Source of the DNA: Aerococcus sp. UBA6277
GTDB taxonomy: Bacteria; Bacillota; Bacilli; Lactobacillales; Aerococcaceae
DNA: 46,936 nt
Direction of reading: 5' to 3'
Assembly: GCF_002440555.1 (NCBI RefSeq)
Contig: NZ_DJUR01000021.1
Span: forward strand, 1-46,936
Within the stretch, counting starts at the first letter, position 1, and each line of letters opens with the position of its first letter. Below, one piece after another: positions 1-46,936 of this stretch. Position numbers and translations under genes: made by a program. The notes beneath the pieces are model-generated. The model had not been told where the DNA came from, ran no database searches, and worked only from the letters and a program-made list of their open reading frames with translations.

Positions 1-296
1 TATCATATCATCTTCATTCGACATTTGTCAACAAAAAGTTTTTTTGATGTTTCATACAAACGATGTCGTGTTGACGACTTGAATATCATATTACTTGACT
101 TGATGTTTCATCAACAAGCAACTTTTACATAGTAACTCAGTTTTAGATTCAAGTCAATATTTATTTTTCAATAGTGTTTAACGCAAAATGTCGTCTCCGC
201 TATTGGATATTTATATTACCACCCTATTCTTTCAAAGTCAATGGTTTCGAATTAAAAATATTTAACAAATTTTCCTTTCGCAAATTTCAGATTAAG
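1..296. other. AT-rich intergenic edge with short palindromes
   Basis: No credible coding region. Three short inverted repeats are visible: TTGTcaACAA (26-35), GTCGTgttgACGAC (65-78) and TTGATGtttCATCAA (100-114). The 12-mer TTGATGTTTCAT occurs twice, at 44-55 and 100-111. This could be an operator region for a gene left of the window, but no regulator or target is visible here. Confidence 0.3.
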
Positions 297-326
297 AAAA
301 AAAGCCGTGAAGTTCCTCCACGACTT
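297..326 (-). terminator. intrinsic terminator of the trmR-like gene
   Basis: On the minus strand an 11-bp stem (arms 316-326 and 302-312, with G-U wobbles) closes a three-base loop and is followed by a T run. It lies about 20 bases after the stop codon of the methyltransferase. Confidence 0.8.
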
Positions 327-347
327 GATTTCTATCTATATTATTTA

Positions 348-1100
348 TTAGAAGTTTTTCTCTAACAAGTAGGAGAAATCTGTATCATCAATCTTCTCTA
401 CAAGTAAGACACCATCACCTAGAGGTAAGACAGAGGTTTTTAAGTTTGGATGACCCACCACTTCCTCTAAAAGTAGATTTAATTTTTTATGGATTTTACG
501 AACACGTTTTGGAATGGTGTCCAATCCATTAAAGACTGTACCACCTTGGAAGATATCGTCAATCATCAAGATGCCACCAACTTCTAGTCGGTCCATGATT
601 AATGGGAAGAAGTCAAAGTATTTTGCTTTCGCTGAATCTAATAAGGCAAAGTCATATTTAGTTTCTAGAGTTGGCAATACATCTTTGGCGTCACCTTCGT
701 GGATAGTTACTTGGTGTGTTACACCTAATTTTTTAAAGTTGACTTTAGCAGCAGCAATCATTTTGTCATAACGATCGATGGTATCTAAGGATCTTTCAGG
801 ATGGTCATAAACCATTAACGATCCAGAGAATCCGATGGCCATACCGATTTCTAGAATTTTCCTTGGTTGTTTAACACTTAATAGAAAATCTAAGAAAACT
901 GCTGTTTCATGAGGGATTACTGGTACGCGGTTTTCATGGGCGTAATCTTCTAATTCTTTTAGTGGTGCTGGAAAGTCGTTTTGTCCAGTACGCATGAAGT
1001 TTAATACGCCTGATTCTACTACTGGGCGGTCCATCATTTCATTTTGCACTACTTTTTCTTTCGTTTCATTTATTTGATTTGCTTGATTTACTTCAGTCAT
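348..1100 (-). CDS. class I SAM-dependent O-methyltransferase, TrmR (YrrM)-like
   Basis: Probable SAM-dependent O-methyltransferase of 250 residues. The Rossmann glycine motif ILEIGMAIGFSG is at about 82-93. Acidic and metal-binding type residues follow (DSAKAKYFD, then MIDDIFQGG), as in the catechol/caffeoyl-CoA O-methyltransferase fold. The closest known role is Bacillus YrrM/TrmR, which methylates 5-hydroxyuridine in the tRNA wobble position. That assignment comes from family resemblance, not from any unique motif. The protein is about 30 residues longer than YrrM because of a charged N-terminal extension (residues 1-30). The start is well supported by AAAGGAG five bases upstream. A terminator separates it from the upstream CNNM/CBS gene, so it may be monocistronic or receive read-through. 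Confidence 0.75.
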   Translation of the reverse strand: MTEVNQANQINETKEKVVQNEMMDRPVVESGVLNFMRTGQNDFPAPLKELEDYAHENRVPVIPHETAVFLDFLLSVKQPRKILEIGMAIGFSGSLMVYDHPERSLDTIDRYDKMIAAAKVNFKKLGVTHQVTIHEGDAKDVLPTLETKYDFALLDSAKAKYFDFFPLIMDRLEVGGILMIDDIFQGGTVFNGLDTIPKRVRKIHKKLNLLLEEVVGHPNLKTSVLPLGDGVLLVEKIDDTDFSYLLEKNF

Positions 1101-1117
1101 ATTTACTCCTTTAGTTG

Positions 1118-1147
1118 AAAAAAGTCCGGAAAGATTCCGAACTTTTT
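1118..1147 (-). terminator. intrinsic terminator after the CNNM/CBS gene
   Basis: A 13-bp stem with one wobble, loop TCT and six T's on the minus strand. It sits between the stop of the CNNM/CBS gene and the ribosome binding site of the methyltransferase gene, and the two features almost touch. Confidence 0.75.
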
Positions 1148-1151
1148 AATG

Positions 1152-2495
1152 CTATTTATTTTCTTCTACTTCTTCTTCAGCTAATTCATCGATATCCAAT
1201 TTCTTAACTTGGATACCTCGGATACGTCCATTTTCAACTGCCGTGGTCATTAGCTTATAATTTTCAATTCGGATCACTTCTTCTGCTCGGTCTTCAGGGA
1301 AGTAACCTAGAATTTCAATCATGTAACCTGCAATGGTATCTGACTCATCGGATTCTACGTTTGTTTTGAATAAGTGGTTAAACTTATCGATTGGCATGAT
1401 TCCATTAATAATGTAAGTAGTGTCATTGATACGTTTGTAAAGATGTGAAATTTCATCATACTCATCTTCAATGTCCCCGACGATTTCTTCGATTAAGTCT
1501 TCTAGGGTAACCAAACCAACTACACCATTATATTCATCTTTGAGGATGGCTAGATGTTGATGGTTTTTCTTAAAGTCTAATAGTAAATCATCAATAAAGC
1601 TTGTTTCCGGTGCAAAGAAAGCTGGTTTAACAACGTTAGTGATTTCGATATTTTCAAAACCTACTTTACGCGCTTCACGTAAAATATCTTTTGTATGGAT
1701 AATTCCAACAATGTCATCTTTATCATCTTTATAGACTGGCACACGAGAATATTGGGAGCTTAAGATTTCATTTACGATTTCTTGGTTGTCATCTTCAATA
1801 TCTACCATAAAGGTATCAGTACGAGGAGTCATTACCTCTCTAGCCAATTTAGTATCCAAAGATAATACACCTTGCATCATTTGGAACTCATCACTATCAA
1901 TTACACCTTCACGACGTGAGGAATTAATAATCCCTTGAATTTCTTCACGAGTAAATTGTTGGCTGTCTTCAGAAAACTCGAGTGGAGTTATTTTCTTCAA
2001 TACATTTGTTGATGCTGTTAGCAACCATACGAAAGGTTTGAAGAATGCTTTTAACACCGAAATAATACCAGCTGATTGTCGTGCATACGATTCAGGTACT
2101 TGTAAGGCTAGTTGTTTTGGATATAACTCACCTAATACCAATGTGAAGTATGACAAGATTAAGGTTACAGCTGCTGTAGCAATTGTTTCACCTGCTGGAA
2201 TACCAGATAGATACGGCTCTAAATAAGAAACGAAGGTCGTAGACGCTGCTGCAGATGAGAAGAAACCAGCAAAAGTAATCCCTACTTGAATCGTTGATAA
2301 GAAATCATCAGAGTTTTCAAGAAGTTTTATTACTTTTTGAGATTTTATATCTCCTTCTTCTGCCATAGTTTCTAGTTTTGAATGGTTAACAGATACAAAG
2401 GCCATTTCAGCTCCTGCTAGGAAGGCATTCACCAATGTTAAAATAATAATTAATAATATCTGTCCCCCTACGTTTGAGGCCCCAGGATCTCCCAT
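1152..2495 (-). CDS. CNNM (DUF21)/CBS/CorC-HlyC domain membrane protein
   Basis: A 447-residue hemolysin-C/CorC-like protein. Residues 1-200 form the DUF21 (CNNM) domain with hydrophobic segments near 10-30, 70-90 and 100-120, plus the family phrase FLAGAEMAFVSVN. A CBS pair occupies about 215-340 (EVMTPRTDTFMV, VGIIHTKDI, VGLVTLEDLIEEIVGDIEDE), and the transporter-associated domain is at about 355-435. Members of this family are linked to Mg2+/Co2+ efflux or Mg2+ homeostasis and sit in the cytoplasmic membrane. A possible ribosome binding site (AAAGGAG) lies rather far (about 13 bases) from the ATG, so a slightly upstream non-ATG start cannot be excluded. The acidic C-terminal tail is ordinary for the family. 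Confidence 0.88.
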   Translation of the reverse strand: MGDPGASNVGGQILLIIILTLVNAFLAGAEMAFVSVNHSKLETMAEEGDIKSQKVIKLLENSDDFLSTIQVGITFAGFFSSAAASTTFVSYLEPYLSGIPAGETIATAAVTLILSYFTLVLGELYPKQLALQVPESYARQSAGIISVLKAFFKPFVWLLTASTNVLKKITPLEFSEDSQQFTREEIQGIINSSRREGVIDSDEFQMMQGVLSLDTKLAREVMTPRTDTFMVDIEDDNQEIVNEILSSQYSRVPVYKDDKDDIVGIIHTKDILREARKVGFENIEITNVVKPAFFAPETSFIDDLLLDFKKNHQHLAILKDEYNGVVGLVTLEDLIEEIVGDIEDEYDEISHLYKRINDTTYIINGIMPIDKFNHLFKTNVESDESDTIAGYMIEILGYFPEDRAEEVIRIENYKLMTTAVENGRIRGIQVKKLDIDELAEEEVEENK

Positions 2496-2728
2496 AATGT
2501 CGAATTCTCTCCTTTATTATATGTATGTACAATAATCTAATTTTAGTATACAACCCCTAGGTTTAAAAGGCAAGATTCAACTTATAAGTATGGCTAAAGA
2601 TTGCGGACTTCATCCTATTTTCAAGCTTTTTGACTAACAGTTTTGACAAAAAGGAGAAACCCAACAAACTAAAGAAGTTGTATAGAAAACAAATAATCCT
2701 CATCTTTACAGATACTAACTCTGTTCAA

Positions 2729-2926
2729 TTAAACCAGGTTGAATTCTTTACCATCGTAAGCTTTAATGTAAGTTTGTAGGTGAGGTACATCAGCTAAAGC
2801 GAATGGATGGTTCACTGGTACCTAATTTGTAGGGATTTCGTTTACGCAGAAATGAATATTCGGCGTACTTTTAGATGCTACCCATGCAACATGTTGTACA
2901 ATACCTGCAACAATTTTCGCAACCTT
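2729..2926 (-). pseudogene. remnant of a probable GH3 glycosidase C-terminus
   Basis: Reading the minus strand in one frame from about 2926 to the stop at 2729 gives roughly 65 residues with one in-frame TAG near 2822-2824. The downstream part reads VPVNHPFALADVPHLQTYI..AYDGKEF. It resembles the C-terminal end of family 3 glycoside hydrolases (beta-N-acetylhexosaminidase-like: NPF.LADVP...TYI.AY). Another stop lies just upstream and no start or promoter is visible. I read it as the decayed 3' end of a lost gene. The family call rests on memory of the motif only. Confidence 0.45.
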
Positions 2927-2967
2927 CTAACCTTACTATAATCTTTAGCATGATTTTGCCATCTTTA

Positions 2968-2976
2968 TGGTATAAT
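2968..2976 (+). promoter_or_regulatory. extended -10 promoter of the CBS-ACT gene
   Basis: TGGTATAAT is an extended -10 element (TGn-TATAAT) about 40 bases before the ATG at 3018. No convincing -35 is present at 17 bases, as is common for extended -10 promoters. Confidence 0.5.
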
Positions 2977-3017
2977 TGGGTCGAAAATGAATATAATGAA
3001 AGAGCGAGGTCATACAT

Positions 3018-3665
3018 ATGAACATCCGGGAACTAAGTATCAAGCGGGAGGACGTTAAATATGTCACCGAGGCTAATACCTTACAAGAAGCCTTAGACAT
3101 TATGAAAGAATATAATTTCCGGTCCCTGCCGATCTTAAGTCAGTCCGGAACGATGTATCGCGGAAACATTTACCGACAACACATTTACAAGAGACTTTTA
3201 AATGGCGAGTCTTTAGATGTATCGGTTACCCATCATTTAAAGAATGCAACGAAATACATCTATACCAATTCAACCCTTTTCCAAACCATTTTTGCCATTC
3301 GGGACCTACCTTATATCAGTGTCTTGAACGAAGACCATACTTTCTATGGCATCCTAACTCACCGTGCTTATGAGCGCGGTTTGTTCAAGGCTTGGTCTTT
3401 GGATGAGGACGGTTTTGTCTTAACGATTCAAGCAAACCAAGAAGACCAAGGTGCTTTAGCAGTCATTTCCCGTATTATCGGTCGCTTTGCTTCTATCAAG
3501 ACGGTGGTTACGACTGTTGATCCGAAAACTGACTTATCAAATATCATCATTTCATTAAAAGGTGACTGTTCACATCAGTCGCTTGAGAAAATTATCTCAA
3601 GGATTGAACGGAAGAATTATAAGATTCTTTCTGTTGGTAATACTAAATCAATCGCCTTAAGCTAA
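3018..3665 (+). CDS. CBS-ACT domain protein, CbpA-like (possible c-di-AMP binder)
   Basis: A soluble protein of 215 residues. An N-terminal CBS pair occupies about 10-130 (NTLQEALDIMKEYNFRSLPI, then FYGILTHRAYERGLF). An ACT-like betaalphabeta domain follows at about 140-210 (LAVISRIIGRFASIKTVV). This order and length match the Listeria CbpA family, whose CBS module binds cyclic di-AMP. Nucleotide binding here is inferred from that resemblance. The gene stands alone on the plus strand, with a GAGCGAGG ribosome binding site before the ATG, an extended -10 upstream and a bidirectional terminator downstream. It may take part in nucleotide-signal control of potassium or osmolyte physiology; the OpuC importer a few kilobases away also has CBS domains. 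Confidence 0.72.
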   Translation: MNIRELSIKREDVKYVTEANTLQEALDIMKEYNFRSLPILSQSGTMYRGNIYRQHIYKRLLNGESLDVSVTHHLKNATKYIYTNSTLFQTIFAIRDLPYISVLNEDHTFYGILTHRAYERGLFKAWSLDEDGFVLTIQANQEDQGALAVISRIIGRFASIKTVVTTVDPKTDLSNIIISLKGDCSHQSLEKIISRIERKNYKILSVGNTKSIALS

Positions 3666-3685
3666 GGTGTACATTTTGACACAAG

Positions 3686-3734
3686 AAAACCTAGCCCTTT
3701 GACTACCGTAATGGCGTCAATGGACTAGGTTTTT
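3686..3734. terminator. bidirectional terminator
   Basis: An AAAACCTAG...CTAGGTTTT stem, with further inner pairing between TTGAC and GTCAA, has T runs usable in both directions. It lies between the convergent CBS-ACT and metallo-hydrolase genes. Confidence 0.75.
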
Positions 3735-3762
3735 CTTTGCTTATATAAGGATTGTTTCTATT

Positions 3763-4368
3763 TTAGAGATTGCCCTGTAAAAATGGATTGGTCGCTTGTT
3801 CCTGACCAATTGTAGTAATTTCACCGTGCCCTGGAAGAACTTGCGTTTCATCCGGTAAGGTCAACAAATGTCGCTTGATACCGGTAATTAATACATCTTT
3901 GTCACCATGGTCTAAGTCAGTTCGACCAATGGTTCCTTTGAATAGGGTATCGCCAGCAACGACGAAGCCGTCTTCCTCAAAAATATATACAACGGATCCT
4001 GGGGAATGCCCTGGTACGTGTGCAGTTTTAAAAGTGAAGCCAGCAATGGATTGTTGCCCCATTTTGTCCCAATAATGGGTACGGGTTTTTGGCATTCTGG
4101 TTTGCTTGTCTTCCAACCAGTCGGCTTCGATGATATGTTGCCATACATTAATGTTATACCGCTCGCGAATGTCTTCTACGGCACCGATATGGTCGAAATG
4201 GGCGTGGGTCAAGAGAATCGCTACTGGATTTAACTGGTTTTCTGCAATCAGTTCTTCGATTGTTTCTACTTGGTCACCAGGATCAATGACCAGTGTATCC
4301 TTGTTGTCTTTGACGATAAAGTAAGGATGTTCTTGGACAGGTCCTACTGTTAATTGATATACTTGCAT
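3763..4368 (-). CDS. metallo-beta-lactamase-fold hydrolase (glyoxalase II-like)
   Basis: A 201-residue metallo-hydrolase. The metal-binding motif THAHFDH is at 54-60, and further ligand histidines/aspartate are seen in HVPGHSPG, VVAGDTLF and LPGHGEIT. The length and layout match the YqgX-type glyoxalase II/hydroxyacylglutathione hydrolase-like proteins of Firmicutes, which are cytoplasmic thioesterase-like enzymes. The true substrate cannot be told from sequence. The ribosome binding site GGTGGAGGG precedes the ATG. It is a single-gene unit. Confidence 0.85.
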   Translation of the reverse strand: MQVYQLTVGPVQEHPYFIVKDNKDTLVIDPGDQVETIEELIAENQLNPVAILLTHAHFDHIGAVEDIRERYNINVWQHIIEADWLEDKQTRMPKTRTHYWDKMGQQSIAGFTFKTAHVPGHSPGSVVYIFEEDGFVVAGDTLFKGTIGRTDLDHGDKDVLITGIKRHLLTLPDETQVLPGHGEITTIGQEQATNPFLQGNL

Positions 4369-4452
4369 CCGTTATCCCTCCACCTTTATTAGACGGTCAC
4401 ATAGTGTCTTTCTTTACATATTTTAGCAATCAACCCTCTAAAGGACAAACAA

Positions 4453-4947
4453 TTACCCTTCCATCAATTTTCTGAAGTTTAGGCGTTTGTCTAAGTAGTA
4501 GAATAATGGTGCGGTGATCCCCATAATGATGATTTCACTTAAGAACGTAGTAAAGTATGTCAACCAGAATGGAAGTTGGATCACCCAGAATAATTCTAGC
4601 GCGATGATGAAGATCATGACTGAGAAGACCAGACTGAGGATGATCATGCGTTGTTTGGTGTCTTTAGCGAATCTGAATAGGTACTCGGCCACTAAGAATG
4701 ATAGCAAAGTGTGCAGTGTCCCAAATACGATATCGTAAATACCTAGAGATGCCGAGAACATCAGGTTAGCTAGGAATACGCCCAGTACGACGCCCCATTT
4801 GTAGTCTTTGTGAAAAACGGCTAAGTGATTCAAGCCCTCTGATACGCGGAATTGAATGGCACCGAATCCTAAAGGTTGGACGAAATACATTAAAACGATG
4901 TAAATCGCGGTGATCATAGCTGAGTTCACCAATTTTCTTGTTTTCAT
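4453..4947 (-). CDS. queT: QueT family queuosine-precursor (preQ1) transporter
   Basis: A small membrane protein of 164 residues with about five hydrophobic segments. The QueT hallmarks near the N-terminus are FVQPLGFGAIQFRVSEGLN and GVVLGVFLANL. It is the substrate-binding S-component of an energy-coupling-factor importer for the queuosine precursor preQ1, used in tRNA wobble modification. A longer frame opens upstream at 5013, but that part lies inside the preQ1 aptamer. The ATG at 4945-4947 has AGGAGG eight bases before it, so I place the start there. The riboswitch directly upstream confirms the substrate class. The energising ECF module is not in this window. Confidence 0.9.
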   Translation of the reverse strand: MKTRKLVNSAMITAIYIVLMYFVQPLGFGAIQFRVSEGLNHLAVFHKDYKWGVVLGVFLANLMFSASLGIYDIVFGTLHTLLSFLVAEYLFRFAKDTKQRMIILSLVFSVMIFIIALELFWVIQLPFWLTYFTTFLSEIIIMGITAPLFYYLDKRLNFRKLMEG

Positions 4948-4959
4948 AAAAATGCCTCC

Positions 4960-4993
4960 TAGTTTTTTTCTGTTGGATGTTTGCGAACAACAG
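4960..4993 (-). promoter_or_regulatory. preQ1-I riboswitch aptamer
   Basis: On the minus strand: stem CTGTTG...AACAG, loop TTCGCAAACATCC, then the A-rich strand AAAAAAACTA directly followed by GGAGG. This is the class I preQ1 architecture, with a short hairpin and an A-rich tail whose CUA can pair with the loop. The tail abuts the Shine-Dalgarno sequence of queT, so ligand binding should occlude the ribosome binding site (translational control). Confidence 0.85.
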
Positions 4994-4998
4994 TTATA

Positions 4999-5027
4999 AA
5001 AATACAGTAACATTGGGCATAATACAA
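4999..5027 (-). promoter_or_regulatory. queT promoter
   Basis: TTGTAT (5022-5027), a 17-base spacer, then TATTTT (4999-5004). The predicted transcription start near 4994 would place the first base of the aptamer stem almost at +1. Confidence 0.5.
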
Positions 5028-5053
5028 GATAGAAATAGCGCTATTTTGCCTAT

Positions 5054-5096
5054 AAAAAAGCAGTGACGGACTTTGTTGTCAATCACTGCTTTTTTT
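5054..5096. terminator. terminator of the UPF0316 gene (bidirectional)
   Basis: An AGCAGTGA.../...TCACTGCT stem is flanked by A and T runs on both sides. It begins a few bases after the stop at 5102 on the minus strand. Confidence 0.8.
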
Positions 5097-5101
5097 GCTA
5101 C

Positions 5102-5809
5102 TTATTTTTCATTTGCTTTCTGATCAGATTTTCCATCTAAATCTTGTTCAAATGAAGGATCTTTTGTTTCTTGGTTGACCTCTTCATCGAATAAGTAACC
5201 TGTTTCCTCTACATATTCTTCTCTTGATTCTACTTCCTCAACCACGATATTGTCGTTTTGTTGATCTTTGACTTTTGATCGTTTGATCAAACGCGGGTTT
5301 ACCCGTTTAGACCAGAAACCGCCATGGATATATTTGGCATCATAAGATAGGTAGAATGCTTTGGGATCAATTTCATCAATAGTCCGGTGCAAATAGACTT
5401 CATTTGACCGCGGTGTCAGGATCGTTAGGATCAGCCGATCACCGTCACGGCCGTAACCTACTTGAATGGTTACCCCGTAGCCACGTTCACGTAAGGCGTT
5501 AGCTAGGGTATGGTCGTCATTTTGCACGTAAACTTCGACAACTGAGTAGCCCAGTGCGAGTTTGGTTTCAATCATCATTCCGCAATAAATTCCTACACCG
5601 AATCCTAATGCGTAGACGATCAGGTAAATCGGATTTGATAGGTATTGCATTACCATGGATAGCCCTAATGTATAAACCGTTACCTCTACAACGGCTATGA
5701 TTGGCGCGATTTTTTGATAACCGCGCATGGTCAATAGGGTCCGAATGGTATTCAACATGATGTATACCAAGTTGATGAGAAAGATTTGCAGTAGTAAGCT
5801 CCAATCCAT
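5102..5809 (-). CDS. UPF0316/DUF2179 membrane protein (YebE-like)
   Basis: A 235-residue membrane protein of unknown function. Three hydrophobic segments cover about residues 5-80 (with the family-like stretch NTIRTLLTMRG). A soluble DUF2179 domain follows at about 85-170 (LANALRERGYGVTIQVGYGRDG, LITILTPRSNE). The last 60 residues form a charged, mostly acidic tail that is longer than in typical members. An alternating Thr/Arg-rich loop and the GYG.DG motif support the family. The gene lies just downstream of opuCD (27-base gap), so it may be transcribed with the OpuC operon. No specific role can be given. Confidence 0.75.
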   Translation of the reverse strand: MDWSLLLQIFLINLVYIMLNTIRTLLTMRGYQKIAPIIAVVEVTVYTLGLSMVMQYLSNPIYLIVYALGFGVGIYCGMMIETKLALGYSVVEVYVQNDDHTLANALRERGYGVTIQVGYGRDGDRLILTILTPRSNEVYLHRTIDEIDPKAFYLSYDAKYIHGGFWSKRVNPRLIKRSKVKDQQNDNIVVEEVESREEYVEETGYLFDEEVNQETKDPSFEQDLDGKSDQKANEK

Positions 5810-5836
5810 AGACTCATCCTTTCATTTATTGCTAGA

Positions 5837-6502
5837 TTATTTGGTTGATGACGGGTCCAATCGTTTCTCAATTAGTCCTAACAACCAGTCAGCTAGGATT
5901 GACATAAGTGAGATTGGAATCACTGCTGCGATGATGATAGATGTACCCTCTGACGCATTTACACCACGTTGCAACACGTCACCAAGTCCACCGGCACCAA
6001 CGAATGTACCGATTGTAGAAATCCCGATACCTGTAATAAAGGCATTACGGATACCACCCATGATAACTGACAGTGCTAGTGGCAGTTCAACTTTATAAAT
6101 CACTTGCCAAGGGGTCATCCCCATCCCTTTACCAACATCTACCATTGTATCATCTACACTGATCACACCAGTATAAGTATTTCGTAGAATTGGTAAGATT
6201 GAGTATAAGAAAATGGTAAACACAACCAAGTTAGGTCCTAGACCCATCACTAACATGACTACTGAAAGCAAAGCTAAGTTCGGCACAGTTTGAATAATGT
6301 TGGCTAAACCTAAGATAAAGCCAGACGTTTTACGTTTGTGGGCAATAAAGAAACCTAATGGTACGGCCACCATGATCGCGAAGACTACCCCGTAAGAAGT
6401 CATCAATAGTTGGCGGAAGAATTGTGATAATAGATACATCCCATTTTGTTGGAAGTAATACACGATTTGCTCAGATAAGTTTAATTGTGTAACGTCTACC
6501 AT
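5837..6502 (-). CDS. opuCD: OpuC-type osmolyte ABC transporter permease
   Basis: An integral membrane permease of 221 residues with five to six transmembrane segments. The coupling loop EAA-like motif is DVGKGMGMTPWQVIYKVELP at about 121-140. It is the second permease of a glycine betaine/carnitine/choline importer and pairs with OpuCB. The start codon overlaps the stop of opuCC by one base (TAATG), so the two are translationally coupled. The order opuCA-CB-CC-CD matches Bacillus and Listeria. Confidence 0.88.
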   Translation of the reverse strand: MVDVTQLNLSEQIVYYFQQNGMYLLSQFFRQLLMTSYGVVFAIMVAVPLGFFIAHKRKTSGFILGLANIIQTVPNLALLSVVMLVMGLGPNLVVFTIFLYSILPILRNTYTGVISVDDTMVDVGKGMGMTPWQVIYKVELPLALSVIMGGIRNAFITGIGISTIGTFVGAGGLGDVLQRGVNASEGTSIIIAAVIPISLMSILADWLLGLIEKRLDPSSTK

Positions 6503-7476
6503 TACTCTTCACCTCCTAAATTATCTTGCGACACTGGTTCAATATAAGGTTCTGCATCTTCAAAATAGTTGTTCTCTTCTAAAAAGCGTTCTGCAACAGT
6601 CTGTGGTTCTAATAAATACTGGTCACTTTGGAAGTTTAACTCTTGCATTGTTTCATCCGATATTTTATTAGCTAATTTTTGGAAAATATCATCCAATTCA
6701 GGGAACTCTTCGCGCACTTCATTAGTTGCAACTGGTGCCCCATCATATGGTGGGAAAAGACGTTTGTCATCCTCAAGTACAACTAAGTCTTCGGAAATAA
6801 TGCGACCATCAGTAGAGTAACCTAATACAACGTCTACTTCACCAGAAGAGACTGCTGAGTAAACTAACCCGATTGTCATTGGGTATAACTCTGAGAAATC
6901 AAAATCATAGACTTCTTTAAAGGCTTCATATCCATCACCTTCACGATTTAACCAGGTATTATCTACCCCAACTGAAAACTCATCCGCATATTCTTCCAAG
7001 TCAGATACAGTTTCTAAGCCGTACTCTTCTGCATCTTCACGGCGAACCATGAAGGCATATGTGTTAGCAAAACCATAACCTGGTGTATACCAATGCATAT
7101 CATATTGCGACTCGAATTCTGAAATAACTGTTTCTAAGGCCAAATCTGGATCCGTTTCAGCTTCCATACCCAACTCACCTGTTAGTGATGTCCCGGTATA
7201 GTTTACCGCTGATACGTTGGCATCACCTGTTTCAAGCGCTTGATGGTTCATCGTTGATGACCCTAAGTTGGGAATAATATTTGTTGGTGCATCCGTATAA
7301 TGGTTAACCATACCTTCAACGATATGCCCTAAGATTAGACGTTCTGTTGTTGACCCAGAAACAATGGAAATCCCGTTTTCAGATGACCCACCTAATCCAG
7401 GTAATGAACAAGCTGTTAAAATAATTGTCGATAAGACAGCAACAATGGATGTCTTAAGATATTTCATTTTACGCAA
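6502..7476 (-). CDS. opuCC: OpuC-type substrate-binding lipoprotein
   Basis: The solute receptor of the osmolyte importer. A lipoprotein signal ends at ILTAC followed by SLPGLGG, so the protein should be lipid-anchored outside the membrane. The OpuAC-like binding domain then runs to the end (GSTTERLILGHIVEGM, VDVVLGYSTDGRI). An ATG at 7485 touches the AAAGGAG ribosome binding site with no spacing. The TTG at 7476 lies nine bases after it and makes the better start, giving about 324 residues. The 5' end overlaps opuCB by a few bases. The acidic character is normal for an exported receptor. The exact ligand (betaine, carnitine or choline) is not decided by what I can see. Confidence 0.87.
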   Translation of the reverse strand: MRKMKYLKTSIVAVLSTIILTACSLPGLGGSSENGISIVSGSTTERLILGHIVEGMVNHYTDAPTNIIPNLGSSTMNHQALETGDANVSAVNYTGTSLTGELGMEAETDPDLALETVISEFESQYDMHWYTPGYGFANTYAFMVRREDAEEYGLETVSDLEEYADEFSVGVDNTWLNREGDGYEAFKEVYDFDFSELYPMTIGLVYSAVSSGEVDVVLGYSTDGRIISEDLVVLEDDKRLFPPYDGAPVATNEVREEFPELDDIFQKLANKISDETMQELNFQSDQYLLEPQTVAERFLEENNYFEDAEPYIEPVSQDNLGGEE

Positions 7477-8119
7477 GTGATTCATCTCCTTTCTTAGAAG
7501 AGGTTGTTGGTGTAACCCATTCCTCTATACGTGCCATCACTAAGTCAACAATGACCGCAAGGATGGTTACAGGAATCGTACCACCTAAAATTAAGTCTGG
7601 TCTAAATAGATTCAATCCGTTAAAGATCATGTCCCCTAGACCACCACCACCGATATAAGAAGCTAGTGTTGTCCAGGCGATAACGTAAACAGTTGATAGA
7701 CGGATACCGGCCATAATAACTGGTACCGCAAGTGGTAGTTGTACTTGGCGAATAATTTGCATTCGTTTCAACCCCATCCCTTTAGCGGCATCTAATAAGT
7801 CTGGGTTTACGTTTGACATCCCTAAGTAAGTATTACGGAGAATTGGTAATAGCGAGTAGATAAATAAGGCGACAATTGCCGGCACCTTACCAACACCTAG
7901 GAAAGGAATCATTAAAGCTAAAAGCGCTAGCGTTGGAATTGTTTGCATAACTGACACAATAGCAATCACTACATTAGCTACTTTTGGTACTTGTGAAAGG
8001 AAGATACCTAAAGGTACAGCCACAATCACACCTAAACCTAAGGAAATCAGTGACATGTAAATATGCTCCCAAAGTAGGCGAATGACTTCACTACCTTGGC
8101 TGGCAATAAACTCTTGCAT
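7469..8119 (-). CDS. opuCB: OpuC-type osmolyte ABC transporter permease
   Basis: First permease of the importer, 216 residues with about five transmembrane segments. The coupling loop is LLDAAKGMGLKRMQIIRQVQLP, of which the central AAKGMG is diagnostic. It shares recognisable sequence with OpuCD (both have PILRNTY and a GIR..... motif), as expected for paired permeases. Its start overlaps the opuCA stop by one base (TAATG), and its end overlaps opuCC. Confidence 0.88.
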   Translation of the reverse strand: MQEFIASQGSEVIRLLWEHIYMSLISLGLGVIVAVPLGIFLSQVPKVANVVIAIVSVMQTIPTLALLALMIPFLGVGKVPAIVALFIYSLLPILRNTYLGMSNVNPDLLDAAKGMGLKRMQIIRQVQLPLAVPVIMAGIRLSTVYVIAWTTLASYIGGGGLGDMIFNGLNLFRPDLILGGTIPVTILAVIVDLVMARIEEWVTPTTSSKKGDESLA

Positions 8120-9342
8120 TATTTATCAGCTCCTTCAGTAGGCGCATCAATTGGGTGAACTGCTGTTGTTTCTGCATTTTCAAATACGGGTTCATCCGTT
8201 AACTTGTCAATTTCTTCCTCATCACCCCAAATTGAGTTGTAAACAAGGTTTACTAATGCTGAACGGGTAACCAGACCAGTTAAACGGCCTTCCCGGTCAA
8301 CCACTGGCATGTTAGGAATACGCCCTTTTAGGATTTGTGTAGTTGTATCTTGTACTAAAGCATCCTCAGACACTGGGCGAATGTTAGTATGCATAACGTC
8401 AGCTACAGATAAGCTGGTGTTGGCACCACTTGAAGCCACGTCATTTAAGGTTAATAGCCCTTTTAGATGGTGTTCATCATCGATTACAAATAATGAATCG
8501 ACATGATTGTCGCGCATGATGGTAATGGCTTTACCTAAAGACATCCCTAAAGTAGCTGTTAACGGTGTAGTAATCATGATTTCTTTTACCGTAATGAAAT
8601 CAGTTTGTGCTTGCATTAAGCGGTCTTCACCTAAGAAACCACGTACATGTTCATTAGCTGGATTACGTAAGATTTCATCTGGTGTATCGTATTGAATCAA
8701 GTCACCTTCATGCCATACCGCAATACGGTCAGCTAAGTTTAGGGCTTCATCCATATCATGGGTTACGAACACGAAAGTTGAACCAAATTCCACTTGTAGC
8801 TCTTTTACCAGTTCTTGTAATGCATCACGGGTAATTGGGTCCAAGGCACCAAATGGTTCATCCATTAAAACGATTTTTGGATTGGCTGCTAAGGCACGGA
8901 TAACCCCAATACGTTGTTGTTGTCCACCTGATAACTCGCTTGGGTAGCGGTCTAAGTATTCTACAGGCAACTCAACTCGGTTCATTAAACGTTCTGCAAT
9001 ATCTCTGTTTTTCTTCTCATCCCATTTAAGTAAACGAGGCACTGTTACGATGTTGTCGTATACAGTCATATGTGGCATCAATCCTGTTTGTTGGATTACA
9101 TAGCCAATTCCGCGGCGTAATTCTACTGGATCTTTTGAAGTTGTTGCTTCGCCGTCAATCAGAATTTCCCCGCCTGATGGATCGTGCATACGGTTAATCA
9201 TCCGTAGCGCTGTTGTCTTACCGGAACCTGAAGTCCCAATGAAACATACAAACTCACCATCATCAATTGTCAAAGAGGCATCTTTTACAGCGGTTGTGCC
9301 CCCTGGATATACCTTTTCGACATTCTTGAATTCTATCATCAC
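8119..9342 (-). CDS. opuCA: OpuC-type osmolyte ABC transporter ATPase with CBS domains
   Basis: ATP-binding subunit of 407 residues. Walker A is GTSGSGKTT (36-44), the signature LSGGQQQR is near 138-145, and Walker B/D-loop reads VLMDEPFGALD. A C-terminal CBS pair spans about 250-365 (TVKEIMITTPLTA, ADVMHTNIRPVS, VDREGRLTGLVTRSAL). CBS modules in OpuA/OpuC ATPases sense ionic strength or bind cyclic di-AMP, which tunes uptake to osmotic state. Two adjacent ATGs (9342 and 9339) follow AGGAGG; either may start translation. It is the first gene of the operon. Confidence 0.92.
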   Translation of the reverse strand: MMIEFKNVEKVYPGGTTAVKDASLTIDDGEFVCFIGTSGSGKTTALRMINRMHDPSGGEILIDGEATTSKDPVELRRGIGYVIQQTGLMPHMTVYDNIVTVPRLLKWDEKKNRDIAERLMNRVELPVEYLDRYPSELSGGQQQRIGVIRALAANPKIVLMDEPFGALDPITRDALQELVKELQVEFGSTFVFVTHDMDEALNLADRIAVWHEGDLIQYDTPDEILRNPANEHVRGFLGEDRLMQAQTDFITVKEIMITTPLTATLGMSLGKAITIMRDNHVDSLFVIDDEHHLKGLLTLNDVASSGANTSLSVADVMHTNIRPVSEDALVQDTTTQILKGRIPNMPVVDREGRLTGLVTRSALVNLVYNSIWGDEEEIDKLTDEPVFENAETTAVHPIDAPTEGADK

Positions 9343-9543
9343 TTAATCCTCCTAATTTTTGCCTTTTTATAGAAAAAGTCTCTTTTAACTCTATCAAAAT
9401 TTGAAAAGATGACCAAATATATATCGATTTATTGGACAAAAAGGCGACAAATCCACTTTTATAAGAAGTTAACTTTGCAATAACATTGTATAAGTTATAA
9501 GGAATTGTTCACCTTTTTAATGACTAAAAATTGAATTTTTAAA

Positions 9544-9560
9544 TATACAATTTTTGTATA
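9544..9560. promoter_or_regulatory. palindrome upstream of opuC, possible operator
   Basis: TATACAA-TTT-TTGTATA is a perfect 7-bp inverted repeat in the AT-rich 298-base gap between acpS and opuCA, about 200 bases before the opuCA start. It could be the site of a repressor, such as the GbsR/OpcR-type regulators known for opuC operons. No regulator gene is visible nearby. Confidence 0.3.
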
Positions 9561-9610
9561 CTTGAAATGTAAAAATAGTGAAAACTGTTCTATCTAGTAT
9601 TTATTATGCG

Positions 9611-9635
9611 AAAAGATGGTTGAGTTTCATCTTTT
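9611..9635 (-). terminator. probable opuC-side terminator hairpin near the acpS end
   Basis: AAAAGATG...CATCTTTT is an 8-bp stem with nine loop bases and only four T's, starting a few bases after the acpS stop codon. A weak terminator for acpS is the simplest reading. Confidence 0.45.
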
Positions 9636-9640
9636 ACTAG

Positions 9641-9997
9641 TTACGCTTCAATGATGACAGTTGCGGTCGCATAGTGGTCGGTATGGCTGATGGTGATATG
9701 AATCGGACTTGTGACCTTATTGCAAATAATGAGGGGTTTACGTTGGTCATCGTTAGAGACTTCAATATCGTGAAAATGCAGCTGACTTGAAATACCTGTT
9801 CCGTATGCTTTAGCGAAAGCTTCTTTGGCGGCCCAACGGCCAGCAATAAACTCTATCTGCCGTTTTTCATTATGAATCTCTTGATAAGTGCTCAGTTCTT
9901 GATCTGTGAGTAATTTACCGACAAAACGTGCGTTGTTGGCAATCGCCTCCTTAATCCGTGCAGTTTCAACTAAATCTGTTCCTAAACCAATAATCAT
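9641..9997 (-). CDS. acpS: holo-[acyl-carrier-protein] synthase
   Basis: Transfers 4'-phosphopantetheine from CoA to a serine of acyl carrier protein, activating fatty-acid synthesis. The protein starts MIIGLGTDLVETARI, with the metal-binding aspartate at position 8, and carries the second motif GRWAAKEAFAKAYGTGI. An upstream in-frame ATG at 10015 has no ribosome binding site; the ATG at 9997 follows AGGAAGAGG, giving the usual 118 residues. In many Firmicutes acpS sits next to cshA and alanine racemase genes; here cshA is the upstream neighbour and no racemase is in view. Confidence 0.93.
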   Translation of the reverse strand: MIIGLGTDLVETARIKEAIANNARFVGKLLTDQELSTYQEIHNEKRQIEFIAGRWAAKEAFAKAYGTGISSQLHFHDIEVSNDDQRKPLIICNKVTSPIHITISHTDHYATATVIIEA

Positions 9998-10080
9998 GGG
10001 ACCTCTTCCTATCATCTATTAAATAACTATTTACTTATATTTTAGTCTATTTATTGCAAAACTGCACCTTTATGGTAAGC

Positions 10081-10124
10081 AAAAAAACAGGCAAATGAAG
10101 TTATTTAACCTCATTTACCTGTTT
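10081..10124 (-). terminator. intrinsic terminator downstream of cshA
   Basis: A strong stem (AAACAGGTAAATGA with TCATTTGCCTGTTT, one wobble) is followed by seven T's on the minus strand. It lies about 175 bases beyond the cshA stop, leaving a 3' untranslated region that holds the repeat at 10178-10294. Confidence 0.85.
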
Positions 10125-10177
10125 GATTGGGTCGAAAGTCTTTAAGGGATTGAATGCTAGTCTTTTAAACTTTGCAC

Positions 10178-10294
10178 TATCATCGGGCGCCAAACATCAG
10201 ACTCAGTCGACGCTTCACAAAATACGCTAAACACTTACAGTGCTTATTCGGCTTTTGCTCCAGCACGTTACAAGTCTAAACGACTTTTGTCACA
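10178..10294 (-). repeat. dispersed noncoding repeat, copy A (cshA 3' region)
   Basis: On the minus strand, starting six bases after the cshA stop, this segment aligns with 17522-17635 over about 115 bases. Shared blocks include TGTGACAAAAGTC, GCTGGA.CAAAAG..GAA, GTATTTTG.GAAG.GTCG and TTTGGC..CCGAT. By eye the identity is around 65-70 percent with few gaps. The unit contains small hairpins (AAGTCgtttaGACTT and CACTgtaAGTG) and is closed by stops in every frame I read. It may be a structured 3' UTR RNA or a decayed mobile repeat. Confidence 0.6.
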
Positions 10295-10299
10295 GCTTA

Positions 10300-11832
10300 C
10301 TAACGAATTTTAAATTCTGCTGATTTGCCTTTTGATTGTTTGTTACCACCGTTTGATTTTTTACGGTCATAGTTGTTACGGTTCTTGTCCTTAGCGTTAC
10401 CTTTGTAGCCACCTTTTCGGTCACCTTTGTAGCCACCTTTACCGTTACGGTCACGGTTTCCGCCACCATTATTTTTGCGGTTTGACGCATTACGGTGGAA
10501 GTTACGTTTGTTACGGTTTGGTAATGGACGTTCTGGTGTGATTTCTACTTTTACAGAAGAAGGATCTTTCACTAATGAACGAACTAATGCTAAGGCAATT
10601 TCGTCTTCAGTATAGTTTTCTGATAAGTAAGTAATCGCATCTTGGTACATGTCTGTATCGTCAACTTCAGTTAACTCTTTAACGATTTCAACTACATTTG
10701 CTAATTGGCCACGGAAGGCTTCTTGTGTCGTAGGTGGACGTAGGGCAGACATTTGTTTCTTGGTTAGGTCTTCAATTGTACGTAAGTAAGACATTTCGTT
10801 ACCTGTAACGAATGTTACTGACATACCTTCTTTACCAGCACGACCTGTACGACCAATACGGTGAACATATGATTCAGGGTCTTGTGGAATATCGAAGTTG
10901 TAAACATGTGTTACGCCTGAAATATCTAAACCACGTGCAGCAACGTCTGTCGCTACTAAGATATCTAATTTACCATTTTTGAAGTTACGTAAAACCCCTA
11001 AACGTTTATCTTGGCTTAAGTCACCGTGGATACCTTCAGCTGAGTAACCACGTTCAATTAATCCACGTGCCACTTCGTCAACGCGACGTTTTGTACGGGC
11101 GAAAACGATTGACAATTCAGGATTATGCACATCGATAAAACGTGTTAACAAGTCGAATTTTTCGTAGTCTTTGCAACGTGTGTAATATTGATCAATTAAG
11201 TCCGCAGTCATTTGTTTTGTTTTGATATGAACAGTTGCTGGGTCCTTCATGAAGTTATCCGCAATACGTTTGATTTCTTGCGGTACTGTTGCAGAGAAAA
11301 GTAGTGTTTGGCGTTCTGTTGGTAATTCACGAATAATTGATTCGATATCTTCAACAAAGCCCATTTTCAACATTTCGTCTGCTTCATCTAATACCAAAGT
11401 TTCCACATTGTTTAATTTCAATACACCACGTTTGATAAGGTCTAAGATACGACCTGGTGTACCAATTACAACTGGTGGGTTTTTCTTCAATAATTTGATT
11501 TGGTGTCCGATTGACGCACCACCGTATACAGTTGTTGTGTGGATACCTTTAAATTTACCAAGGCGGTATAATTCTTCACCTGTTTGCACAGCTAATTCAC
11601 GAGTTGGTTCAATAATTAGGGCTTGTACGCCACCATTTTCATGAACTTTTTCTAGTAATGGCAAACCAAAAGCAGCTGTTTTACCAGTACCTGTTTGGGC
11701 CTGTCCAAAGACATCTTTCCCCTCAAGTGCCATCGGAATCGTTTGTGCTTGGATGGGTGTTGCTTCCTCAAAACCCATCTCTTCGATCGCGCGAAGCAGT
11801 GGCTTTGATAGATTCATTTCATTAAATTTCAT
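10300..11832 (-). CDS. cshA: DEAD-box ATP-dependent RNA helicase
   Basis: A 510-residue RNA helicase of the CshA type, which unwinds structured RNA in cold adaptation, ribosome assembly and degradosome-linked mRNA decay. The Q motif lies at about 20-30 (FEEATPIQAQ), motif I AQTGTGKT at 45-52, PTREL near 76-80, DEAD at 149-152, SAT at 180-182 and HRIGRTGRAG near 325. The C-terminal 75 residues are a basic, Gly/Asn/Lys-rich tail typical of CshA. The start is set by AAAAAGGAGAG upstream. Expression probably passes through the leader terminator at 11896-11937 (see findings), driven by the promoter at 12005-12033. Confidence 0.95.
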   Translation of the reverse strand: MKFNEMNLSKPLLRAIEEMGFEEATPIQAQTIPMALEGKDVFGQAQTGTGKTAAFGLPLLEKVHENGGVQALIIEPTRELAVQTGEELYRLGKFKGIHTTTVYGGASIGHQIKLLKKNPPVVIGTPGRILDLIKRGVLKLNNVETLVLDEADEMLKMGFVEDIESIIRELPTERQTLLFSATVPQEIKRIADNFMKDPATVHIKTKQMTADLIDQYYTRCKDYEKFDLLTRFIDVHNPELSIVFARTKRRVDEVARGLIERGYSAEGIHGDLSQDKRLGVLRNFKNGKLDILVATDVAARGLDISGVTHVYNFDIPQDPESYVHRIGRTGRAGKEGMSVTFVTGNEMSYLRTIEDLTKKQMSALRPPTTQEAFRGQLANVVEIVKELTEVDDTDMYQDAITYLSENYTEDEIALALVRSLVKDPSSVKVEITPERPLPNRNKRNFHRNASNRKNNGGGNRDRNGKGGYKGDRKGGYKGNAKDKNRNNYDRKKSNGGNKQSKGKSAEFKIR

Positions 11833-11895
11833 CTAGTCTCTCCTTTTTCTACTTGAGTGAACTATTTATCTCTGTGAAAAAGCTTTCCACATAAC

Positions 11896-11937
11896 AAAAA
11901 TAGCCGAGTATGCCAAATGCATCAGGCTCGACTATTT
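11896..11937 (-). terminator. terminator-like hairpin inside the cshA leader (attenuator)
   Basis: An 11-bp stem AAATAGTCGAG/CTCGGCTATTT with an inner stem ATGC...GCAT is followed by five T's. It lies 64 bases upstream of the cshA ATG and downstream of a strong promoter, so it should terminate part of cshA transcription. It could instead serve murF, whose stop is at 12092, but the promoter lies between murF and the hairpin. Confidence 0.7.
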
Positions 11938-11998
11938 CCAACTGATATTGATTACTTTAGTAGCAGAATCTCCGCTACTCCTCTAAACATACTCAAGC
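11938..11998 (-). promoter_or_regulatory. cshA leader with possible antiterminator and mini-ORF
   Basis: TTGAGTATGTT at the 5' end of the transcript can pair over 11 bases (with G-U pairs) with GGCATACTCGG, the 3' arm of the downstream terminator. It is thus a candidate antiterminator. Next comes a strong hairpin, GTAGCGGA...TCTGCTAC (11960-11978). A 12-codon frame (ATG at 11990 to TAA at 11952) covers it, but its ribosome binding site is poor. Confidence 0.5.
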
Positions 11999-12004
11999 TA
12001 GGAT

Positions 12005-12033
12005 ACTATAGCACATCTAAAGGCGAGGTACAA
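12005..12033 (-). promoter_or_regulatory. cshA promoter
   Basis: TTGTAC (12028-12033), a 17-base spacer and TATAGT (12005-12010) make a strong sigma-A promoter. The predicted start is near 11998, giving a leader of about 165 bases. Confidence 0.7.
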
Positions 12034-12091
12034 ACGAAAAGCACAAATCTCACTAGAGTTTAATATTAGTGGTGAAGGGGCTTAAGGTTTA

Positions 12092-13492
12092 TTATTCTTC
12101 AGGTGAAGCGATTCTTAACGCTTCCACCACCTCAATTAAGCCCATCCCATTACTTGCCTTCACTAAGACCTTGTCCTCTGCTTGCAAAATGGCTTTAACT
12201 TGTTCAATCAAGGCTTCCTTGTCTGACTCAATATAGGTAATTAAATCTGGATGCATTCCCTTTTCGAGCAAAGCATCCACTAGGGGTTTGATGCGCGGTC
12301 CATATAAAAAGACATGCTTGAAGGTATTCAAACCAATCACAGTAGCAATCTCTCTGTGCAATTCATCAGAGAAAGCACCCAGTTCTAACATGTCTCCTAA
12401 GACTAAAATCTTTTGAGACATACCTTTTGAAGCAATGGCTGAGAAGTTTCGGATGACAGCTTTCATGGCTGAAGGGCTGGCATTGTACGTATCATTCAAG
12501 ATTTGCGTATCTAAAATTCCACGTTCCCATGAACCACGATCAGCCGTAATTGAAAATTCAGCTAAATTAGGACGGACTTGCTCCATTGATAAACCAAATG
12601 AGTAGGCAACCCCTAAGGCATATAAGGCGTTCTGTACGTTATAGCCACCTGATAAAGGAATTTCCATTTTTAATTCAGGTGACAAATTGGTATAGAAGGT
12701 CGATTGGAATTGGTCCATCATCACGTCAAAGGCGAAGATATCTTGATCATCATTTAAGCCAATTGTTAAAGTCGATTGCGGTAAATCGGTTGGCATTTGG
12801 TCGACAATTAAAGGCTCATCCCCCGGGTAAATAAAGGTCCCTTCTTCTTTCAAGCCATCTAAAATTTCCAACTTAGCCTTGGCAATATTTTCCCGTGACC
12901 CTAGGAATTCGATGTGGTTTTCCCCAATCATGGTAATGACCACAACATCCGGCTCCGCCAATTTACTCAAGAAGGAAATCTCACCAGCACCTGACATTCC
13001 CATTTCTAGGACAATGACGTCTGTATCTTCTGGCATATCTAGGATGGTTTTAGGTAAACCAATATCATTGTTGTAGTTACCGTTTGTCTTGTGGACTTTT
13101 AGGGCCGTCGATAGGGCTGCTGCTGTCATATCTTTGGTGGTTGTTTTCCCAGAAGAACCGGTAATGCCAACCACTTTCGGCTTGATCCATCCTAGGTAAG
13201 CCTTGGCAAGCGCCTGCATGGCAACCAGGGTATCTTCTACTTGAATAATTGGAAAACCAACAGGCGCTTCATTGGGGTCGTTGGACCATAGGGCCGCAAC
13301 GGCCCCGTTTTCAATGGCTTTATCAATATAAGAATGGCCATCTGTCGCACCTTTCAAGGGTACAAACAAAGCACCTGGGGTAATTAATCGTGAATCGAAT
13401 TCGACTGAATCAATTTCTGTAAACCGAGCTGTTGATGTGAAATCAATTGCCTCAACAGCTTTTACGATATCTTTAATTTGTGTGGGTTTCAT
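12092..13492 (-). CDS. murF: UDP-N-acetylmuramoyl-tripeptide--D-alanyl-D-alanine ligase
   Basis: Adds the D-Ala-D-Ala dipeptide to UDP-MurNAc-tripeptide, the last cytoplasmic peptide step of peptidoglycan synthesis. The 466 residues hold the Mur ligase layout: N-terminal substrate domain to about 100, the ATP loop GITGSSGKTTTKDM at about 110-123, the central domain with VLEMGMSGAGEI, and the C-terminal domain with NDTYNASPSAM. Upstream on the same strand is ddl, which makes its dipeptide substrate. A 126-base gap between them holds no obvious promoter, so they are probably one operon. The ribosome binding site AGAGAGG precedes the ATG. Confidence 0.95.
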   Translation of the reverse strand: MKPTQIKDIVKAVEAIDFTSTARFTEIDSVEFDSRLITPGALFVPLKGATDGHSYIDKAIENGAVAALWSNDPNEAPVGFPIIQVEDTLVAMQALAKAYLGWIKPKVVGITGSSGKTTTKDMTAAALSTALKVHKTNGNYNNDIGLPKTILDMPEDTDVIVLEMGMSGAGEISFLSKLAEPDVVVITMIGENHIEFLGSRENIAKAKLEILDGLKEEGTFIYPGDEPLIVDQMPTDLPQSTLTIGLNDDQDIFAFDVMMDQFQSTFYTNLSPELKMEIPLSGGYNVQNALYALGVAYSFGLSMEQVRPNLAEFSITADRGSWERGILDTQILNDTYNASPSAMKAVIRNFSAIASKGMSQKILVLGDMLELGAFSDELHREIATVIGLNTFKHVFLYGPRIKPLVDALLEKGMHPDLITYIESDKEALIEQVKAILQAEDKVLVKASNGMGLIEVVEALRIASPEE

Positions 13493-13618
13493 ACTTGCCT
13501 CTCTAACTACTAAAGGTCGCTCATTCTTGCATCCAGCGCCTTAGCTGTAATCGCTTCTGTGATTTAGTGACTATTTAGACTACTTATTTAAGGTATCCTA
13601 TCAGACTTGCTACAGTGA
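13493..13618 (-). repeat. possible diverged copy of the dispersed repeat (ddl-murF gap)
   Basis: Immediately after the ddl stop, the minus strand has CTGTAGCAAGTC, AGTCACTAA and GGCGCTGGATGCAAGAATGA. These recall the TGTGACAAAAGTC, AGTCACTAAGA and GCGCTGGACCAAAAGGTGA blocks of copy B. The match is patchy and the order is expanded, so membership of the family is uncertain. No coding frame is visible. Confidence 0.25.
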
Positions 13619-14671
13619 CTAGAGTGACTGCTGAATACTTTGCTTCTTATTATAGCGACTTAACCCTAATTGAATCAATTCTTCTAATAAATCAGCATAT
13701 GACTTGCCGCTCGCTTCCCATAAAGCTGGGTACATAGAAAATTGGGTGAATCCTGGCAAAGTATTGACCTCGTTAATATAAATTTCCCCAGATTCAGTTA
13801 GGAAAAAGTCCGTTCGTGATAAACCCGAACCGTCTAGGGCTAAGTAAGCCTTACGTGCATAGTCTTGCAATTTCGCCACCGTTGGCTCGTCAATCGCTGC
13901 AGGAATGATCATCTCAGTGGTATTGTTCAAGTATTTCTCTTCATAGTTGTAGAAACCTTGCCCTTTTGCCAATTCACCAGGTAATGAAACGAAAACTTCG
14001 TCGTTCCCCAAGACTGCTAGTTCCACTTCACGCGGATTTTGCACGCTGGTTTCAACTAAGACACGGCGGTCATAACGGAAGGCTAAGGTTAAGGCTGCTA
14101 ATAATGAAGCATCATCAATCGCTTCAGATACCCCAACACTTGACCCCATATTGGCTGGTTTCACAAATACTGGGTAGGCCAGTTCATTGGTTACTTTTTC
14201 AATGGCCACTTCCTGGTTTTTCTCCCATTCGTATGAAGTTAGGTCCACAAATGGCACTTGCGGTAAGCCCGCTTGGTTGAACAAGTGTTTTGAGACAATC
14301 TTATCCATACCAGCCGCCGACGCTAAGACGCCTGCACCAACGTAAGCCACGTTTAAACTTTCGAATAAACCTTGAATGGTCCCGTCTTCCCCGTTTGGTC
14401 CGTGTAGTGCTGGGAAAACGATTTGGTCAGTCCCTTCTAGCAAAACGTCAGTAGGCACAATCGCTTGGCCCACTTGGTCTAGCCGGAAGTTTGCTTGCGC
14501 ATCTGGTTTTTCGGTCATGTTCTCACCTTTAAACCAGTGGCCTTGGCGGTCAATATATACCGGTGTTACGCTATGGCGATCGTATTGAATTTTTTGCATG
14601 ATGGCTGTTGCGGTTAAGATAGAAATATCATGCTCCGCACTTTTTCCACCGAATAAAACGATAATTTCCAT
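13619..14671 (-). CDS. ddl: D-alanine--D-alanine ligase
   Basis: Joins two D-alanines for the peptidoglycan stem, using ATP. The 350 residues contain the family's ATP-grasp features: LFGGKSAEHDIS near the N-terminus, ALHGPNGEDGTIQG (89-101), KPANMGSSVGVSEA (171-184) and INEVNTLPGFT near the end. In the omega loop the sequence reads YNYEEKYLNN, with tyrosine at 247. Tyrosine here is the D-Ala-D-Ala form, whereas D-Ala-D-Lac ligases of intrinsically vancomycin-resistant lactobacilli and leuconostocs have phenylalanine. The ribosome binding site GGAGG lies eight bases before the ATG. Confidence 0.95.
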   Translation of the reverse strand: MEIIVLFGGKSAEHDISILTATAIMQKIQYDRHSVTPVYIDRQGHWFKGENMTEKPDAQANFRLDQVGQAIVPTDVLLEGTDQIVFPALHGPNGEDGTIQGLFESLNVAYVGAGVLASAAGMDKIVSKHLFNQAGLPQVPFVDLTSYEWEKNQEVAIEKVTNELAYPVFVKPANMGSSVGVSEAIDDASLLAALTLAFRYDRRVLVETSVQNPREVELAVLGNDEVFVSLPGELAKGQGFYNYEEKYLNNTTEMIIPAAIDEPTVAKLQDYARKAYLALDGSGLSRTDFFLTESGEIYINEVNTLPGFTQFSMYPALWEASGKSYADLLEELIQLGLSRYNKKQSIQQSL

Positions 14672-14717
14672 GAAAATTCCTCCGTCGATTGTCTGTCGTA
14701 TTAAAATCTATCAGTTT

Positions 14718-15497
14718 TTAAGCTTGGAAGTCCCAAGTTTCGCTTGTTAAATCATAGGTGAGTCGGCCGAATAATAAATGCGAAGCCTTGTCTGTTTCAA
14801 CAAAACGCGGGTTATCTTCAGCGAGGTATACGCGAAATTCCCGTTTGTTGGTGCCAACATGATCAGCACCTTCAAAGGTAATGAGGATACCGTCGTGACT
14901 TAACCGTGCCAGATGACCCAAAATTGGCTTGGCCGGTATGGGGACTGACTTGACTGTTTTCACTACCGGCTTCTTGCGGAATAAAAACATGGGCTTTTGC
15001 TCCTGTAAGTCTTCAGTCACCTTGGCCGCTAGGACGTGGCCTAGTTGCTTGAAGAAGTCGTGAATGTCTCGGTAGTACATTTTAGTTGTTGGGTATGAAT
15101 TGGGATAGGTTGAACCAAAAAAGGTAAATCGGTTGCCCAATTTATAGAAAGTCGGCTGGTTCAACGGTGCATCCGTATGGCCTAAAAATAAAAGCTCCGC
15201 AATTTCCTGGTCAGATAGCTGTTGGAATAGGGATTCATATTTAAAATCAATCCATTTGGTTTGGGATTGGACTTCGTTAGCTTGGCCATCAATAAATTCT
15301 CTCACAGCCTCGTGTCCGCTCACTATATGGAAACGGGTAAATTCATCAAAACGGCCTAAATGGTTTGGGTTCTTGATGAGTAACAAGTTATTTGGTACTT
15401 TATTTACCGCACTTGTAAAATATTTCAAACCCACTCCTAATGATTGTACCTGATTCGAGATAGGGTTTGTAAAAATGTATATATAGTCATTTGTCAC
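14718..15497 (-). CDS. protein of unknown function
   Basis: I do not recognise this 259-residue protein. It is soluble, without a signal peptide or transmembrane segment, and rich in aromatic residues (for example TKMYYRDIHDFF). It looks like two parts: a domain to about residue 170, and a smaller beta-rich part from about 205 (FEGADHVGTNKREFRVYLAE), joined by a basic, proline-containing linker. The GTG start follows AAGAGGTG at good spacing. It is divergent from the SUKH gene with a 124-base gap, and 46 bases upstream of ddl, with which it may be cotranscribed. It may be lineage-restricted; a homology search would decide. Confidence 0.7.
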   Translation of the reverse strand: MTNDYIYIFTNPISNQVQSLGVGLKYFTSAVNKVPNNLLLIKNPNHLGRFDEFTRFHIVSGHEAVREFIDGQANEVQSQTKWIDFKYESLFQQLSDQEIAELLFLGHTDAPLNQPTFYKLGNRFTFFGSTYPNSYPTTKMYYRDIHDFFKQLGHVLAAKVTEDLQEQKPMFLFRKKPVVKTVKSVPIPAKPILGHLARLSHDGILITFEGADHVGTNKREFRVYLAEDNPRFVETDKASHLLFGRLTYDLTSETWDFQA

Positions 15498-15621
15498 AGC
15501 TGTGCACCTCTTATTCCAGTATATATTTTATCAAATTACGTTTCAAAACACTATCTTTCGTCAGATAAAAGCTTTAAAATACCAATGATTGATAGTCAAA
15601 TCTTTAAGGAGGCTTTTCAAC

Positions 15622-16326
15622 ATGCACTTGATTGCATCTCCATTGCAAAAACAATTTTACACTTATTTACCTAAATCACCAATATATAAACGGTATTCTG
15701 TCGCAGATTTACCAATTTCTTATCATAATCTAGTCAACCAACAAAATGGTGGTTATACCTCACACAGTTACGTGGCAAGCAAACGCCCAAGTCGAGACGC
15801 TCTTACCGCCGTCTACATCCCTTATATCGCCGGCATGTACGAACAAAAACCAGGCGCCGATTACCACATCCCGTCCATCACTAGGCAAAAGGACTTCGTC
15901 CACCGACCTAACATTCCAGATACAGGGATTATCTTTTACGAAGACCACGACCGCGTCGCCTATTTCGACTTTAGTCAAGTAAGCGATAAAGGCGAACCAG
16001 CCGTAGCCTATATGGATGTTGGCTTAGGCCAAGTCAGCATTTTAGCGCCCGACTTTGCTAGCTTTTTAGACCTATTCGAACACCGCTTTTTAGGACTACC
16101 AGCACCAACATTAGTCTCCTATCACCGGGTGAATGTGGCCATCTTACAAGCCAATTCTTTCCAAGAAATCGCTGACCTACTTGCGGACTACGGCCCACTT
16201 TTAGGGCAAGGATGGCAAAATGACTGGCAAGACTTGCTGGCTCATTTCGATACAAAACCCTTCGACCAATTCCAAGCAGCCTTGAACACTTACAGCCAAG
16301 GCCACAAATCAATTTTATCCTTATAG
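15622..16326 (+). CDS. SMI1/KNR4 (SUKH) family protein
   Basis: A 234-residue cytoplasmic protein. SUKH-like features are the early LPISYHNLVNQQNGGY (about 30-45) and the later FDFSQVSDKGEPAVAYMDV followed by VSILAPDFASFLDLF (about 118-155). SUKH proteins are best known as immunity partners of polymorphic toxins, though many stand alone. No toxin gene is seen here. An in-frame ATG at 15589 lacks a ribosome binding site, while the ATG at 15622 follows AAGGAGG by nine bases. The C-terminal 70 residues extend beyond the usual domain. A terminator follows directly. Confidence 0.65.
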   Translation: MHLIASPLQKQFYTYLPKSPIYKRYSVADLPISYHNLVNQQNGGYTSHSYVASKRPSRDALTAVYIPYIAGMYEQKPGADYHIPSITRQKDFVHRPNIPDTGIIFYEDHDRVAYFDFSQVSDKGEPAVAYMDVGLGQVSILAPDFASFLDLFEHRFLGLPAPTLVSYHRVNVAILQANSFQEIADLLADYGPLLGQGWQNDWQDLLAHFDTKPFDQFQAALNTYSQGHKSILSL

Positions 16327-16336
16327 GATGTTATTC

Positions 16337-16376
16337 AAAAACGGCTAACCCTTTCAAATGGGCTAGCCGTTTTTTG
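16337..16376. terminator. bidirectional terminator
   Basis: AAAACGGCTA.CCC...GGG.TAGCCGTTTT is a long stem with six T's on the plus strand and A's on the other side. It separates the SUKH gene from the convergent sortase gene. Confidence 0.85.
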
Positions 16377-16395
16377 TCTATATTATTTTGATACA

Positions 16396-17100
16396 CTACT
16401 GAAATAATGCTTGCACTTCAGCAGGCGCCTCACCGAAAGCCACTGTTTCGGTTAAATTCCCTTGCACAATCCACCGTTGGGTCAAATCAGCTGTACACGT
16501 CATCAAGGTAATAATAGGATTACCCGTCACTTCTTGCGAAATATACTGCACTTGATCAGGATTCACTGCTTCAACGAAGAAAGTTTCATATACGTAAACG
16601 TTGGTCAAATCTGTCAGGTAAATTTTATCCCCAACCGTCACTGAATCCGAAATGTTATTCAGTAAGATATCTGTCCCGTAGCCGATATGGTGGCTAGCTA
16701 AAGTATAATTCCCTTGGCCCATGACTTGGTCTGGGAACATAGTCCCTGCACCCGACACCATGGCTACATCAGACATGCCTTTAATGACTGCGGTATTTAA
16801 ATTGGCATCCGGAATAGCTACTGCCCCCAGGACATCCAAGTCTGCTTCGCCCGATTCAATGTCCGCCCGCACTTGGTTGACTTCTGTTGCCGACACATTG
16901 CGAACCTCATTGAAATCAAACTGGCCATTTGACTGGTCCGACGCATTTTCTTGTAGCTCTTCAGCCGTATAATTTGCTACCGCCACATCTTGCTGGTTTA
17001 AATACACCTGTACCACTGGCCAAGCCTGGTTGATCATAATGACTATCCCAATCACCAATAATATCAGTCCTAAAACCCGACGAAAGCCCACTCTTCTCAT
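16396..17100 (-). CDS. class A-like sortase (LPXTG transpeptidase)
   Basis: A membrane-anchored cysteine transpeptidase that links LPXTG-type surface proteins to peptidoglycan. A signal-anchor helix lies at about 8-30, a spacer to about 85, then the catalytic domain. The conserved residues are His in LASHHIG (137/138), Cys in TLMTC (202) and Arg in LTQRW (209). A frame opens upstream with TTG at 17136 but has no ribosome binding site. The ATG at 17098-17100 follows GTAGG at nine bases. No substrate protein with an LPXTG signal is in the window, so it looks like a housekeeping sortase at a separate locus. Confidence 0.88.
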   Translation of the reverse strand: MRRVGFRRVLGLILLVIGIVIMINQAWPVVQVYLNQQDVAVANYTAEELQENASDQSNGQFDFNEVRNVSATEVNQVRADIESGEADLDVLGAVAIPDANLNTAVIKGMSDVAMVSGAGTMFPDQVMGQGNYTLASHHIGYGTDILLNNISDSVTVGDKIYLTDLTNVYVYETFFVEAVNPDQVQYISQEVTGNPIITLMTCTADLTQRWIVQGNLTETVAFGEAPAEVQALFQ

Positions 17101-17225
17101 CAATAGACACCTACTTCCAATTCGCATTATTTTCAAGGCTCATTATGACACATTTTCCAACCATCCGCTATCTAGACCTTTGTCACAAATTCAATCCACA
17201 GACAAGTTTTTGACTTTCCACCAAC

Positions 17226-17506
17226 TTATTCACACCATTTGAATAATACCAGCCTTATTTATCAAGTTTTCAACCGTTTTTACAAAAGTTTCCCACAGCT
17301 TGTTGATAAGTGTCCGGATATCTACACAGATTTTACACAAGAATACCCCATTTACCCACATACTTATCCACAAATCCACAGACTCATACACAAATCGCAG
17401 ACAAAAAAGGACACTTTTGCCTTAAAAAGTGTCCTTTTCCCTATTTTACTGTGGATGAAGGCGGTTTTAGCCACACATATACCCAGAATGATGAAACTTA
17501 TCCCCA
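17226..17506. other. cluster of DnaA-box sequences in a noncoding block
   Basis: The 540-base gap between the sortase and cysE genes holds two perfect DnaA boxes (TTATNCACA): TTATTCACA at 17226-17234 and TTATCCACA at 17364-17372. Six more positions differ by one base: 17301-17309 (reverse), 17331-17339, 17352-17360, 17384-17392, 17450-17458 (reverse) and 17498-17506. Most lie on the plus strand. No dnaA or dnaN is nearby, so this is not a standard oriC; it may be a DnaA-titrating or regulatory cluster. Frames across the block look non-coding. Confidence 0.5.
17403..17438 (-). terminator. terminator downstream of cysK-cysE
   Basis: A perfect 14-bp inverted repeat, AAAAGGACACTTTT (17405-17418) with AAAAGTGTCCTTTT (17425-17438), has a six-base loop and six T's on the minus strand. 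It lies about 210 bases after the cysE stop and sits inside the DnaA-box cluster. Confidence 0.7.
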
Positions 17507-17521
17507 TTTCAAGCATACCTG

Positions 17522-17635
17522 TAGTATCGGATGCCAAAAGTCAGAATTATCCGACACTTCCCAAAATACCCAATTACTTGCCGTAAATGTTCACCTTTTG
17601 GTCCAGCGCTTCAATTCTTAGTGACTTTTGTCACA
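17522..17635 (-). repeat. dispersed noncoding repeat, copy B (cysE 3' region)
   Basis: Homologous to 10178-10294 in the same orientation relative to the upstream gene. It begins nine bases after the cysE stop with TGTGACAAAAGTC, continues with GCGCTGGACCAAAAGGTGAA and GTATTTTGGGAAGTGTCGG, and ends with TTTTGGCATCCGATACTA. The conserved position right behind a stop codon in both copies argues for a 3' UTR role or for preferred insertion there. Confidence 0.6.
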
Positions 17636-17644
17636 CTTCCTATG

Positions 17645-18214
17645 TTAAATACTATATTCACCTATTCGGTTCCAATTCTTGTCATGTAAAATAATGCGGG
17701 CAGGCACCCCAACGGCCGTCGCATAGGGTGGCACATCATGAATTACAACAGCATTGGCCCCAACTTTGGCATGGTGGCCAACAGTGACATTACCTAAAAC
17801 AGTGGCGTTTGCCCCCACCTCAACGTCATGTTGGATGGTCGGATGGCGCTTTGCCCCCTTGTCATTACCAGTCCCGCCTAAAGTGACCCCGTGGTACAAC
17901 TTGACCCGGTCGCCAACAATAGCCGTTTCCCCAATGACAACGCCCATGCCGTGGTCGATAAAGACGTTTTTCCCAATTTGGGCCCCTGGATGGATTTCAA
18001 TGCCTGTATCCTTGCGGGTCGCTTCTGCCATTTTCCGGGCACCATAATAGTCTTCTTGTAAATAGAGTTCTCGCTCTGCGATATGGCGGACCACTGCCTG
18101 AAAACCTGGATATAGAAAGACTTCTTCTAAGGAATGAGGCGCTGGATCGTGGTCATATATGTATTGGGCGAAGTCGCGGTGCGCTTCGTTTAACTCATCA
18201 CTCAGCATGCCCAT
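17645..18214 (-). CDS. cysE: serine O-acetyltransferase
   Basis: Acetylates L-serine with acetyl-CoA to give O-acetylserine, the substrate of CysK. The N-terminal helical domain is followed by the left-handed hexapeptide-repeat helix, with the signature [19 protein letters not shown] and [13 protein letters not shown], then [11 protein letters not shown] and KRHPTI. The C-terminus is short and lacks the long tail that docks into CysK in enteric bacteria. The frame is open further upstream to a TTG at 18274 inside cysK. I favour the ATG at 18214 (or 18208), which overlaps the cysK stop by 11-17 bases and suggests translational coupling. Neither ATG has a strong ribosome binding site. Confidence 0.88.
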
Positions 18215-19118
18215 CACCGAATTGGCTAGTTGATAGGTAACGTTCACCTGAATCTGGTAATACGGTGACAACAACCTTGCCTTTACCTAATTCTTTAGCG
18301 AGCTCTTTTGCCGCTACATAGTTAGCACCTGAAGAGAAACCAGCGAAAATCCCTTGAGAAGTCGCCAATTCTTTGGCTGCCGCAATCGCATCTTCATTTG
18401 AAACAGTCGCTACTTTGTCTAAAATAGATTGATCTAAGACTTTAGGAATAAAGTTGGCACCTAATCCTTGAATCTTATGAGGGCCTGCCTTACCTTCAGT
18501 TAATAGCGGTGAATCACTTGGCTCACCACCCCAAACAACAGTAGCTGGATTCTTCTCTTTTAAGACATGACCAACACCTGAAACCGTACCACCAGTACCA
18601 ATACCAACCACAAAGCCGTCAACATTCGGTAAGTCAGCTAAGATTTCTTTGGCAGTTGTTTCCTCGTGGGCAGTCACATTGGCTCCGTTTGTAAATTGAC
18701 CAAAGACCACACCATTACGTTCAGCCGCAACTTTTTCAGCGGTTTCACCAGCCAATGCCATACCACCAGATTTATCTGTCAAAATCAGTTCCGCACCGTA
18801 AGCTTGGATCAATTGACGACGCTCGATACTCATTGATTCTGGCATCACGATCACGACATTAATACCTAAAGCCGCACCAACCATAGCTAATCCAACACCC
18901 GTATTACCAGAAGTTGACTCAACAATTGTTCCGCCAACTGATACTTTTCCTGAATCCAACAAGTCTTGGACAATATATTTTACGGGACGGTCTTTTACCG
19001 AACCTGATGGATTATTTTTCTCTAACTTGACATAGATATCCGCAGAATCTTCATCCAAACCATTAATTTTGACCAAAGGTGTATAACCAATCGCGTCTAC
19101 AATATTTTCAAATAACAT
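18198..19118 (-). CDS. cysK: cysteine synthase A (O-acetylserine sulfhydrylase)
   Basis: A PLP enzyme making L-cysteine from O-acetylserine and sulfide. It has 306 residues. The lysine that binds PLP lies in [11 protein letters not shown] (K42). The substrate loop is ESTSGNTG, and the phosphate-binding glycine loop is [11 protein letters not shown] longer frame starts at 19193, but the ATG at 19118 follows GGAGGG at a good distance and gives the normal family N-terminus ([18 protein letters not shown]). It is the first gene of a two-gene cysteine operon with cysE. Confidence 0.95.
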
Positions 19119-19342
19119 AAAATCCCTCCATATATAAGCTATCATCATTTTTTGACTACTTGCTTTCACGCTATACTTTTCTGAATTTCTCAAGAGTTTT
19201 CTAACTGAAAGACAAGTGAACTATCTACCCGAATAGTACCTTTTTCATTGCACATAAGCAATTGCTTTGCTCAGTTTTTGATGATGAATAATTGAAGGAT
19301 TTTGATTGTATTTGTCTATCAAGAAAAGGGGGGATAAACACT

Positions 19343-19370
19343 TTGACAATAAGAATTAAAGGCGTATCAT
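19343..19370 (+). promoter_or_regulatory. promoter of the GNAT gene
   Basis: TTGACA (19343-19348), a 16-base spacer and TATCAT (19365-19370). The -10 covers an in-frame ATG at 19369, which supports the later start codon at 19399. Confidence 0.55.
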
Positions 19371-19398
19371 GGACTTATTAAATCTCTTGGAGGTACAT

Positions 19399-19863
19399 AT
19401 GGATATTCGATTCGCACAGGGTATAGATATTCCTGATATTTTAAAACTACTAGAACAAGTCAATTTGATTCACCACCAAGCTCGGCCAGACATCCTGAAG
19501 GAAGCGCCTAAGTATACTTCGGATGAAATTGCGAACATTATTGAAGATCCACAACGCCCAATTTTAGTCGCTATTGAAGATAATCGTGTACTTGGTTACA
19601 TGTTTGGTATCTTCCAAGAAACCTCTGAAAGTGCGTTTCTAGTTGGCGAGAAATCCTTATACATTGATGATATCTGTGTTGATCAAAATGCCCGTGGTAA
19701 ACATGTCGGCCAAACCCTTTACCAAGCCACTAAAGAATTAGCCGCCGATACAGGTTGCCGCCGCATCACCCTAAACGTTTGGGCCTTCAACGACTCAGCC
19801 AAATCTTTCTATGAAAAAATGGGCATGCAGACCTTTAAAACGACATTAGAAGACATTTTATAA
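19399..19863 (+). CDS. GNAT family N-acetyltransferase
   Basis: A 154-residue acetyl-CoA-dependent N-acetyltransferase of unknown substrate. The acetyl-CoA motif A appears as YIDDICVDQNARGKHVGQTL (about 89-108), followed by the usual late motif NVWAFNDSAKSFYEKMGM. The N-terminal part (LLEQVNLIHHQARPDIL) is like that of small ribosomal-protein or metabolite acetylases, but does not identify the target. GGAGG seven bases before the ATG fixes the start. It is a single-gene unit with its own promoter and terminator, divergent from cysK. Confidence 0.85.
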   Translation: MDIRFAQGIDIPDILKLLEQVNLIHHQARPDILKEAPKYTSDEIANIIEDPQRPILVAIEDNRVLGYMFGIFQETSESAFLVGEKSLYIDDICVDQNARGKHVGQTLYQATKELAADTGCRRITLNVWAFNDSAKSFYEKMGMQTFKTTLEDIL

Positions 19864-19873
19864 ACTATCACAA

Positions 19874-19905
19874 CGACTTAACGGACATGTTAGGTCGCTT
19901 TTTTT
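19874..19905 (+). terminator. terminator of the GNAT gene
   Basis: CGACTTAAC/GTTAGGTCG, a 9-bp stem with one wobble and a six-base loop, is followed by seven T's eleven bases after the stop. Confidence 0.85.
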
Positions 19906-19925
19906 GAAAAAAGATTTCTACCATC

Positions 19926-19963
19926 AAAAAAGAGCGCTGACGAATTTCTTCACCAACACTCTT
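19926..19963 (-). terminator. terminator of the amidohydrolase operon
   Basis: GAGTGTTG...CAGCGCTC, an 8-bp stem with wobbles and partial inner pairing, is followed by six T's on the minus strand. It lies 30 bases after the amidohydrolase stop. Confidence 0.75.
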
Positions 19964-19990
19964 ACTTATACATAGCCATTCTTTTTTCAA

Positions 19991-21331
19991 TTACACTTCT
20001 TCTAGCATTTCTTTTGCTGTAGCTACAAACTCATCCATTACCACTGAAATTTCTCGTTTCATCTCTTCTTGGTGTACTCGAGTTAATTGACCATTATCTA
20101 CTAGATGGGCGCCATTAACCCAAACATCTTGTACATTTTCTGATTTACCTTGGTAAACGATGGTTGAATAGGGATCATAAACTGGGAACATATTGAAAGA
20201 CTTCGTCTCTAATAAGACAATATCAGCCTCATAGCCTATCGACAGCTGGCCTACCTTATTCTCTATGTGCAAGGCCTTAGCCCCACCACGTGTGGCTAGG
20301 TAAAAAATGTCTTTAGCGGGAAATGCTGACCGGTTTTTATTGGCTGTTTTTTGTGCATAAGCCATAGTCCGCATTTGATTGAACATATCTAAGATATTGC
20401 CTGAGCTTGGTCCATCTGTTCCTAAACCAACTGTGACACCCGCATCAAGCATTTTTTGAATAGGTGCCACCCCCTTAGCTGACTTGGTATTCGCTACAAC
20501 ACAATGGGCAACGGATACGCCGTATTGGTCTAGTACTTTTATATTTTCCTCATTCGTGTGAATGCAGTGTACAGCAACCATATGATCATTCAAAACGCCT
20601 TGATCAGCTAAATACTGAACTGGTGTTGATTGATATTTTTCCCTAAATTCCGCCATCTCCTGGTCCATTTCCGACATGTGAATCCCATATAAGATGTCAT
20701 TGTCCTTCGCAATTTGAGCGATTTCTTGTAAGACTGGTAGGTCAACTGAATAAGTCGCATGTGGGCCAATCGCTGGTTTCACCAATTCATGGTTACGCCA
20801 TTTTTCGATGAATTCAGGTAAGAGCTTCATGCCGTAATTAATTTCGTTTAAATTTTCGCACGAAGTAGACGATTGAACAGTTTGGCCAAGAAAGGCACGT
20901 ATTCCCATTTCGTTAGCTACCTCTGCTACGTCATTTTCGTAGAAATACATATCAAAAACAGTCGTAATACCAGATTGTAGCATTTCTGCAATTGCCATCT
21001 TGGAAGATGCACAACATAATTCTTTTGTCAGACTACGCTCTAATGGTAGCAAAAGCCGGAATAACCGATCTTTCATATCATCGCCTAATCCCCGAAAAGG
21101 AATCATCCCCATATGACAATGCGTGTTAATCATTCCAGGTATCAGGAGTCCACCAGCAGCATCTACCACCTTGATACTCTCTTCAAAAGCATCCGGATAC
21201 GTGTCATCATATTTGGCCATTGGCCCAAGATCTTGAATCACTGTATCTTCAATTAGTAGAAAGCCTTCGGGATAATCATTCCAATCATCATCCATAGTGA
21301 CTATCCATGCATTTTTTATGAGTGTCTTCAT
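19991..21331 (-). CDS. amidohydrolase, MTA/SAH deaminase-like
   Basis: A 446-residue metal-dependent deaminase of the amidohydrolase superfamily. The metal ligands are the HxH in GMINTHCHMG (H71, H73), and later His residues in IHMSEMDQE and VAHCVV, and Asp in GLGTDGPSS. The stretch FRGLGDDMKDRLF is like that of 5'-methylthioadenosine/S-adenosylhomocysteine deaminases; related enzymes act on guanine, 8-oxoguanine or triazines, so the substrate is open. It is the last gene of an operon with a complete ABC importer, and PurR boxes precede that operon, which together suggest a purine-type substrate brought in from outside. A good GAGGAG ribosome binding site supports the start. Confidence 0.82.
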   Translation of the reverse strand: MKTLIKNAWIVTMDDDWNDYPEGFLLIEDTVIQDLGPMAKYDDTYPDAFEESIKVVDAAGGLLIPGMINTHCHMGMIPFRGLGDDMKDRLFRLLLPLERSLTKELCCASSKMAIAEMLQSGITTVFDMYFYENDVAEVANEMGIRAFLGQTVQSSTSCENLNEINYGMKLLPEFIEKWRNHELVKPAIGPHATYSVDLPVLQEIAQIAKDNDILYGIHMSEMDQEMAEFREKYQSTPVQYLADQGVLNDHMVAVHCIHTNEENIKVLDQYGVSVAHCVVANTKSAKGVAPIQKMLDAGVTVGLGTDGPSSGNILDMFNQMRTMAYAQKTANKNRSAFPAKDIFYLATRGGAKALHIENKVGQLSIGYEADIVLLETKSFNMFPVYDPYSTIVYQGKSENVQDVWVNGAHLVDNGQLTRVHQEEMKREISVVMDEFVATAKEMLEEV

Positions 21332-21346
21332 CGATAAAACTCCTCG

Positions 21347-22450
21347 CTATTTGTTCAAGGTTTCATTCCATTTAGTTAACCAATCTGCCATTTGCTCATT
21401 GACAAATTTCGTGTCAATTGACTGCGCACGTTCAGCCACAGCCCCATAAGTTTTATTGGCAGCAGCTTCTTCAGATAATTCAACCGTCGTATTTACGGGT
21501 GCTTCGTTTAATGAAGTTGCAGTAGTAGATTGTAATTCTTGAGAAATTCTCCAGTCAATATAAGCATATGCTGCTTCTTTGTTTTCAGCTGTAGTTGGGA
21601 TATTAATCGTATTGTAATTAGCATAAGTACCTGATTCTGGCACTACATATTCAACGTTTGGATTACTTTCTTTGATAAGGTCATAGGCAAAGTCAGCAAC
21701 AACGGCTACTTCAATTTCACCTGCTTGGAACATATTAACTAGATCTGAAGATTTTTCGTAAGTTTTGACTACATTTGGTGATAATTCACTTAATCCCACA
21801 AATGCTGCTTCTCCTTTATCTGAAGTAATGTCCACATCTTTATAATCACTAGCTAGATATAACATCGCTGGACCAAAAGTTGTTGAAATATCTGGAATAG
21901 AGATGGCACTTGCATATTCCTCGTCCCATAATTGGTTCCATTCTTCAATTTCATGCCCAACTACGTCAGGATCATAAACAATCCCAATACTATTGACTGT
22001 ATACGGTACACCTGCACCATTTTCGTATACTTCCTTAGCACCTTCAGATAAATTCGCAATATTTGGTACCTGTTCTTCAGTTACAGTGTCAAAAAGGTCT
22101 GCACTAGCACCTTGATCTGCTTGTAATTGAGATAACTCAATTGCATCTATCCCTGTAGAAGCGCCACTTTCAACTTTAGACAAGCGTTCTGCCGCATTTC
22201 CTACTTCTAAAACAACATCATAGTTATTGTTCTCCCCAAAAGGTGTTGTAACATCCTGCTCAACGATATCCTGGCTTAAGCCAAAAGTAGATAAAGTAAA
22301 CTGACCAGCCTCACCAGAATTGCTAGCAGTTTCGTTTGTATCACTTGAACTTGCAGACGAACTCTCAAGATTAGCCGCGGAATTGCCACAACCTGCTAAA
22401 GTTAATAAAATAGCTGGAACGCCAATTAAAGTTAAAATACTTTTCTTCAT
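21347..22450 (-). CDS. PotD-like ABC transporter substrate-binding lipoprotein
   Basis: The receptor of the importer, 367 residues. The signal peptide ends with the lipobox LAGC (18-21), followed by a Ser/Ala-rich linker to about residue 45. The rest is a periplasmic-binding-protein fold of the spermidine/putrescine (PotD) class, for example GVPYTVNSIGIVYDP and GEIEVAVVADFAYDL. The frame is open to 22477, but the ATG at 22450 follows GAGGAG at nine bases and gives a normal signal peptide (MKKSILTLIGV). Family resemblance suggests a small cationic or nucleobase-like ligand; the deaminase and PurR boxes favour the second. Unproven. Confidence 0.82.
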   Translation of the reverse strand: MKKSILTLIGVPAILLTLAGCGNSAANLESSSASSSDTNETASNSGEAGQFTLSTFGLSQDIVEQDVTTPFGENNNYDVVLEVGNAAERLSKVESGASTGIDAIELSQLQADQGASADLFDTVTEEQVPNIANLSEGAKEVYENGAGVPYTVNSIGIVYDPDVVGHEIEEWNQLWDEEYASAISIPDISTTFGPAMLYLASDYKDVDITSDKGEAAFVGLSELSPNVVKTYEKSSDLVNMFQAGEIEVAVVADFAYDLIKESNPNVEYVVPESGTYANYNTINIPTTAENKEAAYAYIDWRISQELQSTTATSLNEAPVNTTVELSEEAAANKTYGAVAERAQSIDTKFVNEQMADWLTKWNETLNK

Positions 22451-22503
22451 AAGATTATTCTCCTCTTTATATATCAATGCTGTATCTAGTCATTCTCTGT
22501 CAA

Positions 22504-23559
22504 TTATTTAGCCAATATAATCATTCGGTCGCTTGGTAAGGTAAGTGTAACCTCTTGATCAACTTCAAATAAATCACTATCAGCAGTCGTCACAATAAAA
22601 TTACCTTGCTCACTTGCTACTTCATATTGATACCCTCTACCAAGATAGGTCCGAACACGAATTTTTCCACGAATTTGATTACTTCCTGGGATAGCGTCAT
22701 CTGCCCTCATTTGAATGTCAGCTGGGCGAATGGTCAAAACGACTTGACCAGCAGTAGATGTCTCATCACTTGCATCCACTTCAAACTGCTGACCTTTATT
22801 ATCAATATATGCACTGCCTTCCTTGGTTACAGTAATGAAGTTTTCAAAACCAATAAAGTCGGCTACGAAATGACTTCTAGGATGGCGGTAGATTTCTTCT
22901 GGTGTATTGAATTGCTCAATAACCCCTTGATTCATAATCGCTACCTTGTCAGAAATAGAGAAGCACTCTTCCTGATCATGGGTCACAAAGATAGTTGTAA
23001 TCCCTAATTGTTGTTGAATACGGCGAATTTCCTGACGCATCGTTACACGAAGTTTCGCATCTAGATTGGATAACGGCTCATCCAATAACAATAACTTGGG
23101 TTCTAAAACTAGCGCTCTAGCTAAGGCTACACGTTGTCGTTGACCACCAGATAATTGTTTTGGAAAACGTTGTTCAAAGCCTTTAAGTCCACAAATTTCA
23201 ATAAAACGTTGTACTTTTTCTTCAATCACTGTTGTCGCAATTTTTTTTGCTTTTAAACCAAAAGCAACATTGTCAAAGACACTTAAATGTGGAAACAAAG
23301 CATAACTTTGAAAAACCATTCCAAAGCCGCGTTTATGAACAGACACATCCGTCATATCTTCACCATCTAGAATGAATTGCCCTTTTTGCGGATTGATTAG
23401 CCCTGCAATCACACGCAATGTTGTCGTCTTCCCGCAACCACTAGGACCAAGTAAAGAAAGGAATTCTCCTTGCTTGATTTTAATAGAAAGGTCTTCAAGA
23501 ACATAATGCTCTTTCTTATCATAAGAAACGCCAATATTATTTAATTCTACAAAAGCCAT
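22504..23559 (-). CDS. PotA-like ABC transporter ATPase
   Basis: A 351-residue ATPase. Walker A is GPSGCGKTTTLR near residue 38, the signature is LSGGQRQRVALARAL near 136, and Walker B and D-loop read LLLLDEPLSNLD. A C-terminal TOBE-like beta domain starts at about 280 (VLTIRPADIQMR). This two-domain form is typical of the spermidine/iron/sulfate ABC families. It begins one base before the end of the preceding permease, implying coupled translation. Confidence 0.9.
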   Translation of the reverse strand: MAFVELNNIGVSYDKKEHYVLEDLSIKIKQGEFLSLLGPSGCGKTTTLRVIAGLINPQKGQFILDGEDMTDVSVHKRGFGMVFQSYALFPHLSVFDNVAFGLKAKKIATTVIEEKVQRFIEICGLKGFEQRFPKQLSGGQRQRVALARALVLEPKLLLLDEPLSNLDAKLRVTMRQEIRRIQQQLGITTIFVTHDQEECFSISDKVAIMNQGVIEQFNTPEEIYRHPRSHFVADFIGFENFITVTKEGSAYIDNKGQQFEVDASDETSTAGQVVLTIRPADIQMRADDAIPGSNQIRGKIRVRTYLGRGYQYEVASEQGNFIVTTADSDLFEVDQEVTLTLPSDRMIILAK

Positions 23560-24362
23560 TATTGGCCTCCTTCATCATTGGTTTGGTTGATGGCAGAAAT
23601 GCCAATCGTTTTGTCTACTAGCACCATTAACACAATAGTCACTACCATTAATAATGTGGATAAAGCTGAAACAGACGGGTCATAGTTGAATTCCATATAG
23701 CTCATTAAGGTAATCGGTAGCGTCGAAACACCTGGACCCGACAAGAACATTGAAACTGGAATATTGTTAAAAGAATTGATAAACGCCAATAAAAATGCAG
23801 ACATGATTCCTGAACGAATATTAGGCAAGACAATCTGAATTAAAGCTTGTGTCCTAGTTAATCCAAGCGTCCATGCTGCTTCTTCCAATGAATCATCCAT
23901 ATTTTGTAAGGCTGATCCAACAACTCGAATCACATAAGGAATGGAAATAATTAAATGACTCATGATTAATCCAGTCATAATAGATAATTGAAATTGAACG
24001 GTAACCAGCTGCATTAATACGTACCCGATCACCATACCCGGAACTAAAGTGGGTGACAGGAAAATATTATTAAGGAAGTTTTTCCCTTTAAAGTTTCCCT
24101 TTTCCAGCGCATAAGCTGCCGGAATGCCAATAAGTAGGGCAATAATTACTGCCACAAGGCCTACGATTAAACTCGTCATAAAGGAACGCTTAAAAGTTTC
24201 TGATTGAAAGACGACTAGATACCAATCTAGTGTGAAACCTTGAATGGGGAATTGAATAGTTGCCGCAGTCCCAAAAGATGTCACTACTATAACGACTAAA
24301 GGAATCAACAGAAATATAAACACCATACTAGCTATCAAAAGGAGTAATTTAGATTTTCGCAT
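23559..24362 (-). CDS. PotC-like ABC transporter permease
   Basis: A 267-residue inner-membrane permease with six hydrophobic segments (first at about 5-28). The EAA coupling loop is LEEAAWTLGLTRTQALIQIVLP around 158-179, of which EAAWTLG is diagnostic. It is the second permease of the importer and overlaps its neighbours on both sides by one base. The N-terminal helix may also act as a signal anchor. Confidence 0.88.
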   Translation of the reverse strand: MRKSKLLLLIASMVFIFLLIPLVVIVVTSFGTAATIQFPIQGFTLDWYLVVFQSETFKRSFMTSLIVGLVAVIIALLIGIPAAYALEKGNFKGKNFLNNIFLSPTLVPGMVIGYVLMQLVTVQFQLSIMTGLIMSHLIISIPYVIRVVGSALQNMDDSLEEAAWTLGLTRTQALIQIVLPNIRSGIMSAFLLAFINSFNNIPVSMFLSGPGVSTLPITLMSYMEFNYDPSVSALSTLLMVVTIVLMVLVDKTIGISAINQTNDEGGQ

Positions 24363-25201
24363 CAGTTTTCCTCCTCATACAACCGTCGATCAAGACGAGC
24401 AGCTAATTTATTCAATAACCACATAACCAAAACTGTTACCACAACCATAATCACTGCAATCACACTGGCTAATTGCCAATCTCCAAGTGTCATCGCTGAC
24501 TGTCTTAAATATGTAGCCAAGACCATATTACGATTGCCTCCCAATAGTTGCGGTGTGGTATAAGCTGTTAGGGTACCTGTAAAAACTAGAATAGACCCAA
24601 CTATCATGCCCGAAACACTTAGCGGTACAACTACCTTGATAAACACTTGAAGTTGGTTCAATCCTAAACTACCAGCAGCTTCAACAATTTCATCATCAAT
24701 ATTGTCCATAACCCCCACCAAAGAAGTAATCATTGTTGGTAGAAACAAATAAACAGAACCGATGATAATCGCAAACTCGGTATACAAGAGACTTAAAGGT
24801 TGATCAATGATCTTCAACGATAATAAGAGCTGATTGACCACGCCATTTTGTCCAAGAATATTAATCCAAGCAAAACTCCGAACCACGGAATTGGTTAATA
24901 AAGGGAAAACAGTAACTGCCATCATGATATTCTTCCATCGACTATTCAATCCAGATATGAAGTAGGCAGTCGGTACCCCTAAAATGATACAAATCACCGT
25001 AACAGTCAAAGCGATATAAAGTGTTCGCCATAAGACATTCAAACTATAGCTACTTTCAAAAAACGAACGATAATATTCAATTGGATTACCAGATTCGGTG
25101 ACAAATGTGGTCACAAATAGCATGGCTAAAGGAATTAGCAAGAACACAAGTACCAATATAAGGGTTGGTAGTAGTGCTATCGTGCGACTTACTTTGTGCA
25201 T
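24362..25201 (-). CDS. PotB-like ABC transporter permease
   Basis: A 279-residue inner-membrane permease with six hydrophobic segments. Its coupling loop is DEIVEAAGSLGLNQLQVF near 169-186. It is the first gene of the five-gene operon (permease, permease, ATPase, receptor, amidohydrolase). The ribosome binding site AAAGGAAG lies before the ATG, and the AT-rich region upstream contains the PurR-box matches. Confidence 0.88.
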   Translation of the reverse strand: MHKVSRTIALLPTLILVLVFLLIPLAMLFVTTFVTESGNPIEYYRSFFESSYSLNVLWRTLYIALTVTVICIILGVPTAYFISGLNSRWKNIMMAVTVFPLLTNSVVRSFAWINILGQNGVVNQLLLSLKIIDQPLSLLYTEFAIIIGSVYLFLPTMITSLVGVMDNIDDEIVEAAGSLGLNQLQVFIKVVVPLSVSGMIVGSILVFTGTLTAYTTPQLLGGNRNMVLATYLRQSAMTLGDWQLASVIAVIMVVVTVLVMWLLNKLAARLDRRLYEEEN

Positions 25202-25298
25202 TATTTTTCTTCCTTTCTTTTAAAACATACTAATCATTTAAGCACAAACACGAACGAATTAAAATAAAATTATTGATATTATACGTATTTATTATAAA

Positions 25299-25311
25299 AT
25301 TGTTCGGATTT
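25299..25311 (-). promoter_or_regulatory. PurR box, perfect match, upstream of the ABC/amidohydrolase operon
   Basis: On the minus strand AAATCCGAACAAT matches the Gram-positive PurBox AWWWCCGAACWWT at every position. It overlaps the likely -35 region of a promoter whose -10 is TATAAT at 25278-25283. Depending on geometry PurR could repress (Bacillus style) or activate (Lactococcus style). Confidence 0.65.
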
Positions 25312-25359
25312 AACCTTTTGTATTTTACCTATTTTATATATAAGTAGCTACAAAGACTT

Positions 25360-25372
25360 AAAAACGAACATT
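25360..25372 (+). promoter_or_regulatory. second PurR-box match
   Basis: AAAAACGAACATT differs from AWWWCCGAACWWT by one base (A for the first C) and faces the opposite way from the box at 25299. A weaker third candidate, AAACACGAACGAA, is at 25246-25258 (three mismatches). Boxes in opposite orientation are usual for PurR, although the spacing here is wider than the Bacillus 16-17 bases. Confidence 0.45.
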
Positions 25373-25415
25373 ATGTCACCTACGACAAATCCATCAAATT
25401 GCTCTTCTAGCCATC

Positions 25416-25453
25416 AAAAAAAGAGTAGCCTCCTCCAAGGAAAACTACTCTTT
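25416..25453 (-). terminator. terminator of ridA
   Basis: AAGAGTAG/CTACTCTT, an 8-bp stem with extra pairing in the loop, is followed by seven T's on the minus strand. It isolates ridA from the downstream ABC operon, which therefore needs its own promoter. Confidence 0.8.
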
Positions 25454-25479
25454 CAAAATACATTGGTGTTATTCAATTA

Positions 25480-25863
25480 TTATTCTGCTACAGCAACTGC
25501 TTCAATTTCTACTAGTGCACCTTTAGGAATTGCCGCAACTTCAAAAGCTGCACGGGCAGGTGTTACGCCTGTAAAGAATTCAGCGTAGACTTCATTCATA
25601 GCCGCAAAATCATCGATATTATCTAATAAAACTGTTGTCTTTACTACATTAGACATATCCAATCCTGCTTCCGCTAAAATAGCTTGAATATTGGTTAATG
25701 ATTGACGGGTTTGCCCTTGAATATCAGTAGTCGCAAATTCACCCGTTGCTGGATCAATTGGTAATTGTCCAGACACATAAACAGTACCATTCACACTAAC
25801 GGCTTGAGAATATGGCCCTAAAGCTGCTGGCGCTTTTTCAGTTGCAATTGCTTTTTTTGTCAT
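25480..25863 (-). CDS. ridA: RidA family enamine/imine deaminase
   Basis: Hydrolyses reactive 2-aminoacrylate-type enamines released by PLP enzymes, producing the keto acid and ammonia. It has 127 residues. Family features are the start KAPAALGPYSQAV, the central VSGQLPIDPATGE, and the active-site arginine in TPARAAFEVAAIP followed by GALVEIEAVA. An ATG at 25872 abuts the GAGGAG ribosome binding site; the ATG at 25863 is nine bases away and is the better start. It sits near other amino-acid and PLP genes of the window (cysK), but is transcribed alone. Confidence 0.9.
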   Translation of the reverse strand: MTKKAIATEKAPAALGPYSQAVSVNGTVYVSGQLPIDPATGEFATTDIQGQTRQSLTNIQAILAEAGLDMSNVVKTTVLLDNIDDFAAMNEVYAEFFTGVTPARAAFEVAAIPKGALVEIEAVAVAE

Positions 25864-26025
25864 AGATAACATCTCCTCTAATAATTTTTTAATCTTATAT
25901 ATCTATTATTTACTAATTTAGGAGAATTGTCGATGGTTAAATTAAACATAAAGTATCCCTATCCACCTTTTAGAGTTATCGTCATTATAAACATTAGATA
26001 TATGATGCCCTAAATTTAAATACAT

Positions 26026-26055
26026 AAAAAAAGGATATCCAACATGGATACCCTT
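26026..26055 (-). terminator. terminator of rpmE2
   Basis: AAGGGTATCC/GGATATCCTT, a 10-bp stem with one wobble and a five-base loop, is followed by seven T's. It lies 23 bases after the rpmE2 stop. Confidence 0.85.
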
Positions 26056-26078
26056 GAAAACTGATAAATTCAGTCTTT

Positions 26079-26345
26079 TTATGCTTCTTCTGCGTTTTCG
26101 TCTTTGAAACCGTATTTTTTGTTGAAACGGTCCACACGACCATCTGCTTGTGTGAATTTTTGACGTCCAGTGTAGAATGGATGTGAGTCTGATGAAGTCT
26201 CAACACGGATCAATGGGTAAGTGTTACCATCTTCCCACTCAACTGTTTCAGCAGAATGAACTGTTGAACCAGATAAGAATTTGTATCCTGTACTTGTATC
26301 CATAAATACTACTGGATGGTAATCTGGATGAATCTCTTGTTTCAT
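26079..26345 (-). CDS. rpmE2: 50S ribosomal protein L31, type B (zinc-free)
   Basis: A large-subunit ribosomal protein of 88 residues. It begins [20 protein letters not shown] and has the type B phrase [13 protein letters not shown]. The paired cysteines that bind zinc in type A L31 are absent, so this is the form that works without zinc. The gene follows rho as in many Firmicutes, but a promoter within the rho-rpmE2 gap suggests independent expression too. The ribosome binding site AAAGGAG lies slightly far (11 bases). Confidence 0.95.
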
Positions 26346-26412
26346 TTGTACATACTCTCCTTTTCGCCCTGAACTTCTGCAGCCCAGAGATTATTTTTAA
26401 CATAACACGAGT

Positions 26413-26441
26413 AGTCTATCATAATCAACTATCACTTTCAA
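26413..26441 (-). promoter_or_regulatory. rpmE2 promoter
   Basis: TTGAAA (26436-26441), a 17-base spacer and TAGACT (26413-26418), located between the rho stop and the rpmE2 start. Confidence 0.5.
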
Positions 26442-26449
26442 GTAGATAT

Positions 26450-27745
26450 TTATGATTTACCCTTGTTTTTTCCTTTGGATAAAAAGACATCAAGCCGTTC
26501 AATAAACTGATCATTAGTTTCAGTTTTCTTCATTTCTTTCAGCATTTCATTGGTATAAACCAACATATCGCCCTTCATCGTCTGGCGCAATTTCCATAAC
26601 ACTTTCAAGGTCGACTCATCATGCAACAACTCTTCCTTACGAGTAGATGAACGACGAATATCGATTGCTGGGAAGACACGAGACTCTGCCAAGTCACGTG
26701 ATAAGTGAATCTCCGCATTACCCGTTCCCTTGAACTCCTCATAAATCATATCGTCCATACGAGAACCCGTATCTACTAAAGCTGTCGCCAGAATAGTTAA
26801 GGAACCCCCATCTTCAATATTTCGGGCTGATCCAAAGAATTTCTTTGGCTTATAGAAAGCAGCTGGGTCAATACCTCCAGATAAAGTCCGGCCACTCGGC
26901 TTCTCAACCAAGTTGTAAGCACGAGCCAAGCGCGTAATTGAATCCATCAAGATAACGACATCACGCTTATCTTCCACCAAGCGACGCGCCCGTTCTAAAA
27001 CCAACTCCGCAATCCGCACATGGTTTTCAGGCCGTTGATCGAAAGTAGAAGAAACCACTTCACCGTCAATTGACCGCTCTAAATCCGTCACCTCTTCAGG
27101 CCGCTCATCAATTAACAGCATGATCAACTCAACATCCGGATTATTGGCGGTAATCCCGTTAGCGATTTCCTTCATCAAGACCGTTTTACCAGCCTTAGGT
27201 GGTGCCACAATCAAACCACGTTGACCGTAACCAACAGGCGAAATCAAATCAATCATCCGGGCAGACAAACGTCCGGGTATCGACTCTAACCGTAGCTGTT
27301 CATTCGGGTAGACAGGGGTCAAGGCCGGAAAATGCGCCCGTTCCTTCGCCTCATCTGGGTCCTTACCATTCACCGCGTACACATGCATCAAACCCAAGTA
27401 CCGCTCAGAAGCCTTAGGCGGACGAGCTGTCCCCGATACTAAATCCCCATTTCGCAAACCAAACCGGCGAATCTGAGAATTCGAAATATAAATATCCTCC
27501 TGACTAGGCGAATAATTAATCGACCGCAAGAAACCAAAATCAGACCCCGTAATATCAAGCACACCCTCGACATTCATAAAGCCCTGACTCACCTCTTGCG
27601 CCCGCAAGACAGCCATAATCAGCTCCTTCTTATTCATTTGACTATAGTAAGGGACCTTATACGCCTTTGCATACTGGTAAATCTCCTTCAACGTCATAGC
27701 CTGCAAACTATGCAACTTTACGTGTTCTTGCTCATTTTCTGACAT
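26450..27745 (-). CDS. rho: transcription termination factor Rho
   Basis: The hexameric RNA-dependent ATPase that terminates transcription and limits antisense RNA. It has 431 residues: N-terminal Rho domain (about 14-50), the cold-shock-like primary RNA-binding domain (about 52-125, with [13 protein letters not shown]), and the RecA-like motor with Walker A APPKAGKT (181-188) and [13 protein letters not shown]. Rho is absent from some Lactobacillales, including many streptococci, so its presence is informative. A weak GAAGG precedes a run of seven T's and the ATG. The leader is C-rich (see separate entry). Confidence 0.96.
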
Positions 27746-27900
27746 AAAAAAACCTTCATTTCTATCAATACTTAGTTACTTTCTGGAAAAGGACGACCGC
27801 CTAGAAGCTGAGTGCAAAAAGATGTCGCTGGCCATTATGAAGCCAGTAGCTCCTTGGGTCTAAGAAGTGTTAAGAGAGGACTTGCTTGTTGTTTGGGTAA
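27746..27900 (-). promoter_or_regulatory. rho leader with C-rich, G-poor stretch (possible rut)
   Basis: Between the murA terminator and rho, the minus strand at about 27858-27903 has roughly 16 C and 3 G in 46 bases and no clear hairpin, as Rho loading sites do. Nearer to rho a CTGGC...GCCAG hairpin and an 18-codon frame (ATG at about 27837) are visible, without convincing initiation signals. Autoregulation of rho by early termination is known in other bacteria. Confidence 0.35.
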
Positions 27901-27901
27901 A

Positions 27902-27935
27902 AATGTAAAGGACTGCGGCACCTTTGCCACAGCCC
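27902..27935 (-). terminator. terminator of murA
   Basis: GGGCTGTGGCA/TGCCGCAGTCC, an 11-bp stem with two wobbles and a four-base loop, is followed by TTTACATTTTT on the minus strand. It lies 27 bases after the murA stop. Confidence 0.75.
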
Positions 27936-27961
27936 TAACATGCATCACTACAGCGACAACA

Positions 27962-29242
27962 TTAGTTTACTGTAGAATAATCGTATTGTACCAATTGAAT
28001 ATCAGCACCTAAAGCTGACAATTTTTCAACGATATGGTCATAACCACGTAAAATATTACCGGCACCATATAATTCAGTTTCACCTTCAGCCATTAACCCA
28101 GCAATTACTAGACCAGCACCAGCACGTAAGTCTGAAGCCGTGACAGTTGCACCTGTTAATTGGTTAGGGCCATTGTAAGTAATTTGGTCATTTTGTGCTT
28201 CAATATTTGCACCCATACGCGCTAACTCAGGTACATGTTTCACACGTTTTGGATAAATCGTATCCACTAATTTACCGTTACCATTTGCTGTTAATAATAA
28301 TGGCGTAATAGGTTGTTGTAAGTCAGTTGCGAATCCTGGGTATGGCGCTGTTTTAATATCTACAGCTTTTAATTGACCATCATTTGGATGAATGTAAATA
28401 GCATCATCGCTGATATCCATTTTGACACCCATCTCACGCAATTTCGCTAGGAAACTTTCGATATGTTCAGCAATTACATTGTTGACAGTAACTCCTTGGC
28501 CAACTGCCGCAGCGGCTGCAATATAAGTACCGGCTTCGATACGGTCAGGAATTTGTTGGTGAGAAGCACCGTGCATCTCGTCCACACCTTCAATACGGAT
28601 AGTAGAAGTACCTACACCTTTAATCTTGGCACCCATTTTGTTTAATAACATAGCGATATCAATGATTTCAGGTTCACGGGCTGCATTTTCAATGACAGTT
28701 ATCCCTTTAGCGCGAGAAGCTGCCAACATGATGTTGATTGTTGCACCAACGCTGACAACATCTAGGTAAATTTCAGTACCTGTAAGGCCGTTACCGTTAG
28801 TCGTTAAGTGCATAGCACCTAATTCGTTGCTTACTTCAGCACCTAAAGCTTCAAACCCTTTTAAGTGTAAATCCATTGGACGAGGACCCAAGTTACAACC
28901 ACCTGGTAAACCTACAACACCCTCACCGTATTTACCTAATAAGGCACCCATGAAGTAGTAAGATGCGCGCAAGCTTTGGATCTTACCATCAGGCATTGGG
29001 ACATTTTCCATGTTCGTTGGGTCAATACGCATGACATGCTCGTTGAAATCAACCTTTACATTAAAGTCTTTCAATATTTCAATTAAAGCGAACACGTCGT
29101 CAATTTCCGGTACGCCCTCAATTACCACCGGTGAATCCGCCATAATCGCTGCAGGAATTAGCGCAACTGCACTATTCTTCGCTCCAGAAACCGTAATCTC
29201 ACCCTTTAACGGATTACCACCCTTGATGATAAATTTTTCCAT
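27962..29242 (-). CDS. murA: UDP-N-acetylglucosamine 1-carboxyvinyltransferase
   Basis: Catalyses the first committed step of peptidoglycan synthesis, moving enolpyruvate from PEP to UDP-GlcNAc. It has 426 residues. It opens [20 protein letters not shown], with KN in SGAKNSAV, and has the catalytic cysteine in [11 protein letters not shown] (C116), the residue fosfomycin alkylates. A GTG five codons earlier (29257) lies within the GTGAGGGG ribosome binding region and is unlikely to be used. Position between fba and rho corresponds to the second MurA paralogue (MurAB/MurZ) of Bacillus; whether another murA exists elsewhere cannot be seen. Confidence 0.93.
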
Positions 29243-29607
29243 TATAAAACCCCTCACTCATCGTTTTCATTTTCGTTTTATTTATTTCATTTTATCTAAG
29301 CCTTTTAGCTTTTGTTAAGTTCATTCATTAATTACCTATTTGAATCATATATGCGGATTTTGCATACTTTTCCGATTCTATGATAGATAAAGCAAGATTG
29401 ATTATACCTAATTCTCTAAGATATAACTACCATCCCCACCAATTTTAATGGTTTTTTTAACTTCTTTGTAAAATTTGACATATATATACAATCAGTTATA
29501 AGAGATATTTAATTTATTATAACCCATGAACCAACCATTTTTCATCCGAAAGGTTTAAACATCTTGGGAAAAAGGCAATTTCACGTAAATTTGAGGATTT
29601 CAAGTAC
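29243..29607. other. AT-rich intergenic region, no gene seen
   Basis: These 365 bases between murA and the fba terminator contain no plausible coding frame. A possible murA promoter on the minus strand has TATAAT near 29400 with a weak -35. On the plus strand TTGACA (29475-29480) with TATAAG 16 bases later looks like a promoter, but no gene or forward terminator follows. I see nothing else. Confidence 0.4.
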
Positions 29608-29646
29608 AAAAAAAGAGCAACAACCAAAAGGTCATTGCTCAAAAAA
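29608..29646 (-). terminator. terminator of fba
   Basis: GAGCAATGACC/GGTTGTTGCTC, an 11-bp stem with wobbles and loop TTTT, is followed by seven T's on the minus strand, shortly after the fba stop. Confidence 0.9.
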
Positions 29647-29682
29647 GGATATATAAAGCGGAAATTCACTGGCTAAAATGAA

Positions 29683-30537
29683 TTATGCTTTGTTTGAAGA
29701 ACCAAACATACGTAATGTTTCACGTGCAGTTTTAACAATCGCAGCTTTACCTGGTGCTAAAACTTTACGTGGGTCGTATACTTTGTCATCATTATTTAAG
29801 TTTTCACGAACTGCAGCAGTAAATACGATTTGTAATTCAGTATTTACGTTGATTTTCGCATGGCCGCGTTCGATAGCTTTTTTGATTTGTTCTTCTGGAA
29901 TACCTGAACCACCGTGTAATACTAATGGTGTGTTTGTGTATTCAGAAATTTCTTTCATTTCATCGAAACCTAAAACAGGTTCGCCTGAGTAAGGACCATG
30001 AACTGAACCTAAGGCTGCAGCTAATGCATCGATACCCGCTTCGTCAACGATACGTTTACATTCTTCTTTATCTGCGTAGTTGATACCAGCAGTAACGCCG
30101 TCTTCAGTACCACCAACAGTACCGATTTCACCTTCAACAGAAGCGCCACGTTCGTGTGCGTATTCTACAACTTGTTTAGTCATAGCGATGTTGTCCTCAA
30201 TTGGGTGATGAGAACCATCGATCATTACTGAAGTGTATCCAGCGTCGATTGCACGTTTAGCAGATTCAAAAGATGAACCGTGGTCTAAATGTAATGCAAC
30301 AGGAACAGTGATTTCCATAGTTTCAACTAAAGCTTTAACCATAGCGGCAACAACTTCTGGGCCACCCATGTATTTACCAGCACCCTCAGAAACACCTAAA
30401 ATTACTGGTGAGTTTTCTGCTTGGGCTGCTTCTAAAACAGCTTGAGTCCATTCCAAGTTGTTAATGTTTAATTGTGCTACTGCATATTGACCGTCTTTCG
30501 CTTTTGTCAGCATGTCGACCATGTTTTCTAATGGCAT
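29683..30537 (-). CDS. fba: class II fructose-bisphosphate aldolase
   Basis: The zinc-dependent aldolase of glycolysis, cleaving fructose 1,6-bisphosphate to glyceraldehyde 3-phosphate and dihydroxyacetone phosphate. It has 284 residues. The metal site shows in [12 protein letters not shown], the loop [14 protein letters not shown], the later [11 protein letters not shown], and the phosphate-binding [13 protein letters not shown]. Length and motifs fit the Gram-positive class IIB enzymes. GGGGGATC before the ATG is the ribosome binding site; its promoter and terminator make it monocistronic. Confidence 0.95.
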
Positions 30538-30579
30538 AAATAGATCCCCCTGATTTTTAATTTTGATGTGCTCGTGCTT

Positions 30580-30609
30580 ATTGTAACCCTTATCAATTGC
30601 ATTTTACAA
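30580..30609 (-). promoter_or_regulatory. fba promoter
   Basis: TTGTAA (30604-30609), an 18-base spacer and TACAAT (30580-30585), 43 bases before the fba ATG. Confidence 0.6.
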
Positions 30610-30784
30610 GAGTTTTGTCTCATAAAAAAATAAATATTAATTGATGCCATAAAATGACAATTGGCAAACGCATACATCGTTTTTATTATTCTGCTCTTGC
30701 AATTTTTGCAATAATATTCCTAAGCCTTTATAGGCTTTTTTGACTAACAATATCCTTTTTCCCTAAATTAGGCTATCACACTGA

Positions 30785-32065
30785 CTAAGATTGGCTAGCA
30801 CTCGAATCTTCATCAGTACCAATAGCTGCAGTGGTTGTATCTGCTACTTCTGCATCACTTGCAGCACTTTTAGCATCAGCTTCCACAGCGTTTTTGTCGT
30901 CGTGACTCCATGCACCATTCATTGAAGCGCTAGTTGAAGCATCAGTTGTATCTTCCTCAATCTTCACTACCTTTTGTCCAGTTTGTTCTAGATACCACTC
31001 AATTACAGGTTGCAAGTCTAAAACATGCTCGTTGATTCCACGATACTTACCATCTTCATCATGAATAGCTACATAATTATGGACAACATAATGATCTTTA
31101 TGGATTGGTACGTGTACATGGATACCTTCCTTGTTTCCTGACCGCAATTGAGAGATTACCCAAGAAACGTTCTTCACAGCACGTGGTGGGTGAACAGCAC
31201 CAAGTGGGCTACCAACATCTTTTTCGTAACGAGAAGCAAACATGTCTTGACCAGGTTTCACTCGGTTATAGTAAATATACTGATTGTTCTCATCTGCATA
31301 AGTCAATTCAAGAGGGATAGTCTTTAAGAACCAGTTTAATTGGTTTACTGTTAACAATCCTCTATCCAGTTTCACATAGGTATCACCTTCGACAGCGCCC
31401 ACTTTTGCTGCAGCTTGCTCAACCCAATCCGGTGCGGTCATGTCTACACCTTCAATGGTTGTGTCACAATGCTTAGTTGCAGTTAAATCTTCCTCAGGGA
31501 ATACGGGGTTATCTTTAAGTGGTTGAACAGATTCAACGTACTTCATAAACTTCTCTAAGCTACCTTTCAAGAAACTTACAGTGCTAGGTTCAACTAAATC
31601 ACCATTAGCGTTGATTGCCTCTTTACAATTTCCTAATAGGAACTCTTGACCTGGCATTACTAAGGCATCGATTCCGGGTGCCTCAAGAATTTGACGTAAG
31701 TGTAATTGTGATCGTGATGTTCCTTGGTCTAGATAAGAAGCACCGATGATTTTTACAGGTTTGTTTTTCAATGGATGAATTGTGAAGGATAGCCATTCCA
31801 ATGCACTCTTCAAAGGCCCTGGCGTTGTATGGTTGTGCTCCGCTGTAGCAATAATCACACCATCTGCTTGTCGGATCTTCCGATTCAATGTATGAACAGG
31901 CCCCTCTGTCGCTAACTCCGGGTTATCTTGGTTAAATAAAGGTATTTGGTCAATTTCAAGAATCTCTAGATCAAATAAATCAGTGAATTCTCTTTGAATA
32001 TATTGTAACAATAAACGGTTATATGATTTTTCAGCAGTTGAGCCAACAATTCCAACAATTTTCAT
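30785..32065 (-). CDS. NADPH-dependent FMN reductase fused to a PAS (DUF438-type) domain
   Basis: A 426-residue fusion. Residues 1-180 are a flavodoxin-fold NADPH-dependent FMN reductase (P-loop GSTAEKSYNRLLL, then EHNHTTPGPLKSALEWLS at 76-93). After a linker with a lone Cys200, residues 239-365 read like the PAS_10 domain found at the C-terminus of DUF438 proteins (IPLELTYADENNQYIYYN, HPPRAVKNV at 292-300). The last 55 residues are an Asp/Ser/Ala/Thr-rich low-complexity tail. PAS_10 may bind a flavin or other ligand. The next gene upstream encodes a single-domain paralogue of the reductase half, so tandem duplication is likely. It is the last gene of the ApbE operon; role unknown, probably flavin-based redox sensing or electron transfer. 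Confidence 0.78.
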   Translation of the reverse strand: MKIVGIVGSTAEKSYNRLLLQYIQREFTDLFDLEILEIDQIPLFNQDNPELATEGPVHTLNRKIRQADGVIIATAEHNHTTPGPLKSALEWLSFTIHPLKNKPVKIIGASYLDQGTSRSQLHLRQILEAPGIDALVMPGQEFLLGNCKEAINANGDLVEPSTVSFLKGSLEKFMKYVESVQPLKDNPVFPEEDLTATKHCDTTIEGVDMTAPDWVEQAAAKVGAVEGDTYVKLDRGLLTVNQLNWFLKTIPLELTYADENNQYIYYNRVKPGQDMFASRYEKDVGSPLGAVHPPRAVKNVSWVISQLRSGNKEGIHVHVPIHKDHYVVHNYVAIHDEDGKYRGINEHVLDLQPVIEWYLEQTGQKVVKIEEDTTDASTSASMNGAWSHDDKNAVEADAKSAASDAEVADTTTAAIGTDEDSSASQS

Positions 32066-32084
32066 TTTGTCACCCTAGTCCTTT

Positions 32085-32690
32085 CTACTTGGTCCACTCG
32101 TAGTTTTCAGCAGCTGCTTTTGTCTCAGTTCTTAGCTGCGTAAATTCTTGTGTATGATCAATAAATTGAATAAATTCTTTAAAAATATCTTCTAATTGTT
32201 TAACAGATTTTTGGTCACTTAAATCACCATCATCATCAAAAGCTTGTAAAGAATTTCCTAATAGAAATTCTGAATTTGGTATCACACGTGCTCTAATATC
32301 CGGTGAGTCTAGAATCTGGCGCAAGTGCATTTGTGCTCTAGAAGATCCTAAACGACCGTTAGAGGCACCAGTAATCATAATTGGTTTATCTGCTAAGGGA
32401 TAAATATAATAGCTTAACCAATGTAAGGCATTAGTTAGTGAAGAAGTAATGGAATGATTATATTCTGCAGCACTAATAATGACCGCATCTGCTTGCTCGA
32501 TTTTTTTAGCGTCCTCTTCAACAATATTTGGAAGTGTCTTATCTTCTGGTTTAGTAAATATTGGATAATCACGGATTTCCAATAATTCAATTTCAGCTTG
32601 ATCTGCAAAATGTTTCTGAATATATTTAAGAAGTTTTCTATTAGTAGATTTCTTAGAATTTGTCCCTACGATTCCGATAATATGTTTCAT
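32085..32690 (-). CDS. NADPH-dependent FMN reductase family protein
   Basis: A 201-residue flavodoxin-like reductase. It has the P-loop GTNSKKSTNRKLL, the flavin-contact motif EYNHSITSSLTNALHWLS, and RAQMHLRQIL. It is clearly a paralogue of the N-terminal half of the following fusion protein, sharing also the EFLLGN and DGDL segments. It probably reduces free or bound FMN with NAD(P)H in the cytoplasm. AAAGGA precedes the ATG; only 19 bases separate it from the next gene. Confidence 0.82.
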   Translation of the reverse strand: MKHIIGIVGTNSKKSTNRKLLKYIQKHFADQAEIELLEIRDYPIFTKPEDKTLPNIVEEDAKKIEQADAVIISAAEYNHSITSSLTNALHWLSYYIYPLADKPIMITGASNGRLGSSRAQMHLRQILDSPDIRARVIPNSEFLLGNSLQAFDDDGDLSDQKSVKQLEDIFKEFIQFIDHTQEFTQLRTETKAAAENYEWTK

Positions 32691-32726
32691 GATTTTCTGT
32701 CCTTTCTATAGTAGAAATATAACCTG

Positions 32727-33671
32727 CTAACAAATAAGTTCAACTTTGCCCTCTAAACCAGATGTATAGGTGACTTGTCCCTGTTGGTCAACAACCAACA
32801 CTTCAATCTGTTCTATTTGTTCTGCTTGATTGATAATTGCTTCCTTAGATAAGGGAAACAATCGAGTAGTCCAAATTTCACCATCTAACGAAGATTCACT
32901 TACCACAGTGACACTGCGAACGTCCGCTTGAAATGGCTTACCATTTGTGGAATCTAAAATATGATGGTAAAGATGTCCATCCTGTTCGAATACGCGTACG
33001 TAATCCCCAGACGTTACAACCGATCGGTTACTTAAATCGACAATGGCCTTGTTATAACCACGGGTTTGGTCAGGATCTTGGATACCTATACGCCAATGTG
33101 TACTTTCTGTATGACTGGGTCGATGGCCATAGAATCTAAGGTTACCACCAAGATTAATAGATGCCCTGGTTACGCCTTGATTTTTGAAATAGGCGATAAT
33201 TTGATCTGCCGCATACCCTTTTGCAAGCGCACCTAAATCAATCGACATACCTGGCTTAGTAAGGTAAACTGTTTTCTTTATTTCATCCAGATGAATTTCA
33301 TTCGGGTCTACTAAAGTCAGCCGACCATCAATCTCTTGCTGGCTAGGTTTACGATAATCCGAAAAACCAATCCGCCATAAGTTAACTAACGGTCCAATAG
33401 CTATATTTAGCTTTCGTCCCGATGTAATACTCTCTTTTTTACCGATTTGAATGAGATGAAATAGCTCTGGATGAACGCGTACAGCCTTAACTCCTGCCAT
33501 TTGATTAACCGCCATTAATTCAGAAGATGGGTCATTCGCTGAAAAACGCGCTTCCAATTGAAACAAACGCTGGACTGCAGCAAGTAATAAAGAATGACTA
33601 TTTGGATGGTCAACCATTAGGTCAATCGTCGTACCCATCAAATTTATAGAATGCCGTTGCTCAAAGTCCAA
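32727..33671 (-). CDS. apbE: FAD:protein FMN transferase (ApbE family)
   Basis: Attaches FMN covalently to Thr/Ser of target flavoproteins using FAD. About 314 residues. Family motifs are SIDLGALAKGYAADQI (Mg/FAD site), ASINLGGNLRFYG, SVVTSGDYVRVF and HHILDSTNGKP. A longer frame begins inside DUF454 at 33728. After the DUF454 stop comes GGAGTTGGAGG, and the TTG at 33671 is seven bases beyond it, so I start there. With this start there is no signal peptide or lipobox, unlike the surface ApbE lipoproteins of extracellular electron transfer loci, so the enzyme should act in the cytoplasm. No flavinylation target motif is evident in its neighbours. Confidence 0.87.
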   Translation of the reverse strand: MDFEQRHSINLMGTTIDLMVDHPNSHSLLLAAVQRLFQLEARFSANDPSSELMAVNQMAGVKAVRVHPELFHLIQIGKKESITSGRKLNIAIGPLVNLWRIGFSDYRKPSQQEIDGRLTLVDPNEIHLDEIKKTVYLTKPGMSIDLGALAKGYAADQIIAYFKNQGVTRASINLGGNLRFYGHRPSHTESTHWRIGIQDPDQTRGYNKAIVDLSNRSVVTSGDYVRVFEQDGHLYHHILDSTNGKPFQADVRSVTVVSESSLDGEIWTTRLFPLSKEAIINQAEQIEQIEVLVVDQQGQVTYTSGLEGKVELIC

Positions 33672-33690
33672 ATCACTAGCCTCCAACTCC

Positions 33691-34065
33691 TTAAACCTCT
33701 TCCACCCTAAATAGTAGACAGTAACCAAAAATTAAACCACAAACGCCTACAAAAATTTGTACACCTTTTAATGGCATAAGTAACATTGATAAACCCATCA
33801 CAAGATAAGTTGTCATTAGGATATGAATTTTTTTGCGCTTGCTGATACCACCCTGTCGCTTAAATTCGCCTACATAGTTTTCATATAAACGAGTAGATTC
33901 TAACCAGTTTTTAAATCGCGGTGAACTTCGCGTGAAAAACCAGCCAGCGAGCAACAAGAATGGGGTTGTCGGTAGAACAGGCAATATAACGCCTATACTC
34001 CCTAGGATCACACTCAATAAGCCCATTATTAGAAAAACCTTCTCTTTAATAGTTCTCATTTGCAT
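33691..34065 (-). CDS. DUF454 (YbaN-like) membrane protein
   Basis: A small membrane protein of 124 residues. Hydrophobic segments lie at about 10-45 and 80-120. The family stretch GSIGVILPVLPTTPFLLLAG and the following W.F.RSSPRF are visible. DUF454 has no established function but often sits beside redox and heme/flavin genes. It is the first gene of a four-gene operon, with its stop 20 bases before the apbE start, and GGGGGGTGAG as ribosome binding site. Confidence 0.85.
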   Translation of the reverse strand: MQMRTIKEKVFLIMGLLSVILGSIGVILPVLPTTPFLLLAGWFFTRSSPRFKNWLESTRLYENYVGEFKRQGGISKRKKIHILMTTYLVMGLSMLLMPLKGVQIFVGVCGLIFGYCLLFRVEEV

Positions 34066-34109
34066 TACTCACCCCCCTTGAGAAAAAAATCACATGGTAT
34101 ATCTACCTC

Positions 34110-34138
34110 AAATTATCAAACTATATTTATCCCGTCAA
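34110..34138 (-). promoter_or_regulatory. promoter of the DUF454-apbE-FMN reductase operon
   Basis: TTGACG (34133-34138), a 17-base spacer and TAATTT (34110-34115), about 45 bases before the DUF454 start. Confidence 0.45.
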
Positions 34139-34155
34139 TGAAATATCCAAATGAC

Positions 34156-34190
34156 AAAAAGAGGGTGCAACATTTGTGTTGCACCCTCTA
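34156..34190 (-). terminator. terminator of the MFS gene
   Basis: A perfect 13-bp stem AGAGGGTGCAACA/TGTTGCACCCTCT with loop of four is followed by T's on the minus strand, 40 bases after the MFS stop codon. Confidence 0.85.
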
Positions 34191-34231
34191 AAATATGTCT
34201 TATTTTATTATCAATCTTGAACCAAATTGTA

Positions 34232-35530
34232 TTACTTATCTAGCGCCTTATGACGAATATTTAATTGATGTTTTTCATAGTTCGCTTGTTTCAATTGTGG
34301 CAAGCTCATCATGGCGATAAAGCTGACTAGGTAAAGGCTGGCTAAGAAAAGCATGACCATACCCACACCAGAAGCATCTAAGATGAAACCAATAATTACT
34401 GAGGAGAACCCACCGACTGCGCGTCCAACGTTTAAAATCGTGTTGTTGGCAATCGCATTGATTTTAAATGGATAAAGACGTGAAATCATTGCCCCGTAGC
34501 CTGCGAACATACCGTTTACGAAGAAACCAACGACGGCACCACCGATTAAGATGGTCATAGCTGAGTTGGCAAAAGTGAACAAGTAAACTGAAACTGCTGA
34601 CGCGATTAAGTAGACACCATAAGACAATCTTGGCCCTAATCTATCTAAGATTTGTCCAAATGTTAGCATCCCTAAACACATACCTAAGATTGTTGTCACC
34701 ATCCAAGTAGATGAACCTGAAACAGTTACCCCAACTTGTTCTTGCATAATAGTTGGTAACCAGTTCATCATTCCAAAATAACCAGCAATTTGTACAGTTG
34801 TCATCACCATTAAGATGATTGTTTGATAGGCTTGCCCTGGTGTCTTGAACAGGTCTCTAATAGCTGGCTTCTCCCTGTCATCAATCTCTACAAGGTCTTC
34901 TGTCACTTCGTCTGTATTAATCCCTAATTCATCTTCATTAATAGTTAATTTAGCCCACACAACCACTAGGATTGGTAAGATCCCGAATAGAAACAACCCT
35001 CTCCAACCAAGTGTTGGTACAATAAAACCTGCTAGAAGCGCCGAACTGATAGAACCGATTTGACCGACAATCCCGTTCAAGGATGAAATCCGGCCTAATT
35101 GTTTAGCAGGAACAAGTCCGGCCATAATCGAGATGGCTACCCCGTACTCACCACCAACCCCGATTCCTGCGATAAAGCGTAGTAGGTATAGGTATTGAAT
35201 ATTTGGCGTGAAGAAGATTAAAGCTGTTGCGATAGAGAAAGTAAGAATTGTTAAGTAGAAAACCTTCATCTTGTCCCAACGGTCAGCTAAGACCCCGAAT
35301 AGCAAACCTCCAGCTAGCATCCCTAAGTTGGTAATTGTCGCGATCCAACCAGCAGCTACACTTGAAATCCCTAATTGGCTGATGATAGATGACATTGAAA
35401 ATGATAAGAACATCACGTTCAAATCATCTGTCCCTGATGCAACAATAGCAGCAATCAAGGCGTTTCGTTGCGATTTGTTTAACTTGTGATCTTCCACTTG
35501 TAATGCATTTTTTTCGATTGTTTTTTCCAT
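34232..35530 (-). CDS. major facilitator superfamily transporter
   Basis: A 432-residue, 12-helix permease. The loop 2-3 motif GGLLFGVLADRWDKMKVF and the IAGIGVGGEYGVAISIMAGL stretch in helix 4-5 put it with the sugar-phosphate/organic-anion type MFS (related to AAHS and sialate-type symporters), not with drug pumps. A central loop at about 215-235 is acidic. The frame opens at 35572, but the ATG at 35530 follows AAAGGAG at seven bases. It lies 130 bases downstream of pyrE on the same strand with no clear terminator between, so a pyrimidine-related organic acid such as orotate is a possible but unproven substrate. Confidence 0.8.
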   Translation of the reverse strand: MEKTIEKNALQVEDHKLNKSQRNALIAAIVASGTDDLNVMFLSFSMSSIISQLGISSVAAGWIATITNLGMLAGGLLFGVLADRWDKMKVFYLTILTFSIATALIFFTPNIQYLYLLRFIAGIGVGGEYGVAISIMAGLVPAKQLGRISSLNGIVGQIGSISSALLAGFIVPTLGWRGLFLFGILPILVVVWAKLTINEDELGINTDEVTEDLVEIDDREKPAIRDLFKTPGQAYQTIILMVMTTVQIAGYFGMMNWLPTIMQEQVGVTVSGSSTWMVTTILGMCLGMLTFGQILDRLGPRLSYGVYLIASAVSVYLFTFANSAMTILIGGAVVGFFVNGMFAGYGAMISRLYPFKINAIANNTILNVGRAVGGFSSVIIGFILDASGVGMVMLFLASLYLVSFIAMMSLPQLKQANYEKHQLNIRHKALDK

Positions 35531-35659
35531 TTTTGTGCTCCTTTTTTGGTAAAACTGGTGTAATTCCCTCATTTAGTCACCGTGAAAATAAAAATGGGCA
35601 AAAAAAAATAAGGACATAAATTTTGTAACGCTGTTATTTGTATAGCAGGTTAAATCAAC

Positions 35660-36301
35660 TTAACCGTGTTTTTCAGACCAAGCTTTAGGGTCTTTGTACC
35701 ATTCCATCAACTTGTCATAATGTGGTGATAATTTAGGATCTTTTACTGCGTAATCCAAAATCTTCACGTAGTTTGTCAAGGTCATTAAAGGATAGCCAGC
35801 TTGTTTGAAAGCATCTTTTGAAGCTGCTAATAAATAGTCAAAAATAGCTACTGCTGCTACTACTTGGCCGCCCGCTTCTTGAATCTTGTCAGCTGCAGTA
35901 ATCACGCTACCACCAGTTGAAATCAAGTCTTCAATGATCACTACTTTTGCGCCTGCTTCTAAAGCACCTTCAATAGCATTTTGCTTACCGTGATCTTTGG
36001 CAGAAGAACGCACATAAATCATTGGTAAGTCTAAACGTTCACTTACAAATGCAGCATGTGGAATACCAGCAGTTGCAGTACCTGCAATCACATCTACGTC
36101 AGGGAAGTTTTCTTTGATTAATTCAGCCAAAGCATCTTCCACTGTTGAACGCACACTCGGGTATGACATGATTAATCGGTTATCTGTATAAATCGGCGCT
36201 TTAAGTCCGCTGGCCCAAGTATATGGTGCCTCAGGGCTAAAGTTTACAGCTTTAATCTCTAGTAATTTTTGTGCTACCAAATCGGCTTTTTCTACTGTCA
36301 T
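35660..36301 (-). CDS. pyrE: orotate phosphoribosyltransferase
   Basis: Forms orotidine 5'-phosphate from orotate and PRPP. It has 213 residues. The PRPP-binding loop is VVIIEDLISTGGSV (120-133), and the catalytic lysine region is RSSAKDHGKQN (98-108). It follows pyrF by 12 bases, completing UMP synthesis. Its ribosome binding site GGAGGG lies within that gap. Confidence 0.94.
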   Translation of the reverse strand: MTVEKADLVAQKLLEIKAVNFSPEAPYTWASGLKAPIYTDNRLIMSYPSVRSTVEDALAELIKENFPDVDVIAGTATAGIPHAAFVSERLDLPMIYVRSSAKDHGKQNAIEGALEAGAKVVIIEDLISTGGSVITAADKIQEAGGQVVAAVAIFDYLLAASKDAFKQAGYPLMTLTNYVKILDYAVKDPKLSPHYDKLMEWYKDPKAWSEKHG

Positions 36302-36313
36302 CTTGCACCCTCC

Positions 36314-37021
36314 TTATTGTCCAGACCAATCAGCTGTGATTTGATCGTAAGTTACTTTTGAGTTATTGGCTTGTGTAATTGGTCGTCCAACAACGATATA
36401 ATCAGAACCGCCTTGGGCTGCTTGGCTTGGTGTCATGATTCGTTTTTGGTCATCCGCAACAGAAGTCGCTAGGCGGATACCCGGTGTAATTGTTTGGAAG
36501 TCTTCTCCGCAAGCTTCTTTAATAGCTGCTGCTTCAAGTGGTGAACAAACCACACCATCAAGGCCCGCTGCTTTAGTTAATCTAGCGTAGCGCAATACTG
36601 AATCCAATACTTCACCTGGAATTCCTTGTTCTTCGTTCATTTGTTCAGTAGAAGTGGACGTTAATTGCGTGACACTAATTAACATCGGGCGTTTACCTGT
36701 CGAACCTGCCTCTAAACCACGAAGCGCTGCTTGCATCATCTCTTTCCCACCAGCCGCATGTACATTGACCATTGCAACACCAGTACTGGCTAAAATGGCC
36801 ATTGCGCGCTCAACCGTATTGGGAATATCGTATAATTTCAAGTCTAAGAAAATGTCGTGGCCTTTTGCTTGTAACTCTTTTAAGAAAGCTGTCCCACCAG
36901 CATAAAACAATTCCATACCTACTTTTACATTTAGTTGTTGACCTTGGAACTGATCAAGGAACGCAAATACCTCTTCTTGATTAGGAAAATCTAAGGCAAT
37001 AATTGGTTTCTTCGGATCCAC
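36314..37021 (-). CDS. pyrF: orotidine 5'-phosphate decarboxylase
   Basis: Decarboxylates OMP to UMP. It has 235 residues with the TIM-barrel signature FLDLKLYDIPNTV (58-70), including the catalytic DxKxxD, and GDFQTITPGIR-like C-terminal phosphate loop (TITPGIR, VVGRPIT). Translation starts at GTG (37021) after AGAGGAAG. No other pyr genes accompany pyrFE here, unlike the large pyr operon of Bacillus. The pair is expressed from its own promoter through an attenuated leader of about 230 bases. Confidence 0.94.
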   Translation of the reverse strand: MDPKKPIIALDFPNQEEVFAFLDQFQGQQLNVKVGMELFYAGGTAFLKELQAKGHDIFLDLKLYDIPNTVERAMAILASTGVAMVNVHAAGGKEMMQAALRGLEAGSTGKRPMLISVTQLTSTSTEQMNEEQGIPGEVLDSVLRYARLTKAAGLDGVVCSPLEAAAIKEACGEDFQTITPGIRLATSVADDQKRIMTPSQAAQGGSDYIVVGRPITQANNSKVTYDQITADWSGQ

Positions 37022-37086
37022 ATGGCACTTCCTCTCATATTTTTCTATTATCTTTTCATTTTTTTCTCATTTATCTAAAAATGGGC

Positions 37087-37123
37087 AAAAAAAATAACCA
37101 ACAACGAAACAAGGTTGCTGATT
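37087..37123 (-). terminator. terminator in the pyrFE leader (attenuator)
   Basis: AATCAGCAAC/GTTGTTGGTT, a 10-bp stem with wobbles and loop, is followed by ATTTTTTTT on the minus strand, 66 bases before the pyrF start. A promoter upstream and the gene downstream make it a leader attenuator. Confidence 0.75.
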
Positions 37124-37250
37124 ATATACTAGCGGATGCTGGTCTTAAAATTTGTTCACTAACAAAATAAAGTGGTTATTCTTGTGAGCGAACAGCTCTT
37201 ATGTGCAGGGCATCCATACGCTAGTGCAGTTTCCCCTGTTTTTACTCTGT
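37124..37250 (-). promoter_or_regulatory. structured pyrFE leader RNA, candidate new sensor
   Basis: After the predicted start, ACTAGCG and GGATGC (with a TAT bulge between) pair with GCATCC-CGCTAGT, giving a 13-bp long-range helix (arms near 37206-37225 and 37128-37142). It encloses hairpins GAGCtgttcGCTC and TTTGTTagtgAACAAA. Between these, AAGAATAACC can pair over ten bases with GGTTATTTTT of the terminator's 3' side, an antiterminator. I find no PyrR-binding-loop consensus. Ligand, if any, is unknown. Confidence 0.5.
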
Positions 37251-37255
37251 TGGCT

Positions 37256-37284
37256 ATTGTACCGACTTAGAAAGAAAGAGTCAA
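37256..37284 (-). promoter_or_regulatory. pyrFE promoter
   Basis: TTGACT (37279-37284), a 17-base spacer and TACAAT (37256-37261) form a strong promoter downstream of the pyrG terminator. The predicted start is near 37249. Confidence 0.7.
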
Positions 37285-37346
37285 CATATATTTTAATAAA
37301 TATTTACATTATCAACGAAATCTTGATAAGACAAGGATATACAATT

Positions 37347-37392
37347 AAAAAATATCCGTTCTCTTATACAAAACGTACAAAAAGAACGGATA
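37347..37392 (-). terminator. terminator of pyrG
   Basis: A perfect stem TATCCGTTCT/AGAACGGATA with a 20-base loop is followed by six T's, 19 bases after the pyrG stop. Confidence 0.75.
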
Positions 37393-37410
37393 ATTTACAA
37401 TTTATAATTC

Positions 37411-39036
<1,626 letters not shown>

Positions 39037-39090
39037 TTATATGCTTACATAAGAAGGGAGATGCGGATAACTATTTTCCTTAGAAAAAAT

Positions 39091-39125
39091 AAAAAAATCC
39101 CCATCTTTCCTAAGAAAGACAGGGA
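39091..39125 (-). terminator. pyrG leader attenuator (CTP-sensing type)
   Basis: TCCCTGTCTTTC/GAAAGATGGGGA, a 12-bp stem with two G-U pairs and a four-base loop, is followed by seven T's. The 5' arm starts with a pyrimidine tract (CTCCCT), as in the Bacillus pyrG leader. There, extra G residues added at the 5' end during CTP shortage pair with the tract and stop the terminator from forming. Confidence 0.75.
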
Positions 39126-39174
39126 GTAACGTGTTCATCTCACAATAGTTATGAAACTAAAGTGCCCAAATAGA

Positions 39175-39203
39175 ATAATAATTCATTCACTTATTTGAGT
39201 CAA
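39175..39203 (-). promoter_or_regulatory. pyrG promoter with GGGC start
   Basis: TTGACT (39198-39203), a 17-base spacer and TATTAT (39175-39180). Seven bases later the transcript would begin GGGCAC (39167 downwards). Initiation at GGGC, pausing for C, is what the reiterative-G mechanism needs. Confidence 0.75.
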
Positions 39204-39257
39204 GGAAAAACAACATGTTTTTTATAGAAGTTTAGAAATCTTTGTTAGAAGTCTTTG

Positions 39258-39836
39258 TTAGAAGTCTTCTTCGTCTTCCTCATCATCATCTTCGTCAACT
39301 AAGCTAAGGTCGCCTTCAAGACCATCTTCAAGATCGTCTTCTTCCTCGTCATCGCCTAATTCACCTAGGTCAGAAGAGTAAGCTGAAATTTCGTCTTCTT
39401 CATCTTCTTCTTCGTCATCGTAATCTTCTTCGTCTTCAACGTAGTCCACATCTTCTGGGTCGTCAGACGCGTAGTCAATTAAATCGTCATCTTCAACAGA
39501 CGCCAATAGACTCTTGCTACCTTTGTGTTTCGCTTTAATATCGTCATCATCGATAGAAGAAACAATTTCTTCATCGATTGAATCAACTGCATACCACTCA
39601 CGTAAGCCCCAACGGTTTTCACCTAAAGAGATAAAACTACCATCATAGTTCATTTCTGTGTAGAAATTCGCCATTTTGCCTTCTAATTCATCTTGTGGCA
39701 TGTTCAAGAAATCTTGAATTTCAGCTAATAAATCATTGAACTCGAATACATTATTCGTTTCCACTAAAATTTGGTATGCGACTTCAACCATTGATAACTG
39801 TTCTTTGTTTTGACCAGCAAATCCTTTTAATTCCAC
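39258..39836 (-). CDS. rpoE: DNA-directed RNA polymerase delta subunit
   Basis: Delta factor of Gram-positive RNA polymerase, which raises transcript release and enzyme recycling. About 192 residues. The folded N-terminal domain covers 1-90 (MVEVAYQILVETN, NWGLREWYA-like motif GENRWGLREWY). The rest is an intrinsically disordered run of Asp and Glu. A frame opens at TTG 39866 without a ribosome binding site. The GTG at 39836 follows AAAGGATG at about ten bases and I prefer it. It sits 71 bases downstream of the DUF1934 gene and upstream of pyrG. Confidence 0.92.
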   Translation of the reverse strand: MELKGFAGQNKEQLSMVEVAYQILVETNNVFEFNDLLAEIQDFLNMPQDELEGKMANFYTEMNYDGSFISLGENRWGLREWYAVDSIDEEIVSSIDDDDIKAKHKGSKSLLASVEDDDLIDYASDDPEDVDYVEDEEDYDDEEEDEEDEISAYSSDLGELGDDEEEDDLEDGLEGDLSLVDEDDDEEDEEDF

Positions 39837-39907
39837 TACTAGTTCATCCTTTCGCCTTATAACCAACGCACTTGTGATTAATCGTCTAGTATATCCACTA
39901 TATATTA

Positions 39908-40360
39908 CTACACATGGACCCTTGTTTGCAATTCGATTTGGTATTGCCCAATCATTTCTTCTGATTGGTATAAGTTGTATGCCATCCGGGCATTAAAGGT
40001 ATCCGCATCGTTTTGGTTTACATTAAGTAAATTTAATTGTCCTTGGAAAGTAATTGCTTGTGCATCTGTCACATGGTAGAGAATATCCGTTTTTTTACCT
40101 TTGACTAGATTCATTGTCGTTTCTGTACCGTTCACTTGACGACGGATAGTCACTTTATCGTTAGCTTCAAATTTTAAACGGACAGCTACCGTGTTTTCAG
40201 TGATTTTTTCTTCATATTCTACATAAATAGCCTCGCCGACTTCATAGTAGTAACCCTTTGTTTTCGTGGTAAATTCCTCTTGCACTTGTTGGCCATCACG
40301 ATCTTGTTGGATATAGTTTTTAACTTTTAACTGGATTGCTTGTTTACCAGCATTTGCCAT
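39908..40360 (-). CDS. DUF1934 (YwiB) beta-barrel protein
   Basis: A 150-residue soluble protein of the YwiB family, predicted to form a calycin-like beta barrel. The features are IQLKVKNYIQQDRDGQQVQ at the N-terminus, YYEVGEAIYVEYEEK, and the end YQSEEMIGQYQIELQTRV. Its function is unknown; in Firmicutes it is often found beside rpoE or argS, as here. AGGAGG lies before the ATG. Probably cotranscribed with rpoE. Confidence 0.85.
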   Translation of the reverse strand: MANAGKQAIQLKVKNYIQQDRDGQQVQEEFTTKTKGYYYEVGEAIYVEYEEKITENTVAVRLKFEANDKVTIRRQVNGTETTMNLVKGKKTDILYHVTDAQAITFQGQLNLLNVNQNDADTFNARMAYNLYQSEEMIGQYQIELQTRVHV

Positions 40361-40487
40361 TTGGCAACCTCCTCTAATGACAATTTTTCTTGTATATTTA
40401 ACCTCCCCTATTCTAACACGATTCCCTTAGACTTCAAAGATTAGATACCTATGAAACCGCCGTGAAATAGGGGAAATAGCTACTTTT

Positions 40488-40497
40488 ATGGTACAAT
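40488..40497 (+). promoter_or_regulatory. extended -10 promoter of lipL
   Basis: TGGTACAAT (40489-40497) is an extended -10 element. It covers an in-frame ATG at 40488, so that ATG should not be the start of translation. Confidence 0.5.
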
Positions 40498-40526
40498 ATA
40501 GACAAATTAGTGGGAAGGACTTTCAC

Positions 40527-41402
40527 ATGATGTTTGACGACTTTAAAACAAGCGACAAACCGCTGACTATGGCGGTTTATAAAGATATTACTCAAAATAA
40601 TCAAGCCTATGATTTAGAGGAAGCAGATATAGCCTTGTTACCCTTTGCAGTTGATGACACTATCTTGAATGCTATTAACCAAGAATCTTTTGAAGCGCCC
40701 TTAGCCATTCATTTCTGGCCAACCCGCCCAACTGTTATCCTTGGGGGCATGGACACTAGGCTACCAGACTTTAATCAAGCTGTGACTTGGCTGTATGAGG
40801 ACCAAGCCATTTTGCCGGTTGTACGACCTGCTGGTGGGTTAGCGGTGGTATCTGACCCAAATGTCTTGAACGTGACCCTATTGATGGACACTAAAAACAA
40901 ATCCTTTACCATCGATCAGGCTTATGACTTTATCGTCACACTCTTACAAGCAATGATGGACGCATATGGTATATCACTAGAAGTCGGGGAAGTCGCAACA
41001 TCCTACTGCCCTGGTAAATTTGACGTATCCATTCGTGGGCAAAAAGTAGCCGGTATTGCCCAACGTAGAATCGGTCATGCAGTAGGTATCTACCTCTACA
41101 TGTCAATCACCGGAGATCAAGCCAGTCGCGGCCAATTAATCGCTGATATGTACAAATTCGGTCAAGCAAGTAAAGATGAAAAAGGCCGGTATCCAAACGT
41201 GGACCCTAATGTTATGGCCAACTTGTCCGACTTCGCGCCTATTGATACAGTCGAAAAATTTGTCGATGACTTGTTAACAGTGATTGCGGATGCTGGGGTT
41301 GAATTAGTCGAACGAAGTCAAGAGACTTTGGATACGGTGACTTATAGCCAACGGATGCAGAAACGAAACCAAGTCCTTTACGATATATTAGCGAATCAAT
41401 AG
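40527..41402 (+). CDS. lipL: LipL-like octanoyl/lipoyl amidotransferase
   Basis: A 291-residue member of the biotin/lipoate protein ligase-transferase fold. It moves octanoyl or lipoyl groups from GcvH-type carriers to E2 subunits of 2-oxoacid dehydrogenases. The lipoate-attachment motif is VVRPAGGLAVVSD (98-110), and the catalytic cysteine is in SYCPGKFDVSI (C161), corresponding to Cys150 of Bacillus LipL. A preceding in-frame ATG (40488) lies inside the -10 box; GGAAGGA before the ATG pair 40527/40530 sets the start. The following HD-domain gene is in the same orientation, an arrangement seen for ywfL and ywfO relatives. No lipA or gcvH is in the window. Confidence 0.83.
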   Translation: MMFDDFKTSDKPLTMAVYKDITQNNQAYDLEEADIALLPFAVDDTILNAINQESFEAPLAIHFWPTRPTVILGGMDTRLPDFNQAVTWLYEDQAILPVVRPAGGLAVVSDPNVLNVTLLMDTKNKSFTIDQAYDFIVTLLQAMMDAYGISLEVGEVATSYCPGKFDVSIRGQKVAGIAQRRIGHAVGIYLYMSITGDQASRGQLIADMYKFGQASKDEKGRYPNVDPNVMANLSDFAPIDTVEKFVDDLLTVIADAGVELVERSQETLDTVTYSQRMQKRNQVLYDILANQ

Positions 41403-41464
41403 ATAGAAACCGCCCACCTTCACGTATAAATATAGAGAGGCAGAATTTGACAAAGGAGACTGTT

Positions 41465-42856
41465 ATGAGTATTGCAGAAGCGAGTAAACGCATACCCGAG
41501 AAGGTGTTTCGGGACCCCGTGCACGACTACATCCACGTCCAACACCAGGTAATTATGGACCTAATCAATGCTAAAGAAATGCAACGCCTACGCCGAATCA
41601 AACAAATGGGGACGGCTTCTTATACCTTCCACGGCGCGGAACATTCACGGTTTAGTCATTCATTAGGTGTGTATGAAATTGCCCGGAAGATTTGTGATAA
41701 ATTCGTTCGCAATTTTTCGATTGAAAACGGCGGGGTTTGGGATGATTCTGAGCGATTAGTGGTTTTATGTGCAGCCCTCTTGCATGATATTGGGCACGGG
41801 CCTTTTTCCCATACTTTTGAAAATATCTTCAATACCGATCACGAAAAGATGACCAGAGAAATCATTTTGTCAGAAGCCACTGAGGTCAACCAGATTTTGC
41901 GTGGGGTATCCGCTGATTTCCCAAGACAAGTGGCATCAGTCATTGATAAGACTTACCCAAATCCACAAGTTGTTCAGTTGATTTCTAGTCAAATTGACGC
42001 TGACCGGATGGATTATCTACTCCGTGACTCTTACTTCTCAGGGACCAATTACGGGAACTTTGATTTGAGTCGAATTCTGCGAGTGATGCACCCTTATAAA
42101 GACGGGATTCGTTTTGACTACAACGGCATGCACGCAGTGGAGGACTATATTACAAGTCGTTATCAAATGTACATGCAAGTCTACTTCCACCCTGTTTCAA
42201 GAGGGATGGAAATGCTACTCCACCATTTGTTAAAACGTGCTCAAGAATTGTTCCTGACAAAAGATGCATTTACCAGTCGTGATACCCACGCTTCATTCTT
42301 AGAGCCATTTTTTACTCAGGACTGGACATTAGAAGACTACCTGCGCCTAGATGACGGGGTCTTACAAACTTATTTCCAACACTGGATTTTCTATGCAGAA
42401 GACCCAGTCTTGCGAGATTTAGCTGACCGGTTTATCAACCGTAAACCATTTAAGTCAGTCACTTATAACGAGGTTGAAAACCAAGAAGACGTGAAAATAT
42501 TAATCGACTTAGTGGGTAAATTGGGCTATGACATCCAATACTACGTTGCCATCAACTCGCGCTTTGATTTACCGTATGATTTCTACAGACCAAATGCGGA
42601 GAAACCACGTACGCAAATTGAATTAGTTGAGAAAAATGGCCACATGGTCGAATTGTCAAAAGCTTCGAGTTTAATCGCAGCCTTTACTGGTCAACAGCGC
42701 GGTGATGAGCGCCTATTCTTACCTAATGAGTTATTCTATGGGAAAAACCGTGACAACATTACCTTGTTTGAACCTATCTTGACGCAAATCCACGCCATGA
42801 CCAAAACAGGTAAAATCACACCATTAGACGAAAACCTAACAGATACCTTTATCTAG
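41465..42856 (+). CDS. HD-domain phosphohydrolase (YwfO-like)
   Basis: A 463-residue HD-superfamily enzyme of the dGTPase-like/SAMHD1-related group. The metal-binding residues are His65 in SRFSHSLG, HD at 107-108 in LLHDIGHGPFSH, and Asp in SQIDADRMDYLLRDS. YwfO-type proteins are thought to hydrolyse nucleoside triphosphates; substrate is not certain. The frame opens at TTG 41447, but the ATG at 41465 follows AAAGGAG at six bases. It lies 62 bases after lipL and probably shares its transcript. Confidence 0.87.
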   Translation: MSIAEASKRIPEKVFRDPVHDYIHVQHQVIMDLINAKEMQRLRRIKQMGTASYTFHGAEHSRFSHSLGVYEIARKICDKFVRNFSIENGGVWDDSERLVVLCAALLHDIGHGPFSHTFENIFNTDHEKMTREIILSEATEVNQILRGVSADFPRQVASVIDKTYPNPQVVQLISSQIDADRMDYLLRDSYFSGTNYGNFDLSRILRVMHPYKDGIRFDYNGMHAVEDYITSRYQMYMQVYFHPVSRGMEMLLHHLLKRAQELFLTKDAFTSRDTHASFLEPFFTQDWTLEDYLRLDDGVLQTYFQHWIFYAEDPVLRDLADRFINRKPFKSVTYNEVENQEDVKILIDLVGKLGYDIQYYVAINSRFDLPYDFYRPNAEKPRTQIELVEKNGHMVELSKASSLIAAFTGQQRGDERLFLPNELFYGKNRDNITLFEPILTQIHAMTKTGKITPLDENLTDTFI

Positions 42857-42921
42857 TCTGCTAACAAACATCTCATTATCCCTAAAATTCAATCCTATAC
42901 TTTAAAATATAATTATACGAG

Positions 42922-42952
42922 AAAGCTTACATTTTAACTTTGTAAGCTTTTT
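42922..42952 (+). terminator. terminator after the HD-domain gene
   Basis: AAAGCTTACA/TGTAAGCTTT is a perfect 10-bp stem followed by two more T's and then A/T-rich sequence. It overlaps the promoter of the next gene. Confidence 0.7.
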
Positions 42953-42962
42953 AAATTATAAT
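42934..42962 (+). promoter_or_regulatory. promoter of the aldo/keto reductase gene
   Basis: TTAACT (42934-42939), a 17-base spacer and TATAAT (42957-42962). The -35 lies in the loop of the preceding terminator. Confidence 0.5.
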
Positions 42963-42983
42963 GAAGGTAACGGAGGTGGGAAT

Positions 42984-43823
42984 ATGGAAAATGTTCGCTT
43001 ATATAATGGTGTTGATATGCCCCAGTTAGGTTTTGGTGTCTTTCAAATCAAGGATTATTCGGAATGTGAACGTTCAGTTATTGATGCTTTGGCATCCGGC
43101 TATCGGTCGATTGATACCGCCCAATTTTATCAAAATGAGGAAGCGGTCGGTTCAGGTCTAGCCATGTCAGATGTACCACGTGAGGATATTTTTTTAACCA
43201 CGAAAATCTGGCCAAGTGATTATGGTGAAGAAAAAACACACGATGCGGTCTTAGGATCACTAAACCGTTTGGGGACTGATTACCTAGACTTAGTCTTATT
43301 ACATCAGCCATTCGGTGATTATTTCGGTGCTTGGCGTGCCTTAGAGAAACTTTACCGTCAAGGTGTTATTCGAGCGATTGGTATTTCTAACTTCTACCCA
43401 GGTCGTTACCAAGATTTCGTGCATTTTGTGGATGTTAAACCTATGGTCAACCAAGTAGAAGCACACGTCTTCTACCAACAAGAAGCCTTACAAAAAGTGA
43501 TGGAACCATATGGTACAGTCCTTGAAGCTTGGGGACCACTTGCACAAGGTAATCATGATTTCTTTAACCACTCTGATATCAAAGCCATTGGTGATAAATA
43601 CGGTAAGTCAAATAGCCAAGTTGGCCTAAGATTCTTACTACAATTAGGTTATGTAGTAATTCCAAAAACTACCCATAAAGAACGCATGGATGAAAACTTT
43701 GATGTCTTTGATTTTGAATTATCAGATGAAGATATGGCCAAACTGAAAGGCTTAGATACTGGACAACCAAACCAAGCACCACATTGGGATCCAGAAAGAG
43801 TCAAATATATTTTAAGTAGGTAG
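42984..43823 (+). CDS. aldo/keto reductase
   Basis: An NADPH-dependent carbonyl reductase of 279 residues and TIM-barrel fold. The catalytic tetrad is visible: Asp44 and Tyr49 in RSIDTAQFYQNE, Lys74 in LTTKIW, His107 in LLHQPFGD. The cofactor segment is near the end (VVIPKTTHKERMDENF). The substrate is not predictable; 2,5-diketo-D-gluconate reductase-like or methylglyoxal-reducing activity is common for this length. GGAGGTGGG precedes the ATG. It is a single-gene unit with its own promoter. Confidence 0.92.
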   Translation: MENVRLYNGVDMPQLGFGVFQIKDYSECERSVIDALASGYRSIDTAQFYQNEEAVGSGLAMSDVPREDIFLTTKIWPSDYGEEKTHDAVLGSLNRLGTDYLDLVLLHQPFGDYFGAWRALEKLYRQGVIRAIGISNFYPGRYQDFVHFVDVKPMVNQVEAHVFYQQEALQKVMEPYGTVLEAWGPLAQGNHDFFNHSDIKAIGDKYGKSNSQVGLRFLLQLGYVVIPKTTHKERMDENFDVFDFELSDEDMAKLKGLDTGQPNQAPHWDPERVKYILSR

Positions 43824-43859
43824 TCTTAAGCATATTTACTTTAATAAGGGCAGATTAAA

Positions 43860-44012
43860 ATGAGTTCATATATCTGTACAGCAAGTGATTCACAGTTATT
43901 AGGTGGTTCAGTTGGAAATCAAGGACCCAATGTTTTGAACACTACACTATACTCTTCATTAAAATCCCTAGAATCCTTTTCTTTGGAAGAAAATTCGACC
44001 AGAGCAAGGTGA
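43860..44012 (+). CDS. small open frame of uncertain status
   Basis: Fifty codons from ATG at 43860 to TGA at 44010-44012, encoding a Ser/Asn/Leu-rich peptide (MSSYICTASDSQLLGGSV...). AAGGGCAG lies upstream at a poor distance. No domain is recognised. It may be a real small protein, a truncated relic, or chance; the bidirectional terminator at 44034-44062 follows. Confidence 0.2.
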   Translation: MSSYICTASDSQLLGGSVGNQGPNVLNTTLYSSLKSLESFSLEENSTRAR

Positions 44013-44033
44013 TAGGCGTATAAGTCATGAAAA

Positions 44034-44062
44034 TAAAAAGACAGGTTTAATCCTGTCTTTTT
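44034..44062. terminator. bidirectional terminator
   Basis: AAAAAGACAGG/CCTGTCTTTTT is a perfect stem with a six-base loop and T runs in both directions. It serves the MFS gene on the minus strand and whatever arrives on the plus strand. Confidence 0.85.
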
Positions 44063-44070
44063 ATTGTGGC

Positions 44071-45312
44071 CTATTTAATTTTAGCTATTGGTTTCCCTGC
44101 TTCGAGCAAGGCTTTATTCCGTAAAAAGCCAAATGATAGAATGACCAAGGCAAATCCTGCGAATAACAGGATATAGGAAATAGGCATAAAGTCGGCTAAT
44201 GGGCCAAACAAGGCCATTCCTAAAGGCATCATGGCGGTGTTAATCATAGACATAACGCCAAACACCCGACCTAGATAGGCTTCTTCCACGTGGTCTTGGA
44301 TCAATACCATAGACGGTGTATTGAATAAAGGGACAGCAATCCCTGTAATGACCATCAGGACGACATACAACCAGAAGTTGCTGGTCGACCCTAATCCCAA
44401 GGTACAGGCTGCCAAGATAAAGGAACCCAAGGCCATGGTCTTGATTCGGTTGGGAAATCCTTGCCACCAAGAAATCAAGCCACCACCTAAGACGAACCCG
44501 ACTGAGAAGGCAATTTCAATAGCTGACAACCGCCACACTTCGTCTCCATACGTCCTTGTCACAACTAAGGTCGGTAACATTGAGGCTGGCGCGATCAGTA
44601 ACATGAAAATTCCGAAGAAAATGAATAGGTTTCTTAGGAAGTCATGGTTTTTGACGTAACGGACACCCAACATAAAATCGACAGCATAGGACGCAGACTG
44701 GTTGCTATTTGCCTTATCATGGGTCCGAACTTTCAAGAAGAGCATGGTAACAATCGCTAATCCTGCTGTAACCACATCGACTAGGAAGATATAAGCCAGT
44801 GGCCAAGCTGCTAGTAAACCCGCTGATATCAAGGGCGATCCGAAGTTTAGGATTCCTTGAATTGAGGAGTTGAGGCCGTTGATCCGAGTTAATTCTGATT
44901 TAGGGACGATTTGGGGCAAAATGGCACCCACTGCCGGTGTTTGAACGGCTGCCCCAAAGGCACGAATGGCCGCCACAATCAGTAACATCCAAATCTCTTG
45001 GTAACCCTGCATATACAACAGGGCTAAAATCAGGGTAGCTACTGCAATCCCACCATCAGCCCACATGATTAATCGCTTACGGTTAAACCGGTCAGCCCAG
45101 ACCCCTGTTACTGGCGACAGTAAAAAGGTTGGTAGAAATGCGCAGATGATATACAAGGTCATCATGACACCAGACCCTGTTTCAATCGTAATATGCCACA
45201 TAATGGCATACTGGACGATGGATGAGCCGAATAGGGAAATTCCCTGACTGGTTAGGAATAATGCGACATCCCTTACCCAGTTGCTATTTGTTTGTTCATT
45301 GATTTCATTCAT
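44071..45312 (-). CDS. MFS efflux transporter (Mef/MFS_3-like)
   Basis: A 413-residue, 12-helix permease. The N-terminal motif ALFLTSQGISLFGSSIVQYA and the loop motif TGVWADRFNRKRLIMWADG match the MFS_3 group, which includes macrolide efflux protein Mef. It lacks the ABC-F partner (Msr) found with true mef operons, so a resistance role is not implied; it may export an endogenous or unknown compound. The frame opens at 45327, but the ATG at 45312 follows GGGGGAG at six bases. It is a single-gene unit. Confidence 0.85.
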   Translation of the reverse strand: MNEINEQTNSNWVRDVALFLTSQGISLFGSSIVQYAIMWHITIETGSGVMMTLYIICAFLPTFLLSPVTGVWADRFNRKRLIMWADGGIAVATLILALLYMQGYQEIWMLLIVAAIRAFGAAVQTPAVGAILPQIVPKSELTRINGLNSSIQGILNFGSPLISAGLLAAWPLAYIFLVDVVTAGLAIVTMLFLKVRTHDKANSNQSASYAVDFMLGVRYVKNHDFLRNLFIFFGIFMLLIAPASMLPTLVVTRTYGDEVWRLSAIEIAFSVGFVLGGGLISWWQGFPNRIKTMALGSFILAACTLGLGSTSNFWLYVVLMVITGIAVPLFNTPSMVLIQDHVEEAYLGRVFGVMSMINTAMMPLGMALFGPLADFMPISYILLFAGFALVILSFGFLRNKALLEAGKPIAKIK

Positions 45313-45458
45313 GGAAATCTCCCCCATATTTCAATCTTTCTTCATCTTCCATCTTACTCGACCAAGCTTCCCCTGTCGATATTTAAGCCGTTCAAAAAGG
45401 CATACACAAGTAATTTATAGGCAAAAGCTAATGACATCGAAACCCACTTTGACAAAAC

Positions 45459-45484
45459 AAAAAAATCGAGACCCGCGGCCCCGA
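45459..45484 (-). terminator. terminator of the aminotransferase gene
   Basis: TCGGGGCC/GGTCTCGA, an 8-bp stem with two wobbles and a three-base loop, is followed by seven T's, about 40 bases after the stop. Confidence 0.75.
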
Positions 45485-45522
45485 CTTTATTTATTCTATT
45501 TATTTTTCTTCTATTTATTTTT

Positions 45523-46674
45523 CTATAATGCTTCCATAAAGGCCGCCATCCGGTCCATGGCTACGGCGATATCCTCGTAGGCTGCAGCATAAGAGAAACG
45601 GAAGTAACCTTGGCCGCCTGGCCCAAAGGCTGAGCCAGGAATGACACCGACTTTCGCATTTTCCGCTAAATCTAGGGCAAAGGCTTGGTCATCGTCACCG
45701 TATTTGGCTGGAATGCGGGGGAATACATAAAATGCGCCAGCCGGATGCGGGATATCAAATCCCATAGCAGTCATCCGGTCCACAATCATCTTCCGGCGGT
45801 GGTTGTATTCATCCTTCATGTCGTCAATAGCTTGATCGCCGTCGTTATAAGCAGCTACCCCAGCCCACTGGTCAAGTGTTGATACACAGGTTACCATAGT
45901 TTGGAAAATTTTGAACAACTCTTCGTAGAGGTCAGCTGGAATATGTAAGAAACCTAGTCTAAAGCCGGTCATGGCATAAGATTTAGACGCACCTGCCAGT
46001 AAAATAGTCCGGTTCGGCAATTCTTCTACCATTGAATAGTGGTCGCCGTCATAAACCAAGTCCCCGTAAATTTCATCCGATAAGATATAGACATCTGGAT
46101 ATTTCCGTAAGACTTCCGCCAAAGCTTGTACTTGAGCTTTAGTATAAGTGGTCCCAGTTGGATTATTCGGATAATTCAGCATCAACAACTTCACTTCAGG
46201 ATGGGCTTGCAACTGGCGGTCCAAAGCTTCAGGCGTTAAGACAAAGTCATCCGCAGACGTATCCACAAAAATTGACTCCCCACCGGATAAAATGGAGGAA
46301 TAGCTATATAGTGGGAAATACGGCGAAGGAATCAAGACCTTGTCGCCAGGATTCAAAAGGGCCATCATAGTAATCATAAACCCTTGACTAGCCCCAACTG
46401 TCACCATAATTTGTTGCCAGTTTAACTTCAGCTGATGACGACGATGATAGAAATTAGCAATCGCTTGTCGCAATTCTTGTAAGCCATCCGAAGCCGCATA
46501 ATGGGTGAAATTGTTATCCAAAGCCTCTTTCATCGCATCCTTAATAAACTCAGGCACATCAAAGTTCGGCTCCCCAATCGTAAAATTCAATAAGCCTGGA
46601 ATCGTTGACACCTGCGCATCAAAAGCCCGAATCTCAGACGGCGTAATCTGCTTTAATCGCTCATTAATCGTCAT
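45523..46674 (-). CDS. class I/II PLP-dependent aminotransferase (PatA-like)
   Basis: A 383-residue aminotransferase. Fold-type I signs: FTIGEPNFDVP near residue 30, NYPNNPTGTTY near 160, ILSDEIYGDLVYDG, and the PLP lysine in AGASKSYAMTGFRLGF (about 225-240). It resembles N-acetyl-LL-diaminopimelate aminotransferase/aromatic aminotransferases of Firmicutes. No lysine-pathway genes lie nearby, so the amino-acid substrate stays open. A GTG three codons earlier (46683) is too close to AGAGGA; the ATG at 46674 is ten bases away and is preferred. An extended -10 (TGCTACAAT) lies at 46728-46736. Confidence 0.88.
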   Translation of the reverse strand: MTINERLKQITPSEIRAFDAQVSTIPGLLNFTIGEPNFDVPEFIKDAMKEALDNNFTHYAASDGLQELRQAIANFYHRRHQLKLNWQQIMVTVGASQGFMITMMALLNPGDKVLIPSPYFPLYSYSSILSGGESIFVDTSADDFVLTPEALDRQLQAHPEVKLLMLNYPNNPTGTTYTKAQVQALAEVLRKYPDVYILSDEIYGDLVYDGDHYSMVEELPNRTILLAGASKSYAMTGFRLGFLHIPADLYEELFKIFQTMVTCVSTLDQWAGVAAYNDGDQAIDDMKDEYNHRRKMIVDRMTAMGFDIPHPAGAFYVFPRIPAKYGDDDQAFALDLAENAKVGVIPGSAFGPGGQGYFRFSYAAAYEDIAVAMDRMAAFMEAL

Positions 46675-46727
46675 ACCACACAAATCCTCTCATTAATCGG
46701 TCAGTCCCCCAACCGCGTATTTTCTAT

Positions 46728-46736
46728 ATTGTAGCA
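46728..46736 (-). promoter_or_regulatory. extended -10 promoter of the aminotransferase gene
   Basis: On the minus strand TGCTACAAT is an extended -10, about 55 bases before the start. No clear -35. Confidence 0.4.
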
Positions 46737-46820
46737 CTTATCCCCAAAAATCGTGATGTCTTTTCCAAACATTTTGGCAAAAGGACAGGCAATACCAAGC
46801 TAATCTCCAAGACAAACCAA

Positions 46821-46936
46821 TCAAGTCCCTAAATCTAGGATGCCATCAAGTGATGCCTCAATGTCGCTATGTAAGTGATGGGTAATCATAATTACTGTCA
46901 AACTTGGATCATCGACCAAGTCCTTTTCGATTTTTA
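46821..46936 (-). CDS. 3' end of an ABC transporter ATPase gene (partial)
   Basis: About 38 residues at the C-terminal end of an ATP-binding protein, running off the right edge. The text IEKDLVDDPSLTVIMITHHL contains the H-loop histidine and the preceding beta strand of ABC ATPases, ending EASLDGILDLGT. The stop is TGA at 46821-46823. The rest of the gene lies outside the window; its transport role cannot be inferred. Confidence 0.7.
   Translation of the reverse strand, partial: KIEKDLVDDPSLTVIMITHHLHSDIEASLDGILDLGT

Follow-up and report, generated by a model that had tools for sequence, protein, structure and literature searches.

How is pyrFE transcription set in an Aerococcus whose pyrFE leader stands where many relatives carry a PyrR-type loop? 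The window, meaning the whole analysed stretch of 46,936 nucleotides, carries pyrFE on the reverse strand behind a structured leader of about 165 nt, which lies between a promoter and an intrinsic terminator. The preliminary description of this DNA had read the leader as a candidate novel attenuator or riboswitch of pyrFE without the PyrR-loop consensus. Searches with Rfam and with a PyrR-loop model (R2) supported an attenuator outside both the PyrR elements and the Rfam families. From its anatomy and conservation, the leader is likely a transcription attenuator ahead of pyrFE.

The coordinates of the genes and leader elements are collected in the table. The PyrF protein was 97% identical to an Aerococcus urinaeequi protein (P0005), the match on which the genus name rests, and 83% and 82% identical to P0009 and P0010, respectively; judged by sequence, the genome is of the Aerococcus viridans/urinaeequi type. 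In the gap between pyrG and the promoter, a long-loop hairpin followed by a T run was seen by eye at about 37390-37347, without a counterpart in the terminator scan. Because this hairpin lies between pyrG and the pyrFE promoter, it suggests that pyrFE is a transcription unit apart from pyrG. Downstream of pyrE on the same strand is an MFS transporter gene (34232-35572), whose best match was the aromatic acid/H+ symport family (220.7 bits, under the curated cut-off of 418.55). A pathway intermediate could be its cargo.

The promoter claimed earlier (TTGACT-17-TACAAT) was found at 37284-37256 and is kept in the leader of a second genus genome, L007. Promoter-like sites numbered four against 2.1 expected from shuffles, so the call rests on the L007 comparison, where the −35 and −10 boxes were 6/6 and 5/6 identical and the spacer 8/17. 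From the −10 spacing, transcription likely starts at about 37248-37251. The distance from this inferred start, about 37250, to the pyrF GTG at 37021 is about 230 nt, in agreement with the leader length given previously. The terminator that had been placed ahead of pyrF was predicted by the scan (one found, 0.2 expected from shuffles) and is conserved in L007. Its hairpin spans 37125-37094 with the T run next, so that a predicted intrinsic terminator lies between promoter and gene. The element after it, GCCCATTTTTAGA, was able to pair with the 5' A/G strand in the fold of the window leader. A stretch resembling GCCCATTTTTAGA after another T run was also seen in the same genome (L002, about 1501-1538, E 4e-4), possibly by chance.

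Table. Genes and leader features of the pyrFE locus in the window, in order of transcription from pyrG.
Feature	Position	Strand	Basis or remark
pyrG	37411-39012	-	upstream of the leader, strand shared with pyrFE
Promoter TTGACT-17-TACAAT	37256..37284	-	scan and L007 conservation
Conserved initial region AGCCAACAGAGT and first A's	37242..37255	-	AGCCAACAGAGT 12/12 identical in L007
5' switch strand AAACAGGG	37234..37241	-	pairs with 37114-37107, or via CAGGG with 37210-37206
Helix P1 5' arm ACUAGC	37220..37225	-	six pairs in 5/5 sequences
Helix P2 5' arm GGAUGC	37210..37215	-	GAUG/CAUC core kept in L007
CCCUG, 3' side of early 5' hairpin, proposed anti-antiterminator	37206..37210	-	probability 0.999 at 48 nt
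P3/P4 5' side UAAGAGCUGUUCGCU	37187..37201	-	UAAGAGCUGUUCGC 13/14 identical in L007
AAGAATAACC, earlier-proposed antiterminator strand, apical loop	37174..37183	-	not supported
P4/P3 3' side	37146..37160	-	13/19 identical in L007 over an overlapping, not identical, stretch
Helix P2 3' arm GCAUCC	37134..37139	-	pairs with GGAUGC
Helix P1 3' arm GCUAGU	37128..37133	-	pairs with ACUAGC
Intrinsic terminator, 12-pair hairpin and T run	37087..37125	-	scan; 35/38 columns identical in L007
CCUUGUUU, predicted antiterminator 3' strand into terminator loop	37107..37114	-	pairs with 37241-37234
Post-terminator element GCCCATTTTTAGA	37074..37086	-	13/13 identical in L007; next 24 columns 7/24
pyrF, GTG start	36314..37021	-	NCBIfam NF001273, 307.7 bits (cut-off 193)
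pyrE	35660..36301	-	NCBIfam TIGR00336, 153.3 bits (cut-off 106.8)

Rfam at gathering thresholds over the window gave no match to the leader, the PyrR element RF00515 included, and RF00515 was absent among the 20 Rfam matches returned at E up to 10 for 36950-37450. The lax Rfam hits in the leader were all far under their gathering scores and were read as chance. The RF00515 test is a weak one, because, although most of 19 sources examined have a PyrR-type loop, RF00515 at gathering matched only L059. For the family-specific model R2, the loop sought was a UCCNGNGAGG-type hairpin with a CUUU/AAAG lower stem; 27 loci were picked by eye for a visible loop, the pattern found 21, and 19 were used (L081 and L085, near-copies of L079, were left out, and near-copies such as L060, L067-L069, L077, L093 and L094 were not given to the script). 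In these 19 family sequences 94.2% of cells were paired, a value reached in 0/500 shuffles, and 5/10 pairs had changed on both sides (23/500 shuffles), although selecting the loops by their motif in part favours pairing.

With filters off, the highest R2 scores on 37000-37300 were 2.8 bits for the transcribed strand and 6.8 bits for the opposite one; up to E 10, R2 gave no match in L001 and L004-L007. The absence of the PyrR loop consensus noted previously thus holds with a family-specific model as well. Elsewhere in the same genome, R2 scored the PyrR-type loops ahead of pyrR, pyrB and carA at 38.7 (a member of the training set), 17.8 (E 0.23) and 20.0 bits (E 0.067), respectively, so a loop as weak as those of pyrB and carA would have stood out in the pyrFE leader. 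The loop pattern matched the genome six times, three of them ahead of these genes, and three times in the reversed control. The genome encodes PyrR, followed by pyrB, pyrC and a match above cut-off to NF005574, which we take to be dihydroorotate dehydrogenase, pyrD.

A pyrF match was present in 14 of 15 genomes of the genus sample. Five of the 14 had the leader ahead of pyrF (the window, L004, L005, L006 and L007), seven had a PyrR-type loop there (L010-L016), and two, L008 and L009, had neither. L010, L011, L012, L014 and L015 belonged to the R2 training set; L013 and L016, outside it, scored 24.6 and 32.2 bits. A whole-genome R2 search at E up to 0.01 recovered six of the seven genus pyrF loops, that of L013 being absent. 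In L008 (reverse strand) and L009 (genomes G003 and G004), the roughly 190 bases ahead of pyrF held a short leader with a palindrome, TGCTTGGCGCCAAGCA, and a terminator identified by eye, which is perhaps a third leader type. In the family, the pyrF upstream region was inspected in 36 of the 67 genomes with a PyrF match (the 14 of the genus and 22 others, among which L074 and L080 lie near a contig end, the printed stretch not being their leader). PyrR-like loops were seen in the pyrF leaders of L075, L076, L079, L082, L083, L086, L087, L089, L092, L095 and other Aerococcaceae, some one base shorter (CGAGA instead of CNGNGA). Among the relatives inspected, a PyrR loop is thus what commonly precedes pyrFE, and the present clade is an exception.

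A covariance search for the leader in relatives, as had been suggested, gave strong matches within the family solely to the five known leaders. Among 76 family genomes, the leader model R1 matched eight at E up to 1, of which three were weak (E 0.2-0.96); because strict filters were used and at most 45 candidates per genome scored, more distant relatives may have escaped detection. Across 395 genomes of the order, R1 at E up to 0.1 again matched eight, comprising four known leaders and four weak matches, with up to eight candidates per genome scored under strict filters and G005 not among the matches listed. The best weak match there, G225 (9.2e-4), occurred on both strands at the same place. 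A pattern scan of viral contigs gave 28 stretches, one with a weak R1 match (15.4 bits, E 0.23) that was taken as chance. A PyrF search of the contig collection returned 42 loci, none titled Aerococcus.

The comparison with L007 shows which parts of the leader are kept. The pyrF genes of the two genomes were identical at 537/705 DNA positions and at 39/95 fourfold-degenerate sites, and in the leader identity stood at 68-100% over the 5' strand, the terminator and most of the helix arms. The 5' A/G strand matched at 14/17 positions, the P1 5' arm at 7/7 and the P2/P1 3' side at 10/13; less alike were CCCTGCACA (6/9), the link (2/4), and the junction with the P2 5' arm (3/8). In the apical loop, which holds AAGAATAACC, 11/28 positions were identical. 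This pattern indicates selection on much of the leader, with none visible on the apical loop. The sequence before the promoter in L007 is unlike that of the window, and L005 diverges from about 370 bases upstream of pyrF; in both, promoter and leader are kept.

The 181-nt window leader folded at −49.8 kcal/mol (z = −4.1), with 0/200 shuffles equally stable, and without its terminator it gave z = −3.2 (3/200). The L007 fold was less distinct (z = −1.7, 11/200), and a shorter L007 piece lacking the 3' arms showed no stability signal (z = −0.06). The long-range helix described previously exists, and its arms (ACTAGCG, GGATGC and complements) pair in the predicted folds. Its length was corrected to 12 pairs (6 + 6, with a 4-base bulge) instead of 13, because the 3' side, GCATCCGCTAGT, has 12 bases. 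The two hairpins that it was said to enclose were replaced in the minimum-energy fold by one long irregular hairpin.

The helix is conserved in the other four leader-bearing genomes, and no covariation was seen among the five sequences, of which one is divergent. P1 was identical in all five leaders, with one pair opposite an alignment gap in L007 in the MAFFT alignment. For P2, 4/6 pairs break in L007 in the MAFFT register, within the stretch that is 3/8 identical; after a one-base slip the GAUG/CAUC core is retained and the outer pair is lost. P3/P4 in L007 showed one G-U to G-C change and the loss of two pairs. For the antiterminator form as a whole, 0/36 pairs had changed on both sides (five sequences, in effect two). 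In this form 95.5% of cells pair, against 30.6-43.8% in slid versions and with 94/500 shuffles as high; since the structure was derived from the same five sequences, this share does not count as covariation support.

The leader also holds a 13-codon frame, MDALHIRAVRSQE, at 37217-37176 on the reverse strand. Its ATG is AAG in L004-L006, and no Shine-Dalgarno sequence was seen by eye. L007 has a frame of 16 codons, read by eye, that shares ALxIRAVR with MDALHIRAVRSQE; since the start codon is missing in L004-L006, this likeness was attributed to the conserved RNA, and a leader peptide was rejected.

Two competing forms were obtained, as the preliminary description had proposed, of near-equal predicted energy and with switching pairs other than those it drew. 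In growing-transcript folds of the window, the 5' hairpin CAGGG/CCCUG had a probability of 0.999 at 48 nt and 0.997 at 115 nt. At 127 nt it fell to 0.001 and P1 stood at 0.999. The pairing of AAACAGGG with CCUUGUUU then reached 0.999 at 147 nt and 0.998 at 155 nt, and in the full-length transcript the terminator was predicted at 0.765 versus 0.234 for the antiterminator. L006 behaved in the same way. L007 had a weak 5' hairpin (0.0 at 48 nt and 0.605 at 115 nt) and strongly favoured the antiterminator in the full-length transcript (0.967 versus 0.025). The energies of the terminator and antiterminator forms were −46.6 and −46.0 kcal/mol for the window, −45.9 and −45.3 kcal/mol for L006, and −35.3 and −37.8 kcal/mol for L007, respectively. 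The competing antiterminator is a thermodynamic prediction throughout.

Shuffle controls of this antiterminator gave unequal results. When the first 27 nt were shuffled, the terminator arm and loop were held equally strongly in 12/400 cases for the window and in 1/400 for L007. Both forms lay between 0.1 and 0.9 at full length in 57/400 and 59/400 shuffles, and near balance by itself is therefore no unusual outcome. The simpler controls were weak: of 2000 shuffles, 207, 200 and 254 reached the antiterminator duplex energy for the window, L006 and L007, respectively, the prefix energy gain was matched by 148, 153 and 24 of 500, and a shuffled terminator loop was as good in 121, 117 and 209 of 2000. 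In L007 the counterpart of CCUUGUUU is CCUGUUUU, still with eight pairs. A compensatory change from AAACAGGG/CCUUGUUU to AAAACGGG/CCUGUUUU was considered and dropped: in the MAFFT register 2/8 antiterminator pairs break in L007, and a one-base slip restores them. Cross-genome strands of the window and L007 gave −10.1 and −7.9 versus −9.8 and −9.4 for the native duplexes. As these are about equally strong, the strand changes are compatible and not truly compensatory. Of the antiterminators computed, the 5'-end pairing came out best; its support comes from two divergent sequences and from a single one of the several controls.

The explanation that we favour, with moderate confidence from these models, is that the leader is a pyrFE transcription attenuator with a 5'-end antiterminator, whatever its sensor. 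It would set pyrFE expression from the place where many relatives have a PyrR loop. In the early transcript, CAGGG would pair with CCCUG to give the 5' hairpin. As the 3' arms emerge, the long P1-P4 hairpin would form and free the 5' strand, so that AAACAGGG could pair with CCUUGUUU, and CUG with CAG, prolonging P1. The terminator 5' arm and loop would then be tied up by the antiterminator, and pyrFE would be read. A signal of sufficient pyrimidine may hold the early hairpin, or its pseudoknot with P1/P2; with the 5' strand so occupied, the terminator would form and pyrFE would be off. The order of events in the cell, the sign of control and the sensor are inferred here. Since pyrFE are the genes concerned, we favour a signal from the pyrimidine pathway, and the conservation of a folded domain makes an RNA aptamer possible.

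The alternative that survives best, which overlaps with the favoured explanation, is that the same switch is set by a leader-binding protein, either one other than PyrR or PyrR itself at an unconventional site. The genome encodes PyrR and the attenuator logic would be the same; moreover, since many relatives have PyrR-type loops in their pyrF leaders, pyrFE was probably under PyrR control ancestrally. The family model, however, finds the PyrR loop neither in the window leader nor in L004-L007, and we consider this alternative possible, though doubtful. Direct RNA sensing of a pyrimidine-pathway metabolite is, we think, about as likely as sensing by a protein. The fuller proposal, that a new riboswitch class of the Aerococcus viridans group directly sensing UMP, UTP or orotate took over pyrFE from PyrR, which kept pyrR-pyrB-pyrC-pyrD and carA, is offered tentatively.

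In CTP-sensitive pyrG attenuation, the 5' end of the transcript is the antiterminator. A 5'-end antiterminator is predicted here as well; unlike in that system, neither a GGGC start nor a slippage run was seen in the Aerococcus leader, whose 5' end and terminator are separated by a large hairpin with conserved arms. Nucleotide supply might likewise act through RNA polymerase, by start choice or pausing, with no dedicated sensor and with the 5' end as antiterminator. The pairing of the transcript 5' end with the terminator and the complete conservation of the initial region AGCCAACAGAGT are consistent with this, but a homopolymer start was not seen either, and the intervening hairpin of about 100 nt is not obviously needed by such a system, so we regard it as unlikely. 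Equally improbable in our view is a constitutive leader, in which a stable 5' structure and a partial terminator serve no regulation. The lack of covariation, the few genomes, the moderate shuffle controls and the failure to find a sensor would suit it. Against it, the 5' strand and the pairing ability of the terminator loop are conserved, the energies are near-equal in the window and L006 (L007 is not balanced), and the position is a regulatory site in relatives.

The antiterminator drawn earlier, in which AAGAATAACC in the loop pairs with GGTTATTTTT of the terminator 3' arm, is very improbable as the main one: ten such pairs are possible in the window sequence, and L004-L006 also have the strand (duplex −10.8 kcal/mol), but its probability was 0.000 at 155 and 166 nt in the window and L006, and the strand is absent from that place in L007. 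Another stretch of the L007 leader pairs with the terminator 3' arm at −12.2 kcal/mol; the pairing could have moved, and some 3'-arm pairing may exist there.

Terminator-type riboswitches combine a conserved structured domain with an expression platform of mutually exclusive helices. The Aerococcus leader has the same layout, whereas it lacks an Rfam match and has a very narrow distribution. Parts of PMC7430163 describe the anti-antiterminator motif and three-way logic of PyrR attenuation (RF00515). As far as that account goes, the pathway and the sequence of early hairpin, antiterminator and terminator ahead of pyr genes are shared; here the PyrR loop was not found, and the extreme 5' end is predicted to close the antiterminator around a long hairpin. 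In S. pneumoniae, the same two genes, pyrFE, are under an RNA attenuator (the SP_0701/0702 pyrR RNA), which is a PyrR element according to parts of PMC10942264, while the Aerococcus leader scores as none. Among the papers listed by literature searches on Aerococcus PyrR, riboswitches and attenuation and on pyrFE riboswitches, none described the leader in its title or abstract opening.

We call the leader an orphan transcription attenuator. To our knowledge, no UMP- or orotate-sensing riboswitch is known, and direct sensing of a pyrimidine by the leader RNA, if it occurs, would represent a new ligand class. In this single genus, pyrFE follows a PyrR loop in some genomes, the Aerococcus leader in others and neither in the rest, so that close relatives can be used to trace how one RNA switch came to be replaced by another.
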